This document shows positions 1-64,000 of a DNA stretch of 64,000 bases, piece after piece (position 1 is the first letter of the stretch; every line of letters starts with the position of its first letter). The stretch is from Dehalococcoidia bacterium. Lineage in GTDB: Bacteria; Chloroflexota; Dehalococcoidia; DSTF01; JACRBR01. Made by a program: the position numbers and the translations under genes. A model generated the notes under the pieces. The model saw only the letters and a list, made by a program, of their open reading frames with translations, was not told where the DNA came from and did not search any database. The stretch covers positions 70,773-134,772 of the forward strand of contig JBBDXD010000019.1 of the NCBI GenBank assembly GCA_040902535.1. Reading direction: 5' to 3'.

Positions 1-1809
1 GCGTCGGACCTCTTCGCCGTCGTCGAAGATACGCGCATCGACACAATGGTGCGGCGCGAGTACGGCGGCATCCGCAAGGCGTGGCAGCGCACGCAGGAGA
101 ACGAACTGGAGACGCGGCGGCTGCCGAACCAGATGCCGCTGCGCCAGGCGCTCGTGGAAAACCTGATCCGCGCCAGCCTCGACGGCGCCGACACGATGAT
201 CTGGCCGCGGCTCCTGCAACCTGTGCTGCAGAGCGCGATTCAGGCGCTCTTCGTCATGAAGGAGAAGGGCGCGACGATCGAAGACGCGTCGGAGACGACG
301 CTCGCGCTGTACGAGATCGTCGCGAAGGTGCCGAACATCGCGCCGGACGACCTCGACGACTTCGACTGGGAGACCGTGTCGGAGGAGGCGCTGCAGATGA
401 TGATGTCCGCCGGCGGCGAAGGTGCGGAGGGCGGCGAGCCCTCGCCGATGCCGCAGGGCATGGAGCAGGACTACGAGAGCCCTGAGGCCGTCGACTTCCG
501 CGGCGACTTCAAGCCCGAACTGGTGCAGCTTCTGATGCGCTTGCGCCTCAAGGACGGCGAAGTCAGCCAGGACGGCACGCTCTCGCCGCTGACGCAGGAG
601 CAACTGCAGGAGTTGTTCGAGAAGAGCGTCGAGATCACCGTCGGCGCCATGGCCGAAGGCGATCTGGCGTCGACGATGGGCCTGTTTCTGTCGAACCTCG
701 AGAAGGAAGCGGGCACGCCGATCGGCGACCAGCAGCAGGGTGAACTGAAGGACGGCACGCCGGGCGTCGAAGACGGCGCCGACGACCAGGAGTTGCCCGT
801 CGAAGTGAAGTCGTTCTACTACGACGAGTGGGACTTCCGCGCCGCCGACTACAAGCCGAACTGGTGCCGCGTCCAGGAGCGCGTGCTCGACGAGGGCGAG
901 GACACGTACTACGAAGAGACGCTGCGCGAGCACGCCGCGCTCGTCAACGAGACGCGCCGCCAGTTCGAGCTGCTGAAGCCGGAGCTGTACCGCAAGATCA
1001 AGAGGCTGCTCGACGGCGAGGAGTTCGACCTGGACGCGGTCGTCGACTGGGCGATCGAGCGCAAAGCCGGCACGTCGTACACCGACAAGGTGTACTGGCG
1101 GCGCAACAAGATCGAGCGCGACGTCGCCGTCGCGTTCCTGCTCGACATGAGCGCATCGACCGACGAGGAGATCGAAAAGCGCAAGCAGAAGTACGCCGAC
1201 GACGATGACTTCGATGACGACCCGCGCAAGTACTTCCAGTGGCTGGCACAGCGCCGCGCCGCGCAGTCGATCGCGCCGCCCAAGCGCATCATCGACCTCG
1301 AGAAGGAGAGCATCGTGCTCTTCATCCGGGCGCTGGAGACGATCGGCGACAGCTACGGCATCTACGGATTCAGTGGCTACGGGCGCGACAACGTCGAGTT
1401 CTACGTGATCAAGGACCTGGAAGAGACGTTCAGCGACAAGGTGAAGAAGCGCATCGACAAGGTGGCGCCGATCCGTTCGACGCGCATGGGCCCGGCGATC
1501 CGCCACGCGGTCGCCAAGCTCGACGCGTACGACGCGAAGGTCAAGATCATGATGCTGGTGTCAGACGGCCGGCCGCAGGACCACGGCTACGGCCGCGACC
1601 GCACCGAGAAGGAATACGCGATCCACGACACGAAGCAGGCGCTGCTCGAAGCGCGCCGCAAAGGCATCACGCCGTTCGCGCTGACCGTCGATAAAGAAGG
1701 CCACGACTACCTGGGCCAGATGTGCGAAGACATGGGCTACGAAGTCGTCGCCGACATCGAACAGCTACCGCAGCGCCTGCCGACGCTGTACCGGCGGTTG
1801 ACGGAGTAG
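1..1809 (+). CDS. NorD/CobT-like VWA domain protein (5' end outside window)
   Basis: The reading frame is open from base 1, so the true start lies upstream; the first internal ATG is at 46. The C-terminal third is a von Willebrand factor A domain. A DMSAST segment sits where the MIDAS DxSxS motif belongs. It is followed by a TRMGPAIRHA helix and an LVSDGRPQDHGY strand-loop, then DTKQALLEARRKGI, a layout typical of NorD. The middle is very acidic (many D/E runs), as in NorD/CobT proteins. Family members normally act with a MoxR/NorQ AAA+ ATPase as a metal-insertion or complex-remodelling pair; that partner would be upstream and is not visible. The last 62 bases are repeated at 2431-2492. The exact substrate is unknown: NorD proper matures nitric oxide reductase, but many homologues occur without it. 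Confidence 0.8.
   Translation, partial: ASDLFAVVEDTRIDTMVRREYGGIRKAWQRTQENELETRRLPNQMPLRQALVENLIRASLDGADTMIWPRLLQPVLQSAIQALFVMKEKGATIEDASETTLALYEIVAKVPNIAPDDLDDFDWETVSEEALQMMMSAGGEGAEGGEPSPMPQGMEQDYESPEAVDFRGDFKPELVQLLMRLRLKDGEVSQDGTLSPLTQEQLQELFEKSVEITVGAMAEGDLASTMGLFLSNLEKEAGTPIGDQQQGELKDGTPGVEDGADDQELPVEVKSFYYDEWDFRAADYKPNWCRVQERVLDEGEDTYYEETLREHAALVNETRRQFELLKPELYRKIKRLLDGEEFDLDAVVDWAIERKAGTSYTDKVYWRRNKIERDVAVAFLLDMSASTDEEIEKRKQKYADDDDFDDDPRKYFQWLAQRRAAQSIAPPKRIIDLEKESIVLFIRALETIGDSYGIYGFSGYGRDNVEFYVIKDLEETFSDKVKKRIDKVAPIRSTRMGPAIRHAVAKLDAYDAKVKIMMLVSDGRPQDHGYGRDRTEKEYAIHDTKQALLEARRKGITPFALTVDKEGHDYLGQMCEDMGYEVVADIEQLPQRLPTLYRRLTE
1748..1809 (+). repeat. Direct repeat copy A: last 62 nt of the norD-like gene
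   Basis: This segment encodes the C-terminal 19 residues (ADIEQLPQRLPTLYRRLTE) and the stop codon. It matches 2431-2492 at 56 of 62 positions. All six differences are synonymous, so copy B derives from a diverged, once-translated homologue and not from a recent local duplication. Confidence 0.85.
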
Positions 1810-1811
1810 GT

Positions 1812-2147
1812 CTATTCTGAGGACGTCGGCGGCGAAACTCGCCAGATCGCGCCGCGGAACCGTAGCCACTTGGGATCACGCTTGCCGCTCGCGCCGATGG
1901 AACCGTCGGGACGCAGGTACTCATGCGCCATTGCATGAGCAACCCCGGTAGCATCCAGATACACTACCATGTGGCTTACGGTGCCAGGGGGTTCACCCAA
2001 GCGCGGTCTAGCAGGACGTTCCGTGCCTCGCTTGACCACGAGGGTAAGTTCGCCCGACGACAGCCGGTCCTCTACCTGCGCCTCATCGAAGAGAGAACGT
2101 AGCGTTGCAGGACTCACTTCATGGATTGTTTCGGGAGGGATTGTCAT
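1812..2147 (-). CDS. Small hypothetical protein, 111 aa
   Basis: I do not recognise the family with certainty. The sequence has ordinary protein composition and a C-terminal stretch resembling HEYLRPDGSIGASG followed by DPKWLRFRG, a pattern I associate with small uncharacterised proteins of a few hundred bases. There is no signal peptide and no membrane segment. Its start ATG (2147) overlaps by two bases the start ATG of the plus-strand gene at 2146, so the two genes are strictly divergent and must share a control region that lies inside each other. Its stop is two bases from the stop of the norD-like gene (convergent). No strong Shine-Dalgarno is visible. It lies between the two norD-tail repeats and so belongs to the inserted segment. 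Confidence 0.55.
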   Translation of the reverse strand: MTIPPETIHEVSPATLRSLFDEAQVEDRLSSGELTLVVKRGTERPARPRLGEPPGTVSHMVVYLDATGVAHAMAHEYLRPDGSIGASGKRDPKWLRFRGAIWRVSPPTSSE

Positions 2148-2424
2148 GACAATCGCAGACGAGCTCGTAACAATGGCGAACGATTACATATCAGGGCGCA
2201 TGAAGCTAGCACCAATCCATCGATTTATTCTCGATCACGTCGATGAGTCTCTCGAACTGGATGAATCGGCGACTGCAGAGGCACTGTTATTTGGATTTAT
2301 TCAAGTGCGCCTGGCAGAGATGGATGATGGTCTCGAAGAAGCAGACGTGCGAAAGGAGATCACCGAATACCTCAGTGAGCATGGCCTCCTTCGTCCCTCT
2401 GCTGCGCGACGCGCGACAGGGTGA
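2146..2424 (+). CDS. Small acidic hypothetical protein, 92 aa
   Basis: I chose ATG 2146 over the further-upstream ATG at 1969 because GGGAGGGA lies 5 bases before it and because the longer version would overlap the minus-strand gene completely. The protein is helical and acidic (DELVTMANDYISGRMK at the N-terminus, then VDESLELDESATAEALLF), with no membrane segment. Function is unknown. It is divergent from the 1812-2147 gene and ends 6 bases before repeat copy B. The pair may travel together as the cargo of the small insertion at the end of the norD-like gene. Confidence 0.5.
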   Translation: MTIADELVTMANDYISGRMKLAPIHRFILDHVDESLELDESATAEALLFGFIQVRLAEMDDGLEEADVRKEITEYLSEHGLLRPSAARRATG

Positions 2425-2430
2425 CGCGCT

Positions 2431-2492
2431 TCGCCGACATCGAACAACTCCCGCAGCGCCTGCCAACGCTCTACCGCCGGCTGACGGAGTAG
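2431..2492 (+). repeat. Direct repeat copy B: relic of a norD-like 3' end
   Basis: It matches 1748-1809 at 56 of 62 positions, ending in the same ACGGAGTAG. The six changes all fall in synonymous positions (for example CAG/CAA, CTA/CTC, TTG/CTG) when read in the norD frame, yet here there is no norD gene upstream. The 621 bases between the copies hold exactly the two small divergent genes. This looks like the far boundary of an insertion or homologous replacement. Confidence 0.85.
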
Positions 2493-2572
2493 TGCGAGCC
2501 GCGGCCGCAGCGAGCAGTGCACGAGCCGCGAGACGGCCAACCCCACAACGCCATGGGGCGTCGATTGAATCC

Positions 2573-3742
2573 TTGGCGGAGGATTGCATAGAGTGTTTAA
2601 CCGATGGTCTCTGGTTGCGCAGTGCAGGGGGCGTTTCGGCGTCTCCCCCCACGTCAAGCCTCCGGCTCGTGGACCTATTTTGCGGTTGCGGGGGATTGTC
2701 GCTGGGCGTTAGGGAAGCTGCCCGGCGGATTGGTCTCAACTTAGACGTGCGCCTGGCAGTTGATCTCGATCCGGACGCCATGACCGTCTACCAGACAAAC
2801 TTTCCTCATGCAGCTACGGAAGCTTGTGACGTGCGCGATCTATTTGACGGATCGGTGGGGTCACGCGTCACGACGCGCGAGAAGCGCGTGCAAGCGCGCG
2901 TGGGAAGACTTCATCTCCTGGCGGCGGGACCACCATGCCAAGGTCACTCGGATCTAAACAACCACACGCGACGGGACGACCCGCGCAACGGCCTCTACGT
3001 CGTACTTGCCCGAGCGACGGAGGTTCTTCAACCCGATGCCGTGCTGATCGAAAACGTGCCGGCGGTGCGCCACGATAAGGGTCGCTCACTCGACAAAACG
3101 AAGGCGAGATTGGCAGCGCTTGGTTATAGCGTCAAGGACGACGTCGTACCCTTGTGGCGTTTGGGAACCCCACAGCTGCGCAGAAGGCACTTGCTCGTCG
3201 CCGCAAAACCGTCATCACAACCCTTGGAATCCATATTGGACACCGTTACGGCGGCATGCGCACACGCCTCGCCACGCTCTGTACGCTGGGCAATCGACGA
3301 TCTCCGTTCAAAGGAACGGAGAACCTCCGCAATCTTCGACTCAGCGAGCACCCCTTCAACGTCCAACCAAAGGAGGATCGCGTGGTTGTTCGACAACAAG
3401 CAGTCGAACTTACCCAACAGCCTTCGCCCGGTATGCCACCAATCCGATCACAGCTATCACTCAATGTATGGCCGCCTACGGTGGGGAGAGCCCGCACAAA
3501 CGATTACCACGGGGTTCGGATCAATGGGACAGGGCCGCTATGTACATCCCTCGCAACGCCGGACCCTGACGCCGCATGAGGCGGCTCGCCTTCAGACATT
3601 CCCTGATTTCTTTGACTTCAGCAGAGTCAAGCACAGATCGGCTCTGGCACGTATGATCGGTAACGCTGTGCCGCCGCTTATGGCGCGCGAACTCGTTTCT
3701 CGGATGTTCGCGGTCGGGGCAATCGCGGCAAAGGGCGACTAG
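2573..3742 (+). CDS. DNA (cytosine-5-)-methyltransferase
   Basis: Transfers a methyl group from S-adenosylmethionine to C5 of cytosine in DNA. All core motifs are visible: motif I DLFCGCGGLSLG (about residue 34), motif IV GPPCQGHSD with the catalytic Cys near residue 122, motif VI ENVPAVRH, motif VIII QLRRRHLLVA, then a target-recognition region, LQTFPDFFDF, and the C-terminal motif X GNAVPPLMARELV. The start is uncertain. No ATG lies close to motif I; TTG 2573 is used here and TTG 2615 is an alternative. Codons far upstream in this frame cross the norD-tail relic and are unlikely to be translated. The gene is visibly less GC-rich than its neighbours, which suggests horizontal transfer. The stop is one base before the ATG of the GHKL ATPase gene, so the two are almost certainly co-translated as a restriction-modification-like unit. 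Confidence 0.9.
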   Translation: MAEDCIECLTDGLWLRSAGGVSASPPTSSLRLVDLFCGCGGLSLGVREAARRIGLNLDVRLAVDLDPDAMTVYQTNFPHAATEACDVRDLFDGSVGSRVTTREKRVQARVGRLHLLAAGPPCQGHSDLNNHTRRDDPRNGLYVVLARATEVLQPDAVLIENVPAVRHDKGRSLDKTKARLAALGYSVKDDVVPLWRLGTPQLRRRHLLVAAKPSSQPLESILDTVTAACAHASPRSVRWAIDDLRSKERRTSAIFDSASTPSTSNQRRIAWLFDNKQSNLPNSLRPVCHQSDHSYHSMYGRLRWGEPAQTITTGFGSMGQGRYVHPSQRRTLTPHEAARLQTFPDFFDFSRVKHRSALARMIGNAVPPLMARELVSRMFAVGAIAAKGD

Positions 3743-3743
3743 G

Positions 3744-5747
3744 ATGGCGACGACGAAGGTGGACAAGCGCGAGTACAGGCTCACACTGAGCCTCAGCGTG
3801 CTCGATGATCTGGGTCGTAATCTTTACAGCAGTATCCCCGCAGTGTTGTCCGAGGCCGTCGCCAATGCGTGGGATGCCGACGCGAACGCCGTCGCAATCA
3901 CGTTCAATTTCTCGAAGGGCACAATCACTATTCTCGACGATGGCATGGGTATGGATTACAACGAGGTCAACGATAAGTATTTGACGGTTGGGTACCACCG
4001 GCGTGAAAACAAGTCGGTGCTCACTCCGGCCAAACGTCATCCGATGGGTCGCAAAGGAATCGGCAAGCTTTCGTTGTTCGCTATTGCAGACCGCATTGAG
4101 ATTCAGACCGTCAAGCTGGACAAAAACCAAAAGATTGCGGACAGGAATGGTTTCGTGATGAGGACAGCGGACGTGGCAAAGAATGCCAAGGCTGGCAAGG
4201 TCTACAACCCGATAGCGCTAGACCCGGCCAATGTCACACTCACGAGAGGAACGCGCATTGTACTTTCCGCACTCACAAGAACTCCGACCGCACCAACGAT
4301 CCCTGCGCTGAGAAAGCGGCTCGCCCGTCGCTTCAGCGTAATAGGCGCTCAGCACAATTTTGAAGTGCTGATTGACGGCAAACCCATCGGTGTCACCGAT
4401 CGGGATTACTTCGATCAACTCCAATACCTGTGGTCGATCGGCGAGGTCGGCGATACATACGACAAGCTAGCAGCAAACGCGGAGAAGAAGATCACGCTTG
4501 CGGGCGCCATCGAATACGGGGGTAAGACATATTCCGTTAGCGGCTGGGTTGGCACTTTCCAGCATCAACGGAGCCTCAATCCTGAAGAAGGCGACAACAC
4601 TGTGTCGGTGTTGGCTTGGGGCAAGGTCCTTCATGAAGACCTACTCCCTGAGATCAAAAAGGCGGGGATATTTACGAAGTATCTGATCGGCGAGATCCGG
4701 GCGGACTTTTTAGATTTGGACGACCAGCGCGACATCGCGACGAGTGATCGTCAACACGTTCAAGAGGACGACCCCAGATTTCAGGCACTGTCGGGGTGGT
4801 TCAGAGCAAGCGTCTTGGGACCGGTTGAGAACGCATGGGGCGCTTGGCGCGCTGACTCTGCGCTTGAAGATGCACTCAAGATCCCTTCGATTCGCGACTG
4901 GCATGACCAGTTGTCTAAGGATCACAGGCGATTTGCTAAGCAGCTCTTTGCGAAGATAGGTCGGCTTCACGCCGCCGACATCGAGACTAGGGCAGAGCTT
5001 TACAGAAACGCGATTTTAGCATTTGAGCGACTCAAGCTGAAGGAAGCACTGTCCGACATTGACAAGCTTCCGGAGCAGCCCGACTTCGAAACGCTCTCAG
5101 CGATATTCCAAGGCATCGACGAAATTGAGGCCGCCGAGTACCACCGCATCACCACCACCCGGGTCGAGGTAATTCGCACGTTGGCGAAGCTTGTCGATCA
5201 AAATGAGAAGGAGCGGGTAATCCAGGAGTACTTATTCGATCATCTATGGCTGCTCGATTCATCCTGGGAACGTGCGTCAACCAAGCCTCGTGTTGAGCAG
5301 CGGGTATCGAAGGAGTTCGACAAAGTGACCGCGAAGTTGAGTGCCGAGGAACAGAAGGCGCGCCTCGACATTCGATACAAGAGTGCGGCAGGCAAGCACA
5401 TAATTGTCGAGCTAAAGCGCTCTAGTGTTTCCGTCAACGTGCACGACCTTCTGAAGCAACTGGACAAGTACCGGAGCGCGCTAGAGAAGTGCCTCGAAAA
5501 GTACTTTCCCGATGAGCCCAAAGAGATCGAGACCGTCGCAGTAGTCGGGAAAAAGCCCACCGGCGGCGGCGTGGATGACCAAATGCGCGTCGCTCATGCT
5601 CGCTACGTGACTTACGATGGTTTGATCGGCGCCTCGCTGGAGGCATATCGGGACTACACGACCGCCGACGAGAAGGTTGCTGGACTTAACGCGATCTTGT
5701 CCAACATCGAAGACGAACTACACAAGTTGGCCGACTCCCAGGCCTAA
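3744..5747 (+). CDS. GHKL (MutL/MORC/Hsp90-type) ATPase with C-terminal PD-(D/E)XK nuclease-like domain
   Basis: The N-terminal Bergerat ATP-binding fold is clear: N-box SEAVANAWDADA with E37 and N41, G1 box DDGMGM (65-70) and G2 box GRKGIGK (102-108). A central, mostly helical and charged region follows. Near the C-terminus RLDIRY (D542) followed by HIIVELKRSS (E556, K558) has the D...ExK arrangement of PD-(D/E)XK nucleases. The length is 667 aa. The gene starts one base after the methyltransferase stop. I infer that it is the ATP-dependent effector or restriction subunit of a methylation-linked defence system, in the same broad class as the MORC/MutL-related ATPases known from restriction-modification loci. 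Base composition is lower in GC than flanking genes. The nuclease assignment is by motif only, and no specificity can be read. Confidence 0.8.
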   Translation: MATTKVDKREYRLTLSLSVLDDLGRNLYSSIPAVLSEAVANAWDADANAVAITFNFSKGTITILDDGMGMDYNEVNDKYLTVGYHRRENKSVLTPAKRHPMGRKGIGKLSLFAIADRIEIQTVKLDKNQKIADRNGFVMRTADVAKNAKAGKVYNPIALDPANVTLTRGTRIVLSALTRTPTAPTIPALRKRLARRFSVIGAQHNFEVLIDGKPIGVTDRDYFDQLQYLWSIGEVGDTYDKLAANAEKKITLAGAIEYGGKTYSVSGWVGTFQHQRSLNPEEGDNTVSVLAWGKVLHEDLLPEIKKAGIFTKYLIGEIRADFLDLDDQRDIATSDRQHVQEDDPRFQALSGWFRASVLGPVENAWGAWRADSALEDALKIPSIRDWHDQLSKDHRRFAKQLFAKIGRLHAADIETRAELYRNAILAFERLKLKEALSDIDKLPEQPDFETLSAIFQGIDEIEAAEYHRITTTRVEVIRTLAKLVDQNEKERVIQEYLFDHLWLLDSSWERASTKPRVEQRVSKEFDKVTAKLSAEEQKARLDIRYKSAAGKHIIVELKRSSVSVNVHDLLKQLDKYRSALEKCLEKYFPDEPKEIETVAVVGKKPTGGGVDDQMRVAHARYVTYDGLIGASLEAYRDYTTADEKVAGLNAILSNIEDELHKLADSQA

Positions 5748-5770
5748 GGTGTGGCGCCATTCGAAGAGCT

Positions 5771-6733
5771 TCAACCGCGCGGCAACCCCCGCACCACCGA
5801 CTCCGCCTCACGCATGACGTCTGCGATGATCTGCGCGGCGGGCTTCACGTCGCGCACGAGGCCGGCGGATTGGCCGGCGTAGGCGGAGTGCGCGCGGTCC
5901 GGCACGGCGCCGCCGGCTTCGTCGATGATCGCTTGGCGGTGATCGTGCAGTTCGGTCTCGCGCCCGTGCCACTCCTGCGCGAACGGCGTGCGGATCGATC
6001 GGCCGGAGATGCCGTCCGGCCACTTCATGCCGTCCATGATGTCGAAGACATCGGTGAAGACCGTGTCGTCGGCGGTCGCGGCGATGATCTGCTCGCGATG
6101 CGCGTGCGCCTCCGGCTGTGATTCTTCGGCGGCGACGAAGCGCGTGCCCATGATCACGCCCTGCGCGCCCAGCGCCAGCGCCGCGACGAGCCCGCGGCCG
6201 TCGGCGATACCACCCGCCGCGATCACCGGGATGCCGCCCGCGACGTCGACGGCCTGCGGCACGAGCGCCATCGTCGCGACGGCGCCCGTATGGCCGCCCG
6301 CCTCGCCGCCCTGCGCGATGATCGCGTCGACGCTCGCTTCGGCGGCGCGCTTCGCCGCGGCGACGGTCTGCACCTGGTGCAGGACCACCATGCCGGCATC
6401 CTTCGCGCGCCGGGCGTGATCGCCGGGGTCGCCAAAGCTCAGCGTCACCGAAGGCACGCGCTCTTCGATGCACACGTCGAGGAACTGCGGCGCGACGTCG
6501 AGCAGGAAGATCCAGAGATTGACGCTGAACGGCTTCGACGTGAGGTCGCGCGTCGCCTGGATCTGCGAGCGCAGGTACTCGGGTCCCTCGCGGTAGATGC
6601 CGCCGAGTCCGCCCAGGCCGCCCGCGTTGGAGACGGCCGCGGCGAGATCGGCGCGCGCCGTGCCACCGGCCATGCCCGCGCTGCAGATCGGTACATCGAT
6701 CCCGAGCAGGTCGCAGAGAGGCGTGCGGATCAT
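5771..6733 (-). CDS. Nitronate monooxygenase / FabK-like flavin enzyme
   Basis: FMN-dependent TIM-barrel protein of the 2-nitropropane dioxygenase family, about 320 aa. The N-terminus reads IRTPLCDLLGIDVPICSAGM. The glycine-rich phosphate-binding loops AQGGEAGGHTG and IAAGGIADGRG, followed by ALGAQGVIMGTRF, are characteristic. Substrates in this family are nitronates, while close relatives (FabK) reduce enoyl-ACP; the sequence alone does not separate these. I prefer ATG 6733 because GACAAT lies exactly six bases upstream, the spacing seen at other probable leaderless starts here; GTG 6748 is the longer alternative. The Rieske ferredoxin gene is upstream on the same strand. Confidence 0.85.
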   Translation of the reverse strand: MIRTPLCDLLGIDVPICSAGMAGGTARADLAAAVSNAGGLGGLGGIYREGPEYLRSQIQATRDLTSKPFSVNLWIFLLDVAPQFLDVCIEERVPSVTLSFGDPGDHARRAKDAGMVVLHQVQTVAAAKRAAEASVDAIIAQGGEAGGHTGAVATMALVPQAVDVAGGIPVIAAGGIADGRGLVAALALGAQGVIMGTRFVAAEESQPEAHAHREQIIAATADDTVFTDVFDIMDGMKWPDGISGRSIRTPFAQEWHGRETELHDHRQAIIDEAGGAVPDRAHSAYAGQSAGLVRDVKPAAQIIADVMREAESVVRGLPRG

Positions 6734-6739
6734 GATGAG

Positions 6740-6745
6740 ATTGTC
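6740..6745 (-). promoter_or_regulatory. Candidate -10 box GACAAT for a leaderless start at 6733
   Basis: GACAAT on the minus strand is followed by six bases and ATG. The six-base spacing equals that at 16431, 21209, 28279, 33853, 37221 and 42678, but the hexamer itself is a weaker match than in those cases. Confidence 0.35.
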
Positions 6746-6800
6746 CACTCAGCGACGGCCTCTGGCAAGCGTCGGCCCATCTTCCGCGGCGCGTGTAACG

Positions 6801-7133
6801 TCAGCCTACGTCTTCGCCCCAGGCAAAGACGTAGGTCAGCACGCCGTCCCGGATCTCGGTCGGCAGGAGCATGAGCCCCGAGCCCTCCGCCGCTGGCCCG
6901 GACATGCGGCGGCCATCGCAGGCATCAAAGGTGGCGCCGTGCCACTGGCAGACGAACTGCCCGTCGGAGCAGACGAGCGTGCCGCCGAAGTGGACGCACA
7001 CGTTCATGAACGCGGCCGGGCCGCCCTCCGCTCCGCGCACGATGTGCAACTCCCTGCCAAAGAACTCGACGATCTTGCTGCCTTCGCTGGGGATCTCGTG
7101 TACGGGGGTCAGGGGGACTTCAACCTTAGGCAT
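6801..7133 (-). CDS. Rieske-type [2Fe-2S] ferredoxin
   Basis: Small soluble electron carrier of 110 aa. The cluster-binding motifs are CVHFGG (C-x-H) and CQWHGATFD (C-x-x-H), spaced as in ferredoxin components of ring-hydroxylating oxygenases. ATG 7133 is chosen over the upstream in-frame start because GGAGGG stands 6 bases before it. It lies 67 bases upstream of the nitronate monooxygenase-like gene on the same strand, so it may serve that flavoenzyme, though such ferredoxins also work with unlinked oxygenases. A second Rieske protein sits in the SUF operon at 61370. Confidence 0.88.
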   Translation of the reverse strand: MPKVEVPLTPVHEIPSEGSKIVEFFGRELHIVRGAEGGPAAFMNVCVHFGGTLVCSDGQFVCQWHGATFDACDGRRMSGPAAEGSGLMLLPTEIRDGVLTYVFAWGEDVG

Positions 7134-7265
7134 CGCACCCTCCTTCCAGGCGCATCGGCCGGTTGGGGCTGATGCGGCGAAGGATGGCACGCGTCCGGCA
7201 GCGCGGCTATGAACGCGCTCACAACGGCACGAGTTGATGGACTGCGCAACGATACCGGTGCGACG

Positions 7266-7355
7266 TCAGGCGAAGATCGCGATCGCAATCCAGATCGCGA
7301 TCATCACCAGGACGAGCGCCACGGCGACGCCCCAGGCGCGCAGGGGGCTCGACAT
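7266..7355 (-). CDS. Candidate 29-aa single-span membrane peptide
   Basis: Reads M-SSPLRAWG followed by an uninterrupted hydrophobic stretch rich in V, A, L and I to the stop, as expected of one transmembrane helix. It overlaps the 3' end of the gene at 7304 in another frame. No good ribosome site is seen. It could be the displaced C-terminus of the 7304 gene after a frameshift, since that gene's last 25 residues look like out-of-frame translation (many R, S, C, P). Confidence 0.4.
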   Translation of the reverse strand: MSSPLRAWGVAVALVLVMIAIWIAIAIFA

Positions 7356-7576
7356 CGCGATCGGCACACGTCGGGGCGGTAGGAGGCGCGGTCATTGGGG
7401 TCTGCGCCGGATGCGTCGTGCGGTTTCGATACGTCGCCGCGACCGATCGCCTCGTACAGGCGGCGATCATCGGGAAGCCGCCAGCGGTATGCGCCGAACG
7501 CCACGATGAACCCGGCGAACCCCAGCACGTACAGGCGCATGCTCCACCAGAGCCCGTTGTAGACGTGCGGTCTCAT
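7304..7576 (-). CDS. Small membrane protein, about 90 aa
   Basis: The start ATG (7576) overlaps the stop of the 7573-7833 gene as ATGA, which supports coupled translation. The N-terminus contains one membrane segment (LYVLGFAGFIVAFGAY), followed by a polar, acidic part. The final residues, rich in R/C/P/S, resemble shadow translation, so the true C-terminus may have been altered by a frameshift near 7350. The family is not recognised. Confidence 0.5.
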   Translation of the reverse strand: MRPHVYNGLWWSMRLYVLGFAGFIVAFGAYRWRLPDDRRLYEAIGRGDVSKPHDASGADPNDRASYRPDVCRSRCRAPCAPGASPWRSSW

Positions 7577-7833
7577 GTCAGCAGCACCAGCAGGAGCCAG
7601 CCGCCGAAGAGCAGCGCCATCACGCCGATCAGCAACAGCCATCCAAGCGCCGGGCTCGGCGGCGCTAGATCCTCCGACGCCGGCGTCCGCGGATTGGCGG
7701 AGGGCTGATTCGTGGTGCCGAACGGGCGCACCGGCAGCCGCCACGTCGCCGGCCAGCGCCAGGCGAACAGCCCGGTCGACAACACGGCGATCACACATGC
7801 GAGTACGAAGCTTCGAAGCGCGAGCCAACGCAT
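7573..7833 (-). CDS. Small two-span membrane protein, 86 aa
   Basis: Two hydrophobic helices (FVLACVIAVLSTGLF near the N-terminus, LGWLLLIGVMALLFGGWLL at the C-terminus) are joined by a Pro/Ser/Ala-rich linker of about 35 residues. AAAGGAGG lies 5 bases before the ATG. It heads a run of two or three tiny overlapping membrane-protein genes reading toward the Rieske gene. I do not recognise the family. The layout resembles small accessory subunits of respiratory or transport complexes, but no partner is visible nearby. Confidence 0.65.
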   Translation of the reverse strand: MRWLALRSFVLACVIAVLSTGLFAWRWPATWRLPVRPFGTTNQPSANPRTPASEDLAPPSPALGWLLLIGVMALLFGGWLLLVLLT

Positions 7834-7928
7834 ACGGCCTCCTTTCGCTTCGTTTCAAGCTAGCGGCGGCGGCGAAACACGCCCGGAGCATTCGCGGCCG
7901 AAGGCGTGTATCTTGCATCGCATCTGCC

Positions 7929-9063
7929 ATGCCACGAGTCTTCTTCAACCCGCACGCACGCGAACGCATCGTCGAGCGCGGATCCGGGCGCGAGCCAATG
8001 CGCTTCCACGAGCGGCTACCCGGCTACGCGCCGACACCGCTCGTGGCGGCGCCGGGACTCGCAGAGCGCCTCGGCGTGGCGTCGGTGCTCGTCAAGGACG
8101 AATCGTCGCGGCTCGGCCTGCCGGCGTTCAAGCTGCTGGGTGCGTCGTGGGCGACGTATCAACTCGCGATTCGGCGGCTTGGCCACGAGCCGCAATGGCG
8201 CACGCTCGACGAGTTGCGCGCGCACTTCGCCGTGTTGCGGCCACTCGCGCTGACCACCGCCACCGATGGCAACCACGGACGCGCCGTCGCGCATGTCGCG
8301 CGGCTCTTCGGGTTCGAAGCGCGGATCTTCGTGCCGGCGGGCACGGCGCAGGCGCGGATCGATGCCATCGCGTCGGAAGGCGCGACGGTTACGGTGGTAG
8401 ACGGCAGTTATGACGACGCAGTGCGCCGCGCCGCCGAAGAAGCAGGCGACCGGTGCATCGTCGTGTCGGACACGTCGTGGCCCGGCTACACGGAAGTCGC
8501 CGCCTGGGTGAACGGACGGATACTCCACGATCCTGCATGAGATCGACGATGCACTAGCATCGAACGGCGCGCCACCTCCGGATGTGGTGATGGCGCAGAT
8601 CGGCGTCGGGTCGCTGGCGGTGGCGATCGTCCGGCACTATCGCGGACCGGGTGCGCCGCACATTGCACGGATCGTCGGCGTTGAGCCGGAAGCGGCGGCA
8701 TGCGCACTGGCGTCGGTTGAGACGGGCCGCATCGTCAGCGTCAAGACGGGCGAGTCGGTGATGGCGGGACTGAACTGCGGCACGCCCTCGATCATCGCGT
8801 TCCCCGCGCTGCGCGACGGCATCGACGCCTACGTGACGGTCGATGATGCGCGCGCGATCGAGGCGATGAGGGTGCTGGCGGACGAGGGCTTCGTGTCCGG
8901 CGAGACCGGTGCCTCGGGTGTGGCTGGCCTGCTCGAACTCCTCGAAGGCGCAGCGGCCGACGAAGCCCGCGCGCGCCTCGGCATCACGGGAACGACCCGA
9001 GTGCTGCTAGTCTCGACCGAGGGCGCGACGGATCCCGCATCGTACCGTCGCGCAATCGGCTGA
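7929..9063 (+). pseudogene. Diaminopropionate ammonia-lyase, interrupted by a frameshift
   Basis: PLP fold-type II enzyme that would split 2,3-diaminopropionate to pyruvate and ammonia. The first part contains the Schiff-base lysine region LPAFKLLGAS and the TATDGNHGRA phosphate-binding motif, then VVDGSYDD and SDTSWPGYTEV. That frame stops at 8540. The homology continues in the next frame (STILHEIDDAL, then AQIGVGSLAVAIVRHY, GVEPEAA, VMAGLNCGTPS, GETGASGVAGL) to 9063. The break is at 8514-8520, where GGA-C-GGA carries one extra C; removing it restores an uninterrupted frame of about 377 aa, the normal family length. It is either a recent pseudogene or an assembly error. Confidence 0.85.
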
Positions 9064-9145
9064 GGCCCGCCCGACGTAGTCGGTATGCGGTGATTTGGGG
9101 CATACTTGGGTTCTCGGATCGCCGAACGGCGCGGGAGGTGACGCG

Positions 9146-9979
9146 ATGCCGCTCTACATGGACATTCACCCGGATCTCGCCGGCGCGACGCCGGCGGAGG
9201 TGCAAGCCGCGCACGAGCGTGACCTGGGGGTGCAGGACAAGTACGGTGTGCGCTTCCTGACGTACTGGTTCAACGATCGCGAGGGCCGGGCGTTTTGCCT
9301 GGTCGAGGCCCCGGACACCGGGACTGCGCTCGCCGTGCATCGTGAGGCGCACGGACTGATGCCGGGCAACATCATCGAGGTCGACACCCCGGCGGTCGAA
9401 CAGTTCCTGGGGAACTACCGGGACTTCGTTCCGGACGCCGCGAGGCTCGAAGGCAAGAACGATCCGGGCGTCCGGGGGATCATGTTCACGGACATGAAGG
9501 ACTCCGTGGCTCAGAACGTCCGCATCGGTGATGACGCGGCGCTCGAGGTGGTACGCATTCATAATCAGATCGTGCGCGCGCGGCTTGGCACGCATGGTGG
9601 GCGCCAGGTCAAGCACACGGGCGACGGCATCATGGCGTCGTTTACGTCGGTCTCGCGCGCCGTCGAATGCACCATGACGATCCAGCGCGCGATCGACGAG
9701 CACAACGTGCAGAACGCCGAGGTGGCCATTCTCCTGAAGATCGGACTAAGCGCTGGCGAGCCGGTGGAGGACAGCGATGACTTGTTCGGCGTCTCGGTGT
9801 CGCTTTCGGCGCGGATGTGCGCGCACGCGACGGCCGGGCAGATCTTGATCGCCAGCGTCGTGCGGGACCTCTGCATTGGCAAGAAGTTCGCGTTCAACGA
9901 CCTGGGGCAGATCCCCTTCAAGGGTTTTAGCGACCCCGTGCACGTGTACGAAGTGAACTGGCAGAGCGCGCCGGTCTGA
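9146..9979 (+). CDS. DUF4242 (nickel-binding-like) domain fused to a class III adenylate/guanylate cyclase
   Basis: ATG 9146 follows GGGAGGTG by 5 bases. Residues 1-85 form a DUF4242 ferredoxin-like domain (PLYMDIHPDL, VQDKYGVRFLTYWFNDREG, AFCLVEAPD, HREAHGL), known as a small stand-alone metal-binding protein in actinomycetes. Residues about 110-275 are a class III cyclase catalytic domain: the metal-binding Asp in GIMFTDMKDS, the substrate region QVKHTGDGIMASF, and the later LFGVSVSLSARM helix in place of the usual D-x-VN-AAR. There are no membrane segments. The fusion suggests that nucleotide cyclization responds to whatever the DUF4242 part binds. No downstream operon partner is obvious. 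Confidence 0.85.
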   Translation: MPLYMDIHPDLAGATPAEVQAAHERDLGVQDKYGVRFLTYWFNDREGRAFCLVEAPDTGTALAVHREAHGLMPGNIIEVDTPAVEQFLGNYRDFVPDAARLEGKNDPGVRGIMFTDMKDSVAQNVRIGDDAALEVVRIHNQIVRARLGTHGGRQVKHTGDGIMASFTSVSRAVECTMTIQRAIDEHNVQNAEVAILLKIGLSAGEPVEDSDDLFGVSVSLSARMCAHATAGQILIASVVRDLCIGKKFAFNDLGQIPFKGFSDPVHVYEVNWQSAPV

Positions 9980-9985
9980 TCGCGT

Positions 9986-10198
9986 CTATCGGGCGTGCAA
10001 GCCCTCGCCGCGCTCGTACGCTTGCCCGGCCGAGAGTTCCGTGCGCGGCAGTCGCACGAAGCTCGGCCGCACCCGAAGCACGTACCTGGAGACCGACGAC
10101 GATGCGGCGGTGTGCCCGGGCACGCCCGGCTCGGCGCTCGATTCGCGTTGGGCGGTGGTGCGGCGTGGATCCATGGGGTCGGTGCTGTGACGGAGCAT
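9986..10198 (-). CDS. Doubtful small protein, 70 aa
   Basis: An ATG at 10198 is preceded by AAGGGGAACGTC, a usable ribosome site. The product is polar and basic with no recognised domain. Reading frames on this GC-rich stretch are open in several phases, so coding status is uncertain. The rest of 9980-10483 shows only a 16-base perfect palindrome (10326-10341) and no convincing gene. Confidence 0.25.
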   Translation of the reverse strand: MLRHSTDPMDPRRTTAQRESSAEPGVPGHTAASSSVSRYVLRVRPSFVRLPRTELSAGQAYERGEGLHAR

Positions 10199-10325
10199 GA
10201 CGTTCCCCTTCCCTCACGACGGGACGGAAAGCGTGAGGGCAGATCGCCGATCTGCCTCGATGCGCCGTCCCCTCTCATGTGCCTGCGAGGTTAGCTGTCG
10301 GGTTCGGTCTGAGAAGGTTGACCTA

Positions 10326-10341
10326 CTCGCGCTAGCGCGAG
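10326..10341. repeat. 16-base perfect palindrome in the intergenic region
   Basis: CTCGCGCTAGCGCGAG is identical on both strands. It could be a binding site for a dimeric protein or a short stem. It stands about 140 bases outside the left end of the insertion element, and no gene start is close. Confidence 0.5.
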
Positions 10342-10483
10342 ACTCACCCCCGGAACTGGTTCCCCCGCCCCGCCTTGCGGCGAGTTCGGCCCTGTGCGCT
10401 GATTATAGATCGTTGCGTCAAGCATCAGGCTAGCCAGAAGCCCGGGCGCGACGAGGGCAATGCAGCGGGCGCCACCCCTGATG

Positions 10484-10509
10484 TTGGCAATTATCCCCTT
10501 TGCACACCC
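10484..10509 (+). repeat. Left terminal inverted repeat
   Basis: Begins TTGGCAATTATCCC. It pairs with the complement of 12533-12558: 14 outer bases are identical, then three mismatches and eight further matches. Confidence 0.88.
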
Positions 10510-10560
10510 AACAACGAGGAGGGTACCGTTGAAACGCATTGCGAGCGCAGCGTAAAATGA

Positions 10561-10586
10561 AAGGGACTCGTTGGCGCGAGTCCCTT
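10561..10586. terminator. Hairpin inside the left end of the element
   Basis: AAGGGACTCG and CGAGTCCCTT form a perfect 10-bp stem around a six-base loop, with A-rich sequence on the left and CTT on the right. It sits downstream of the minus-strand DUF4177-like gene and can act as its terminator. Confidence 0.55.
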
Positions 10587-10651
10587 CTGACGTTCACAGA
10601 TTGTTGGCGCGACTTCTGACGCGGTGAGTTTACCACGTCTGGAGGTTCGTC

Positions 10652-10855
10652 ATGCAGAAGCTGTACGCTGCCACCGTCGATGCTGTCTACTCATGGGACG
10701 GCAACCGCGCCCGCAAGATCAGCTCCCGTTCAATGGAGTCCCTACCGCAGGACGTTTCGCAAGAAACGTTGTCGCTATCTGATCCTGAACAACGGACTGC
10801 GAGTGAGAAACTATCTCCCAGCCGCCGCCGTCGAGTCCGTCAAGAAACGCGGTGA
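10652..10855 (+). CDS. Doubtful 67-aa ORF in the element
   Basis: The ATG is preceded by TGGAGG at a good distance and the first 20 residues look protein-like (QKLYAATVDAVYSWDGN), but the rest is low-complexity R/S/E. It overlaps the better-supported minus-strand gene at 10719-10961 for most of its length. It could be a remnant. Confidence 0.25.
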   Translation: MQKLYAATVDAVYSWDGNRARKISSRSMESLPQDVSQETLSLSDPEQRTASEKLSPSRRRRVRQETR

Positions 10856-10961
10856 CTTCGCCCAACACTACAGGGACACCCATCGCGAGGCTCTTGGCCA
10901 GATCACCTGATGGTGACGGCATTGGCTGTGTCTTGATCATCATGGTGTAGTTGTGGTTCAT
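10719..10961 (-). CDS. DUF4177-like small protein carried by the element, 80 aa
   Basis: The second half contains FLDGLDGGGWEIVSHSQS followed by TTFLAKRP, the pattern of short DUF4177-type proteins (a GW-E-V-S-H core and a terminal strand ending KR). ATG 10961 is preceded by GGAAAGGATTAGG. Codon use is ordinary. It is cargo of the IS1595-like element, reading toward the left end. The function of the family is unknown. Confidence 0.6.
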   Translation of the reverse strand: MNHNYTMMIKTQPMPSPSGDLAKSLAMGVPVVLGEVTAFLDGLDGGGWEIVSHSQSVVQDQIATTFLAKRPAVGTPLNGS

Positions 10962-11108
10962 CCTAATCCTTTCCTTCGGACGGATCGGGGGGTTGCCCCT
11001 TGCGGGGCGGATCACGGTCTTATAAGAAGTGGGTGCGTCACATCGCCGGTATTAGCGGCGAGAGGTGACCACCCGAAGGTCAGGGACCGCATCGGGACTT
11101 CCCTTCCC

Positions 11109-11182
11109 GGAGCCACGAATGATACTCGTGGCTCCTCTGCTATCCCGCACTATGCGGGACTCGGCATCGGGCATCCTGCCCG
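11109..11182. other. Cluster of three perfect hairpins in the element
   Basis: GGAGCCACGA (11109-11118) pairs with 11126-11135; CCCGCA (11144-11149) with 11153-11158; CGGGCA (11168-11173) with 11177-11182. Each stem is perfect with a 3-7 base loop, and the three are spaced 8-9 bases apart. No ORF is convincing in 10962-11391, so this may be a non-coding RNA or a set of transcription barriers. Confidence 0.55.
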
Positions 11183-11198
11183 GTGACGGCAACAAAAG

Positions 11199-11220
11199 AG
11201 CCGCCCCAACATGGGCGGCT
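11199..11220 (-). terminator. Probable terminator of the transposase transcript
   Basis: AGCCGCCC and GGGCGGCT form an 8-bp stem around CAACAT. On the minus strand the stem is followed by CTTTTGTTG, a T-rich tail. It lies 270 bases past the transposase stop. Confidence 0.6.
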
Positions 11221-11251
11221 TCCGGGCAAGGGTACGGGGTCGCAGAAGTGG

Positions 11252-11257
11252 TATACT
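11252..11257 (+). promoter_or_regulatory. Extended -10 promoter TGGTATACT for the cargo gene at 11392
   Basis: TATACT preceded by TGG is a good extended -10 element. Transcription would start near 11264 and give a leader of about 128 bases before the ATG. No clear -35 box is seen. Confidence 0.5.
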
Positions 11258-11273
11258 GACTTCAAACGAGCCT

Positions 11274-11376
11274 CGTATCGGTTGCGCCTGGAAAGCTTCC
11301 CGATGCGGGGTTCGTGCCATTTACGGCACGAATGGGTTCTAGGCCGAATTATAGATCACGGCGTAGGTGCCTACGC
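11274..11376 (+). ncRNA. Structured leader upstream of the element's small basic protein
   Basis: Three stems in a row: CGTATCGG (11274-11281) with CCGATGCG (11300-11307, one G-T pair), TTCGTGCC (11311-11318) with GGCACGAA (11325-11332), and GCGTAGG (11361-11367) with CCTACGC (11370-11376). The order promoter, stems, ATG suggests a cis-acting leader that could control translation of the 11392 gene. Confidence 0.45.
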
Positions 11377-11391
11377 AAGTAGACAGAAATC

Positions 11392-11556
11392 ATGGCCAAC
11401 ACACCGAAGCCGATAAGCCTGCACCCCCTGACCATCGAACAGGCGTTGAAGAAGGCGCTGGATGCCGGCCCGATGCCTGAGAAGGAGCCTAAGAAGGCTC
11501 CGAAGAAGTCAGGTACCAGTCCAAACGTCCGGAAACGTTCGCCAAAAGCGCGTTGA
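11392..11556 (+). CDS. 54-aa basic small protein, convergent with the transposase gene
   Basis: The N-terminus reads ANTPKPISLHPLTIEQALKK and the C-terminus is Lys/Arg/Pro-rich. The SLHPL-x-x-EQAL core resembles small proteins I recall near transposases in other genomes; that recollection is unverified. The last 68 bases overlap the 3' end of the transposase gene on the opposite strand. A promoter and a three-stem leader precede it. It may be a regulator or an accessory DNA-binding protein of the element. No strong Shine-Dalgarno is seen (AGACAGAAATC). Confidence 0.5.
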   Translation: MANTPKPISLHPLTIEQALKKALDAGPMPEKEPKKAPKKSGTSPNVRKRSPKAR

Positions 11557-12496
11557 ACCGCTCCGTATCGGTTATGTGGCGCGTGTTGTGGCGGAACGCG
11601 AATTCCTGCACGTACTGGTTCAAGTAGCCCTGATCGACGTGATGGTAGGTGCTCGTGAGGCCGCGCTTTAGCTGGCTCCAGAAGCCCTCGATGCCCTGCG
11701 TGTGAATGTCGCCCCTGACGTACTCGGAGTAGTGGCGAATGACGCCATGCGGGAACGCGCCGCTTATCCAGTGGTAGTATTTGTGCTCGTCGGTCATGAG
11801 TTGGGTCTTGCCGCGCTTGAGGTTGGCCAGTAGCACCCGCTCGACCTCGCGCTGAGACAGGTCAGGCATCGCCATAGCCCTGACCTTCCCCCCGCGTTCG
11901 AGTATCCCGAACACAGGCGTCTTGCGCTCCATCGCTTCGATGCGCGGTGACTTCTCGCCCCTGTACCTCGCCCTCGCGGTGGCTGCGGCGCGGTGGAAAC
12001 GGTGACCGCGCGGCTTGCCGCCGATGTACGTCTCGTCGGCTTCTACGGTGCCTTCGAGTATGGACGGGTCTTTCTCGAACATGGCGAAGCGGATGCGGTG
12101 CGCCATGAACCACGCATTCTTGTAGCTCATGCCGAACTCGCGGTGAACCTGGAACGCGCTGAGTCCCTTCTTACTGGAGCACATGCGGTACATGACGAGT
12201 ATCCAGGTCCGTAGGGGGATCTTGCTGTCCTCGAAGATCGTCCCCTTCGTGACAGAGAATTGACGCCGACACGCCTTGCACTTGTACAGGTGACGCGGAG
12301 AGACGGCCTTGCCGTTCTTGCGCTGCGAAGCCTTCACTTCGATCCGGTAGACCTCAGCGCCGCCGCAGTCCGCAAAGACACACACGAGACCGTCAGGCCA
12401 GCGTATGCGTTCGAGCATGGCGCGGGCGTCTGATTCGGTCAGCGTGCCGTCCGTGATGCTGAATAGTTGTCCCTTGCGTGCTGGTTCTTTGTGCAT
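11489..12496 (-). CDS. IS1595-family (ISXO2-like) transposase
   Basis: DDE-type transposase of about 335 aa. The N-terminal zinc ribbon (CVFADCGG, then YKCKACRRQFS with TKGTIFEDSKIPL) is the family signature. The catalytic core shows VEADETYIGG (first Asp), LMTDEHKYY (second Asp) and HTQGIEGFWSQLKRG (the E/N position), ending with FAFRHNTR. ATG 12496 is chosen because GTGAGGT lies about 8 bases upstream; GTG 12514 is the longer alternative. The gene appears intact, so the element may still be active. The 3' end overlaps a cargo gene on the other strand. Confidence 0.92.
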   Translation of the reverse strand: MHKEPARKGQLFSITDGTLTESDARAMLERIRWPDGLVCVFADCGGAEVYRIEVKASQRKNGKAVSPRHLYKCKACRRQFSVTKGTIFEDSKIPLRTWILVMYRMCSSKKGLSAFQVHREFGMSYKNAWFMAHRIRFAMFEKDPSILEGTVEADETYIGGKPRGHRFHRAAATARARYRGEKSPRIEAMERKTPVFGILERGGKVRAMAMPDLSQREVERVLLANLKRGKTQLMTDEHKYYHWISGAFPHGVIRHYSEYVRGDIHTQGIEGFWSQLKRGLTSTYHHVDQGYLNQYVQEFAFRHNTRHITDTERFNALLANVSGRLDWYLTSSEPS

Positions 12497-12532
12497 GGCT
12501 GTTACCTCACCCACATACTCTCATAGATTCAT

Positions 12533-12558
12533 GGGTGTGTCAACGGGATAATTGCCAA
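12533..12558 (-). repeat. Right terminal inverted repeat
   Basis: Ends ATAATTGCCAA on the plus strand. It is the complement of 10484-10509 with three mismatches and lies 36 bases upstream of the transposase ATG, so it probably overlaps the transposase promoter. Confidence 0.88.
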
Positions 12559-12695
12559 TTCCAGCGCCCGTCTAGGATGCGCATAACGGTGTCGTGTGGC
12601 AAGGCCCAATCGGTTGCCCTTGTATTGCGTCAGGCAGCGCCGGGTGTAGACTCAACATTCCGTCAACCGCAAGCGAGCGCCCCACGGGACACGTC

Positions 12696-14453
12696 ATGGC
12701 CGGGATCACATCGTCGCCTGAAGGCGTCATCGGCCTCGAACATCTGTTGTCCGAGGACGATTGGCGCGACCTGCTGTCTTGCATGGACGTGCAGCACTTT
12801 GCACCGGGCGACCATTTGGTGCTCCAGGGCGCCATGGAACCGCCGTTTTTCATCATCGGCGACGGCGTCGCTTCGGTCGTTGCGCAGGGGCCGAACGGCG
12901 ATTTGCGCGAACTGGGGCGCATCGGGGCGGGCGAATGCGCGGGCGAGATGTCGCTGTTGACCGGCGACCCCGCGTCGGCGAACGTCGTCGCGCTGACGGC
13001 GGTGCGGGCACATTCGGCATCGCAGACGAAGCTTGCCTCGCTCGACCGGCTGCGATCGCGCGTCATCGAGGCGCTGTCGGCGATCCTCGCAACGCGGCTG
13101 AAGCAAGCGAACGCGCGGCTGCTGACGCTTTCTTCGGCGACCACGCATGTGCTGGTTTGCGGGCCGGGCGCTATCGACGCCCTGAGAAAGCTCCCCGAAG
13201 CAGTCGCCGACACCTCCGGTGAACGCGTCCTCATCGTGCTGCTGGGCGGACATGCCGCAGTGAGCGGACTGGAGAGCGAACGTGTATCGGTGCGCGTCGT
13301 CGCGCCGGACGAGGCCCTCGACCTGAGCCGCATCCTGCACCGGGCAGCCCACGAGTACGGCGAGATCTTGATTTTCACGGAACGGCCGGCGCTTGCGCAG
13401 ATCAGCATCGACCCGGCGACGATGGTGTACGTGACGCGCGCCGAAGATGCGCGCGACATGCCGCCGGACGTGCCGGTGACCACGCGCGTAGCGATGATGC
13501 GCCCGGCGGGCGGCACGGAGACGTGGACGCAGCCCTCGATCCGGCGGCTTTCCGACGCGTGCGGGCGGCAGGTCGTCGCCGTGCTGCCATCGGGCGGTGC
13601 GGACGACGACGACGGGACGGCGATCGCGCGTTTTGCGCGCACGCTTACCGGCAGGCAAGTCGGATTGGCGCTCGGCGCGGGTGCCGCGAAGGGGCTTGCG
13701 CACCTCGGCGTGCTGCGCGCACTCGCCGAGATGAAGGTGCCGATCGATATCGTCAGCGGTTGCAGCATCGGTTCGGCGATCGCGGCGGGCGTCGCCGCAG
13801 GCATGGAACTCGACGAGCTGACGGAGTTGACGACGCAGGCGGCGGGGCGGGCGATCCGCCCGACGCTGCCCGTGCGTTCGTTCATGAGCAACGCCGGCGT
13901 GCGCGAAGAACTGAAACGGCTCGCCGAGGAGCGCCGCATCGAGGATCTCGACCTGCCGCTCGCTGTCGTAGCGACGGACCTCTTTCGCCGTTCCGAAGTG
14001 ACCTTCACGACGGGGCTGTTGTGGCCGCGACTGCTGGCGAGCATGGCGATCCCCGGCGTCTACCCGCCGAGCGCGGCGCTGGGCAGTTATCTCGTCGACG
14101 GGGGTGTGCTGAACCCGGTGCCGGTGCGGCAGTGCCGCGCGCTGGGCGCGGGCGTCGTGATCGGCGTACGGCTCACCGCGACCCGTACGTCGCCGCGCGA
14201 ACGGCTGGAGTACAAGCCTTCGATGCCGCTGGCCATCGAGACGATCATGCGCACGTTCGAGATCATGCTGAACCGGATCTCGGAGGCGAGCCACGAGCAC
14301 GCCGACGTGAACATTGAAGTGTGTGTCGATGGCGACGGCGGCGTGCGCGACTTCAAGCGCGGCAAGGAGATCGGCGAGCTGGGGTATCGTGCTACGATGG
14401 GCGCCGCCGCATCGTTGACGGCGGCGATGCCGTATCTGAAGGCCGCCCGTTGA
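12696..14453 (+). CDS. Patatin-like phospholipase (NTE type) with N-terminal cyclic-nucleotide-binding-like domain
   Basis: Residues about 20-130 form a CNB-type beta barrel (FAPGDHLVLQGA, FFIIGDGVASVV, GECAGEMSLLTGDPASANV). The usual phosphate-binding Arg after the P is replaced (PASA instead of PRSA), so canonical cAMP binding is doubtful. Residues about 325-500 are a patatin lipase: oxyanion loop GAGAAKGLAHLG, nucleophile elbow GCSIGS (Ser near 357) and the catalytic Asp in VDGG (about 468). It is predicted to hydrolyse membrane phospholipids or lysophospholipids at the inner membrane face. The start is uncertain; ATG 12696 lacks a strong ribosome site. The stop overlaps the TTG start of the ABC permease (TTGA), so they are co-transcribed. 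Confidence 0.85.
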   Translation: MAGITSSPEGVIGLEHLLSEDDWRDLLSCMDVQHFAPGDHLVLQGAMEPPFFIIGDGVASVVAQGPNGDLRELGRIGAGECAGEMSLLTGDPASANVVALTAVRAHSASQTKLASLDRLRSRVIEALSAILATRLKQANARLLTLSSATTHVLVCGPGAIDALRKLPEAVADTSGERVLIVLLGGHAAVSGLESERVSVRVVAPDEALDLSRILHRAAHEYGEILIFTERPALAQISIDPATMVYVTRAEDARDMPPDVPVTTRVAMMRPAGGTETWTQPSIRRLSDACGRQVVAVLPSGGADDDDGTAIARFARTLTGRQVGLALGAGAAKGLAHLGVLRALAEMKVPIDIVSGCSIGSAIAAGVAAGMELDELTELTTQAAGRAIRPTLPVRSFMSNAGVREELKRLAEERRIEDLDLPLAVVATDLFRRSEVTFTTGLLWPRLLASMAIPGVYPPSAALGSYLVDGGVLNPVPVRQCRALGAGVVIGVRLTATRTSPRERLEYKPSMPLAIETIMRTFEIMLNRISEASHEHADVNIEVCVDGDGGVRDFKRGKEIGELGYRATMGAAASLTAAMPYLKAAR

Positions 14454-15559
14454 TCCTGCTTGCCCTTCGCAACCTTATCTCCGAACGAACTCGATTCGCG
14501 TTTTCGGCAGCGGGCATCGGCTTTGCGGTGTTCCTGATCACGGTGCTGCTGGGCTTGTACCAGGGCTGGAACGAGAAGGTCGGCGGCTTCGTCGAAGAAG
14601 TAGATGCTGACGCGTGGGTGGCGCGCGAAGGCACGACGGACTTCATCAACGCGGCATCGATCCTGCCGCGCGCGCGCGGTGACGAGACGCACGCGCGCGA
14701 CGACGTCGCGGCGGTGTACCCGCTCATCGTGCGGCCGATGCTGTTCTTCGAGGGCGACAAGAAGGTCGAGGTCCACCTCATCGGCTACGACGTGGCGTCG
14801 GGCGTCGGCGGGCCGCCGAAGATCACGGAGGGCCGCGGCGATCCAGCGGACGGTGAGATCGTCGTGGACGATGTGTTGTCGCGGACGCTGAATGTGAGCG
14901 TGGGCGACACGCTGACGAGCGGCGACTCGCGGTTCGACGTCATCGGCGTCACGTCGGGAGGGAACTTCGCGTTCACGCAGGCGGCGTTCATCAGCGTCGA
15001 GTCTGCGTCGGCGCTGCTCGACATGGGTGATCTCGTCACGTTCTGGCTCGTCGACATGGAAGACGGCGCGGTGGTCGAGACGCTGGCGTCGGACGTCGCG
15101 GCGAACACGGACGGCGTGGTGGTGTTCTCGTCCGATGAGTTCGCTTCCGCGACACGTCACCGCATCCTGGACAACGTGATCCCGATCATCGGATTGATCC
15201 TGGGACTGGCGTTCATCGTCGGCATCGCGATCACGAGCCTGACGATCTACACGGCGACCGTCGAGCGGACGCGCGAGTTCGGGATCATGAAGGCGGTCGG
15301 CTTCAACAACTACGACCTGTACAAGCTGGTGATCATCCAGAGCTTTATTACGGGCAGTGTCGGATTCGTGTTTGGCGTGGCGCTGACGCTGTTGATGAGC
15401 CGGTTCGTCGACCGGCTCGCGGCACAGTTCATCCTGTACGTACGCCCGATCGACGTGCTGTTCGTGCTCATCGCGACGATCGTGATGGCGGCGTTGGCCT
15501 CGATCGTGCCGGCGCGGCGGGTTGGCGCCGTCGATCCTGCGGTGGCGTTCAAGGGGTAG
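14450..15559 (+). CDS. FtsX/MacB/DevC-type ABC transporter permease
   Basis: About 369 aa with the layout of this family: one N-terminal membrane helix (FAVFLITVLLGLYQGW), a large extracytoplasmic domain of about 220 residues, then three C-terminal helices (IIGLILGLAFIVGIAITSL, SFITGSVGFVFGVALTLL, VLFVLIATIVMAALASIVP) ending in PARRVGAVDPAVAFKG. Start TTG 14450 overlaps the stop of the patatin gene; no ATG or GTG is available near the conserved N-terminus. It works with the ATPase encoded 2 bases downstream, probably as a mechanotransmitting exporter or lipoprotein/lipid extractor and not an importer. Confidence 0.85.
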   Translation: MILLALRNLISERTRFAFSAAGIGFAVFLITVLLGLYQGWNEKVGGFVEEVDADAWVAREGTTDFINAASILPRARGDETHARDDVAAVYPLIVRPMLFFEGDKKVEVHLIGYDVASGVGGPPKITEGRGDPADGEIVVDDVLSRTLNVSVGDTLTSGDSRFDVIGVTSGGNFAFTQAAFISVESASALLDMGDLVTFWLVDMEDGAVVETLASDVAANTDGVVVFSSDEFASATRHRILDNVIPIIGLILGLAFIVGIAITSLTIYTATVERTREFGIMKAVGFNNYDLYKLVIIQSFITGSVGFVFGVALTLLMSRFVDRLAAQFILYVRPIDVLFVLIATIVMAALASIVPARRVGAVDPAVAFKG

Positions 15560-15561
15560 GC

Positions 15562-16329
15562 ATGAGCGAGCGAGCAGTCATCGAGCTGGTGAACGTCAGC
15601 CAGCAATTCGGCACGAAGGACAATCCGACGCACGCGCTGCGGTCGGTGTCGATGCAGGTGCCGGAGCGGCAGGTCGTGATCATCATGGGGCCATCAGGCG
15701 CTGGCAAGTCGACGCTGCTCGCCATCGCGGGCGCGCTGCGAAGGCCGACGTCGGGGGAAGTGCTCATTGATGGCGAGTCGCTTTCGTCACTGGGCGACAG
15801 CAAGTTGTCCGGCGTGCGATTGCACAAGGTGGGCTTCGTCTTCCAGGAGTTCAACCTGCTGGATGCGCTCACCGTCATGCAAAACCTGGAACTGGTGCTC
15901 GCGAGGGCCGGTGTGCCGCGCAAGCAAGCCCACGCGCGGGCGTCCGAGATCCTGTCGATCCTGGACATGACGCATCGCAAGGATGCTTATCCGAAGACGC
16001 TGAGCGGCGGCGAGCGGCAGCGCGTCGCGATTGCGCGAGCGCTGGTGAATAATCCGGTCGTGATCATGGCGGACGAGCCGACGGCGAGCCTCGATGGCAA
16101 GCGGGGCGCGGAGGTGATGTCGCTGTTGCAGATGATCGCGCACGACATGGGCACGGCGGTGGTGATCGTGAGCCACGACCACCGCACGCTGCAGTATGCG
16201 GACCGCATCGTCTGGCTCGAAGACGGGCACCTCGAAGACCGCGAGCCGGCGTCGATGGCGTCGATGGCAGCGAGCGACGCTCCCGGCCCAGTAGATCGCG
16301 CGCGCTGGCCGACTGGCAGCGCAAGCTAG
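15562..16329 (+). CDS. ABC transporter ATP-binding protein, LolD/MacB/DevA type
   Basis: 255 aa. Walker A GPSGAGKST, Q-loop FVFQEFNLLDALT, signature LSGGERQRVAIARAL, Walker B VIMADEPTASLD and the switch His in VIVSHDHR are all intact. It begins 2 bases after the permease stop. With the permease it forms a complete two-component exporter. The upstream patatin gene in the same operon suggests a lipid- or envelope-related task, which is inference from context. Confidence 0.9.
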   Translation: MSERAVIELVNVSQQFGTKDNPTHALRSVSMQVPERQVVIIMGPSGAGKSTLLAIAGALRRPTSGEVLIDGESLSSLGDSKLSGVRLHKVGFVFQEFNLLDALTVMQNLELVLARAGVPRKQAHARASEILSILDMTHRKDAYPKTLSGGERQRVAIARALVNNPVVIMADEPTASLDGKRGAEVMSLLQMIAHDMGTAVVIVSHDHRTLQYADRIVWLEDGHLEDREPASMASMAASDAPGPVDRARWPTGSAS

Positions 16330-16418
16330 CGGCCCGCCCATCGGGCTCATCACCGGCCTCCCGGCAAGATAGTTGTTGAAAAGCTGGCGGGCTGCGTTCG
16401 CGGCGACCTCGCCGGGAG

Positions 16419-16424
16419 TAAGAT
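16419..16424 (+). promoter_or_regulatory. -10 box TAAGAT of a leaderless promoter (start GTG 16431)
   Basis: TAAGAT is followed by exactly six bases and the GTG start, which puts the expected transcription start at or next to the first codon. No Shine-Dalgarno is present. Confidence 0.55.
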
Positions 16425-16430
16425 CGGCGC

Positions 16431-19400
16431 GTGGCGGCAGAGCTCTCATCACCTGCGAGCGCAGCGGCGCTTCGGCCGTACTTGCCCGAGACGCTCATCG
16501 AACAGTGGCACGGGGCCGAACGGCCCTCGCCGGTCTGGTACGAGTGGCTGGACGGCGCGCTGATGCACTGCGACATCACCGGTTTCACGTCGATGTCGGA
16601 GAGCCTCCAGTCGTTGGGGCGCGAGGGCGCCGAACTCATGGCAGGCGTGCTGAATCGTTTCTTCGAAACGATGCTCGGCGTCGCGGACCGTTGGCAAGGC
16701 GTGCAGATGAAGTTTGGCGGCGACGCCATGCTGCTCTACTTCGACGCCGCCGACGGGGCGGCGCGCGCCGCCGCCTGCGGGCTCGAGATGCAGCGAAACA
16801 TGCCGCAGTTTCGACGCGTCGAGGTGGCGGGGCAGGCCTACGTGCTGCGCATGCGCATCGGCATCCACGCCGGGCGTTTTTTCTCCGCGTCGACGGGGAA
16901 TGGTGACGGCGTGTTGCAGTACCTGCTGCTCGGGCACGACGTGAACGAGACAGCGGCGGTCGAAGCGGCGGCTCAACCGGGCGAGGTCGTCGCGACGGAA
17001 GCAGCAGCGAGCGCCATGGCATCGGCGGCGCGGACCATGCCAACGGACAGCGGCGTGTGGCGCGTGCAGTCGACAAACGTCGCGGCGCCGATGGCGCGGG
17101 ACAAACGGGTTCTTACGGGTGACAGCGTGCTGCGGCGCTACGTGCTGCCGGCCGTGGCGGACGCGCTCGAGGACGGTGTCGGCTTGCCGTCGGAGCAACG
17201 GCGCGTAACGTCGATGTTCGTGACACTGCTCGGAACGACGGAGTTGCTCGCGCGCTCGGGTGAAGATGAGACGCTGCGGCAGGTCAACGCGTACGCCAAC
17301 ATCCTTGCAACGGCGGTCACACGGCACGGCGGCGTGCTGCTCGGCAACGACGTCGCCGACCATGGCGACAAGTTCATCGTGCTGTTCGGCGCGCCGACGC
17401 TCACGGAGGAGCACGAAGCGAACGCGATACGGTGCGCGATCGAGCTGTCGGCGGCGCTTGCCGGATCCGGGCTCGATCTCCGGCAGCAGGGTGGTGTCCA
17501 TACGGGGCCGGTGTTCGCCGGAGAGATCGGCTCGCCGGCGCGTCGCGAGTACACCGTGATCGGCGATACCGTCAACCTTGCGGCACGGCTCATGGCGGCG
17601 GCCAGGCCGGGAGAGACGCTGGTCTCGGAGAGCACGGCGCAACGACTCGGCGGGGCGTTTACGTTGCGGCGTCGCAAGGCGATCCGCGTGAAGGGAAAGA
17701 GCGCGCCGGTCCGGTTGTTCGCGCTCGCCGGGACGTCGGGGGCGAGCACGGAGGCGCGCACGCCGCAGGGGCTGCCGTTCGTGGGACGCGCGGCGGAAGT
17801 CGACGCGCTGCTCGCAGCGGCCGAGCGCACGCGCGGAGGCGAGCCTGCGTGGTGCGCCATTTCCGGCACCGCGGGGATCGGCAAGACGCGGCTGGCCGCC
17901 GAGGCGGCGCAACGGCTCGCCGGCTGGAGCGTGTTGCACGCGACCGCCCGCAGCCACACCTCCGGCACGCCGTTCGGGGCGTGGCTCGCGCCGTTGCGGC
18001 GATTGGCCAGCGTCGAGGAGGGTGCCGAGCGCGAGCAGGCGGCTGCCGCGCTTCGAGCCGAGATCGCGCGGGCGGTGCCGGCGCAGGCGCAGTTCGCCGG
18101 CGTGCTCGCCGATCTGTTGGGGCTGCCCGTGGGCGCCGACGAACTTTTCACATCGCTCGACGCGAAAGCGCGACGCGACCGGCTGACGTCGCTCGTCGTA
18201 GCGGTGGTCGAGGCGAAGGCGCATGAGACGCCGCTGCTCTTGCTGTTCGAGGACGCGCAGTGGAGCGACGCGGCGTCCATCGAGCTGCTGGCGGAGGTCT
18301 TGCAGCGCGTGCGGGCGCCATTCGCGGTTTACGTGACGACGCGCGAGCCTGCGCTGCCGGAGCCGCTCGCCGCGCGTCCGCCCGAGCAGCACATACGGCT
18401 GGAGGGCCTTCGACCCGCCGAAGCGCGCGAGCTGATCGCGCCGCTCGTCAGCGACGATGCCTCCGCCGGCGCGATCGTCGCGCGCGCGCAGGGCAATCCG
18501 CTGTTCATGATCGAAATGGCCCAGGCGCCGGCGGGCTCGTCGATGCCGGAGACGGTACACGACGTGGTGCTGGCGCGTCTCGACGCGCTGCGACGTTCGG
18601 ACCGCGAAATGTTGCGATTGGCGTCGGTGGTGGGGCCGTCGTTCGCACTGGCTTCGGTGCTGGCACTGGAAACGTCGGTGACGGAAAGCTACGTTGCGGG
18701 CGCGTGCAACCGGCTGCTGGCCGCCGGCTTTTTGCAGCGCGATGACAGTCGCTACGCGTTCGCGCACACGCTCACGAGCGAGGTGGCATACGAGACGCTG
18801 CTGTACGCCGACCGGCGGCGTCTGCATCGGACGCTCGCGCAGCACATCGAGCAGCGGGAAGATGCTGGTGCGATGGCGGAGACGCTGCTGCACCATTTCG
18901 GTGCGGCGCGGGATTGGGGGCGGGTCGCGCGGTACGGCATGGTGTCCGGCGACCGCGCATCGGCCATCTTTGCCACGGAGGAGGCCGCGAACCACTACCA
19001 GGCGGCGCTGGAGGGTCTCGACGAGATCGGTCCGCAGGCCCGCATCGACCGGAGCATCGTGCTGGAGCGTCTTGGCGATGCGCTCGATTCGGCGGGACGC
19101 CACCGCGAGGCGGGTGATGCGTACTTCACCTCGCTGGGCGAGTGGCTGACGCGCGGCACCGCGCGGCGCGCCCGCTACGTACACGCGGACCTGCGGACGA
19201 AGGCACGTGAGGCGCTGATCTGCCGCAAGATCTCCGTCTCGTACGAGCGGCGCTCCGACTACGAGCAAGCGCTGTCGTGGATCGACCAGGCGCTGGAGCG
19301 GCTGCCATCGGGGCCGGCGAGCGTGGCCGCGGAGGTGATGGCATCGAAGAGCGTGACGCTCTTTCGTCGCGGTCAGTACGCCGAGGCGACGGACTGGGGC

Positions 19401-20336
19401 AAGCGCGCCGTGACGCTCGCGCGGCGGAGCCGCGACCGGCGCATCATGGCGTACGCGCACAACATGCTGGCGAACTCGTACATCGAGCAGGGAGCGTTGA
19501 AGGAGGCGGTGCGGCACCTGACGTCGAGCACGCGCCTGTATCACGAGCTGCGCGATCTGCGGGGGCAGTCGGCGGCCGGCAACAATCTCGCGTCGTGCTA
19601 TCAGCTTCTCGGGAACATGGACCAGGCGCTGTACTACTACCAGGACGCGCTGCACGCGGACGCGCGACTCGGCAACGTGACACACGCGGCGATCATCCAC
19701 AACAACATCGGCGAAGTGCTGTTGGCACTTGGCCGTGTGCAGGAGGCGGAGGAACATTTGCGCGACGTGCTGACGACGCACGCGGCGAACCCGGGGCTTG
19801 CGGCACTGGCAGGGTTGTCCGAGGTGAATCTCTCGCGCGGGGCGTTGATCCGCGGCGATGCCGGCGCGGCGGACCTTCACGTGATGCGCGGGATCAGGCT
19901 GCTGCGCCAGGTCGGGGCGGCGGGCATGCTCGACGAGGCAGAGTTGCAGCTCGTCGAGGTGCGGCTGGCGCAATCGCGGTGGCGGGATGCGCTCAAGCGC
20001 GGCACCGACGTCGTCGAACGGTCGCGCGCGTCGGGCGCGAAGCTGATGGAAGCGCGCGGCGAGCGGCTGATCGGCGTCGCGCAGCGAGGACTGGGCAACG
20101 CCGAAGCGGCCACGACGCACCTGCGGGAAAGCGCGGCGCTCGCGCGCAAGATCGGCGCGAGCATCGAGGAGGCGAGCGCGCTCGTGGAGCTTGCCTCGCT
20201 GTTCGTCGATACGGGGCGCGTCAAGCAGACGGGGCGGATCATCGATCGCGCTGAGCGCATCGCAAGGCGGATCGGCGATGCGCGCCAGATCGAAAGGCTG
20301 CGGAACTTGCGCGAGCGGGCCGCCGCGCCGAAGTAA
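16431..20336 (+). CDS. Soluble-adenylyl-cyclase-like protein: two class III cyclase domains, AAA/STAND ATPase, TPR array
   Basis: 1301 aa. Domain 1 (about 40-230) has the metal Asp (HCDITGFTSMSE, D48) and KFGGDAMLLYF but a degenerate VN-x-R region (GHDVNETAAVEAA). Domain 2 (about 255-440) has lost the first metal Asp (MFVTLLGTTE) but keeps YTVIGDTVNLAARLM. Together they can form one active site at the interface, as in mammalian soluble adenylyl cyclase. Then follow a P-loop ATPase (SGTAGIGKTR near 480, LLLLFEDAQWSD) and a helical repeat region from about 870 to the end with TPR-like units. No membrane segment. It is likely a cytosolic sensor producing cAMP. A large antisense ORF here is a codon-bias artefact. 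Confidence 0.9.
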   Translation: MAAELSSPASAAALRPYLPETLIEQWHGAERPSPVWYEWLDGALMHCDITGFTSMSESLQSLGREGAELMAGVLNRFFETMLGVADRWQGVQMKFGGDAMLLYFDAADGAARAAACGLEMQRNMPQFRRVEVAGQAYVLRMRIGIHAGRFFSASTGNGDGVLQYLLLGHDVNETAAVEAAAQPGEVVATEAAASAMASAARTMPTDSGVWRVQSTNVAAPMARDKRVLTGDSVLRRYVLPAVADALEDGVGLPSEQRRVTSMFVTLLGTTELLARSGEDETLRQVNAYANILATAVTRHGGVLLGNDVADHGDKFIVLFGAPTLTEEHEANAIRCAIELSAALAGSGLDLRQQGGVHTGPVFAGEIGSPARREYTVIGDTVNLAARLMAAARPGETLVSESTAQRLGGAFTLRRRKAIRVKGKSAPVRLFALAGTSGASTEARTPQGLPFVGRAAEVDALLAAAERTRGGEPAWCAISGTAGIGKTRLAAEAAQRLAGWSVLHATARSHTSGTPFGAWLAPLRRLASVEEGAEREQAAAALRAEIARAVPAQAQFAGVLADLLGLPVGADELFTSLDAKARRDRLTSLVVAVVEAKAHETPLLLLFEDAQWSDAASIELLAEVLQRVRAPFAVYVTTREPALPEPLAARPPEQHIRLEGLRPAEARELIAPLVSDDASAGAIVARAQGNPLFMIEMAQAPAGSSMPETVHDVVLARLDALRRSDREMLRLASVVGPSFALASVLALETSVTESYVAGACNRLLAAGFLQRDDSRYAFAHTLTSEVAYETLLYADRRRLHRTLAQHIEQREDAGAMAETLLHHFGAARDWGRVARYGMVSGDRASAIFATEEAANHYQAALEGLDEIGPQARIDRSIVLERLGDALDSAGRHREAGDAYFTSLGEWLTRGTARRARYVHADLRTKAREALICRKISVSYERRSDYEQALSWIDQALERLPSGPASVAAEVMASKSVTLFRRGQYAEATDWGKRAVTLARRSRDRRIMAYAHNMLANSYIEQGALKEAVRHLTSSTRLYHELRDLRGQSAAGNNLASCYQLLGNMDQALYYYQDALHADARLGNVTHAAIIHNNIGEVLLALGRVQEAEEHLRDVLTTHAANPGLAALAGLSEVNLSRGALIRGDAGAADLHVMRGIRLLRQVGAAGMLDEAELQLVEVRLAQSRWRDALKRGTDVVERSRASGAKLMEARGERLIGVAQRGLGNAEAATTHLRESAALARKIGASIEEASALVELASLFVDTGRVKQTGRIIDRAERIARRIGDARQIERLRNLRERAAAPK

Positions 20337-20339
20337 GCG

Positions 20340-21209
20340 CTACGGAAGCGCCGTCGCGAAGTCTTTCAGCGTCTGCGCCAATTGCCGCGGCATCTCGTGG
20401 GGGATGTCGTGGCCGCACGGCCACCACACGCACTGCACGTTCGGGAATCGCTCCGCGATCGGTACGGTGGCGTCGCGGCTGAACCCCCACGGACCCAGCC
20501 GCGGATCGCGGTCACCTGGACTGTGCTCCCCGCCGATGAGCAATACCGGACACTGGATGCTTGCGTACAAGTCGGTCTTCAGCACGACGCCTTCTCGGTC
20601 GATCGTACGCTGGATCGCGACCAGTTCGGGGACGGAACGCCGCCACCGGTACAGCCCGTCATCACACTCGACGAACTGACGGCCCGCGACGGCCACCGCT
20701 GAATCGCCGTATAGCCTCTGGACCTCCCTAAGCACGTGTGCCAACTCATCTGCCGTACCAACGAAGCGGAGGAAGGGGTCCTCCGCGTACGACTCTTCGA
20801 TCGACCGCCACACGTCGTCTCCTAGCTCGGTCGAGACGTCTGTGATCCAGCCATCGATCCCGACGACGCCGCCGCACGTGTGCCGGGACGCGTAGCAGAC
20901 CGCGAGCTGTCCACCCCACGAGTGCCCGACGACGAGCGGCGCGACGAGGTCGCAGTGTTCGACGACGGCGTGAATGTCGGACGCGAGCGCCTCGTACGAG
21001 TAGTCGTCTGCATCGCTCGACGCGCCGTTGCCGCGCATGTCGAGCGCGATGGCGTGTATGTCGGCGTCCATCAACGGGATGAAGTGGTCCCAGGTCGCCA
21101 AATTCTGACCCGGGCCGCCGTGGATGAATACGGCGTCGCGACCCCTGCCGCCATAATCCCGAGCGGCGATACGCACGCCTGCATGATCGACGGTGAAATC
21201 TCGCCACAT
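20340..21209 (-). CDS. Alpha/beta hydrolase (proline iminopeptidase/epoxide hydrolase-like)
   Basis: 289 aa. Oxyanion segment FIHGGPGQNLATWDHF, nucleophile elbow GHSWGGQLA and a late His in WWPCGHDIPHE give a full Ser-Asp-His arrangement; the acid is probably in LLIGGEHSPGDRDP. HGGPG is typical of proline iminopeptidases and related C-C hydrolases, so the substrate cannot be fixed. The ATG follows a perfect TATAAT by six bases, without a ribosome site (leaderless). Confidence 0.85.
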   Translation of the reverse strand: MWRDFTVDHAGVRIAARDYGGRGRDAVFIHGGPGQNLATWDHFIPLMDADIHAIALDMRGNGASSDADDYSYEALASDIHAVVEHCDLVAPLVVGHSWGGQLAVCYASRHTCGGVVGIDGWITDVSTELGDDVWRSIEESYAEDPFLRFVGTADELAHVLREVQRLYGDSAVAVAGRQFVECDDGLYRWRRSVPELVAIQRTIDREGVVLKTDLYASIQCPVLLIGGEHSPGDRDPRLGPWGFSRDATVPIAERFPNVQCVWWPCGHDIPHEMPRQLAQTLKDFATALP

Positions 21210-21215
21210 CCGACG

Positions 21216-21221
21216 ATTATA
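21216..21221 (-). promoter_or_regulatory. -10 box TATAAT of a leaderless promoter (ATG 21209)
   Basis: A consensus TATAAT on the minus strand, six bases before ATG 21209. It is the clearest member of the repeated box-N6-start arrangement in this window. Confidence 0.65.
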
Positions 21222-21256
21222 GGCGGGGCCCGCGCCGCCGCGCGAAGTGATCGCTG

Positions 21257-22510
21257 CTAGGAGACCGGCGCCTCTGTAAACTCGATCGCGATCACGGTCG
21301 CGTGCTCATCGATCGCATCCTGCGGCACCGCGATGGTGAGCTCTCCGAGCGGATCGCGGTTGAGCAGCGTGTCGACGATCGAGGCGCGGCCGGAGAACGC
21401 GACCTTGGCGCCGTTCGAGAGGGCGCGGACCGAGCGCACGCGGTTGATGCGCACGCCGCGCACCGTCACGTCATCGTAGGGGCGCATGAGCAGATGCGCG
21501 TAGGTCACGTTGTCGCGCCGTGTCGACGGCCCGTACCACTGCCAGGGCTCCAGCCCGGGCGCCGTGCCGGTGATGCTCTCGCCATTGCGTCGCAGCCACG
21601 CTTCGATGACGTCGAGACGCTCGACCAGCTCCGGCATCAGACGCCCGTCGCCCATCGGGCTGACGTTGAGCAACAAGTTGCCGCCCTTTCCCGCCACCTC
21701 ACACAGCGTGTGGATCAGCCGTCGCGCGGACTTGAACTCCGTATCCGACGGGTTGTAGCCCCAGCTCTCGTTGATCGTGAGGCACGTCTCCCAGGCGCGG
21801 TCGAGCGGCTGCGGCGGCACGAACTGCTCGGGCGTCGTGAAGTCTCCGACGCCGGGCAGGCGGTCGTTGATCAGGATCTCCGGCTGCAGTTCGCGGATCA
21901 TCGTTTCAAGCTCTATCGAACGCCACTGCGGGATGGAGCGCTCCCAGCCGCCGTCGAACCAGATGACGTCGATGCGGCCGTAGTCCGTCAGCAGTTCACG
22001 GACCTGCGCGAACATGAACTCCGTGTAGCGCGCCCACTGTTCGGCGGAGGGCTGGCGCCATTTCGCGAACACGTAGGGCTTGTCCGTCTCCTCGAACGCC
22101 GGGTAGTCGGGATGGTGCCAGTCGATCAGCGAGAAGTAGACGCCGATGCGAATGCCTTCGGCGCGCATGGCATCGCAAAACATGCGGAAGATGTCTTTGC
22201 CGCACGGCGAGTGCATGACCGAGAAGTCCGACGCCTTCGTGTCATACATCGCGTAGCCGTCATGGTGCTTGGCGGTGAAGACGGCGTACTGCATGCCGAG
22301 CCGCTTCGCGCGGCGCGCCCAGTCCGCGGGATCGTACGCACGCGGGTCGAACGTCGCCGCGGACGAGTGATACTGCTCGACCGAGACTTCCGTGCAATTC
22401 GGCAGCGCGGCGTGACCGCCGGCGAGCGGCCATGACAGTTCGATGCCCTGTTGGCTGCTGTGGCCCCAGTGCACGAACATGCCGAAGCGCGCGCTATCGA
22501 ACCAGGACAT
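21257..22510 (-). CDS. Alpha-L-fucosidase, glycoside hydrolase family 29
   Basis: 417 aa. FGMFVHWGHSS at the N-terminus, FTAKHHDGYAMYDTKASDFS and the nucleophile Asp in VIWFDGGWE are GH29 hallmarks. The C-terminal part is a short beta domain. No signal peptide is seen, so it acts in the cytoplasm or on imported oligosaccharides. AAGGAGATCGC precedes the ATG. No transporter or other glycosidase is adjacent. Confidence 0.9.
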   Translation of the reverse strand: MSWFDSARFGMFVHWGHSSQQGIELSWPLAGGHAALPNCTEVSVEQYHSSAATFDPRAYDPADWARRAKRLGMQYAVFTAKHHDGYAMYDTKASDFSVMHSPCGKDIFRMFCDAMRAEGIRIGVYFSLIDWHHPDYPAFEETDKPYVFAKWRQPSAEQWARYTEFMFAQVRELLTDYGRIDVIWFDGGWERSIPQWRSIELETMIRELQPEILINDRLPGVGDFTTPEQFVPPQPLDRAWETCLTINESWGYNPSDTEFKSARRLIHTLCEVAGKGGNLLLNVSPMGDGRLMPELVERLDVIEAWLRRNGESITGTAPGLEPWQWYGPSTRRDNVTYAHLLMRPYDDVTVRGVRINRVRSVRALSNGAKVAFSGRASIVDTLLNRDPLGELTIAVPQDAIDEHATVIAIEFTEAPVS

Positions 22511-22636
22511 GCGATCTCCTTCACGCGAGTCGCCGCATGGTGGCGGATCGCGTGACTAGGATCGAGAGCGAACGCGATGAACCTGTTAGGAAGGCCAGCC
22601 GAATCGCGCGGCGGCGCGCCCGTGGAAGCGATAAGC

Positions 22637-22642
22637 GATAAT
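22637..22642 (+). promoter_or_regulatory. -10 box GATAAT upstream of the DUF1232 gene
   Basis: GATAAT lies eight bases before ATG 22651, giving a leaderless or nearly leaderless message. No ribosome site is seen. Confidence 0.45.
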
Positions 22643-22650
22643 CTCGAACT

Positions 22651-23097
22651 ATGGACCTGGCGTGGTGGGAGACCGCCCTGATCGTCGTGCTGGGCACGAT
22701 CGCGGCGCTGCTGCTGGCGGCGCTCATCGTGTGGTGGCTGGCGTCGAAGCGCACGAAGGCGATCGCCGGGCGCGTGAAGGAGTTGCCGTGGCGACACAAG
22801 CTGATGCTTGCGCGGCGGTTGCTCCAGGACGAGCGCATCCCGCTGCTGGTGCGGGCGCTGCTGCCGGCGATCGTCGTGTACCTGGCGTTGCCGATCGACC
22901 TCGTGCCGGACTTCATCCCGGTGATCGGGCAGATTGATGACGTGCTGGTGCTCGTCGTGGGCATGGCGCTCCTGGTGCGCATGACGCCCGCGCGCGTGCT
23001 GGACGAGCATCTCGCGGAGGTCGAGCGCGAAGCGATCGACGCGACGGCCGTCGAGGCGGAGCGCCCGGCGCGGCCTACACTCCCGCCCGGTTCATAA
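22651..23097 (+). CDS. DUF1232 (YkvA-like) membrane protein
   Basis: 148 aa. N-terminal membrane helix (ALIVVLGTIAALLLAALIVWW), then the DUF1232 core LVRALLPAIVVYLALPIDLVPDFIPVIGQIDDV, whose PIDL-PDFIP motif is diagnostic. The C-terminus is polar and acidic. Function of the family is unknown. The 3' end overlaps the convergent DinB-like gene by 23 bases. Confidence 0.88.
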   Translation: MDLAWWETALIVVLGTIAALLLAALIVWWLASKRTKAIAGRVKELPWRHKLMLARRLLQDERIPLLVRALLPAIVVYLALPIDLVPDFIPVIGQIDDVLVLVVGMALLVRMTPARVLDEHLAEVEREAIDATAVEAERPARPTLPPGS

Positions 23098-23665
23098 TCG
23101 CCTGGTAGCCGGCGACGAACGGGTTGTCGAGCCATTTGCGCAACTCGACGTCGTTCACCCGCTCGGGTAGCGCTCTGAGCATGTCGGCGACGTGGATCGG
23201 ATCGTGCTGGGCCCATCCGACGAGAAACGTCTTCAGCGGCAGGTCGCCGGGGCGCCGCTTGGCGTCGCCGGCGAAGTGCATCGGCCTTTCGACCTGCTCG
23301 TCGGTGAGCGCGCGCAGGCCATCGATGAGTTCGCGGCGGTTTTGTTCGGCCTCTTCGAAGACGCGCGACGTTGGCCATGCGCGGCGCTCCGCAACGTGCT
23401 CATCGTTGAACGCGTCGACGTCGAACGCGCTGCCATCGGCGTTGCGCGTGGCGTCGAGCGACTCGCCGTCGGCAGCCAGCGCGCGGAGCCAGCCGATGAT
23501 CGCGCGATCGAGCGTATCGAGATGCGACGCGAAGTCCCGCACGATCCAGGTGCTGTTTGGCACCGGCCGGTTCAGTTCGTCTTCGCTGAGCGAATAGCAG
23601 AAGGCCTCGAAGCGGCGGCGGTTCTCGACGATCGCCGTCACGATCGCGTCCATCGTTTCACTCAC
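23075..23665 (-). CDS. DinB-like / maleylpyruvate isomerase N-terminal domain protein
   Basis: 196 aa four-helix bundle protein. Likely metal-binding His residues appear in DFASHLDTLDRA and in VGWAQHDPIHVADML, with an acidic EQ-RRE helix between, as in the DinB/MDMPI superfamily of thiol-dependent enzymes. GTG 23665 overlaps the stop of the MOSC gene (GTGA), so the two are translationally coupled. The members' substrates are mostly unknown. Confidence 0.75.
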   Translation of the reverse strand: MSETMDAIVTAIVENRRRFEAFCYSLSEDELNRPVPNSTWIVRDFASHLDTLDRAIIGWLRALAADGESLDATRNADGSAFDVDAFNDEHVAERRAWPTSRVFEEAEQNRRELIDGLRALTDEQVERPMHFAGDAKRRPGDLPLKTFLVGWAQHDPIHVADMLRALPERVNDVELRKWLDNPFVAGYQAIMNRAGV

Positions 23666-24450
23666 GAGGCAGCCTCCTCGACACCCGGCGAAGGCACGAC
23701 GTCATCGCCGACGGCGATCGCGCCGGGCGTGACGACGTCGCAGTAGACGCCGAAGTTCACTTCCTTTGGTTGATCCGTGCGATACGAGGCGATCATCTTC
23801 AGCGTGTCGATGTCGGTCTCGCCGGTGTCGGGATCGTGCGTGGTGATGACGCAACGGGAGTCCCGCATCAGCACGCCGACCGTAGCACCGCCGATGCGCA
23901 CGTTGCGGCCGATCCATGAGTCCTCCTCGTGCGCGAGGGAGGCGCCGGAGACGTACACGTTCTGCCGGAACCGACGCTCGTCGAGCGCAGCGAACGCAGC
24001 GATGGAGCGCAGGTGCGCGACGGACGCGGCGGTACACATCGACAGCGGGTGGGCGTCGAACGCATGGCTGTGTTCGTCGACCTTCGCGAGGCGGAGGGGC
24101 TGGCCGGCGAACACGGAGAGTTTGTCATCGAACGGCCCGGCGACGGCTTTCGCCTTGATCGGAGAGCCGTAAAAGCTGCCTTCAAGCGTGCCGCCGGTCA
24201 CCACGTTGCTTTCGACGGCGCCGTCGGGGAACTCCAGTCTCAGGCGGTCGGCCGTGATGTCGTATGCGGCGACGATGCGCGTCATCGGCGCGCATTCGCG
24301 TTGCGTGAGCACGCGACCGCGCGCGTAGACGATGATGAACGCGCGGTCGCCGGCGATCCCGCGCGGGGTGACTTCGGCCCGTTCGAGGCGGCTCAGTCCG
24401 AGCGATTTCACCGGCGCGACGTAGATGGCTTCGACCTTCATGCCGATCAT
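23662..24450 (-). CDS. MOSC domain protein with N-terminal beta-barrel domain
   Basis: About 262 aa. The N-terminus VEAIYVAPVKSLGL is the MOSC_N barrel, and GIAGDRAFIIV follows. The MOSC part contains FRQNVYVSG, the DSWIGRNVRIGGATVGVL segment and a conserved Cys in MRDSRCVITTHDPDTG. MOSC proteins bind molybdenum cofactor or transfer sulfur (mARC-type N-hydroxylated substrate reductases are relatives). ATG 24450 is used; ATG 24441 is an alternative. It precedes the DinB-like gene in an overlapping operon. Confidence 0.85.
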   Translation of the reverse strand: MIGMKVEAIYVAPVKSLGLSRLERAEVTPRGIAGDRAFIIVYARGRVLTQRECAPMTRIVAAYDITADRLRLEFPDGAVESNVVTGGTLEGSFYGSPIKAKAVAGPFDDKLSVFAGQPLRLAKVDEHSHAFDAHPLSMCTAASVAHLRSIAAFAALDERRFRQNVYVSGASLAHEEDSWIGRNVRIGGATVGVLMRDSRCVITTHDPDTGETDIDTLKMIASYRTDQPKEVNFGVYCDVVTPGAIAVGDDVVPSPGVEEAAS

Positions 24451-24567
24451 TGTGTCGCGCGCGCGGCGATATGTCGATGCCTTCAGAGGCGCGGCGGTCG
24501 GCGTAAGGCTTCTTGCGGCTGATGCCTCATCGTGTGAGACTCGGCGAGCAAGTGAAGGAGGCCTCAC

Positions 24568-25419
24568 ATGGGCAAGCTCGAAGGTAAGGTCGTGGTCGTC
24601 ACGGGCGCGAGCCGCGGTATCGGCGCGGAGATCGCGCGCGTCTTCGCCGGCGAGGGCGGCAGGGTCGTCTGCGCCGCGCGCACCCTGCGCGAAGGCGAGC
24701 ACCAGTACGAAGGCTCGCTGGAGACAACCGTGAACGACATCAAGAAGGCGGGCGGCGAAGCAACGGCCGTCGCGGCGAACATCTCCGAACCGGAGGAGTG
24801 CGAAAGGCTGGTCGCGGCCGCGCGCGATGCCTACGGCCCCGTCGACGTGATGGTGAACAACGCCGCGCTCACGTATTTCGTGCCGGTGAAGGACTACCCG
24901 ATCAACCGCTGGATGCGCTCGTGGGCGGTCAACTTCCACGCGCCGTTCGTGCTGAGCCAGCTCGTGCTGCAGGACATGGTGCCGCGCAAGAGCGGCGCGA
25001 TCGTGAACATCTCATCGTCGGCGGCGATCGGGCCCGGGCGCGGGCCGTATTCCGGCCAGGCGCTGCTGTATCGCGGCTCGGTCTGCTACGGCGCGGAGAA
25101 GGCGGCGCTCGAGCGCTTTAGCCAGGGGCTGGCCGCGGAGGTGTACCAGGACGGCGTATCGGTGACGTGCTTCTCGCCGTCGCAGGTCGTGCCGACGCCG
25201 GGGACGGTACACCACAAGCTCGTCAGCGGCCTCGACGACCCGCGCGGCGAGCCGCCGGAGATCATGGCGAAGGCGGCGTTGCTGCTGGCGACGGAACCGC
25301 TCGACAAGGTCACCGGACGCGTGACGTACAGCCAGCAGATATTGAAGGAGTTCCGCTGGATCGAGGAAGGGCGCGGCGTCGGCATCGATGCGCCGGGCAC
25401 GGGGTACAGCCAGATCTAG
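24568..25419 (+). CDS. Short-chain dehydrogenase/reductase
   Basis: 283 aa. Rossmann motif VVVTGASRGIGAEIA, NNAAL, NISSSAA with the catalytic Ser and CYGAEKAALERF with Tyr-x3-Lys. A longer than usual segment between the first Gly-rich motif and NNAA (LREGEHQYEGSLETT) is seen in some lipid/steroid SDRs. GTGAAGGAGG precedes the ATG. Substrate unknown. Confidence 0.9.
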   Translation: MGKLEGKVVVVTGASRGIGAEIARVFAGEGGRVVCAARTLREGEHQYEGSLETTVNDIKKAGGEATAVAANISEPEECERLVAAARDAYGPVDVMVNNAALTYFVPVKDYPINRWMRSWAVNFHAPFVLSQLVLQDMVPRKSGAIVNISSSAAIGPGRGPYSGQALLYRGSVCYGAEKAALERFSQGLAAEVYQDGVSVTCFSPSQVVPTPGTVHHKLVSGLDDPRGEPPEIMAKAALLLATEPLDKVTGRVTYSQQILKEFRWIEEGRGVGIDAPGTGYSQI

Positions 25420-25587
25420 CTATCACCGACTGCTGCGGCGTGCGTTCTTGGCGGCGTTCTCCTTTCGCGTTCAATGCGGGATCGGACGAGTTGCAACGTC
25501 TCCTCCACGGCTAGCGTCCCCACGCGCCCGTTGGCACAAGCCGGTGCTCCTACACTGAGTAGCAAGATCAGTCTCGGGAGGAAAGCT

Positions 25588-26121
25588 ATGCACAGGAGAT
25601 TCCGGTTCATCGCGGCCGTCGCGATGTTGGTCCTGGCGTCCGCGTTCGGGGCGGCATGCGGCGGCGACGACGATGACGATGGCGGGCCGATCGCTGAACT
25701 GACCGAACAGGCAGGCGACGGCGGCGTCGAAGCGACGAGCGAAGCGACGGAATCGGCGGCCGAAGATACGCCGGCGGGCGCCATCGAAACGCCAGCGGAC
25801 GGTGCGGTCACGCCCGGGGCTGGCGGAGGCGCCGGAGCGGCCGAAGTCGAGATAGCGGCGGAGAACGCCGATGATTTCACGGAAAGCGAGCTGACGGCGC
25901 CGGCGGGCAGCGTGACCATCGTCTTCGAGAACCGCGATGACGGCGTCACGCACAACTTCGCGTTGTACGACTCGGAGGATGCGCCGGAGGACCCGATCGA
26001 CGCGACGGAACTGGTGGCGGGTCCGGCCACGAGTGAGATCATGGTCGACCTCGAGCCGGGGGTGTCCTACTACAACTGCCAGGTGCATCCGCCCATGGAA
26101 GGGACGTTGACCGTCGAATAG
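25588..26121 (+). CDS. Cupredoxin (plastocyanin/azurin-like) lipoprotein
   Basis: 177 aa. Signal peptide followed by a lipobox ending in AAC (SAFGAACGGD), so the mature protein should be lipid-anchored outside the membrane. A low-complexity Ala/Glu/Thr linker of about 60 residues precedes a blue-copper domain whose ligands are visible: His in VTHNFAL, then Cys, His and Met in NCQVHPPMEG. It is probably a periplasmic or surface electron carrier. CGGGAGGAAAGCT precedes ATG 25588. Confidence 0.9.
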   Translation: MHRRFRFIAAVAMLVLASAFGAACGGDDDDDGGPIAELTEQAGDGGVEATSEATESAAEDTPAGAIETPADGAVTPGAGGGAGAAEVEIAAENADDFTESELTAPAGSVTIVFENRDDGVTHNFALYDSEDAPEDPIDATELVAGPATSEIMVDLEPGVSYYNCQVHPPMEGTLTVE

Positions 26122-26194
26122 CGGGAGCGCGCCTGTACCCGAGAGGAACGGTCTCTGGAGGGACGAGCCTCTGGCGTCGCCCCTTCGGCTTGCC

Positions 26195-27037
26195 TCACGA
26201 AACAGTTGCAGGCAGCAAGGACGGAGGCACCTGCAAGTCGCCGTTGCGGTCGTAGAGTTCGCCGATCGCGTCGAAGTCCCCGCCGCTGATCACAGCGCTT
26301 ACCGCGTCGAGCATCTCGTCGTAGGCGGCGTCCGTCTCGCCGCGGTAAGCGGCTTCCATGCGGCCCCAGGTGTCCCACGGCAGCATTTCGTGTTGGTTGA
26401 GCGCGGCGAGGTCGAACAGCACGCTCCCGCGGACCTCGCCGATGCCCCAATTGACGCCGCCCATGTTGCACCGGTCCGGGTCGAGTTCACCGCGGCGGCA
26501 TCGCTGCCAGGCTTCGCCTCCCGACCAATACATGCTCCCAGCCAGAGACTCCGACGTCGCGTCCGGGTCACGAGTCTTTGCCCAGGCGTCGCCCCACTGC
26601 GGATCGACTCTGACCCATCGCTCTTCTGACGGGCGCCAGTACTCGATGATCCAGTGGTCCGCCCACGTGTTCGGCTCGAAATATCCGGCAAAGCCGGCGC
26701 GCACGCGGGCGGGCATCCGCTGGCGACGCAACAGCGCGCAGGTGAGCGTCGCGAAATGACGGCAGTTGCCGACGAAGCGCTTGTGCGGCGGACGCGGCTC
26801 CACGAGCGGGGACGGATCGAGCTGCTGGATGCGCTCGACCATCGATGCGGCGGGCCGGATCTGCGGGTCCGTTCGGTCCTCCGGCGCGGGCAGGGCGGCG
26901 ACGACCAGGCGGCGGACGACCTTCATGAGTTCATCCGGCGCCTCGGGCAGGCCATCGAAAGCGTCTCGCGCGCACCGCGATAATTCCGTCATCGGACCCG
27001 GCGTCGCGTAGTATTCCAACTCGCGGTTGTTCTGCAT
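26195..27037 (-). CDS. Transglutaminase-like cysteine protease-fold protein
   Basis: 280 aa. The triad is visible as Cys in VGNCRHFATL, His in WADHWIIEYW and Asp in RVDPQWGDA. The context CRHFATL-x-CALLRRQ is typical of bacterial transglutaminase-core proteins that act as proteases or amidases. No signal peptide. AAAGGAACTCGAGCG precedes the ATG. It shares a divergent or adjacent region with tRNA-Leu. Confidence 0.85.
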   Translation of the reverse strand: MQNNRELEYYATPGPMTELSRCARDAFDGLPEAPDELMKVVRRLVVAALPAPEDRTDPQIRPAASMVERIQQLDPSPLVEPRPPHKRFVGNCRHFATLTCALLRRQRMPARVRAGFAGYFEPNTWADHWIIEYWRPSEERWVRVDPQWGDAWAKTRDPDATSESLAGSMYWSGGEAWQRCRRGELDPDRCNMGGVNWGIGEVRGSVLFDLAALNQHEMLPWDTWGRMEAAYRGETDAAYDEMLDAVSAVISGGDFDAIGELYDRNGDLQVPPSLLPATVS

Positions 27038-27135
27038 CGCTCGAGTTCCTTTCGGGACGAGCTGTGGGAGTGCGCTTGCTGGCGTCGTTGTGCCCGCGGG
27101 CGATGACAGTGCGATAGCCAGGTTACCCCGCTACG

Positions 27136-27222
<87 letters not shown>

Positions 27223-27269
27223 CGGGGCATCATGAGGATCATACCAACTGAAGCCGGGGCGGCTTGGGG

Positions 27270-27467
27270 TCAGTCCGGCCAGAAGATGATCGTGCCGGCG
27301 ATAGCGGCGATCGTCGCGACGAGCAGCAACGCGACCATCCACATCGCGAAGCTGCCGTAGCGCCCGCGCTCTTCCTCGAAACGCTCGACATCCGGACTCG
27401 GGCGGCCATCATCATCATCATCGGGCCGTCTGCGTTCCGTCCGCATGTATCGTTGTCGTCGGCTCAT
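27270..27467 (-). CDS. Small single-span membrane protein, 65 aa
   Basis: A basic then acidic N-terminus (SRRQRYMRTERRR followed by five Asp) precedes a helix MWMVALLLVATIAAIAGTII. ATG 27467 is preceded by GAGGGAAGCC and is preferred to the longer frame. Unrecognised family; probably cytoplasmic N-terminus with a C-terminal anchor. Confidence 0.6.
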   Translation of the reverse strand: MSRRQRYMRTERRRPDDDDDGRPSPDVERFEEERGRYGSFAMWMVALLLVATIAAIAGTIIFWPD

Positions 27468-27670
27468 GGCTTCCCTCACGCACGATGCTGCACGTACATA
27501 CGCAGTCTCACAGCCGCCGCCTGCCCGCTGAGTCAACGCGCGTATCGCGCGGATCGCAAGATTGTGCCATCGCGCGGGAGAGCGTTTGCCGCCGGTTCGT
27601 AAGCATGGGCGGGAGTGCGATGCTGAATCGCAAGGGAGCGTCGGCGATGATGCCAGAAGGAGGATGCTCG

Positions 27671-28252
27671 ATGCCTCATGACACGCGCAGGCGAGAGACC
27701 ATAGAAGCGCACACGGAACCGCCCACCGGCACGCGTGGCGGAGTCGATGACAGCGCGCTCGACTTCGAGGCGTACGACTACGTGATGCGCCACGCCGATC
27801 CGGAGTTGCTGCCGGAAGAGGAGCGATCCGTCGAGCGAGGAGCGGTGGGGCGGGCCGCCGAAGCGTTCACGCGGACGGAAGAGCCGGTCGCGCTCGCGCA
27901 GGGGATCTTCTTCATCGCGACGGGCGTGTGGCCGCTCGTCCACATGCAGTCGTTCGAGGCGGTCGCCGGGCCGAAGACCGACCGCTGGCTCGTGAAGACG
28001 GTGGGCGCTCTCGTGACGATCGCCGGCGCCGCGATCGCATCGGCGGGGCTGCGGCGCAGGATCACGCCGCAGACGCGCGTGCTTGCGCTGGCGAGCGCGC
28101 TCGCCCTGGCGACGATCGACGTGGTGTATGCACGAAGGAAGCGGATCTCGCGCGTCTACTTGCTGGACGCCGTCGCTCAGGCGGGACTCGTGGTTACGTG
28201 GCTGACGGCGATCTCGCGGCAACCCGACGAGCGCAGCGCCGTCGCGGCATAG
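27671..28252 (+). CDS. Uncharacterised membrane protein, about 193 aa
   Basis: Hydrophilic N-terminal 70 residues, then about four membrane helices. IFFIATGVWPLVHMQSFEAVAGPKTDRWLVKTVG is recognisable from small uncharacterised bacterial membrane proteins. GAAGGAGGATGCTCG precedes ATG 27671, so the far-upstream in-frame starts are rejected. Function unknown. Confidence 0.7.
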   Translation: MPHDTRRRETIEAHTEPPTGTRGGVDDSALDFEAYDYVMRHADPELLPEEERSVERGAVGRAAEAFTRTEEPVALAQGIFFIATGVWPLVHMQSFEAVAGPKTDRWLVKTVGALVTIAGAAIASAGLRRRITPQTRVLALASALALATIDVVYARRKRISRVYLLDAVAQAGLVVTWLTAISRQPDERSAVAA

Positions 28253-28266
28253 CGGGCGAACTGCGA

Positions 28267-28272
28267 TACCAT
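28267..28272 (+). promoter_or_regulatory. -10 box TACCAT of a leaderless promoter (ATG 28279)
   Basis: TACCAT stands six bases before ATG 28279; no Shine-Dalgarno is present. Confidence 0.4.
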
Positions 28273-28278
28273 GGACGC

Positions 28279-28671
28279 ATGACCGCCACCGTCGTGATCG
28301 CCGTGTCGGACCTGCTCTTCCAAACGCGGATCGAGGGAGCGGTGGCCGCCATGGGACTGACGCCGCTGATCGCCGATACGGCTCAGCGGCTGGATGCTGC
28401 GCTCGAGTCACGAGTGCTGGCTGCTGTCTTCGACGTACACGAGGCGGCGTTTGCGCCAAACGAGGCGATCGCCCGCGCGAGCGCGGCGGGCACGCGCGTG
28501 CTGGCGTTTGGGCGCCATACGTCGCCGAAGGATCTGCGCGCCGCTCGAGTCGCCGGCGCCGAGATCGTCGTGCCGCGGTCGGAGCTGGTCGATCGCCTGC
28601 CGGAGTTGCTGCGGCGGTTGCTGCCCGAGGACGACGCCGACATCGTCGAGGCGGATTCAGCTTCGTTGTAG
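28279..28671 (+). CDS. Receiver-like alpha/beta protein, 130 aa
   Basis: Alternating beta strands and helices (TVVIAVSDLLFQTRI, AAVFDVHE, RVLAFGRHTS, AGAEIVVPRSELV) match a CheY-like or flavodoxin-like fold. The second strand keeps an Asp (VFDVHE), but the usual acidic cluster after strand 1 and the Lys after strand 5 are not clear, so phosphorylation is doubtful. No output domain. Located just upstream of gatB. Confidence 0.5.
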   Translation: MTATVVIAVSDLLFQTRIEGAVAAMGLTPLIADTAQRLDAALESRVLAAVFDVHEAAFAPNEAIARASAAGTRVLAFGRHTSPKDLRAARVAGAEIVVPRSELVDRLPELLRRLLPEDDADIVEADSASL

Positions 28672-28688
28672 CGCGATCCGGGCGCTGT

Positions 28689-28694
28689 TATAGT
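28689..28694 (+). promoter_or_regulatory. -10 box TATAGT upstream of gatB
   Basis: TGTTATAGT is a good -10 with the start expected near 28701, about 16 bases before ATG 28717. Confidence 0.5.
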
Positions 28695-28716
28695 GCGGAC
28701 GGGCACCCGGCTGAAC

Positions 28717-30207
28717 ATGACCACAATTTCAGGTACGACCTACGAGACGATCATCGGTCTGGAAGTACACGTGCAGCTTCTGACCGAACGGAAGATGTTT
28801 TGCGACTGCAACGCGTCGTATGCCGACGCGCCGCCGAATACGCACGTCTGCCAGGTCTGCATGGCGCTCCCGGGCGTGCTGCCCGTCACGAACGCGAAGG
28901 CCGTCGAGTACACGGTGATGACGGGGCTGGCGCTGAACTGCGAGATCCCCGATTTCGCGAAGTTTGACCGCAAGAATTATCCCTATCCCGACCTCCTGAA
29001 GGGCTACCAGATCTCGCAGTTCGACCTTCCGCTCACCCGGGATGGCTGGCTGGAGATCGAGGTGGAGGGCGAGCCGCCGAAGCGCGTCGGGATCACGCGC
29101 TGCCACCTGGAAGAAGACACGGCACGGCTGACGCACCGCACGGACCAGACCGGCGAAGGCTACACGCTCATCGATATGAACCGCGCCGGTGTGCCGCTGA
29201 TGGAGATCGTCGGAGAGCCGGACCTGCGTTCGGCGGAGGAGGCGAGCGCATATCTCAAGAAGCTGCGCCAGATCCTGCGCTACATCGGCGTGAGCAAGGC
29301 GAACATGGAAGAAGGCAACTTCCGTTGCGACGCGAACGTATCACTGCGGCCCGGCGGCGCGCGCGCGTACGGCGCCAAGGTCGAAGTGAAGAACATGAAC
29401 AGCTTTCGCGCGGTGTACAACGCGCTGCGCTTCGAGGTCGAACGCCAGACGAAAGCGCTCGACGCCGGTGAGCGCATCCCGCAGGAAACGCGCGGTTGGG
29501 TCGACGTTGATGCCGTGACGGTGTCGCAACGCTCGAAAGAAGAAGCCCACGACTATCGCTACTTTCCGGAGCCGGACCTGCCGCCGATCACGCTGACGCC
29601 GGCACAGGTCGACGAGATTCGCGCGCGCCTGCCGGAACTGCCGGATGCAAAGATGCACCGCTTCGAGGCGCGGTACGGGCTGGCGCGGTACGAGTCTTCG
29701 CTGCTGACGGAGACCGCCGGGCGTGCTGATTACTACGAGCGTGTGATTGCCGCCGCCGGTGATCTGGACGATGCAGCGCGAACGCACATCGCGAAGAAGG
29801 CGGCGAACTGGATACTCGGCGACTTCGCGCGGTTGCTGAATGCGGCGGGACTGGACATCGTCGATGCGCGCATCTCGCCGGCCGATCTGTATGCTATGAT
29901 CGCGCTCGTCGAAGAGGGGACGATCACCGGTAACACGGCGAAGTCTGTGTTCGAGGAGATGTTCCGGAGCGGCAAGGCGCCCGCGACGATCGTCAAGGAC
30001 CTGGGCGTCGAACAAATGAGCGGCGAAGACGAGATCGCCGCCATCGTCGGGAAAGTGATCGCTGCCAATCCCAAGCCCGTGGAGGATTACCGGGCGGGTA
30101 AGCAGGAAGCCATCAAGTTCCTCGTCGGGCAGGCGATGCGGGAGACGCGGGGACGCGCCAATCCGGAGACCCTGACCGGCATCCTGAAGGCGAAGCTGGA
30201 AGCATAG
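28717..30207 (+). CDS. gatB: Aspartyl/glutamyl-tRNA amidotransferase subunit B
   Basis: Converts Glu-tRNA(Gln) or Asp-tRNA(Asn) to the amide form together with GatA and GatC, which are not in this window. 496 aa, full length. Diagnostic parts: ETIIGLEVHVQLLT, FCDCNASY with CQVCMALPG (zinc Cys residues), KNYPYPDLLKGYQISQFD, the MEEGNFRCDANVSLRP loop, EVKNMNSFRA, and the C-terminal YqeY-like tail. ATG 28717 is used because the longer GTG start at 28693 lies in the -10 box. Confidence 0.96.
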   Translation: MTTISGTTYETIIGLEVHVQLLTERKMFCDCNASYADAPPNTHVCQVCMALPGVLPVTNAKAVEYTVMTGLALNCEIPDFAKFDRKNYPYPDLLKGYQISQFDLPLTRDGWLEIEVEGEPPKRVGITRCHLEEDTARLTHRTDQTGEGYTLIDMNRAGVPLMEIVGEPDLRSAEEASAYLKKLRQILRYIGVSKANMEEGNFRCDANVSLRPGGARAYGAKVEVKNMNSFRAVYNALRFEVERQTKALDAGERIPQETRGWVDVDAVTVSQRSKEEAHDYRYFPEPDLPPITLTPAQVDEIRARLPELPDAKMHRFEARYGLARYESSLLTETAGRADYYERVIAAAGDLDDAARTHIAKKAANWILGDFARLLNAAGLDIVDARISPADLYAMIALVEEGTITGNTAKSVFEEMFRSGKAPATIVKDLGVEQMSGEDEIAAIVGKVIAANPKPVEDYRAGKQEAIKFLVGQAMRETRGRANPETLTGILKAKLEA

Positions 30208-30268
30208 GCCTCAGAATTGATCAACAGACTGCTCGGATCAGCGTACGCATGATAAACTGGCGGCCAGC

Positions 30269-31621
30269 ATGCGTACCCTGATCAAAGATCCGAGCTTCAT
30301 CAAGTGGTTCTATTTCGGCATGCACATCAAGCGGTGGCTGCTGTTGCTGCTGCTTGGTGTGGCGATCATGGGCCTCGGCATCGGTTATTTCCTGCGGGAA
30401 GTCTACGTCTCCTACACCTTCCCGGGCTTCGTCTATTACCTGACGCTGCAGTTCTTCCCTCGCTGGGTACGTGGCTCGATCTTCGTGACGGCGAGCCTGG
30501 GACTGATCGGGTTCTCCGTCTGGAAGCTCAATCAGTCGTTGCTCTCGGCATTCATCAAGCCTGAGCGGAACGAGAGCATCGTCGACATCATCTACAACCA
30601 CCGCTATCTGAGGCGCGGGCCGAAGATCGTCGCGATCGGCGGCGGCACCGGCCTCTCGACGCTGTTGCGCGGCCTCAAGGAGTACACCGGCAATATCACC
30701 GCCATCGTGTCGATCGCCGACGATGGCGGCAGTTCGGGGCGCCTGCAGCGCGAGTTGGGTGTGCTCCCGCCGGGGGACATCCGCAAGAACATCGCCGCGC
30801 TCGCCGATGCTGAGCCTCTTATGTCACGTCTGTTCGAGTACCGCTTCAAGGAAGGCGAGGGGCTCGAGGGCCATAGTTTCGGCAACCTGTTCATCGTCGC
30901 GATGACGGAGGTTGCCGGCAACTTCGAAGAGGCCGTGCGCGAAACGAGCCGCGTGCTCGCCGTCCGCGGGCAGATTCTGCCTGCCACGCTCTCCGCGCTG
31001 ACGATCTGCGCGCGTACGGACCGCGGTGAGATCGTGCGCGGCGAGTCGGCGATCACGGAGCACGGCCACGTGAAGGAGATCTTCCTCGACCCGCCGACGG
31101 TGCAGGCGAATCCAGATGCGATCCGCGCGATCCTCCAGGCCGATCTGATCGTGGTAGGACCGGGCAGCCTTCTCACCAGCGTGCTGCCCAACGTCATGGT
31201 CGAAGGTATCCGTCGCGCGATGGAAGTCTCGGCGGCGCTCAAGGTGTACGTCTGCAATGTCGCGACGCAACACGGCGAGACAGACGCATTCAAGGTCAGC
31301 GACCACTTCAACACGCTCAAGGGGCACCTCAAGGGCAGCGCGCCGTTCGATTTCGTGCTCGCCAACAGCAACACCGATGGCATATTGCCGGAAGAGTGGC
31401 ACTCGGAGCCGGTCATTATCGACAGCTCGACGCTCGATGGCGCGCGCGTCATCCGGGGCGACGTGATTGCCGAAGAGAACCGCTACCGGCACGACTCAAA
31501 GAAGCTTGCCGACGCGCTGGTGCGACTCTACTACGAGCGCAACCAGGTGACCGAATCCGATGCACCCGCCCTGCCGGAGCCGGCCGAAGCCGAGGAGCCA
31601 CAGAAGGCCGGCGTCGGATAG
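30269..31621 (+). CDS. YvcK/CofD-family protein with N-terminal membrane anchor
   Basis: 450 aa. Two N-terminal membrane helices (WLLLLLLGVAIMGLGIGYFL and FVTASLGLIGFSVW) precede the YvcK core: KIVAIGGGTGLSTLLRGLK, SIADDGGSSGRL, LPPGDIRKNIAALA, EGHSFGNL and VVGPGSLLTSVLPN. YvcK proteins bind UDP-sugars and control carbon flux and cell-wall synthesis; CofD relatives make coenzyme F420. The membrane-anchored form is common in Chloroflexota-like genomes. ATG 30269 lies 61 bases after gatB. Confidence 0.9.
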   Translation: MRTLIKDPSFIKWFYFGMHIKRWLLLLLLGVAIMGLGIGYFLREVYVSYTFPGFVYYLTLQFFPRWVRGSIFVTASLGLIGFSVWKLNQSLLSAFIKPERNESIVDIIYNHRYLRRGPKIVAIGGGTGLSTLLRGLKEYTGNITAIVSIADDGGSSGRLQRELGVLPPGDIRKNIAALADAEPLMSRLFEYRFKEGEGLEGHSFGNLFIVAMTEVAGNFEEAVRETSRVLAVRGQILPATLSALTICARTDRGEIVRGESAITEHGHVKEIFLDPPTVQANPDAIRAILQADLIVVGPGSLLTSVLPNVMVEGIRRAMEVSAALKVYVCNVATQHGETDAFKVSDHFNTLKGHLKGSAPFDFVLANSNTDGILPEEWHSEPVIIDSSTLDGARVIRGDVIAEENRYRHDSKKLADALVRLYYERNQVTESDAPALPEPAEAEEPQKAGVG

Positions 31622-31679
31622 CGGCGAACCCCGCACGGCAGCACGCCTGGCACCGCAGCGGATATCGGGAGCGCGTCTG

Positions 31680-32360
31680 CTAGCCGGGCGTCGACAGCCG
31701 CTTGAGCCCGGCGACAGCGACATCGACGAGTTGATTCGGTAACTTCCACTCGCCCGGCGACCAGCGCGGAAATGCGCGCAGCGCGTCGAAGTCGATCGTG
31801 TACGTGTTGCGCCGTCCCTGCTTGTTACGTGTGACGACGCCGGCGGCCTCGAGCTGGTTCAGGATCGCGACGACGGCGCGTTCCGTGACGCCGATGCTCA
31901 CTGCAAGCTCGCGCACCGTGCTCTGCGGATCCATCGCGATCGCGAGGAGAAGCAGAGCGTGGTTCGTGAAGAATCCCCACGTACCGATACGCGGCTCGAG
32001 GGCGCCGGTATCCGGCGCGGCACCGTTGCCAGCCGCTCTTTCGCCGCCGTGGTAGTTGGAAATCGAGAGCAAGGTCTGGATCAACCCGTCCACGAAGACG
32101 CGCGGCGTGACAAGCACGGTGCCCTCGCGCCGATACGCCGCAAGGACATCGAAGTTGACGGAGTAGGTGTTGCGGCGCCCGTCGCGATGGCGCACGACGA
32201 TGCCTTCGTCGCTGAGTTGACGCAGGATGGCCAGGGTCGCGCGCTCGGTGACGCCGACACCGGTCGAGATCTCGCGCACCGTTGAGTCGTTATGGCGCAC
32301 GACGTAGATCATGATCAGGGCGTGGTTCGTCAGGAATCCCCAGGTTGGCGTCTGCGTCAT
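31680..32360 (-). CDS. Tandem winged-helix transcriptional regulator (two MarR-like wHTH domains)
   Basis: 226 aa made of two homologous halves: residues about 5-85 (TWGFLTNHALIMIYV, VREISTGVGVTERATLAIL, GRRNTYSVNFDVLAAYRRE) and about 130-205 (TWGFFTNHALLLLAI, VRELAVSIGVTERAVVAIL, GRRNTYTIDFDALRAFPRW). Single-domain relatives are common in actinobacteria, while an intact fusion of two is unusual and could bind DNA as an intramolecular dimer. ATG 32360 follows GGAGGTCCGC. A GGAAATTCC palindrome lies 40 bases upstream, and a consensus plus-strand promoter for a probable ncRNA lies next to it. Confidence 0.85.
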   Translation of the reverse strand: MTQTPTWGFLTNHALIMIYVVRHNDSTVREISTGVGVTERATLAILRQLSDEGIVVRHRDGRRNTYSVNFDVLAAYRREGTVLVTPRVFVDGLIQTLLSISNYHGGERAAGNGAAPDTGALEPRIGTWGFFTNHALLLLAIAMDPQSTVRELAVSIGVTERAVVAILNQLEAAGVVTRNKQGRRNTYTIDFDALRAFPRWSPGEWKLPNQLVDVAVAGLKRLSTPG

Positions 32361-32399
32361 GCGGACCTCCGAGCTGCCGCGTGCGGGCGACAAATTTTT

Positions 32400-32408
32400 G
32401 GAAATTCC
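32400..32408. promoter_or_regulatory. Candidate operator palindrome GGAAATTCC
   Basis: A perfect 9-base palindrome in an AT-rich patch between the start of the tandem wHTH gene and the facing promoter at 32422. It is well placed for autoregulation and for control of the divergent transcript. Confidence 0.4.
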
Positions 32409-32421
32409 TCCTCCGGGGGTA

Positions 32422-32449
32422 TTGACAGAGGGATTTCGCGAATTAAAAT
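32422..32449 (+). promoter_or_regulatory. Strong sigma-70-type promoter TTGACA-N16-TAAAAT
   Basis: TTGACA at 32422-32427, 16-base spacer, TAAAAT at 32444-32449. It is the best consensus promoter noticed in the window. It points into a 400-base region without a gene, so its product is probably a non-coding RNA starting near 32456. Confidence 0.75.
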
Positions 32450-32455
32450 ACATGC

Positions 32456-32850
32456 AACGTCAATCAGGCTTCCCAGTTCATGTGCTGGATTTCACGAAGT
32501 GGTTCACTTGTTATGCCAATCAGTTCTTGCACATCATGCATCACCGTTCATGGATTTTCAAGCGCTGAGACCGGCATAACGTTGCGAATATCGAAGATTC
32601 TGGCCGCCAGCATCGGGTGCGGGGGACATGGAGGATGTGCAGCGGCGGACCCACACGCGGAGGGTCCCGGGAGGTAGCCGTCGCAGAGACTTGCCGGACG
32701 CCTTGGCAGCAATCAGGCGGGGGAAGCCGGCAAGTGACAGACGACTACCGGGGCGGTTTGGCCGGCCGCCCTTCCCTGTAGACACCAGGTGGGTCGGACC
32801 AACGGAAGAACGTGAAGAAACCGGTATCAGGAGGACCGGTTTCTTCTCGT
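32456..32850 (+). ncRNA. Candidate structured non-coding RNA
   Basis: Bounded by the TTGACA/TAAAAT promoter and a 12-bp terminator stem. Internal pairings: GGACCC (32647-32652) with GGGTCC (32662-32667); GGTAG (32673-32677) with CTACC (32745-32749), TCG (32681-32683) with CGA (32742-32744), CTTGCCGG (32690-32697) with CCGGCAAG (32727-32734), and CGCC (32699-32702) with GGCG (32716-32719), all nested in one long arm; GGGCGG (32751-32756) with CCGCCC (32766-32771). No signature of RNase P, tmRNA or SRP RNA was found. The folded core is 32640-32775; the 5' 180 bases look less structured. It is antisense to nothing and lies between two minus-strand genes. Confidence 0.6.
32814..32846. terminator. 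Strong 12-bp hairpin terminator between the ncRNA and folD
   Basis: GAAGAAACCGGT pairs perfectly with ACCGGTTTCTTC around ATCAGGAGG, followed on the plus strand by TCGTTTTC and on the minus strand by ACGTTCTTCC. It can end both the plus-strand RNA and the folD message. Confidence 0.8.
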
Positions 32851-32875
32851 TTTCGCGGCGCCGCGTCCTGAACCG

Positions 32876-33757
32876 CTAGCGGGGGCCGCCGGAAGCCGCG
32901 AGTACGGTGTTGTAGAGCAGCATCGCGCGCGTCATGGGACCGACGCCGCCCGGCACCGGCGTGATCGCCGCCGCCTTCCGCTTCACGGCATCGAAGTCGA
33001 CATCACCGACGAGACGATAGCCGGACTTCTTGGACGCATCATCGACGCGGTTGACGCCGACGTCGATGACGACTGCGCCCTCCTTCACCATGTCGGCGGT
33101 GATCGTGCGAGGCCTTCCCATGACGGGGATGAGGATGTCGGCGCGCCTGGTGTGCGTGGCGAGATCGGGCGTGCCCGTGTGACACATCGTGACGGTTGCG
33201 TTAGCGCCCTCGGCCTTCTGCATCAGGAGGCCGGCGAGCGGCTTGCCGACGAGGTTTGAGCGTCCGCACACGACGACGTGCTTGCCCGCAGGGTCGTGAC
33301 CCGATCGCAGCAGCATCTGCTTAACGCCGTGCGGCGTACACGGGTACAGCGCGCGCTCACCACGGAAGAGGCGCCCGACGTTCACGGGATGCAGGCCGTC
33401 GACGTCCTTCTCCGGCAGCACGGCGCCGGTCACGACGCCCTCGTCGATGTGCGTCGGCAGCGGAAGTTGCACGAGGATGCCATGCCAGCGCTCGTCCTGG
33501 TTGAGGTCGGCGACGAGTCCGAGCAGTTGTTCCTGCGTCACGTCCGCCGCGATACGCAGCGTCTCCGAGCGCATGCCCACTTCTTCGACGTCGCGCGTCT
33601 TGCCGCGGACGTAGGAGACGGACGCAGGGTCTTCGCCGACAAGCACGACGACGAGCCCGGGATCGCGCCCCGATGCCTTGAGGCGCTCCACTTCGACCCG
33701 CACCTCATCGCGGACCTGTTGGGCGATGGCGTTGCCATCGATGATGGTGGCGGTCAT
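32876..33757 (-). CDS. folD: Bifunctional methylenetetrahydrofolate dehydrogenase/cyclohydrolase
   Basis: Interconverts 5,10-methylene-, methenyl- and 10-formyl-tetrahydrofolate. 293 aa, usual length. The substrate motif shows as VGEDPASVSYVRGKTRDVEEVG (Tyr and the following Lys of the family active site), LPLPTHID, the nucleotide site VCGRSNLVGKPLAGLL and the end PVPGGVGPMTRAMLL. Single gene, minus strand, with the terminator at 32814-32846 downstream. Confidence 0.95.
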   Translation of the reverse strand: MTATIIDGNAIAQQVRDEVRVEVERLKASGRDPGLVVVLVGEDPASVSYVRGKTRDVEEVGMRSETLRIAADVTQEQLLGLVADLNQDERWHGILVQLPLPTHIDEGVVTGAVLPEKDVDGLHPVNVGRLFRGERALYPCTPHGVKQMLLRSGHDPAGKHVVVCGRSNLVGKPLAGLLMQKAEGANATVTMCHTGTPDLATHTRRADILIPVMGRPRTITADMVKEGAVVIDVGVNRVDDASKKSGYRLVGDVDFDAVKRKAAAITPVPGGVGPMTRAMLLYNTVLAASGGPR

Positions 33758-33840
33758 GGGGGCTCCGTCGCTCGTCGGGATGGCTGGCGCCGCAGTCTAC
33801 CTAGCGCGCGTCGTTGATACCGCGACGCTGGAGGCACGCG

Positions 33841-33846
33841 TACAAT
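33841..33846 (+). promoter_or_regulatory. -10 box TACAAT of a leaderless promoter (acpS)
   Basis: TACAAT is followed by six bases and ATG 33853, with no Shine-Dalgarno. Confidence 0.6.
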
Positions 33847-33852
33847 CGCCGT

Positions 33853-34290
33853 ATGGAGTACGCCGTCGGCATCGACGTGATCGAGATCGCGCGCGTGAAG
33901 AAGGTGCTCGAGCGGCACCCGGAGCGCTTCCTGCAGCGCGTGTTCACGCCGGAGGAAGTGGCGTTCTGCCGCGGACGGGTGCCGGAGCTGGCGGCGCGCT
34001 TCGCGGCGAAGGAGGCCGTGATGAAGGCGCTGGGCACGGGCGCGCGAGGGCTCGCCTGGCGCGAGATCGAGGTGCTGCCGAACCGGCGCGGCAAGCCGCT
34101 GATCTATTTGCACGGCGACGCGAAGCGGCGCGGGGAAGCGATCGGCCTGCGTGGCGTCGACATCAGCCTGACGCATTCGCACGATCTGGCAATCGCGGCG
34201 GTCGTCGGCGCCGCCGATGATGCGCCGATCGACCGCGCGCAACACCGCGAGCGGCTGGTCGCCTGGCTGAGCGAGCAGGGGCGGCTGTGA
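33853..34290 (+). CDS. acpS: Holo-[acyl-carrier-protein] synthase
   Basis: Transfers 4'-phosphopantetheine from CoA to acyl carrier protein. 145 aa. The two diagnostic motifs are GIDVIEIARVKKVL (Mg-binding Asp) and FAAKEAVMKALGTG (Glu and Lys), with ISLTHSHDLAIAAV at the end. ATG 33853 follows a TACAAT box by six bases. The stop overlaps the GTG start of nnr (GTGA). A C-terminal tail of about 20 residues extends beyond the usual end. Confidence 0.93.
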   Translation: MEYAVGIDVIEIARVKKVLERHPERFLQRVFTPEEVAFCRGRVPELAARFAAKEAVMKALGTGARGLAWREIEVLPNRRGKPLIYLHGDAKRRGEAIGLRGVDISLTHSHDLAIAAVVGAADDAPIDRAQHRERLVAWLSEQGRL

Positions 34291-35906
34291 AGCTCGTCAC
34301 GTCCGCGCAAATGCGCGCGCTCGAACAGCAGGCCGTCGATGCGGGAACATCGCTGGATGCGCTGATGGAGGCGGCGGGGCTCGCGGTCGCGCAGGAAGTG
34401 TGGCTGTCGCGCGGCGTCGTCGCCGGGCGCCGCGTGCTCGTGCTCGTCGGGCCGGGCAACAACGGCGGCGACGGGCTCGTCGCCGCGCGGCATCTTGCGG
34501 AGTGGGACGCCGATGTCGCCGTCTACATGTCAGGCGCGCGCGACGACGAGAAGCTAACGCTCGTGCGGGCGGGCAGCGCGGCGGTGTTTGTCGCCGCCGA
34601 CGACCATGACTACGCGACTCTGCAGGAAGCGCTTGAGGGCGCCGAAGTGGTCATCGACGCGCTGCTCGGTATCGGGCGCGCTCGACCGATCGAAGGGACG
34701 CTCGCCGAGATCCTCTCGCGCGTGCGTGCGTCACGGGAGCGGCCGCGGCCGCCGCAGGTCATCGCGATGGACGTGCCGACGGGCGTCGATGCGGACACCG
34801 GGCGCGCCGACGCGTTGGCCCTGCGCGCAGACATGACGATCACGTTCGGACTGGGAAAAGTCGGCCTGTACGCCCTGCCCGGCTCGGAGTACGCGGGCAG
34901 CGTCCAGGTCATCGACATCGGCCTGCCGAAGGCGGCGGCCAACGACCTGCCGATGGACCTGCTCGATGCAGCGTGGGTGCGCGAGCGTCTGCCCGCGCGG
35001 CCGGCATCGAGCAACAAGGGCACGTTCGGGCGCGTCCTGGCGGTAGCGGGTTCGGCGAACTATCCGGGCGCCGCGAGGCTCGCGACGGAGGCGGCGTATC
35101 GCGTCGGCGCCGGACTCGTGACGCTCGCGTGTCCGGACAGCCTGCGGGCGATCGTCGCGCCATCGACGCCGGAAGTGACGTATCTGCCGCTGGGCGATGC
35201 GCCAGCGCTCACCGGCGAGTCGTCGCGCATGATTGTCGATGCGCTCGGCGCGTACGACGTGCTGCTGCTCGGGCCGGGGCTCAGCCAGGCCGATGGCGTG
35301 CAGGAGGCGGTCGCCAGCGTGCTGACGCAGATCCCTGCCAGTGTGCGTTCGTGCGTGGTCGACGCCGACGGACTCAATGCGCTCGCCAGGTGGGAGCGAT
35401 GGCACGAACGCGTCGGGGCTTCGCTCGTGCTGACGCCGCATCCGGGCGAAATGGCGCGCCTGCTCGGCACGAGCGTGACGGAGATCCAGGACGACCGCCT
35501 GGGCGCGGCAACGCAAGCGGCACGGACGTGGAATCAGATCGTGGTCTTGAAGGGGGCGCACACCGTCGTCGCAGCGCCCGACGGGCGGGTGGCGATCAGT
35601 CCTCATGCCAACTCGCTGCTCGCGACGGCCGGCACGGGCGACGTGTTGGCGGGCGCCATCGCGGGGCTGATCGCGCAGGGCATGGATGCGTTCGCGGCGG
35701 CCGCCTGCGGTGTATATCTCCACGGCGCTGCGGCCGAAGAGATCGGCGATGATCTCGGCGACCGCGGCCTGATCGCCAGCGACCTGCTTTCGGCGCTGCC
35801 TCGCGCCATCCGGACCGTGCGGGAGGGCAAGGTGTCGAGGGCGGCGCCGTCCTTCCGGGGCAGACCGGGCCTCGAGGGGCTCGCGAAGATGCTCGGACCG
35901 CAGTAG
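34287..35906 (+). CDS. nnr: Bifunctional NAD(P)H-hydrate epimerase / ADP-dependent dehydratase
   Basis: Repairs hydrated NAD(P)H. 539 aa. The N-terminal epimerase (YjeF_N, about 1-210) has VGPGNNGGDGLVAARHL and VIDALLGIGRARP. The C-terminal ribokinase-like dehydratase (about 225-510) has NKGTFGRVLAVAGS, LLGPGLSQ, VDADGLNAL, LTPHPGEMARLL and LATAGTGDVLAGAIAGL. It is co-translated with acpS, a common pairing. A 30-residue polar tail (FRGRPGLEGL) is extra. Confidence 0.95.
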   Translation: MKLVTSAQMRALEQQAVDAGTSLDALMEAAGLAVAQEVWLSRGVVAGRRVLVLVGPGNNGGDGLVAARHLAEWDADVAVYMSGARDDEKLTLVRAGSAAVFVAADDHDYATLQEALEGAEVVIDALLGIGRARPIEGTLAEILSRVRASRERPRPPQVIAMDVPTGVDADTGRADALALRADMTITFGLGKVGLYALPGSEYAGSVQVIDIGLPKAAANDLPMDLLDAAWVRERLPARPASSNKGTFGRVLAVAGSANYPGAARLATEAAYRVGAGLVTLACPDSLRAIVAPSTPEVTYLPLGDAPALTGESSRMIVDALGAYDVLLLGPGLSQADGVQEAVASVLTQIPASVRSCVVDADGLNALARWERWHERVGASLVLTPHPGEMARLLGTSVTEIQDDRLGAATQAARTWNQIVVLKGAHTVVAAPDGRVAISPHANSLLATAGTGDVLAGAIAGLIAQGMDAFAAAACGVYLHGAAAEEIGDDLGDRGLIASDLLSALPRAIRTVREGKVSRAAPSFRGRPGLEGLAKMLGPQ

Positions 35907-35989
35907 GAGGCGCTTTACTTCTTCAACTGCCCGATCTACGCTCGATCGCGGGCCGCGGGCTCTCGTATCAGCTTCAGTAAGGCGCCCAA

Positions 35990-37183
35990 TTGAACGACGA
36001 ACGCTTCGTCTACCTCGACCACGCCGCTACTACGCCCTTGCATCCGGGCGTGCTGGAGGCGATGACGCCTTACCTGACGTCGGCGTACGGCAATCCGTCG
36101 GCGACGTACCGGATGGCGAAGCAGGCAGCGGACGCCGTACAGCGCTCGCGTCGGACGGTGGCATCGATCCTTGGCGCGCGTCCGACGGAGATCGTGTTCA
36201 CGGGCGGCGGCACGGAGTCGATCAATACCGCGATCAAGGGCGTCGCGTTCCAGCAGAAGCTCGCCGGCGGGGGCGCGCACATCGTAACATCGACGGTGGA
36301 GCATCACGCCGTGTTGCACGCGTGCCAGTACCTGGAGCGCTTCGGCTTCGACGTGACGTATGTGCCCGTCGACGAGGCCGGGCTCGTCGACCCCGACGAC
36401 GTGGCGCGCGCGATCAATGCGCACACCGCGCTGGTCAGCATCATGATGGCCAACAATGAGGTCGGCACGATCCAGCCGATAGCTGAGATCGCGTCGGCGG
36501 TACGGGAGCGTGCCCGCACGCTTGGCAAGCGGATTCCGTTCCACACGGACGCTGTGCAGGCGCCGAACTCCATCGATATGGCCGCCGCGCGCGACGATAT
36601 CGACATGATGAGCCTCGCCGCGCACAAGTTTCGCGGCCCCAAGGGCATGGGCGTGCTGTACGTCCGGCGCGGCGTGCCATTCCTGGCCCAGCAAAATGGC
36701 GGCGGCCAAGAGCGCCAGCGTCGGGCCGGGACGGAGAACGTCGCCGGGATCGTCGGCACGGCGGAGGCGCTGCGCATGACGCAGGAGTCACTCGAAGCCG
36801 ACCGTGCGCGCATCGGCGCCCTTTCGGCGCAGCTGCGAGCAGGCATCGAGCAGCGGATCGGACGCGTGCGGCTGAACGGACACGCGGAGCGACGGCTGGC
36901 GAACAACGTGAGCTACAGCTTCGACGGCGCCGACGCGCAGGAACTGTTGCACGACCTCGATGACGATGGGATCGCGTGCAGCGCCGGCGCGGCCTGCGGC
37001 GCGACCACGATCGAGCCGTCGCACGTGCTGCTGGCGATGGGCATCTCGCTCGAGCAGGCGGCATCGACGCTGCGTTTCAGCCTGGGCCACGATACGACGG
37101 CGGGCGAGATCGACTACGTGCTCGACCGGCTGCCGGCGATCGTCGAGCGGTCGCGCGCGAAGAAGATGGTCGCGGCGGGTTAA
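35990..37183 (+). CDS. Cysteine desulfurase, NifS/IscS class I
   Basis: PLP enzyme releasing sulfur from cysteine as a persulfide. 397 aa. VYLDHAATTPLHP, STVEHHAVLHACQYL, MANNEVGTIQPI, HTDAVQ, the Schiff-base Lys in AAHKFRGPKGMGVL and the catalytic Cys in CSAGAACGATTIEPSH (class I loop). TTG 35990 is the start. It lies away from the SUF operon, which has its own SufS, so this copy may serve tRNA thiolation or another sulfur acceptor. No MnmA gene follows here. Confidence 0.92.
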   Translation: MNDERFVYLDHAATTPLHPGVLEAMTPYLTSAYGNPSATYRMAKQAADAVQRSRRTVASILGARPTEIVFTGGGTESINTAIKGVAFQQKLAGGGAHIVTSTVEHHAVLHACQYLERFGFDVTYVPVDEAGLVDPDDVARAINAHTALVSIMMANNEVGTIQPIAEIASAVRERARTLGKRIPFHTDAVQAPNSIDMAAARDDIDMMSLAAHKFRGPKGMGVLYVRRGVPFLAQQNGGGQERQRRAGTENVAGIVGTAEALRMTQESLEADRARIGALSAQLRAGIEQRIGRVRLNGHAERRLANNVSYSFDGADAQELLHDLDDDGIACSAGAACGATTIEPSHVLLAMGISLEQAASTLRFSLGHDTTAGEIDYVLDRLPAIVERSRAKKMVAAG

Positions 37184-37208
37184 GCGCGTCGTAGCGGTCG
37201 CACCCTGT

Positions 37209-37214
37209 TATGAT
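37209..37214 (+). promoter_or_regulatory. -10 box TATGAT of a leaderless promoter (ATG 37221)
   Basis: TATGAT is followed by six bases and ATG 37221; there is no Shine-Dalgarno. Confidence 0.55.
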
Positions 37215-37220
37215 CTGCAC

Positions 37221-38003
37221 ATGTCCGAACGGCGCTGGAGCTTCGTCGTACAAGACGCGCGTGCCCGCAGGCATCGAGGCATCGTCACGTGGGGTGACAG
37301 CGCGCCGGCGTCCATCATGTCGCCGGATGCACCGGCGGAGTTTCGCATCGCCATGCTCTCGCAGCCGGCTGAGGTGCGGGAGGCGCCGGGCCGGGTCGCG
37401 ATCTGCGTGCCGGGCGTCCCGCGGTTGCGGGCGTTGCGACCGGTCGAGCACGACGCGCTCCCCCGCAGGATCGCCGACCTGACGCTGCCGCCGCACAAGA
37501 TGGCGGAGTACGCGTCGGGTCGTATCGTGATGGCGGCGGAGGGCATCATCGATCCCGACGACGTGTTTCCCGCCCACAGCGACCATCCGCGCCTTGACCG
37601 CCTCGCGCTGACCCTGATCGAAGCGGCGGCGGCGGAGGAGACGGCGCCCTACGCGGCGATCATCCGTCACGAGCTGGGGCTGCGATCGAGCGCCGATGCG
37701 TTGGCCGCGCTCGGCGAACGGCTGGCGCCGCCCGAGGTTTCGGCGCGCCCGCCCGCGCGCGCCCCGGGCGTCTTGCGCCTCGCGCGCGCGTTGAAACGCC
37801 TGCGCGATGGACACGCGCCGGCAGATTCGCTGGAGCAGTTAAGCGAAGACCTGCGCTTTCTCCGGCTCTTCGACGTCGACGATCAGGTGCTCAAGCCGGA
37901 CGCGCTCGAGCGGCTCCTCGATGATGTGACGCCGCCTCCGGACACGGAACAGCGCCCGCCGGCGAAGATCGTGCAGCTGCGGCCGAAGCGAGACGGCGAT
38001 TGA
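37221..38003 (+). CDS. Hypothetical protein, 260 aa
   Basis: I do not recognise the family. It is a soluble alpha/beta protein without signal peptide; the N-terminal half is strand-rich (RWSFVVQDARARRHRGIVTW, FRIAMLSQPAEVREAPGRV), the C-terminal half helical and Arg/Leu/Glu-rich, ending in a basic tail. The stop overlaps the TTG start of the peptidyl-tRNA hydrolase homologue (TTGA), so the two are coupled. Confidence 0.7.
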   Translation: MSERRWSFVVQDARARRHRGIVTWGDSAPASIMSPDAPAEFRIAMLSQPAEVREAPGRVAICVPGVPRLRALRPVEHDALPRRIADLTLPPHKMAEYASGRIVMAAEGIIDPDDVFPAHSDHPRLDRLALTLIEAAAAEETAPYAAIIRHELGLRSSADALAALGERLAPPEVSARPPARAPGVLRLARALKRLRDGHAPADSLEQLSEDLRFLRLFDVDDQVLKPDALERLLDDVTPPPDTEQRPPAKIVQLRPKRDGD

Positions 38004-38686
38004 GCGGCCTGCTACGGCGCTTGCTAGGCGGCACCGAGGAGGACCGCGGCGATGGGCGTGAGCCGCGCATCCGGCTGATCGTCGGCATCGGCAATCCGGG
38101 CAGCGAGTACGCGAACACGCGTCGTAACGTGGGCTTCTGGGTGGCGAACCGGCTCGCGCGGAAGCATGGCATGGAGTTCAAGACGAAGACGGGCAGCTAT
38201 CACCTTGCGGAAGGTGACATCGAAGGCCACACGGTCGCGATCGCGAAGCCGCGCACGTTTGTGAACGCGAGCGGCGGTCCGGTGGTGCACTTGATCCGGC
38301 GGCTGAAGCTCGACGACGCGCAGGAAATGCTCGTGGTGTCGGACCACATCGACCTGCCGGCCGGCAAGGTGCGCCTGCGACGCAAGGGCGGCGGCGGCGG
38401 CCAGAAGGGCATCACAGACATCATCAACAAGACGAAGACCGACGAGTTTCCTCGCGTGCGGATCGGCATCGGCCGCCCGGCGGTCGACGGCGAGCCGACG
38501 TGGGCGCCCGACATGGTGGCGGACTGGGTGCTTTCGGACCCGACGCCGGCCGAGCGCGAGGTGCTCGATGCCGCCGTCGCGCGTTCGATCGAAGCGATCG
38601 AGTGTGCGATTCGTGATGGCATCGAAGCGGCGATGAACCGGTATAACCGGGACGATGCGGTCTCCACGGGGGATCCGACCGAGTGA
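38000..38686 (+). CDS. Peptidyl-tRNA hydrolase homologue with altered active site
   Basis: Pth normally frees tRNA from peptidyl-tRNA. 228 aa; the Pth fold is clear: LIVGIGNPGSEYANTRRN, FVNASGGPV, VVSDHIDLPAGKVRL, GGGGGQKGITDII and VRIGIGRP. Two residues central to the E. coli enzyme are changed: catalytic His20 (TRHN) is Arg (TRRN), and Asn114 (GGHNG) is Lys (GGQKG). Asn10, Asn68 and Asp93 equivalents remain. The N-terminus carries about 25 extra residues. Either a divergent lineage works differently or this copy is not a canonical hydrolase. It is co-translated with the upstream unknown gene. Confidence 0.85.
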   Translation: MSGLLRRLLGGTEEDRGDGREPRIRLIVGIGNPGSEYANTRRNVGFWVANRLARKHGMEFKTKTGSYHLAEGDIEGHTVAIAKPRTFVNASGGPVVHLIRRLKLDDAQEMLVVSDHIDLPAGKVRLRRKGGGGGQKGITDIINKTKTDEFPRVRIGIGRPAVDGEPTWAPDMVADWVLSDPTPAEREVLDAAVARSIEAIECAIRDGIEAAMNRYNRDDAVSTGDPTE

Positions 38687-38946
38687 TAAGCTATGGCTCG
38701 GAGGTCCGCCGGTTGAAGTTACAACGCACTGTCCAGGCGATTATCCGTCGAGACGATGAATCAGGCTGGGTTGCGGAGTGCAGTCAGCTTCCTGCCGTGA
38801 CGCAGGGGGATTCTCTCGATGAGGTCACGCGCAACCTCCGAGAAGTAGTGGCGCTCGCATTGGAGGACGAAGATCTCAAGGCGTTGGGTCTCGCTTCGTC
38901 CCCCGTGATCGTCGTGAGCCATCAAGTCCGGCGCACCGGTCGATAA
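38683..38946 (+). CDS. HicB-like / UPF0150-type small protein without a HicA partner
   Basis: 87 aa. AIIRRDDESGWVAECSQLPAVTQGDSLDEVTRNLREVV is the HicB antitoxin-type fold (W-A-CP--P---G---E---N). The start GTG 38683 overlaps the pth stop. No HicA (about 60-aa double-stranded-RNA-binding toxin) is encoded on either side, so it may act as a solitary regulator. It has no C-terminal DNA-binding domain. Confidence 0.75.
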   Translation: MISYGSEVRRLKLQRTVQAIIRRDDESGWVAECSQLPAVTQGDSLDEVTRNLREVVALALEDEDLKALGLASSPVIVVSHQVRRTGR

Positions 38947-39005
38947 TTCCTCATCTTCTCACCGAGTAAGCGCGACCGCACACGGCAAGCGCGCAACCAC
39001 ACTGC

Positions 39006-39055
39006 TACAATGACTGCGCCAAGGGACTGATCGCGAGATCAGCCCCTGCTTTGGC
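39006..39055 (+). promoter_or_regulatory. mfd promoter -10 box and leader hairpin
   Basis: TACAAT (39006-39011) places the start near 39018. The leader immediately forms GCCAAGGG-x-CTGATC-GCGA-GATCAG-CCC-TTTGGC (39018-39055) followed by TGTTTTC, resembling an intrinsic terminator placed in front of the coding region. CGGAGG and GTG 39071 follow. Confidence 0.5.
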
Positions 39056-39070
39056 TGTTTTCGGAGGTTT

Positions 39071-42616
<3,546 letters not shown>

Positions 42617-42665
42617 GCCACAAATTTTCCGCTCTCAACCGCTAGAATTTCTGTTCTACGAGTGC

Positions 42666-42671
42666 TAAGAT
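42666..42671 (+). promoter_or_regulatory. -10 box TAAGAT of a leaderless promoter (DUF488 trio)
   Basis: TAAGAT is followed by six bases (CCGGTC) and ATG 42678. It is the same hexamer and spacing as at 16419. Confidence 0.55.
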
Positions 42672-42677
42672 CCGGTC

Positions 42678-43040
42678 ATGCCCGTCAAGTCCAAGAGCAT
42701 CTACGACCCGGCCGAGCCTGGGGACGGCGTGCGCGTCCTGACGACGAACTATTGGCCGCGGGGCATCAGCCGAGAGCGCGCCGGCACATACAAGCGCGTG
42801 TTAGGCCCCTCACGTGAGCTGCTTCGCGCCTTTAAGGATGGCCTTATCGACTGGGCGGGATACGAACCTCAATACCTGGAGCAGATGCGGGGCGAAGCGC
42901 AACAGACGGAAATCCAGGCACTCGCACAACTTGCGGCAACCGAGACCATCACCGTGACGTGCGTCTGCAGGGAAGAGGCTGAGTGTCATCGACGGCTCTT
43001 GCGGGATCTCATCGAGCGAGAAGTGGAATCGCCATCATGA
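42678..43040 (+). CDS. DUF488 protein, YeaO-like
   Basis: 120 aa. RVLTTNYWPRGISRERAGTY, PSRELLRAF and the terminal TCVCREEAECHRRLLRDL match the YeaO branch of DUF488, including the conserved Cys-x-x-x-x-x-Cys-His-Arg. Function in the family is unknown; the conserved Cys/His suggests metal or thiol chemistry. First gene of a three-gene overlapping set (ATGA overlap with the next) read from a leaderless promoter. Confidence 0.85.
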   Translation: MPVKSKSIYDPAEPGDGVRVLTTNYWPRGISRERAGTYKRVLGPSRELLRAFKDGLIDWAGYEPQYLEQMRGEAQQTEIQALAQLAATETITVTCVCREEAECHRRLLRDLIEREVESPS

Positions 43041-43537
43041 AGCTCTTCACCCTTGGCCATAGCATCGCGACTCTCCAGCAGTTGATGGACATCTTGTCCG
43101 ACAACGCTATCGATGTGCTGGTCGACGTCCGTAGCAAGCCGCGAAGCCGGTTGGCGCATTTCGACCAGGTACCGGTACAGACGGCTGTTGAAGGGGCTGG
43201 CATGCGATACCGCTTCCTCGGTGATCGTCTCGGCGGCGTGCCGCGCGATCCCGAAGTGCAGCGTCGCTGGCGCCAGGGGCACCTCGACCCCGTGATCGTC
43301 TCTCATCTGCGCGGCACCGACGAATGGATCGACGGCATCGGCGAACTCGTCGGATTGATCGCCGCGGCGGGCGGGAGCAACGTCTGCATCATGTGCAGTG
43401 AAGGCGACCCGAACGAGTGCCATCGCAAGGCAGTTGCGCTCGATGCCGCTGCCGCGATTCCAGATCTCGAACTTGTACATCTTTCTATCAAGAAGTCCGC
43501 GCCGAGCGAGGTGGGCGTCCAAGAAGTCCTGATGTGA
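43037..43537 (+). CDS. DUF488 protein, long branch
   Basis: 166 aa. LFTLGHSIATLQQLMDIL, VLVDVRSKPRSRLAHFD and IMCSEGDPNECHRKAVALD are the three DUF488 motifs, the last again with Cys...Cys-His-Arg. The ATG overlaps the stop of the YeaO-like gene, and its stop overlaps the GTG of the next gene. Two different DUF488 paralogues side by side suggest a heteromer. Confidence 0.88.
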   Translation: MKLFTLGHSIATLQQLMDILSDNAIDVLVDVRSKPRSRLAHFDQVPVQTAVEGAGMRYRFLGDRLGGVPRDPEVQRRWRQGHLDPVIVSHLRGTDEWIDGIGELVGLIAAAGGSNVCIMCSEGDPNECHRKAVALDAAAAIPDLELVHLSIKKSAPSEVGVQEVLM

Positions 43538-44235
43538 GGCGCGAGCTCCTCATCCTGGACGTCACGGCCATGGCCGGCGACAACGTCTGCGTTGCGGGCC
43601 TGGATCTCGAGTCCAGGACGACGATTCGCCTCAACCAACCCCAGCCGACGCGCAGTGGCCTGAAAGCGCTCGGGGGGCTCACGCCTGGCGAGGTGATCGC
43701 CGTCGATGTTGAGCCCCTCGCCCAAACGACACGTCCGCACGTGGAGGATCACCAGTGGAATCCCCGCAGCGTCGAGAAGTTCCGCCGCATGGACAACGCT
43801 GAGATCCTCGGGGCGCTGACGGGGACAGAGGTCCGCTCCCTCAAGGATGCGTTCGGAGAGCCATCGCGTTCAGGAAAGCGGCATAACGCCGGATGGAAGC
43901 CCGGCGAAGGCGAGCGCTCCCTTGCGACGCTCCGCGTGAGGTATGTCCGTCAGGAGGAGGTCGAGGCGGGCAAGATTCGGATCGACCTGCGCGACAACGA
44001 GCGATACTGGCATGGAATCCCATTCCAGGACGTGACGGTCAGGGAGCACGGCACCAGTTGTGAAACATGCAGTGCAGGCTTCCTCGACCTCGTTCGGACG
44101 GACTTCGAGGCGAATGCATGCCTCGTGCGCGTCGGCCTGACGCGGCGATTTCCGCCGGACGAACATGACGACGGTTCGGCCTGCTGGCTTCAGGTCACGA
44201 ACATCTTCGCCCGCGACCGCGCTCACTTCTTCTAA
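43534..44235 (+). CDS. Dual-OB-like protein of the DUF488 operon
   Basis: 233 aa. The start GTG 43534 overlaps the upstream stop (GTGA). The opening ELLILDVTAMAGDNVCVAGLDLESRTTIRL matches what I remember of a dual OB-fold family (DuOB), in which a first OB barrel begins with I-L-D-VT-M-----VCVAG-D. The identification is from memory and needs a profile search. A possible metal site is CETCSAGF with DLVRTDFEA after it. There is no membrane or signal sequence. OB folds suggest nucleic-acid binding, consistent with a nucleic-acid-directed job for the DUF488 pair. Confidence 0.65.
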   Translation: MRRELLILDVTAMAGDNVCVAGLDLESRTTIRLNQPQPTRSGLKALGGLTPGEVIAVDVEPLAQTTRPHVEDHQWNPRSVEKFRRMDNAEILGALTGTEVRSLKDAFGEPSRSGKRHNAGWKPGEGERSLATLRVRYVRQEEVEAGKIRIDLRDNERYWHGIPFQDVTVREHGTSCETCSAGFLDLVRTDFEANACLVRVGLTRRFPPDEHDDGSACWLQVTNIFARDRAHFF

Positions 44236-44306
44236 GGCTAAGTGGGCTAGTCTCCCACGTTCGGCCGCCACCCCTAATGCCGAAGGCCAGGCCCGCTGCC
44301 GAGAGT

Positions 44307-44312
44307 TAAAAT
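44307..44312 (+). promoter_or_regulatory. -10 box TAAAAT of the aldehyde dehydrogenase gene
   Basis: GAGTTAAAATGGG gives a good -10 about 40 bases before ATG 44354, which has its own GGAGGTGG ribosome site. Confidence 0.5.
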
Positions 44313-44353
44313 GGGTGTGAATCGCTTCATCTATTCGGTGGAGGTGGCCCCGC

Positions 44354-45838
44354 ATGGCGCAGCAGTACCAGAACTTCATCGGCGGGCGGTGGGTGGACGC
44401 GCGGAGCGGCGAGCGCTTCGAACGTGAAAACCCGGCGACCGGCGCGATCACCGGCAGCTATCCGCGCTCGAGGCGTGATGACGTGCAGGACGCCGTCTGC
44501 GCGGCCCTCGACGCGCAGCAGCGGTGGCGCCGCATGCCAGCGCCCAAGCGGGGCGAGATCCTCTACCGCGCGGGAGAGATCCTGGTACGCAACAAGGAGC
44601 GTTACTCGCGCGAACTGACCGAAGAGATGGGCAAGGTCCTGCCCGAGGCGCGCGGCGACATCCAGGAAGCCATCGACATGACGTACTACATGGCGGGCGA
44701 GGGTCGGCGTACGTTCGGGCAGACGACGCCTTCCGAGCTGCCGGACAAATTCGCGATGTCCGTACGCGCGCCGGTGGGCGTCGTGGGTTGCATTACGCCG
44801 TGGAACTTCCCGATGGCGATACCGTCGTGGAAGATCATGCCGGCGCTCGTCACCGGTAATACGGTCGTCTTCAAGCCGTCGCAATACGCACCGAAGAGCG
44901 CGTACAACCTGATCAAAACGCTCGAGGAGTCCGGCATTCCCGCAGGCGTCGTCAATCTCGTGTTCGGTGAGGGCGCGGAGGCCGGCGCCGGCATCATCGA
45001 TCATCCAGCCGTCGCGCTGATCTCGTTCACGGGCTCGAACGCCGTCGGCAAGCAGATCGCCTTGCAGTGCGCGGAGCTTGGCAAGCCGGTCTCGCTCGAG
45101 ATGGGCGGCAAGAACGCGATCACCGTGCTCGACGACGCCGATGTCGCACTGGCGATCGATGGCGCGATCTGGAGCGCGTTCGGGACGACGGGGCAGCGCT
45201 GCACCGCCGCGAGCCGGATCATCGTGCAGGGCGGGGTGTACGACGAATTCGCGACGAAGTTCATCGAGCGTGCGAAGTCGATGCGCCTCGGCAGCGGGCT
45301 CGACGAATCGACCGACGTGGGGCCGGTCGTGAACCGGCAGCAACTCGAGAAGATCGCCTCGTACATGCCCGTCGGCAAGGGCGAAGGCGCGACGATCGCG
45401 ACCGGCGGCGGCATCGCGGACGGCGATCGATTGTCGAACGGCTATTTCTTCGAGCCGACGGTCTTCGTCGATGCGAAGCCTTCGATGCGGATCGCGCAGG
45501 AGGAGATCTTCGGGCCGGTGACGGCGCTGATCAAGGTGGATAGCCTCGATGAAGCGATCGACGTCAACAACGGCGTGCCCTACGGACTCAGCTCGTCGAT
45601 CTACACGCGCGACGTCGACAAGGCGTTTCGCGCGATCGAGCGGATCGACACGGGGCTTGTCTACGTGAACGCAGGCACGATCGGCGCCGAAGTACACCTG
45701 CCGTTCGGGGGCACGCGCGGCACCGGCAACGGCCACCGCGAGGCCGGCACAGCGGCGCTCGAGACCTTTACGGAGTGGAAGTCCGTATACATCGACTACA
45801 GCGGCAGGTTGCAGAAGGCGCAGATCGATGATGTCTGA
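44354..45838 (+). CDS. NAD(P)-dependent aldehyde dehydrogenase
   Basis: Oxidises an aldehyde to the acid. 494 aa, full length. [14 protein letters not shown] (catalytic Asn), FTGSNAVGK (cofactor Gly loop), [16 protein letters not shown] (general-base Glu) and [13 protein letters not shown] (nucleophile Cys) are intact, as is [10 protein letters not shown]. Closest in pattern to alpha-aminoadipic/succinate-semialdehyde-type enzymes. The agmatinase-like gene 93 bases downstream would fit amine catabolism, but the exact substrate cannot be read. Confidence 0.93.
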
Positions 45839-45841
45839 GCG

Positions 45842-45868
45842 GTCGTCAGTCGTCAGTCGCCGGTCGTC
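45842..45868 (+). repeat. Short imperfect tandem repeat of GTCGTCA/GTCGCCG units
   Basis: Three to four 7-base units directly after the aldehyde dehydrogenase stop. Similar CGTCAGCGCCAG repeats occur near 56639-56666. Of unknown significance. Confidence 0.4.
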
Positions 45869-45931
45869 GGGGGGACCTCGCGAGTCGAAGGCTTCCCGTC
45901 GTGCGGGTCGACGTTACGCATTGGGGGTTGC

Positions 45932-46909
45932 ATGACGGCGCCGATCTTCCGCGCGCCATCATCGCCGGCGGCGAGTCCGGCGCACGCGTACGGCGTGCTG
46001 CGGCACGGATTTGCGTCGTTTTACGCGGCGCCCGTCGTCGAAGACATGGACGACTGGCACGCCGACGTCGCGTTCGTCGGCGTGCCGTTCGACGCCGGCA
46101 CGAACGACCGGCCGGGCGCGCGTTTCGGGCCGGCGGCCGTGCGCGACGCGTCGATGCGCTACCGGCCGGAGGAATTGTGGTCGGGCTGGATCGACGCCGA
46201 GCACGGCGGTCGCATCCTGGCGGACGTCTCGATGGCGGACGTAGGCGACGTGAACGTGCGCACCGTCGACCTGCGCGAGAACTTCGACGCGATCACGGAG
46301 GCGGCGCGGATGGCGCGTCGCAGCTCGCGCGTGCAGGCGTTCATCGGCGGCGACCACGCGATCACGTTCCCGCTCGTCCGCGCCTACGAGGATACGCCGC
46401 TGACGCTCATCCAATTTGACGCGCACCAGGACTACACCGACGAGAAGTCCGGCGTACGCTTCTCGCACGACAACCACATGCGGCGCTCGAGCGAGTTGCC
46501 GCACGTGCGGCAGATCGCGAACATCGGACTGCGGGGCGTCATCGAGCATTTCGAGCCGTACGAAGCGGCGCAGCGCAACGGCGTCACGATCGTGCCGGCG
46601 GAGCGCATCGTCCGCGAGGGCGTCGATGCGGCTATGGCGCCGATAGCGGGAAGCGGTAGCGCATACGTGACGATCGACATCGACGTGCTGGATCCGTCGG
46701 GGGCGCCGGGTACCGGGTATCCCGAGCCGGGCGGCATTACCTACTATCAGCTCCGCGACGCCCTGCGGCTCGTCGCCGCGCGCTACGACGTCGTGGCGTT
46801 TGATGTCTGCGAGGTCGACCCGATCTACGACACCGCCGCCGTCACGACGCGCATCGCGGCGAAGCTGGTGCTGGATTTTCTGGGGGCCGTCTTCTCACGC
46901 TTGCAATAA
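45932..46909 (+). CDS. Agmatinase/arginase-family ureohydrolase
   Basis: Hydrolyses a guanidino compound (agmatine, arginine or similar) to urea and an amine. 325 aa. The manganese ligands are visible: His in FIGGDHAITFP, DAHQDYTD and DIDVLDPSGAPGTGYPEPGG. The N-terminal FVGVPFDAGTNDRPGARFGPAAVR is typical of agmatinases. GGGGGTTGC precedes the ATG. Confidence 0.9.
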   Translation: MTAPIFRAPSSPAASPAHAYGVLRHGFASFYAAPVVEDMDDWHADVAFVGVPFDAGTNDRPGARFGPAAVRDASMRYRPEELWSGWIDAEHGGRILADVSMADVGDVNVRTVDLRENFDAITEAARMARRSSRVQAFIGGDHAITFPLVRAYEDTPLTLIQFDAHQDYTDEKSGVRFSHDNHMRRSSELPHVRQIANIGLRGVIEHFEPYEAAQRNGVTIVPAERIVREGVDAAMAPIAGSGSAYVTIDIDVLDPSGAPGTGYPEPGGITYYQLRDALRLVAARYDVVAFDVCEVDPIYDTAAVTTRIAAKLVLDFLGAVFSRLQ

Positions 46910-46976
46910 GCACTGATGTTCTGTTAGAATCCCGCTCCCGCACTGTGCCATAATCGTCGCGAAGGGAGTCGTCGAC

Positions 46977-47411
46977 ATGCCCCCAATCGACTGGCTTAAA
47001 CTTGTTCTCTTCCCTACCGATGGAGAACCTACGGCGCTGGATCCAATCCGTATCCAGAAGGCGTTGTTCTACATCTCCCGGTCAGACCAGATTCCGTCGA
47101 CCGAGAAGTACACCTTCGTCCCATACAACTATGGCCCGTATAGCAAGGCCATTTACGACGATCTCGATGAACTCGTCGCCAATCAACTTGCGGTTCCTGT
47201 TCAGAACACATCTCGCCGCTGGAGTCAGTACCAACTTACGCCTGCGGGCACGGAACACGTACGGCAACTGATGCCGGAGATACCGGGGGAATGGGTGGTG
47301 CTCGCAGCCGAAACCCGCCACCTAGTGACTTCCCTTACGTTCAAAGCTTTGCTGCGAAGGGTCTATGCGGAGTATCCAGACTTCGCCGAGAACAGCATCG
47401 CAAACATCTAA
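46977..47411 (+). CDS. YwgA/Panacea-like winged-helix protein coupled to a proteasome-like gene
   Basis: 144 aa. DPIRIQKALFYISRSD, then YTFVPYNYGPYSKAIYDDLDELVANQLA and WSQYQLTPAGTEHVRQL, follow the pattern of YwgA/DUF4065 (Panacea-related) proteins: an R/K-x-QK-LF helix, a YxYGPYS turn and a wing ending in LT-AG. Panacea-type proteins often act as antitoxins or regulators. The match is by pattern and is not certain. GAAGGGAGTC precedes the ATG. The TAA stop shares its last base with the ATG of the Ntn hydrolase (TAATG), a tight translational coupling. The codon use is less GC-rich than neighbours. Confidence 0.65.
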   Translation: MPPIDWLKLVLFPTDGEPTALDPIRIQKALFYISRSDQIPSTEKYTFVPYNYGPYSKAIYDDLDELVANQLAVPVQNTSRRWSQYQLTPAGTEHVRQLMPEIPGEWVVLAAETRHLVTSLTFKALLRRVYAEYPDFAENSIANI

Positions 47412-48169
47412 TGACGATTGTATGCGCGCTCATGGCGAAGACCGGCGTTGCAATCGCCGCTGACAGTCAAGCAACAGACCTCGAAGCCGGAATCAAGATT
47501 GTTGCCGACGATAAGCTGTGTCGACTCGGGACTCATCTTGTCTGGGGGTTCTCCGGCGCTGTCGGCCTTAAACAATTGATACGTCCCGCACTAGAGGCGG
47601 CACACGCGCCCGACTGGAAGCGCAAAACGATCGCAGAGCTTAGGATGCCCATCCCGGAACGCATAGCCACGGTTCGTAAGGCGGTCGCCGCTCAGCACTT
47701 GATCGCTCAAGCGCTTCCCTCGGCCGAAGCGATGGTCGTCGGCGTTACCGGTCCTCCAGGTATGCTCAAGCCGTGGATCCTCGAATGCCCTAGCGACAAT
47801 ATCGCGCAAGAGCATTTTCGCTTCTGCGCCATCGGAAGCGGAAAGAAGGCTGGGTATCACGGCTACGAGTCGCTCCGCCACTATGAGCCCCACGAGCAAC
47901 CCATCGGGCTGGCGAAACTCTTTCTGTTCCGGATCATGGACGACGCGATCAGAGCGGAGGGATTCGGCGTCGGGGGCCAGATCCACCTTTGGAGCGTCAC
48001 TAATGATGGTGCTGTAGAGGAGCCAGGCCCCGCGATGGAGGATCTGGCGCAACTGCTGGACCAATGGCGGCAGACTGAGAAGGAAGGACTCCGAGGGCTG
48101 ATGAAGCCGCCCGGGGACGAGCCGGGCGCGGAAGCGCTCGACACCGAGACTGAAGAATCTTCAGCCTAA
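47411..48169 (+). CDS. Proteasome-beta-like N-terminal-nucleophile hydrolase
   Basis: 252 aa. After Met removal the protein begins Thr1 (TIVCALMAKTGVAIAADSQAT), with Asp17 exactly where proteasome beta subunits have it. A Lys follows at 34 (ADDKLCRLG), one residue off the canonical Lys33. HLVWGFSGAVG replaces the usual LAIAGLVGD strand, and FCAIGSGKKAG matches the family AIGSGS turn. A helical tail of about 60 residues ends in an acidic EAEE-like stretch. No HslU, Mpa/ARC or Pup gene is nearby, and this is not HslV (which begins TTI). I infer a threonine peptidase working with the upstream YwgA-like protein. Its stop overlaps the convergent DUF6285 gene by 4 bases. Confidence 0.85.
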   Translation: MTIVCALMAKTGVAIAADSQATDLEAGIKIVADDKLCRLGTHLVWGFSGAVGLKQLIRPALEAAHAPDWKRKTIAELRMPIPERIATVRKAVAAQHLIAQALPSAEAMVVGVTGPPGMLKPWILECPSDNIAQEHFRFCAIGSGKKAGYHGYESLRHYEPHEQPIGLAKLFLFRIMDDAIRAEGFGVGGQIHLWSVTNDGAVEEPGPAMEDLAQLLDQWRQTEKEGLRGLMKPPGDEPGAEALDTETEESSA

Positions 48170-48555
48170 ACCGTGATCCACTCCGGGTTGCTGACTTCCA
48201 GCTTGGCGTACACGGTGTCCCGCACGTGCGCGAGCACGAGCGCGCGGAACTCGCCGGTGTCGGCGTCACCTTCGCGGATGCGCGCTGCTAGCTCTTCGTT
48301 GCGGGTGCGGAGCGCCTGGCGCAGCGCTTCGAGGGTGCGCGGGCGCTCGGACGCGCCGAGGACCACGTCGAGGCCGCGCCATTCGGCGTCGAGCTGGCGC
48401 TCCTCGTGTTGCAGCTCGCGCCGCACCGTGCGGATGACGTTCGACGCGACGCGCGCGTTGTACTTGCGTGCGCCATCGAGCCACGGCACGAACTGGGTAT
48501 CGAGCAGGAGTTCGACGGCGCGCAGCAGCTCGTCGACGCTCGGGCGGTCGTGCAT
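48166..48555 (-). CDS. DUF6285-like small protein
   Basis: 129 aa, helical: RPSVDELLRAVELLLDT, NARVASNVIRTVRREL and ALRTRNEELAARI. The name is used because this short protein regularly follows an aminoglycoside-phosphotransferase-like gene in fatty-acid-type operons, as here. It is the last gene of the minus-strand operon. Confidence 0.7.
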   Translation of the reverse strand: MHDRPSVDELLRAVELLLDTQFVPWLDGARKYNARVASNVIRTVRRELQHEERQLDAEWRGLDVVLGASERPRTLEALRQALRTRNEELAARIREGDADTGEFRALVLAHVRDTVYAKLEVSNPEWITV

Positions 48556-48576
48556 GTTTGCCTCCTTATTCGCCGC

Positions 48577-49587
48577 TCACTCGATGAGCGAGAGCAGTTC
48601 CCATTCGGTCTCTGCGGTGCGACGCCCGATGCTCGCCAGTTCGACGCTGTCAGAGCGTCCATCGAGGTAGGTGCGCGCCTGGCTGATGCAGATGATGCCC
48701 CATCGCAGGTTGCCGAAAATCTCCCAGAAGCGCACGCGCTCGGGATCCACCTGCACGCCGCCCGCAGTCTCGTACGCGGCGAAGAACTCCTCGCGTTCGC
48801 CGATGCCGCCGACCGGCTTGTCGCCGCCGAAGCGCCACGACCGCACCGACATCCACGCCAGGTCCTCCATGGGGTCGCCGGCGTGCGCCAGCTCCCAGTC
48901 GAGGATGAGTTGCACGCCGCTCGCGTCGAACAGCACGTTGCCCATGCGATAGTCGCCGTGCACCAGCGTACGGCGCGCGGCGGGCGGCGGCAGGCGCGCG
49001 CCGAGCCATCGCAACGCCAGTTCGAACGCCGGGTGCGGCTCGGGTGCGAGCGTGCGGAACGTCTGCTCGTAGCGCGCCAGTTCGTGCGCAACCGGCGACT
49101 CGCCGGCGGGCGGCGCGGGCAGCGTCTCGATACCGGGCGCGGTGAGCGGGATCGCGTGGATCTTCGCGAGGATGCCGCCAAGCTGCGACGTCAGCACGGT
49201 GCGCGTGTGCGCGTACGCGTCTTCGCGCAGGAGCCGGCGTGGCAGGGTCTCGCCATCGACGCGGCGGACGAGGAAGAACTCGCCGCCGAGGGAGTCATCG
49301 CCAAAGAACATGGGCTCTGGCGCGGGGACGCCGGCCTCGCGCGCGGCTTCGAGCAGCCGGTACTCAAGCAGGCGCGATGCCGGCGTCAGCGCCGCGCGCG
49401 CGTCGTGCTGCAGGATCAGCGGCAACGTCTCATCGCCGATCGCGGCATCGAGCGACCACGTCTCGCGCGATGCGCCGCCCGTCAATCGCCGCAGATCAGA
49501 GATGCGCACCGCAGGCCCGCCGGTCGAGCGCTCCAGGAACGCTTCGAGGCGGCTCGTCAGTTCTTCAGGCGTGCCGTCAGGCGTCAC
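48577..49587 (-). CDS. Phosphotransferase of the ACAD10/11 APH-like family
   Basis: 336 aa, protein-kinase-like fold. LTGGASRETWSL (nucleotide loop), TLVHGDYRMGNVLFD (catalytic HGD-x4-N) and LILDWELAHAGDP (metal-binding DWE). Relatives are found with acyl-CoA dehydrogenases and may phosphorylate hydroxy-acyl substrates. Its start overlaps the end of the upstream gene by 11 bases. Confidence 0.88.
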   Translation of the reverse strand: MTPDGTPEELTSRLEAFLERSTGGPAVRISDLRRLTGGASRETWSLDAAIGDETLPLILQHDARAALTPASRLLEYRLLEAAREAGVPAPEPMFFGDDSLGGEFFLVRRVDGETLPRRLLREDAYAHTRTVLTSQLGGILAKIHAIPLTAPGIETLPAPPAGESPVAHELARYEQTFRTLAPEPHPAFELALRWLGARLPPPAARRTLVHGDYRMGNVLFDASGVQLILDWELAHAGDPMEDLAWMSVRSWRFGGDKPVGGIGEREEFFAAYETAGGVQVDPERVRFWEIFGNLRWGIICISQARTYLDGRSDSVELASIGRRTAETEWELLSLIE

Positions 49588-50563
49588 CTGGCTCGACCTG
49601 ATCGAGGTACTCCGAGAGCCCGTAACCGACGGCGTCGCCGCAGCGGAACTCCGTCATGCCCTCGCCGACGTGCGTCGTCATGCCTTCGCGGCGATTGCGC
49701 AGCGGGATGAAGCCCATCACCTTGCCGGACACGTCGAGCTTCTCGCCGGCGGCCGTCGTCACGTGCGCAACGAGGTTGCGGTGAAACAGCCCGTTGTCTT
49801 CGAAGTCCGTCTCGATCTCGACGTTCGCGATGCGCTCGAGCCTGTCGCCGCGCACGACGACGCCGCCCTGCGTCGTTTCGTCGGGCGAGCGCCAGATCTT
49901 CGACACCATCATGCCGAAGTCCGGGGCGAAGTTGATGGTGAGCCATCGATACGAGTGGATCGCCTGCCAGTACCGGGGGCCCCACGAGTGGTCGCGCAGC
50001 CCCAGCCCGTCGATCGGCATGATTTCGCCGTCAACGTCGATGGTGCCGCTGACGGCCATGTGCTGCTCGTAGTGCGCCTTCGCGAACTCCTTCTCCGGGT
50101 CGACGACCTTGTGATTGCGACCGCTGGAGCCGTACACGGGCCCCGCCGACGCGTGCACGAGGTCGAGCTTCACTTTCTTGAACGGATTGTTGCGAAACGC
50201 CTCGCGCGGGTCGGCCATTTGCGCCGGCTCGGTCAGGTACACGGCGTGGCCGTCGTACGTGGTGCGCAGCTTTTCCATCGGTTCGATGACTTCGAATCTC
50301 ATGCCGCCGGCGTCCATCGCGTCGTTGTGCGAGATGTCGGCGCGCTTGAACTGGAAGAGCACGCTGCCATCGGGCATGTAGAGCGTCATCGTCATCTCCG
50401 CGTAGCCCTCGTTGGCGCGGTTGCCGAGCCGGACGAAGCCGCCGCTGTTGCGGGCGCGGTCGAAGAAGTTGAAGTACATGCTCTCGTTGAAGTTCGACTC
50501 CGGCCCCAGGGGGTGCGTGTAGTCGTCCTGCGCCGAGAGGTCACCGAGGATCGTCGCGACCAT
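49577..50563 (-). CDS. DUF7064/7065-like protein (CrtC-related fold)
   Basis: 328 aa with many beta strands. MYFNFFDRARNSGGFVRLGNRANEGYAEMTM and GLGLRDHSWGPRYW are the recognisable motifs; RDHSWG occurs in the hydroxyneurosporene-synthase/AttH-type lipocalin-like superfamily. These proteins accompany SDR and phosphotransferase genes in terpenoid or steroid-like catabolic clusters, which matches the neighbours here. Enzymatic role unknown. Confidence 0.75.
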   Translation of the reverse strand: MVATILGDLSAQDDYTHPLGPESNFNESMYFNFFDRARNSGGFVRLGNRANEGYAEMTMTLYMPDGSVLFQFKRADISHNDAMDAGGMRFEVIEPMEKLRTTYDGHAVYLTEPAQMADPREAFRNNPFKKVKLDLVHASAGPVYGSSGRNHKVVDPEKEFAKAHYEQHMAVSGTIDVDGEIMPIDGLGLRDHSWGPRYWQAIHSYRWLTINFAPDFGMMVSKIWRSPDETTQGGVVVRGDRLERIANVEIETDFEDNGLFHRNLVAHVTTAAGEKLDVSGKVMGFIPLRNRREGMTTHVGEGMTEFRCGDAVGYGLSEYLDQVEPGDA

Positions 50564-50697
50564 GTGTCACCTCGCGTTTAGCGTCCACGTCGGGTTGGTG
50601 CGGACGGATCGAGTGTAGGGGAAGCGGCGGGCGAGAGAAAATGGCGCCCGCGATGATGCGGTGAGTTCAGATTCTCGACGCGACTCTCGGCCGCGCG

Positions 50698-51510
50698 CTA
50701 CCGGGCGAGCAGTCCCGCATCGATGACGAACTGCGAGCCGGTGACGAACCGCGCGCGGTCGGAGGCGAGATACAGCACCGCCTCCGCGACGTCCTCCGGC
50801 TCGATCCACGGCACGGGCAGCAGGTTGCCGGCGGAGCGCTCCGCGACTTCCCGGGGCGTCAGGCCTTCCATCTGCGCGAGGCCGTCGTTCATGGGCGTGT
50901 TGACGCCGGTGGGATGAATCGAGACGACGCGGATGCCGTGCGGCGCCAGTTCGATCGCCCAGGAGCGTGTCAGGCCGGTGAGGCCCCACTTGGATGCCGC
51001 GTAGTGGCTCAGCCTGTTCATGCCGCGCAGCCCGGCAACGGACGAGTTGTTGATGATGACGCCGGACTGCTGCCGGATCATCACCGGAATCACGCGCCGC
51101 GCGACGAGCCAGCTCCCCTTGAGGTTGATGTCGATCATCGCGTCCCAGGCGTCCTCGGTGAGTTCGTGGGTGAGGCCGTAGGCGCAGATGCCGGCGTTGT
51201 TGAAGAGAATATCGACGCGACCGAACTCGGCGACCGTCGCATCCACGGCCGTCGTGATCGACGCGTCGTCGCGCACGTCGCCCACGAACGTCAGGCAGTC
51301 CGATCCCGACTCGCGGCATGCGGCCTGCAGCTCGCGCAGGTCGTCCTGCGATCCGAGTTCGTACGCCGGATACGGCAGCGGCTTCGCGACGTCAAAGGCG
51401 GCGATGCGCGCGCCTTCACGAGCGAGCGCCAATGCGACGGCTCTGCCCTGTCCGTGCGCGGCGCCCGTGATGAACGCGACTTTATCCGTGAACTCTCGTT
51501 CTGCCATCAC
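50698..51510 (-). CDS. SDR oxidoreductase with a mycofactocin-type insertion
   Basis: 270 aa. VAFITGAAHGQGRAVALAL, NNAGIC, NNSSVAG and YAASKWGLTG with Ser-Tyr-Lys. The long insertion after the second strand (AFDVAKPLPYPAYELGSQDDL) and the GQGR-type motif are typical of mycofactocin-coupled SDRs, which hold NAD permanently. No mycofactocin genes are in the window. The ATG overlaps the stop of the CMD gene (ATGA). Confidence 0.85.
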   Translation of the reverse strand: MMAEREFTDKVAFITGAAHGQGRAVALALAREGARIAAFDVAKPLPYPAYELGSQDDLRELQAACRESGSDCLTFVGDVRDDASITTAVDATVAEFGRVDILFNNAGICAYGLTHELTEDAWDAMIDINLKGSWLVARRVIPVMIRQQSGVIINNSSVAGLRGMNRLSHYAASKWGLTGLTRSWAIELAPHGIRVVSIHPTGVNTPMNDGLAQMEGLTPREVAERSAGNLLPVPWIEPEDVAEAVLYLASDRARFVTGSQFVIDAGLLAR

Positions 51511-52076
51511 TCCTCGCCCTCAACGGCGGCGGCGCCCCTTCGGTATGGCGCCAGGTACGTGTCCAGATCGACCTCCAGCGCGTTGTTGACGATGTTCGTC
51601 GCGACCATCATCGCGCCGAAGGCGGTGAGCGCGACGATCTGTTCGGCGTTGAACGTCGCCGCGAGGCGGTCGTACAGTTCGTCAGGGACGCGCGCCAACG
51701 GCCTCGCGAGCGCCAGCGCGTAGTCGACGACGGCCTGTTCGCGCGCATCGAGCGGCGGCGCGTCGGGTGTGTCACCCGCGTCCTGGAGGAGGCGGCGGAA
51801 GAACGTCGAACAGATGAGACAGTCCGTCTCCGCCGAAATGGCGTGCGAGAAGAGGTTGGTCAGCCGCTCGCCGAGGAACGGCTGCACGGCATCGCGCAAG
51901 GGATACCACCCCATGAGCGCGCGAAACGCCGGCTGCGAGTGCAGCAGGGTCTGCTTCATGTTCGTCATGCGACCGTGCTCGCTGACGACGCGATCGTAGG
52001 CTGCGCGGGCGTCTGGCGGCGCGTCGTCGTACTCGACCGGGCGGATACGCGGCATGAACGTGTGCTCCTGCGTCAC
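51507..52076 (-). CDS. Carboxymuconolactone decarboxylase (AhpD-like) family protein
   Basis: 189 aa helical protein. SAETDCLICSTFFRRLL has the CxxC redox motif of AhpD-like members, followed later by ARVPDELYDRLAATFNAEQIVALTAFGAMM. It could be an alkylhydroperoxidase-type reductant or a decarboxylase. First gene of the minus-strand operon ending at 48166, and divergent from msrB. Confidence 0.85.
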   Translation of the reverse strand: MTQEHTFMPRIRPVEYDDAPPDARAAYDRVVSEHGRMTNMKQTLLHSQPAFRALMGWYPLRDAVQPFLGERLTNLFSHAISAETDCLICSTFFRRLLQDAGDTPDAPPLDAREQAVVDYALALARPLARVPDELYDRLAATFNAEQIVALTAFGAMMVATNIVNNALEVDLDTYLAPYRRGAAAVEGEE

Positions 52077-52084
52077 GCAGAATA

Positions 52085-52094
52085 TCCTATAGGA
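52085..52094. promoter_or_regulatory. Shared palindromic promoter element TCCTATAGGA
   Basis: A perfect 10-base palindrome in the short gap between the divergent CMD gene (start 52076) and msrB (start 52124). It can supply a -10 TATAGG-like box on both strands. Confidence 0.4.
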
Positions 52095-52123
52095 GTGCGA
52101 GGAGCGTACGGACGGAGATACCC

Positions 52124-52495
52124 ATGGCCGATGTGAAGTACAACGAACTGACCGATGAAGAGCGACGCGTGATCGAGTCGAAGGGGACGGAGCGCCCGTT
52201 CTCGGGCGAATACGACGATTTCTACCAGGCCGGCACGTACGTATGCCGTCGTTGTAACGCGGAGCTTTATCGCTCCGACGATAAATTCGACGCCCATTGC
52301 GGCTGGCCCGCCTTCGACCAGGAGATCGCCGGCGCGGTCAGGCGCTTGCCGGACCCGGACGGGCAGCGCGTCGAGATCGAGTGCGCGAACTGCGGTGGCC
52401 ACCTCGGGCACGTCTTCGTCGGGGAGCGGCTGACCGAGCGCAACACGCGGCACTGCGTCAATTCCCTGTCGATGCGATTCGTGCCGGCGGGTTGA
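52124..52495 (+). CDS. msrB: Peptide-methionine (R)-S-oxide reductase
   Basis: Repairs methionine-R-sulfoxide. 123 aa. Two zinc CxxC pairs (YVCRRCNAELY and ECANCGGHLGHVF), KFDAHCGWPAF for the substrate pocket, and the catalytic Cys in RHCVNSLSMRF. CGGAGATACCC precedes the ATG. Stand-alone MsrB without MsrA beside it. Confidence 0.95.
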   Translation: MADVKYNELTDEERRVIESKGTERPFSGEYDDFYQAGTYVCRRCNAELYRSDDKFDAHCGWPAFDQEIAGAVRRLPDPDGQRVEIECANCGGHLGHVFVGERLTERNTRHCVNSLSMRFVPAG

Positions 52496-52525
52496 AGCGG
52501 CGCATTCATGATCGACTACAAGCCC

Positions 52526-52563
52526 GGAGCACCTGCGGGTCGCTGTGGCCCCGCAGGTGCTCC
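52526..52563. terminator. 14-bp hairpin between msrB and the MMPL gene
   Basis: GGAGCACCTGCGGG pairs perfectly with CCCGCAGGTGCTCC around a 10-base loop in the gap between two convergent genes; a bidirectional terminator. Confidence 0.75.
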
Positions 52564-52583
52564 GATGTTCTATTGTGTCAGCG

Positions 52584-54767
52584 TCAGTCGCCGCCGGTGC
52601 CGGCTTCCTGTGCGAGCCGCCCCGCGGGCGTCGCCTGCGCGGGCGAGTCGGGCTCGACGCGCAGCACGGGCAGCCAGCGCAGGAACGGCGGCAGGTACCA
52701 GTTCCACTTCCCCATCAGCTCCATGACGGCGGGCACGAGCACGAGCCGGACGACCGTGGCATCGATGAAGATGGCGAACGCGAGTCCGAAGCCGAAGAGC
52801 TTGAGGTCCCGCAGGCCGCCGAGCACGAAGGCGCCGAACACGCAGACCATGATCGCCGCCGCCGCCGAGATCACGCGTCCGGTCGCCGCCAATCCATCGG
52901 CGACGGCGCGGGCGTTATCGCCGGTGCGGTCGTACTCCTCGCGGATCCGCGAGAGCAGGAAGACCTCGTAGTCCATCGACAGGCCGAAGAGGATGGCGAA
53001 GAGCATCATCGGCGTCCACGCCTCGATCGGCCCTTCGCGACCGAGGCCGATCAGGTTCGCGCCGATGCCCCACTGGAAGACGGCGACCATGGCGCCGAAC
53101 GCCGCCGCGATCGACAGCAGGTTCATGATCACGGCTTTCGCGGCCACCACGATGCTGTGGAATACCAACATCAACAGCAGGAACGACAGCACCAGCACCG
53201 AACCGATGAACAGCGGCAGCCGCTCGGTGATGTAGTCAGCGAAGTCCACGACGCCCGGCGCGTCGCCGGTGAGGCGAATAACGGGCGTATCACCCTCGAT
53301 GACTGACGGCACGACGTCGTTACGGATGCGGTGGACGAGTTCCGTCGTTTCCTCGTCCTGCGGCGCCGAGTCCGGGTAGACGTTGAACAGGTGGATCGTG
53401 CCGGACGCAAACGACTGCGGCGCGGTCACCTCCGACACGCCTTCCGTCGACTCGATCGCCGTCTTCAGGCGATCGAGCGCCGCGACGTCGGATTCTCCGT
53501 TCGGCGTCTCAGCGACGATGATGAACGAGCCGTTGAATCCGGGCCCGAAGCCCTCCGCGAGCACGTCGTAGGCGCGGCGCGTCGTATCCGACTCCGGGTA
53601 GTTGCCGGAGTCGCCGAAGCCCAGGCGCAGCCAGAACACCGGCAGCGCGAGCACGATCAGCACTGCGGCGCTGAGCAGGAACGCCGGCCACGGGTGGCCC
53701 TGGATGACGCGGCTCCATTTGTACCAGATCGATTCGCCGCCGCTCTCTTCGGCGGCTTCCTTGTGAGGCAAGCCGAAGCGGTCGATGTTGCGGCCGGTGA
53801 AGCCCAGCAACGCCGGCAGAAGTGTGAGCGACGCGACCATCGTCAGGAACACCGCCAGCACGCAGGCGATGGCGATGCTGCGCACGAACTCGAGATTGAG
53901 CATGAACATGCCGAGCAGCGCGATGACGACTGTGATGCCGGCAAAGAGGACGGCACGGCCTGACGTATCGAGCGACAGCGTCACTGCCTGTTGCGGATCG
54001 AGGCCGTCGCGCAGCCCTTGCCGGTAGCGTGTCACGATAAAGAGCGCGTAGTCGATGCCGACGCCGATGCCGATCATGGCGGCGACGGACGTCGTGAACT
54101 CCGGGACGTCGATCAAGCGCGTCACGAGGCCGATCAGCGCTGCGCCGGTGCCGACGCCGAAAAGCGCCGTGATGATCGGAAGCCCCATCGCGAGCAGCGA
54201 ACCGAAGGCAATCAGCAGGATGATGACGGCCGCCGCGATGCCGACGAACTCGCTGGAGAACTCGGGCTGCTCGGCGAAGAGGAACCCGCCCAACTCAACC
54301 TGGAGGCCCTGGAGTTCGACGTCATCGCGCACGTCCTTGATGATGTCGGCGTCGCCGGTGTACTCCCGGCTGCTGCGGTCCGAGAAATTGATCTCGGCGT
54401 ACGCGATCTGGCCGCCATCGGCGATTTGGTGCGCGTTCTCCGCGTCGTACGGGCTGACGACGTCGACGCCTTCCACGTCGCGTTCGATGCTGTCGAAGAA
54501 CGACTGCATCGCCGCACGCACTTCGGGGTCATCGACGCCCTGGTCGGCGCGAAAGACGACCTGGCCGAAGAAGCCGGTCCGTTCGTTGACTCCTCGCTCT
54601 TCGAGGAGGTCCAGGGCCTCCTGGCTCTCGGAGCCGGGAAGCTTGAACTCGGTCTTGAACTCCCCGCCGAAGGCGAAGGAGAGCGCGAATGCGCCCACCA
54701 GCAGCGCTACCCAGGCGAGCAGCACGAGCCAGCGATGGCGGTACGAAAACTCTGCAAGCGACTTCAA
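52584..54767 (-). CDS. MMPL-family RND transporter
   Basis: 727 aa with the MmpL layout: one N-terminal helix (WLVLLAWVALLVGAFAL), a large outer loop, a five-helix block, a repeat of helix-loop-helices. GIGVGIDYALFIVTRYRQGL and the second ILFGLSMDYEVFLLSRIREEY are the paired family motifs with the proton-relay Asp-Tyr. It probably exports lipids or small hydrophobic compounds. The start is TTG 54767, five bases after GGAGGT. Confidence 0.92.
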   Translation of the reverse strand: MKSLAEFSYRHRWLVLLAWVALLVGAFALSFAFGGEFKTEFKLPGSESQEALDLLEERGVNERTGFFGQVVFRADQGVDDPEVRAAMQSFFDSIERDVEGVDVVSPYDAENAHQIADGGQIAYAEINFSDRSSREYTGDADIIKDVRDDVELQGLQVELGGFLFAEQPEFSSEFVGIAAAVIILLIAFGSLLAMGLPIITALFGVGTGAALIGLVTRLIDVPEFTTSVAAMIGIGVGIDYALFIVTRYRQGLRDGLDPQQAVTLSLDTSGRAVLFAGITVVIALLGMFMLNLEFVRSIAIACVLAVFLTMVASLTLLPALLGFTGRNIDRFGLPHKEAAEESGGESIWYKWSRVIQGHPWPAFLLSAAVLIVLALPVFWLRLGFGDSGNYPESDTTRRAYDVLAEGFGPGFNGSFIIVAETPNGESDVAALDRLKTAIESTEGVSEVTAPQSFASGTIHLFNVYPDSAPQDEETTELVHRIRNDVVPSVIEGDTPVIRLTGDAPGVVDFADYITERLPLFIGSVLVLSFLLLMLVFHSIVVAAKAVIMNLLSIAAAFGAMVAVFQWGIGANLIGLGREGPIEAWTPMMLFAILFGLSMDYEVFLLSRIREEYDRTGDNARAVADGLAATGRVISAAAAIMVCVFGAFVLGGLRDLKLFGFGLAFAIFIDATVVRLVLVPAVMELMGKWNWYLPPFLRWLPVLRVEPDSPAQATPAGRLAQEAGTGGD

Positions 54768-55045
54768 GAATGACCTCCACGTCGAGGATGGGTTGGTGAC
54801 CGCACGGTGGTCCGGATCAGCCTAACGGACGGGACTGACAGCGTAGTGTCAGGGGGTTGCGCAAAGTTTGACGAGACTTCGAATTCGGAGCGGATCGAGC
54901 CACTCAGCCCGTCCGCCAGATTCATCTTGCCAGCGTATCAACGCGGCCGTCCGGTCGCATCGTGCCATCGTCGTAGCGGCGCTGCATCGATCGTTGTACC
55001 TGCATCACCGCCGCGATGATGCCTCTCTTCGAGTGTGCCGTTACT

Positions 55046-55120
55046 TCACGAAGGCCGCCGCGGAGCGCCGGCTTCCATGGCCTTCGTGTCCGCGGGCTTG
55101 TAGATCGTCATGAATCGCAT
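55046..55120 (-). pseudogene. Truncated YCII/DGPF-domain gene, N-terminal 24 residues
   Basis: The frame reads RFMTIYKPADTKAMEAG after the ATG, the start of YciI-related proteins that normally run to about 120 residues, and then meets a stop after PRRPS. AAAGGAGACAGAAGC precedes the ATG. No continuation is visible in other frames, so most of the gene has been deleted. The remainder of 54774-55300 has no convincing gene. Confidence 0.5.
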
Positions 55121-55307
55121 GCTTCTGTCTCCTTTACCGGATGCTTGCTGGCGGCCGGACCTTCATCTCACTGACGAGCGACTGTTCCACTAAGGCGTCG
55201 AACGCGCCACCTCCGGATCGACAAGGTAGCGCGTCGGTGCGGAGGCACAGTTTGTGAAGTCTGTGCAAAGCTGAGTGCACAGAAATGTAATCGCTTCGGG
55301 AGCACGT

Positions 55308-55680
55308 TTAGCCCACGCGCGCCGCCTGGGCGCCGAGCCACACGGCGGCCATGCCGCAGGCAAGCGTCGCCGCGACGTTCAGCGTCGCGGAGGCGAAGTC
55401 GCGCGCTTCCATGAACTGCAACGTATCCCATGCGATCGCGGAAAACGTCGTGAACGCGCCCAGGAAGCCCGTCGCGACGAGCAGGCGCACGTCGCGCGAC
55501 AGACCCGTGCGCTCTTCGCTGAGCGTGAGGAACAGGCCGATGATGAAGGCGCCCGCGACGTTCACCGCGAACACACCGACGGCGTTCGAGTTTGCCCATT
55601 CGGCGACGCGCGTCGCACCGTAGTAGCGTGCGAGCGTCCCGAGTGATCCGCCGATGATGAGGTAGAGGGTGTCATCGCAT
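55308..55680 (-). pseudogene. crcB: CrcB fluoride exporter with a one-base frameshift at its start
   Basis: CrcB/Fluc forms dimeric fluoride channels. The frame ending at 55308 reads TLYLIIGGSLGTLARYYG, then VFAVNVAGAFIIGLFLTL, ATGFLGAFTTFSAIAWDT and a last helix, giving 123 residues with four helices, the normal length. No start codon exists in that frame. ATG 55680 is followed by one extra C before GAT-GAC-ACC. Deleting that base gives a normal beginning (M-DDTLYLIIGG). As written, the only in-frame start is GTG 55574, which would lose the first helix. It follows the aquaporin gene by 60 bases. Confidence 0.75.
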
Positions 55681-55740
55681 GAGGGCGGGCGGCCCGCAGT
55701 GCCTGGCCGCCTGCCCGGTAGAATCTGCCTTCCCGCTGCG

Positions 55741-56559
55741 CTACGGGTGATGCTCCGACGGGGTGACCTCCGGGAAGCCGACGTTTCGCGGGATCAAGAT
55801 GTAGTTCTGGACGATCGATGCGACGGTCCCGCCGATGATCGGGCCAACCCAGTAGATCCAGGCGTCCTTCCATTCACCCTCGACCAGCGCCGGTCCGAAG
55901 TGCCGCGCCGGGTTCATCGCCGCGCCTGTCAGCGGCCCGCCGACGAGGATATCCATGGTGATCGTGAGGCCGATCGCGAGCGATGCGATGGCGTGCGGGC
56001 CGCGCGAATCGACGGCCGTGCCGATGATCACGTACACGAGGAAGAACGTGAGGATCATCTCCAGGATCAGCGCATTGGCGCGACCGAAGATGATGCCATC
56101 CGCCGCGCCGCCGGCCTCGTCGTAGTTCACCACGGGTACCGCAGAGGCGAAGTTCGCAACGGAATCGTCGAACAACTCCCTCAGGATCAACGCGGCGACC
56201 GCGGCGCCGATAAGCTGCGCGGCGATGTAGCCGATTGATTTCAGGAGGCCGATCTTGCCGCCGAAGAACAGGGCAATCGTCACCGCGGGGTTGTAGTGCC
56301 CGCCCGAGATGTGACCCGCCGCCGCGACCATGAGGCCGATCGCGAGTCCGTGGGCGAGCGCCACCATGACCAGCGTGCCGCCGTTGTTGTACCCCTGCGT
56401 CGCCGCCAGCAAGATCGACCCGGCGCCGAAGAAGACGAGGGCGAAGGGACCAATCATTTCGGCGATCAGGGGACGAATCCACGCGTCCAGCAGGTCGTCG
56501 TCCATGAAGTGGTCGGCGGTGTAGTCCCGGGCGGGGACCATCATGTCGTCGTCGGCCAT
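55741..56559 (-). CDS. Aquaporin / MIP-family channel
   Basis: 272 aa with six helices. The two NPA boxes are present (HYNPAVT, AMNPARHFG) along with ISGG before the first and the charged N-terminus of about 30 residues. An insertion between helices 3 and 4 (VVNYDEAGGAADG) is acidic. Water or small-solute channel. Transcribed just upstream of crcB. Confidence 0.92.
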   Translation of the reverse strand: MADDDMMVPARDYTADHFMDDDLLDAWIRPLIAEMIGPFALVFFGAGSILLAATQGYNNGGTLVMVALAHGLAIGLMVAAAGHISGGHYNPAVTIALFFGGKIGLLKSIGYIAAQLIGAAVAALILRELFDDSVANFASAVPVVNYDEAGGAADGIIFGRANALILEMILTFFLVYVIIGTAVDSRGPHAIASLAIGLTITMDILVGGPLTGAAMNPARHFGPALVEGEWKDAWIYWVGPIIGGTVASIVQNYILIPRNVGFPEVTPSEHHP

Positions 56560-56653
56560 GGCGGGCCTCCTAAATGCTAAGGCGATACGACCTTTATGTG
56601 GATCATCCTAGATTCGACGGATGAGGTCTGTCAATAGCCGTCAGCGCCAGCCG

Positions 56654-58051
56654 TCAGCGCCAGCCTTCAGTGCGGTTGGCGTCCTTGAGGGCGGCGGCGT
56701 AGAGCCGATCGCGGGGCACGCACCCCGTCGCGTACTGACCCAGGTCGTTGTGCTTCGCGCGCATGAGGGCCGTGCAGTAGCTGACACCGACGCACGACTT
56801 GTCGCGCTCCATCGCTCCCCTTTCCAGCGCGTCGGCGGCGAAGTCCGGATACGCCAACGCGCCGCGCCCCAGGCCGACCATCGAAACGGCGCTGCTCGTT
56901 ATGTTCGCTGCGCCGGTGTTCAGCGCGTAGTGCCGCAGCCACGAATAGCCGGTGCCGACGACGGGCAGGTCGGGGTACGCACGCTGGACCGCGGCGGTCA
57001 GCCGCATGTGCCGCTCGACGCCTCGGAGCGGGTGCTCCGGCGGCGTGTAGCCGTCGACGGGCGGCTTCTCGAACGGCCGGCCGATGTGCGGATTGTAGTA
57101 GGGGCTTCCCATCGACACGTTCACCATCGCGAGGCCATGTGCGCGAAGGTCGCCGATCAAGCGCAATGGCTCGTCCAGCAGCGGCCGCGAGGGGTCGTGC
57201 GGGTCTGTGCCCCAAGCATTCCGGTAGGGAACTTCGTGCGGGGCGGGCACGCCGAACCCATCGGCGGCGGCTACGTACGGCAGACTATCGAACACGTTCA
57301 TGCGCGTCGCCAGGATGATCGCATCGCCCAACCGCGCGCGGATTTTGGCGAAGACGTTGCGCACGAAGCGCGTGCGATGCTCGTAGTCGCCGCCGTACGC
57401 ACCGTCGCGCGTGTAGGCGCCGAGCAGTTCGTTGAGCAGGTAGGTGTGGCACTGCTTGATGTCGATGAAATCGAAACCGATCTTCGCGGCAAGGGCGGCA
57501 GCGTCCGCGAAGCGATCTTCGAGCCGCTCGAGGTCCGCATCGGACAGCAGCGGCGCGCGTTCGCAGCCCTTCAGCGCATCGATCGCCGCGCCGTGCTGGA
57601 CGATGATCGGCGCCGGATGAGACCAGCGGCCCGAATGCGTGAGTTGCACCCCGACGATGAAGCCGTCGGTCGACCCGAAACGCGCGCGATGGGCGGCACG
57701 CGTCGCATCAAGCAGGCGCTTTAACTCGGGCGCTGTGTCCGGCGAGATCAGCAGTTGGCGCGGGTTGGCGCGGGCGTCAGGCGCAACTGCGGTAGCCTCG
57801 CCCCAGAGCAGAGCCGCGCCGCCTTCCGCGAAGCGCCGCCAGCGGCGGAACGTCAGTTCGCCGGGCGTGCCATCGAGGTTGCCGTCGCAACCCTCCATCG
57901 GGTGTACGGCCATCCGATTCGACGCCGTCAGCGGCCCGATCCGCACGCCTGCCGCCAGCGCTGACAGATCGTCTGTCACGGGCAGGTCGACGTCCAGCGC
58001 GGCGACGGCGTCGCGCAGCTCGTCGAGTGTGCGGTACTGGAAGTACGGCAT
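56654..58051 (-). CDS. NADH:flavin oxidoreductase, old yellow enzyme family
   Basis: 465 aa. RIGPLTASNRMAVHPMEG and TPGELTFRRWRRFAEGGAALLWGEATAV are typical of the OYE barrel, with VQLTHSGRWS, FDFIDIKQCHTYLLNELLGAYTRDGAYGG and GLGRGALAYPDF. It has no C-terminal Fe-S or NAD-binding extension, so it is a short OYE-type enzyme reducing an activated double bond. ATG 58051 is preferred to the longer open frame. CGTCAGCGCCAG repeats flank the stop. Confidence 0.9.
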   Translation of the reverse strand: MPYFQYRTLDELRDAVAALDVDLPVTDDLSALAAGVRIGPLTASNRMAVHPMEGCDGNLDGTPGELTFRRWRRFAEGGAALLWGEATAVAPDARANPRQLLISPDTAPELKRLLDATRAAHRARFGSTDGFIVGVQLTHSGRWSHPAPIIVQHGAAIDALKGCERAPLLSDADLERLEDRFADAAALAAKIGFDFIDIKQCHTYLLNELLGAYTRDGAYGGDYEHRTRFVRNVFAKIRARLGDAIILATRMNVFDSLPYVAAADGFGVPAPHEVPYRNAWGTDPHDPSRPLLDEPLRLIGDLRAHGLAMVNVSMGSPYYNPHIGRPFEKPPVDGYTPPEHPLRGVERHMRLTAAVQRAYPDLPVVGTGYSWLRHYALNTGAANITSSAVSMVGLGRGALAYPDFAADALERGAMERDKSCVGVSYCTALMRAKHNDLGQYATGCVPRDRLYAAALKDANRTEGWR

Positions 58052-58354
58052 GGCGGGTCTAGCGTACCGGAGGCCGCGGCGGCGCCTACGTGCCGTGACG
58101 GGATCGCACGCCCTATCGGCGGGAACGATTGCCACGGTTATGTCACGAATGAACGGCGTTCACCCCTTCGGCTGATGCGGGCGCGCGCATATCTTCGAAT
58201 CAGCCCGGATCCGCGTGCCTCGCCGGGCGTCTTCACTGAGCGGCAATGCGCGGTCATCGCGCTCGCCCTACGGCGACGCGCGAGAGGCGTTGCGGCGTGG
58301 GGGCGGGGCGGCGCCGTTCGTCGCAGGTTCCTTGGAACACGGGAAGGTTGGAGC

Positions 58355-59131
58355 ATGCGAGAGCGCTTTTGGCACGGCTGGGGCTCCCTTGCCCTGGCGG
58401 CCGGACTTGCGGTGGTCGCGCTAATCTCCGCGATCGGCGCAGTACAGGCATCAGGCGGCGGCGGGCGCGGCGAAGGACATACGCCTGTCACGATATGCCA
58501 CTGGGTACCGGCGCACGGCGGAAGCTTCGTTGTCATCACGGTCGACGACGATGGTCTGAACGGACACGGCGAGCAGCACGAAAACGATGTGATACCGGCG
58601 AGCGACGACTGTGAAGACGAAGGCGACAAGACGGCGGTATCGACGAAGACGCACGCCCCGAAGACGAAGACCATCGTGGTGACGCAGACCACGGCCCCGG
58701 CCACGACGACGCCGGCCGCGACGAACACGTCAACGGCGGTCGCCACCCAGACTTCGACATCGACGCCGCTGGCGACGCAGACCGTCGTGGGCGGCCTCGG
58801 CCCGGGTCCGGATCTCACGCCCGACGCGACAAACACGTCGGTCGCGGTGGCTAGCTCGACGAGCACACCCGAGGGCGATGAGGGCGCAGACACGGCGACG
58901 CCGGAAGGCGTCGACGGCGAAGAAGCGTTGGACGAAGATGACGACGGCGAAGGCGGCGTGTTCGGGGAGTCGGTCGCGCCCCAGGGCGGCGGCGCCGAGG
59001 CGTTGCCCGAGTCCGGCACGGGCTTTGGATCGAGCGGGAACGACGCGTACCGGTTTAGCCTCGCGGCGCTCGCGTTCGCGGCGCTAGCCGGCGCGAGCAT
59101 GCTTCTGCTACGACGCAGGCTCTCCCTCTAA
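58355..59131 (+). CDS. LPXTG-like cell-surface protein
   Basis: 258 aa. Signal peptide (LALAAGLAVVALISAIGAV), a small domain with CHWVPAHGGSFVVITVDDDGLNGH ending in ENDVIP, a Thr/Pro/Ala-rich stalk of about 100 residues, an acidic segment, and a C-terminal LPESGTG, hydrophobic helix and RRR tail. This is the layout of a sortase substrate with a variant sorting motif. No sortase is in the window. Upstream, 58052-58354 shows no convincing gene. GGGAAGGTTGGAGC precedes ATG 58355. Confidence 0.75.
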   Translation: MRERFWHGWGSLALAAGLAVVALISAIGAVQASGGGGRGEGHTPVTICHWVPAHGGSFVVITVDDDGLNGHGEQHENDVIPASDDCEDEGDKTAVSTKTHAPKTKTIVVTQTTAPATTTPAATNTSTAVATQTSTSTPLATQTVVGGLGPGPDLTPDATNTSVAVASSTSTPEGDEGADTATPEGVDGEEALDEDDDGEGGVFGESVAPQGGGAEALPESGTGFGSSGNDAYRFSLAALAFAALAGASMLLLRRRLSL

Positions 59132-59145
59132 CGCAAGGCCGGTTT

Positions 59146-59190
59146 ACGAACAGAGAAGGGGCTGCACAGCGCAGCCCCTTCTCTGTTCGT
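59146..59190. terminator. 20-bp perfect hairpin terminator
   Basis: ACGAACAGAGAAGGGGCTGC pairs fully with its complement at 59171-59190 around ACAGC, followed by TTGTTAGC. It ends the surface-protein message and, from the other side, can stop the SUF transcript. Confidence 0.85.
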
Positions 59191-59261
59191 TGTTAGCGCA
59201 ACGAGACGAGCGAGATCGCTATTGACGTACACGCTTTGGGAGTGCGTTCGTGCGAGAAGCC

Positions 59262-59282
59262 GCGCGGGCTGAAAGCCCGCGC
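59262..59282. repeat. GC-rich hairpin GCGCGGGCT-GAA-AGCCCGCGC
   Basis: Perfect 9-bp stem with a three-base loop between the surface-protein gene and the SUF operon, of a type (a GGGCTGAAAGCCC core) that recurs in many genomes. It may be a dispersed repeat or a second terminator. Confidence 0.5.
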
Positions 59283-59330
59283 TCGTACCTCGCTCGTGTC
59301 TCCCGCTCGTCTCGGTAGCCCGCGCGACCG

Positions 59331-59651
59331 CTACCAGATGCCGAGTTGCATCTTCACGTCGTCGCTGGCCATCGTCCGCGGATCCCAGGGCGGCGAGAAC
59401 GTGACCTTGCCGGTGACCGTCTTCACGCCGGGCAGATCGATCACGGCATCCTGGATCTGACCATCGATGACGGGGCCCAGCGGGCAACCCGGACTGGTCA
59501 ACGTGTAGATCACCGTCACGTCACCCTGCTCCGAGATCTCGATCTCGTACACGAGCCCCAACTCGACGATGCTCATGTGGATCTCGGGGTCGAAGACATC
59601 TTTGAGCCGTTCGCGGACCAGTTCTTCGCTGAGTAATCCCTTGACTGACAT
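59331..59651 (-). CDS. DUF59 / MIP18-family iron-sulfur assembly factor
   Basis: 106 aa. DVFDPEIHMSIVELGLVYEI and TLTSPGCPLGPVIDGQI (with the conserved Cys) are the family motifs. SufT-like proteins of this type act in maturation of Fe-S enzymes. It is the last gene of the SUF operon, 8 bases after sufU. Confidence 0.9.
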   Translation of the reverse strand: MSVKGLLSEELVRERLKDVFDPEIHMSIVELGLVYEIEISEQGDVTVIYTLTSPGCPLGPVIDGQIQDAVIDLPGVKTVTGKVTFSPPWDPRTMASDDVKMQLGIW

Positions 59652-59659
59652 TCGGCCTC

Positions 59660-60130
59660 CTACAGTTCCTCGATGCGGACGGCGCCGTCACCATGTTCGT
59701 GCTGGTCGATACCCTCGTTCAACGTGTGCCAGGCCAGGGTCGCGCACTTCACGCGTACCGCGAACTTCGCGACGCCCTGCAGCGCTTCCAGGTCTCCCAG
59801 CGACGCTGGGGGCGGCGCATCCGGCTCCTTCATCATATTCTGAAACTCGTCGGTCAGTCCGCGGATCTCGCCGACGGTCTTGCCTTCGACGAGCTCTGAC
59901 ATCATGGATGCGGAGGCCTGGCTGATCGAGCAGCCACGGCCGCGCACGCCGATGGCGGCCAGCCGCTCACCGTCGAAGTCGAGTTCCATTTCGATCTCGT
60001 CGCCGCACACGGGGTTGAAGCCCTCGGCGGTGACGTCCGGCGCGCCCACCTTCTGCCTGTGGCGCGGATTCTTGTAGTGATCCAGGATCAGGTCCCGGTA
60101 CAGCTCATCGAGCTGCAGTTCTTGCGACAT
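59660..60130 (-). CDS. sufU: SufU zinc-dependent sulfurtransferase
   Basis: Accepts sulfur from SufS. 156 aa. Cys in NPVCGDEIE (with the Asp), GRGCSISQASASMMSEL and KCATLAWHTL form the zinc and sulfur site. Overlaps the sufS gene by 26 bases. Confidence 0.93.
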   Translation of the reverse strand: MSQELQLDELYRDLILDHYKNPRHRQKVGAPDVTAEGFNPVCGDEIEMELDFDGERLAAIGVRGRGCSISQASASMMSELVEGKTVGEIRGLTDEFQNMMKEPDAPPPASLGDLEALQGVAKFAVRVKCATLAWHTLNEGIDQHEHGDGAVRIEEL

Positions 60131-61358
60131 CTCCGAATATCCTGTCGCTTGCCTTGATCCCGTCGATCAGGGCGTCGACCTCATCATGTCGATTGTACAG
60201 ATAGAAGCTGGCGCGCGCCGTCGCGACGGTATCGAGCCGCCGCATGAGCGGCTGCGCGCAGTGGTGTCCTGCCCGGATCGCGATCGCCTCCTGGTCGAGG
60301 ACCTGGCTGAGGTCGTGCGGGTGCAGGTCGCGATAGTTGAACGTCACGGCGCCGCCCTTCTCCGTCGCGTCGGCCGGGCCGTACACCACGACGCCGTCCG
60401 TCGCGCTCAACCGGTCGATGGCGTATTGCGTAATGGCGATCTCGTGCGCGCGCACGGCGTCCATGCCCAACCCCTCGAGGTAGTCGATGGCAGAACCGAA
60501 GGCGATCACGTCGGCGATGTTCGGCACGCCCGCCTCGAACTTCATCGGCGTCTCTGCGTACGTGCTCGTGTCGTCTGCCACGCGGCTAATCATCGATCCG
60601 CCACCGAGGAACGGGTCCATCGCGTCCAACAGGGCGCGCTTCCCCCACAGCACGCCCACGCCCGTCGGGCCGAGCATCTTGTGCGACGAGAAAGCCAGAA
60701 AGTCGCAATCCAACTCCTGCACGTCCACCGGCATGTGCGGCACACTCTGCGCGCCATCGACCACCACGATCGCGCCGAACCTGTGCGCAACCTCGGCGAT
60801 CTCCTTGATCGGGTTGATCGTGCCGAGCACATTCGACATCTGTGTGATCGCCACGACCTTCGAGCGCTCGCCGATCTTCGCCAGCACGTCGTCCCAGATC
60901 AGGTGTCCCGTGTCGTCGATCTCGATGTACCGCAGCTTCGCGCCCGTCGCGAGCGCCACGAGCTGCCACGGCACCAGGTTGCTGTGATGCTCCATCCTCG
61001 ACACGACGATCTCGTCGCCCAGCCGCAGGAACTTGCGGCCCCACCCATGCGCGACGAGGTTGATCGACTCCGTCGTGTTACGAGTGAAGACGATCTCCTG
61101 CTCCGGATGCGGGGCGTTGATGAAGCGCCCCGCCTTCACGCGCGACGCCTCGTACGCCTCCGTCGCTTCCTCTCCGAGCGTGTGCAGCGCCCGATGTACG
61201 GCCGCGTTGTAGTGCTCGTAGTAGTGCACGAGCGCGTTGATCACCTGGCGCGGTTTCTGCGTGGTGGCGGCGTTGTCGAGGTAGACAAGCTGCTTGCCAC
61301 GGATCTTGCGCTCGAGGATCGGGAAGTCTTTGCGGATCTGCTCGACGTCGTAGGTCAT
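60105..61358 (-). CDS. sufS: SufS cysteine desulfurase
   Basis: Class II cysteine desulfurase. 417 aa. YLDNAATTQKP, FTRNTTESINLVAHGWG, SRMEHHSNLVPW, VDGAQSVPH, the PLP Lys in FSSHKMLGPTGVGVLWG and the short Cys loop AGHHCAQPLM (class II). Its sulfur goes to the overlapping SufU. Confidence 0.95.
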   Translation of the reverse strand: MTYDVEQIRKDFPILERKIRGKQLVYLDNAATTQKPRQVINALVHYYEHYNAAVHRALHTLGEEATEAYEASRVKAGRFINAPHPEQEIVFTRNTTESINLVAHGWGRKFLRLGDEIVVSRMEHHSNLVPWQLVALATGAKLRYIEIDDTGHLIWDDVLAKIGERSKVVAITQMSNVLGTINPIKEIAEVAHRFGAIVVVDGAQSVPHMPVDVQELDCDFLAFSSHKMLGPTGVGVLWGKRALLDAMDPFLGGGSMISRVADDTSTYAETPMKFEAGVPNIADVIAFGSAIDYLEGLGMDAVRAHEIAITQYAIDRLSATDGVVVYGPADATEKGGAVTFNYRDLHPHDLSQVLDQEAIAIRAGHHCAQPLMRRLDTVATARASFYLYNRHDEVDALIDGIKASDRIFGDVARTAAR

Positions 61359-61369
61359 ATCAAACTCTG

Positions 61370-61687
61370 CTATCCGACGTCGACGGTGACGTCATCGCCT
61401 TCCACCTGCACCGGGTATGTCTTTACGGGTCGCACGGCCGGCAAGACGACGGCTCGGCCGTCCGTGACGTCGAACCTCGCGCCGTGGCGCGGGCATTCGA
61501 CGAGCTTGCCTTCGAGCACGCCCTGGTCGAGCGGGCCGCCGTCGTGCGTGCACACATCGTCGATGGCGTAGAACGTGCCGCCGACGTTGCACAGCGCGAT
61601 GCGTTTGTCCGCCATCTCGAACACCTGGATCTGTCCGTCCGGGACGTCCGACGTCTTTGCCACTGCCACGAAGTTCCCCACTTGCAC
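61370..61687 (-). CDS. Rieske-type ferredoxin in the SUF operon
   Basis: 105 aa. CTHDGGPL and CPRHGARFD give the His2-Cys2 [2Fe-2S] site. Located between sufD and sufS, with 13-base and 11-base gaps. Its role is presumably electron delivery during cluster assembly, inferred from position. Confidence 0.92.
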   Translation of the reverse strand: MQVGNFVAVAKTSDVPDGQIQVFEMADKRIALCNVGGTFYAIDDVCTHDGGPLDQGVLEGKLVECPRHGARFDVTDGRAVVLPAVRPVKTYPVQVEGDDVTVDVG

Positions 61688-61700
61688 GTGCTTCCTTCTG

Positions 61701-62975
61701 CTATTGCCCCGCGGGCGCGTCGTCCGCGAGCAGTTCCTCGGTCGAGAGCGTTGCCGTCTCGCCGCCCGCCTTAGCGATCACGGCGTCGGTGACACGCGAG
61801 CGCAAGCGCTCGCTGGGGATCCGCATAATCACGTCGGCGAAGAATCCCTCGACGAGCATCTGTTCCGCGATCTTGCGCGGGATCGCCCGCGATTGCAGGT
61901 AAAACAGCTCGTTCTCGTCGACGGGGCCGGCCGTCGCGCCGTGGCTGCACTTCGCCACGTCGTAGGCCTGGATCTCCAGGATCGGGATCGGCGCCGCCTT
62001 CGCGTGGTCGCTGAGCAACATGTTGCGCGAGGTCTGGTTCGCTTCGCTGCCGCCGGCCGTCGGATTGATGCGCGTGATGCCGTACCACACCAGTGACGAC
62101 GCGTCGGTCAGCGCCGACTTGAACTGCAGGTCGCTGATCGTGTGGTTGCCGACGTGGTTCTGCAGCGTGTTGTAGTCGAAGTGCTGGTCGCCGTTGCCGA
62201 ACGTCACGCCGAGCAGTTGCGCCTGCGCGCCCGCCTGCGGCATTTCGGTGTCGATGCGCATCTTCGTCAGCTTGCTGCCCATGCCGGCGGCGAGCGCAGT
62301 GAAGCGAGCATCGCGTCCGAGCGTCGCGCGCATGGTCTTGAAGTTGTAGACGCCGTCACCCCACTGGTTGACGTCGTAGTACTCGAGTTGGGCACCATCG
62401 CCGAGCACGATCTCCACCGCGCTCGAAACGAAGCCCTTCTGCCCGTCCGGCGACGCGCTCTCGTCGATCAGCGCCACGCGGCTGTGCGCCTCGGCGATGA
62501 CGAGCGTGCGGGTGAAGAGCGCCGCGCCGGCCACGTCGGGGCCCGTCGTCAGCATTTGCAGCGGCAGCGTCACCTCGACGCCCTTCGGCACGTAGAGGAA
62601 GGCGCCGGTGTTCCAGAGCGCAGCGTTCAACGCCAGGTACTTCCATTCCTCGGGCTTCACGGTGTCGTAGAGGCGGCCGCGAGCGCGATCGAGCGCGTCA
62701 CGCAGCGGCGCGAAGACGACGCCGGCGTTTCGCGCCTCCTCGGGAAGCGTGATCTCGGTGGTCGCCGCACTTCGCTGCAACCCATCGAGCGGCAACGCGC
62801 GCACGTCGGTACGGCGCCACTCCTCGTCGTAGATATCGGGCAGGTCCATCGATTCGTACGAGCGCCAGGCCGCGCGCCGCTGCTCTTGCAGCCACGCCGG
62901 CTCGTTCGCGGCGATCGCCTCGACGTCCTGCTCGGTGATGCCGGGGATGCCCGGCGCAAGCACTTCTTGGGTCAT
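61701..62975 (-). CDS. sufD: SufD Fe-S cluster assembly scaffold subunit
   Basis: 424 aa. N-terminal helical part (ITEQDVEAIAANEPAWL), then a long right-handed beta helix with TLVIAEAHSRVALIDE, LEYYDVNQWGDGVYNF, GATAGPVDENELFYLQSRAIPRKIAEQML and the ending family region. Partner of SufB and SufC (SufC would lie upstream, outside the window). Confidence 0.95.
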   Translation of the reverse strand: MTQEVLAPGIPGITEQDVEAIAANEPAWLQEQRRAAWRSYESMDLPDIYDEEWRRTDVRALPLDGLQRSAATTEITLPEEARNAGVVFAPLRDALDRARGRLYDTVKPEEWKYLALNAALWNTGAFLYVPKGVEVTLPLQMLTTGPDVAGAALFTRTLVIAEAHSRVALIDESASPDGQKGFVSSAVEIVLGDGAQLEYYDVNQWGDGVYNFKTMRATLGRDARFTALAAGMGSKLTKMRIDTEMPQAGAQAQLLGVTFGNGDQHFDYNTLQNHVGNHTISDLQFKSALTDASSLVWYGITRINPTAGGSEANQTSRNMLLSDHAKAAPIPILEIQAYDVAKCSHGATAGPVDENELFYLQSRAIPRKIAEQMLVEGFFADVIMRIPSERLRSRVTDAVIAKAGGETATLSTEELLADDAPAGQ

Positions 62976-63059
62976 CTCAACACGCTCTTTGAAACAAAGG
63001 GGCGCGGTACGCGCCCCTTGTGATCTCGCTTCCCGCTTCTCGCTTGTCGCTTCCGGGCG

Positions 63060-64000
63060 TCAGCCGACGGCGCCTTCCATCTGGAGTTCGATCAGCCGGT
63101 TCAACTCGACCGCGTACTCCATGGGCAATTCCTTGACGATCGGCTCGACGAAGCCGTTGACGATCATCTTCGTCGCGTCGACCTCCGAGAGGCCGCGGCT
63201 CTGCAGGTAGAAGAGCTGGTCCTCGCCGACCCTGGACACGGAAGCCTCATGGCCGATGTTGACCTGATCTTCCTCGATCTCCATCAACGGGTACGTGTCG
63301 GAGCGCGACTTCTCGTCGAGGAGCAGCGCGTCGCAACGCACGGTGGCCTTCGAACGCACAGCGCCCGGGTACACCTTGAGGGCGCCGCGGTAGCTGGTGC
63401 GGCCGCTGCCGCGCGACACCGACTTCGAAATGATCGTCGAGGTTGTGTCCGGCGCGGCGTGCACCATCTTGGCGCCCGCGTCCTGGTGCTGCCCGTCCGA
63501 TGCCATGGCCAGCGACAACACCTCGCCGTGCGCACCCGGCTCCATCAGGTAGACGCTCGGGTACTTCATCGTCAGGCGCGAGCCCAGGTTGCCATCGACC
63601 CATTCCATGACGGCGTTCTCGTAAGCCGCCGCGCGCTTGGTCACGAGGTTGTAGACGTTCGTGGACCAGTTCTGGATCGTCGTGTAGCGGACGCGCGCGC
63701 CCTTCTTCACGATGATCTCGACCACCGCGCTGTGCAGCGAGTCCGACGAGTAGGTCGGCGCCGTGCAACCTTCGACGTAGTGCACGTAGCTGCCCTCTTC
63801 GGCGATGATGAGGGTCCGCTCGAACTGGCCCATGTTTTCCTTGTTGATGCGGAAGTACGCCTGGAGGGGGATGTCCACTTTCACGCCGGCCGGCACGTAC
63901 ACGAAGCTGCCGCCAGACCACACAGCGCTGTTGAGCGCCGCGAACTTGTTGTCCGCAGGCGGAATGATCGTGCCGAAGTACTGGCGGACGAGATCCGGAT
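63060..64000 (-). CDS. sufB: SufB Fe-S cluster assembly protein (N-terminus outside window)
   Basis: The frame is open to base 64000 and the visible part (about 313 aa) is the C-terminal two-thirds: [100 protein letters not shown] and [26 protein letters not shown]. It carries the cluster-assembly residues typical of SufB. First visible gene of the SUF operon. Confidence 0.95.

Follow-up and report, generated by a model that had tools for sequence, protein, structure and literature searches.

Members of the proteasome-like family are typically peptidases that assemble into rings, although neither property is universal among them. For most uncharacterised bacterial proteasome homologues, no function is known, and the survey of Fuchs et al. 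(2021), describing 22 new groups of homologues, revealed no informative genomic contexts suggestive of one (PMC8665760). Small proteins of the Panacea class are described as directly binding and neutralising many toxins (PMC8832971). Both protein classes dealt with here are already known. A coupling of the two, found here as adjacent genes A and B, had no published description in the open-access subset of the literature that was searched, and in the same literature no proteasome-family toxin was reported. With a fixed partner of a toxin-neutralising class and a minimal mobile unit of 1.3 kb, the pair offers a direct way of testing what an orphan proteasome homologue does.

Gene layout and predicted features of the two proteins

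The window, i.e., the whole stretch of 64,000 nucleotides from a Dehalococcoidia bacterium that was analysed, carries the pair on its forward strand (Table 1). Both open reading frames lie where an initial sequence-only reading had placed them and are joined by the overlap of stop and start codon that it had described; similar overlaps of the form ATGA join A and B in two further loci, L073 and L114. The pair was also said to be less GC-rich than its neighbours, and indeed has a GC content of 0.58, against 0.654 and 0.674 in the 5 kb on either side. The promoter-like site upstream of A is a consensus match only, with one such site found against 0.3 expected.

Table 1. Coordinates of the A-B pair and associated features in the window
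Feature	Position	Strand	Description
Gene A	46977..47411	+	winged-helix protein, 144 aa, DarG C-terminal / YwgA / Panacea-like class
Gene B	47411..48169	+	252-aa proteasome-like N-terminal-Thr hydrolase, without propeptide, with long C-terminal helix
TAATG overlap of A stop and B start (translational coupling)	47409..47413	+	TAA 47409-47411, ATG 47411-47413
Inserted segment	46885..48193	.	exactly A + B, without transposase or integrase; missing from the relative G001
Promoter-like site	46901..46930	+	TTGCAA-18-TAGAAT with a TG-extended -10; upstream insert edge

The predicted structure of A is a winged helix (pLDDT 91), which among solved structures best matches the part of the M. tuberculosis antitoxin DarG that binds DarT (7yk3, E 6e-5). 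MarR and PadR regulators follow at weaker scores, and the structural or sequence matches also include hsRosR, with PadR being matched by five of nine relatives (best 0.0038). As a single sequence, A of the window has no match in Pfam; in PADLOC, it matches the C-terminal models of DarG and HsdS. In the same database, the N-terminal part of PDC-M19A and the C-terminal part of a type I specificity subunit are matched by each of the nine relatives, and six of these match the DarG model. The Pfam family Panacea (PF13274) is matched by four of the nine (best 2.5e-5) and not by A of the window itself. From the assignment of A to a YwgA/DUF4065 pattern in the sequence-only reading, the antitoxin-related class was retained, with the correction that A is closer to the winged helices of the DarG C-terminus, the HsdS C-terminus and PDC-M19A than to Panacea of Pfam.

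The best-conserved positions of A include a P-Y-x-Y-G-P stretch, the Y-x-Y-G-P part of which may be compared with the GPV motif required by Panacea antitoxins (PMC8832971). A conserved YPxxxxNS[VI] motif is located near the C-terminus, with the protein ending a few residues past it. In view of the winged-helix matches to PadR and MarR regulators, A may act on DNA, and the pair could consist of nothing more than a PadR/MarR-like transcriptional autoregulator next to a small peptidase or amidase that works alone. The PadR, MarR and hsRosR matches speak for such an arrangement, which we nevertheless regard as improbable, because the top structural match of A is a toxin-binding domain, no inverted-repeat operator was found upstream of A in the window, and the P-Y-x-Y-G-P stretch resembles a motif of toxin neutralisation.

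A-like domains were also found outside the pair. The PADLOC candidate PDC-M19A has one fused to DUF488, and at L157-L161, L163 and L164 an A-like winged helix-DUF488 fusion is followed or accompanied by a second gene, which in L157 matches PDC-M19B; in Chloroflexota, this fusion and its second gene form a candidate system of two genes that occurs repeatedly. In L154, L155, L156 and L177, short ORFs lie downstream of A-like genes, that of L155 being followed by a DUF2335 membrane protein. An identification of the ORFs beside the A-like genes of L154 and L156 as RelE/ParE toxins was rejected, since the former gave no match and the latter a weak one to ParE only (E 0.014, under the cut-off). The occurrence of A-like domains with DUF488, and beside a weakly ParE-like ORF, indicates that the domain is reused with unrelated partners.

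In B, all residues on which the proteasome assignment had been based, namely Thr1, Asp17, Lys34 and the AIGSG turn (numbered from the Thr after the Met), are present, Lys34 being equivalent to Lys33 of the proteasome with one inserted residue. Numbered from the Met, Thr2, Asp18, Lys35 and Gly49 of B correspond to Thr1, Asp17, Lys33 and Gly47 of the proteasome. No change from T2, G12, D18, S19, G49 or G142 was seen among 16 homologues; 15 of these have K35 as well, the exception being one copy of the Hasllibacter bin described below. The AlphaFold model (pLDDT 83.5) shows a proteasome beta fold, an outcome in favour of the unit, against which a missing Ntn fold would have counted; it is closest to Anbu (Foldseek E 7e-12), with which B shares the long C-terminal helix, and matches the 20S beta subunit of T. 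acidophilum with E 1.9e-11 and a TM score (target) of 0.81. A profile built from nine relatives of B matched solved proteasome beta subunits of archaea and eukaryotes (E 7e-13), B of the window alone having no sequence match in the PDB and no matching PADLOC model. Against the Pfam proteasome family (PF00227), it scores 18.5 bits, under the gathering cut-off of 22.4, and relatives pass, for example that of L205 with 39.6 bits; this score is a cut-off of convenience, and the assignment of B is carried by fold and residues.

Conservation in the homologues together with the predicted fold argues that the catalytic residues do not occur by chance, and with the triad Thr1/Asp17/Lys33 conserved, B is probably catalytically active. 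As the reading frame from 47411 begins with Met-Thr, removal of the Met would expose the nucleophile without a propeptide. In connectase, the same fold and triad carry a ligase activity without a ring (PMC8665760), and B might likewise be a ligase of this kind, or another specific Thr hydrolase modifying a protein, with A as its specificity factor. The model makes this very improbable: B appears to keep the helices matching H1/H2 and, judged from the described topology, to be without the two-helix S3/S4 insertion of connectase.

As the sequence-only reading had stated, neither HslU, ARC and Pup nor a second subunit is encoded near the pair. Genome-wide, too, the search of the host of the window pair gave neither a further protein of the Pfam proteasome family nor a true HslU. 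B is the sole PF00227 protein in six of seven pair-bearing host genomes, G000 having no PF00227 protein at E 0.01 or better, and none of the seven has an HslU over the cut-off; their hslU matches are partial, far below the cut-off, and probably ClpX-like. G446 has an ordinary HslV-HslU, separate from its A-B pair.

Recurrence, co-variation and mobility of the pair

The adjacency of the two genes recurs in other genomes, with A directly upstream of B in all 12 independent loci (window, L066/L067, L068, L069, L072, L035, L036, L073, L114, L200, L205 and L206). They are spread over Chloroflexota, Alphaproteobacteria, unassigned bacterial bins and two contigs of a viral collection (L205 and L206, from IMG/VR), L200 originating from a relative of G448. 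The scan of the collection relied on a single short motif and a single central query and will have missed relatives, so that the 12 loci are a sample; the genomes surveyed are largely MAGs. A profile search with B in 400 Chloroflexota genomes gave strong matches in 6, all with A directly upstream, and among 84,980 species genomes all 8 loci with at least 98 bits to the family profile have A, whereas the remaining 51 loci, mostly archaeal 20S beta, stay below 60 bits and none has A. In relatives elsewhere, the pair was detected in 1/196, 1/142 and 2/149. The pairwise distances among A proteins correlate with those among B proteins (r=0.775, Mantel p=5e-5). With constant order, recurrence and co-variation, the proposal of a genuine two-gene unit was upheld.

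A tree of B, with HslV and archaeal beta subunits for comparison, separates two subgroups, i.e., the window, L066, L068 and L069 on the one hand and the rest on the other, and the pairing is unaffected by this split. All family members are found on the same side of the comparison branch (98/91), but so is the long-branched L070, for which reason a strict monophyly is not established. The latter locus (L070:1829-3392), from a Candidatus Micrarchaeota bin, carries a tandem of two proteasome-like genes that diverge from archaeal 20S beta, and it lacks A. In viral contigs, the alignment of subgroup II found two relatives, that of subgroup I none, and searches with single proteins none; close relatives were not found in plasmids or cultured phages.

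The Hasllibacter bin G445 has 11 B-like stretches on 11 contigs (L073, L125-L134), nine of them with A (L073 and eight more paralogous pairs, in which A again comes before B). Several of these copies are broken by stops or truncated, the decayed copy L127 has B without A, and an orphan A was seen at L128:4386-4811. The bin may represent an unusual expansion or be contaminated.

Two simpler identities were rejected. A mis-annotated HslV does not fit, as HslV and archaeal 20S beta do not exceed 72 bits with the family profile of 16 rows and come without A; the L070 protein has 82 bits with this profile, and the paired B proteins all have at least 98 bits with a smaller first profile. A housekeeping protease pair does not agree with the presence in 6/400 genomes and with empty sites.

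Such sites, clean and of the size of the pair (~1.3 kb), were found in two Chloroflexota lineages. In G001, the flanks of the window pair are 50 bp apart, compared to 1,309 bp in the window; in nine sister genomes of G264, the corresponding flanks are about 10 bp apart, while G264 and G141 carry 1,351 bp. The inserts hold A and B only, no transposase was present within them, and the insert of the G264 lineage has a GC content of 0.60 against 0.67. The A-B pair is patchy and mobile and moves as a unit of about 1.3 kb.

A survey of the neighbourhood, suggested along with the recurrence in order to find defence islands, gave a divided result: the pair recurs, but its copies are mainly solitary insertions among housekeeping genes and mostly not located in such islands. 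Exceptions are L206, near a phage-type integrase and an HTH gene, L205, near a HigBA-like pair and an IS1-family transposase, and L061 (G433), in which the pair directly follows, in one operon, an N6-methyltransferase and a Methylase_S gene. The operon (L061:9757-13874) has no separate HsdR, and the N-terminal stretch of the methyltransferase looks nuclease-like when read by eye. This locus, together with the matches of A to the C-terminal part of type I specificity proteins, would fit an accessory of restriction-modification, in which B removes or restrains restriction enzymes and A is a specificity extension of the HsdS type. As no restriction-modification gene was recognised beside the other copies and the pairs of the window, G264, L114 and L200 lie among unrelated genes, we assign it the lowest probability of all alternatives.

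Two further observations concern the surroundings. An EVE-domain gene near L068 is a weak match under the cut-off. In the window, a cassette of DUF488-N3a, DUF488 and dual-OB (DuOB) genes lies 3 kb upstream of the pair (42678-44232), its DUF488 proteins matching the PADLOC candidates PDC-M45/M19; since the corresponding place in G001, between mfd and an aldehyde dehydrogenase gene, is taken by unrelated genes, this is a variable site.

Restraint or delivery as the proposed role of protein A

We see roughly an even chance that A and B form a module, toxin-antitoxin-like or antiphage, with A restraining B and proteolysis following the release of B. The link to a conflict module is drawn from the gene order, the overlap, the co-variation, the mobility and the relatedness of A to domains that bind toxins, the order being antitoxin-first with overlapping stop and start. 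Binding of A to B, inhibition, oligomerisation, proteolysis, toxicity and a trigger are what we infer. After removal of its Met, B would use the Thr as N-terminal nucleophile, activated by Asp17 and Lys33, and would probably assemble into a ring or another oligomer with no need of an AAA+ unfoldase. A, made before B from their common message, would bind B and keep it inactive or unassembled, and may repress the operon, too. Once A is lost or diverted, for example by phage infection, B would be released and degrade host or phage proteins. The fuller version of this proposal, a mobile immune or toxin-antitoxin module in which a proteasome-like particle, acting alone and independently of ATP, is held by a winged-helix antitoxin until phage infection sets it free to digest cell or phage proteins, is put forward tentatively and falls short of an even chance.

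Some points count against restraint and a conflict module. The searched literature reports no proteasome-family toxin, proteasome-like peptidases are usually self-sequestered and do not need an inhibitor, most copies of the pair are solitary among housekeeping genes, and the winged-helix matches to PadR and MarR regulators would also allow A to act on DNA. In addition, L070 has B-like genes and L127 a decayed B, both without A. The mycobacterial proteasome is opened by Bpa, which offers a parallel for A as an activator. The strongest rival to restraint is indeed that A docks on a ring of B, as an adaptor for substrates or as an activator independent of ATP, and feeds it specific clients such as a foreign, toxic or phage protein. 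It agrees with a B that has neither an HslU partner nor another proteasome subunit in its host, with the co-variation of both proteins, and with the conserved YPxxxxNS near the end of A, a possible docking tail. Among Panacea proteins, SocA is in fact such a proteolytic adaptor (PMC8832971); it delivers SocB to ClpXP. For the Panacea antitoxins tested by Kurata et al., direct inhibition and not proteolytic delivery was reported (PMC8832971). Moreover, the NS motif is internal in A-like proteins fused to DUF488 and hence not specific for B, and no client gene recurs beside the pair. We regard delivery as a serious but unlikely alternative; autoregulation, ligation and a restriction-modification accessory are less likely.

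Travelling as a 1.3-kb insert among unrelated bacteria and viral contigs, the pair may represent a so far undescribed conflict or defence module based on a protease. If the conflict reading holds, a proteasome-fold protease would join the effectors of bacterial immunity.

Comparison with described systems

No full defence model of PADLOC was matched by the pair, A matching only parts of the DarG, HsdS and PDC-M19A models. With the proteasome-like family (20S beta, HslV, Anbu, BPH and connectase), B shares the fold, the residues Thr1/Asp17/Lys33/Gly47 and the Met-Thr start. HslUV provides a bacterial Thr peptidase of the same superfamily, but B has no HslU and is not universal. In contrast to the groups of Fuchs et al., with which it was compared by description only, B has a constant upstream partner and is patchy and mobile (PMC8665760).

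A is similar to the C-terminal domain with which DarG binds DarT (7yk3), yet in its 144 aa it has only this C-terminal-like domain and no N-terminal macrodomain; DarT is missing as well, the partner being a proteasome-fold hydrolase and not a DNA ADP-ribosyltransferase. The N-terminal domain of M19A in PDC-M19, a winged helix-DUF488 protein with a partner, is A-like, whereas the effector of that system is DUF488 plus PDC-M19B and not proteasome-like. PanAT (PMC8832971) is similar to A-B in having a small upstream partner with a GP motif, an overlapping two-gene unit, a patchy distribution and a reused domain, and differs in that A of the window lacks the PF13274 match; a word search of two PanAT/NetFlax papers gave no mention of a proteasome-fold partner. 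In its overlapping genes, small upstream partner, conserved adjacency and patchy, mobile distribution, the pair displays traits of type II toxin-antitoxin systems.
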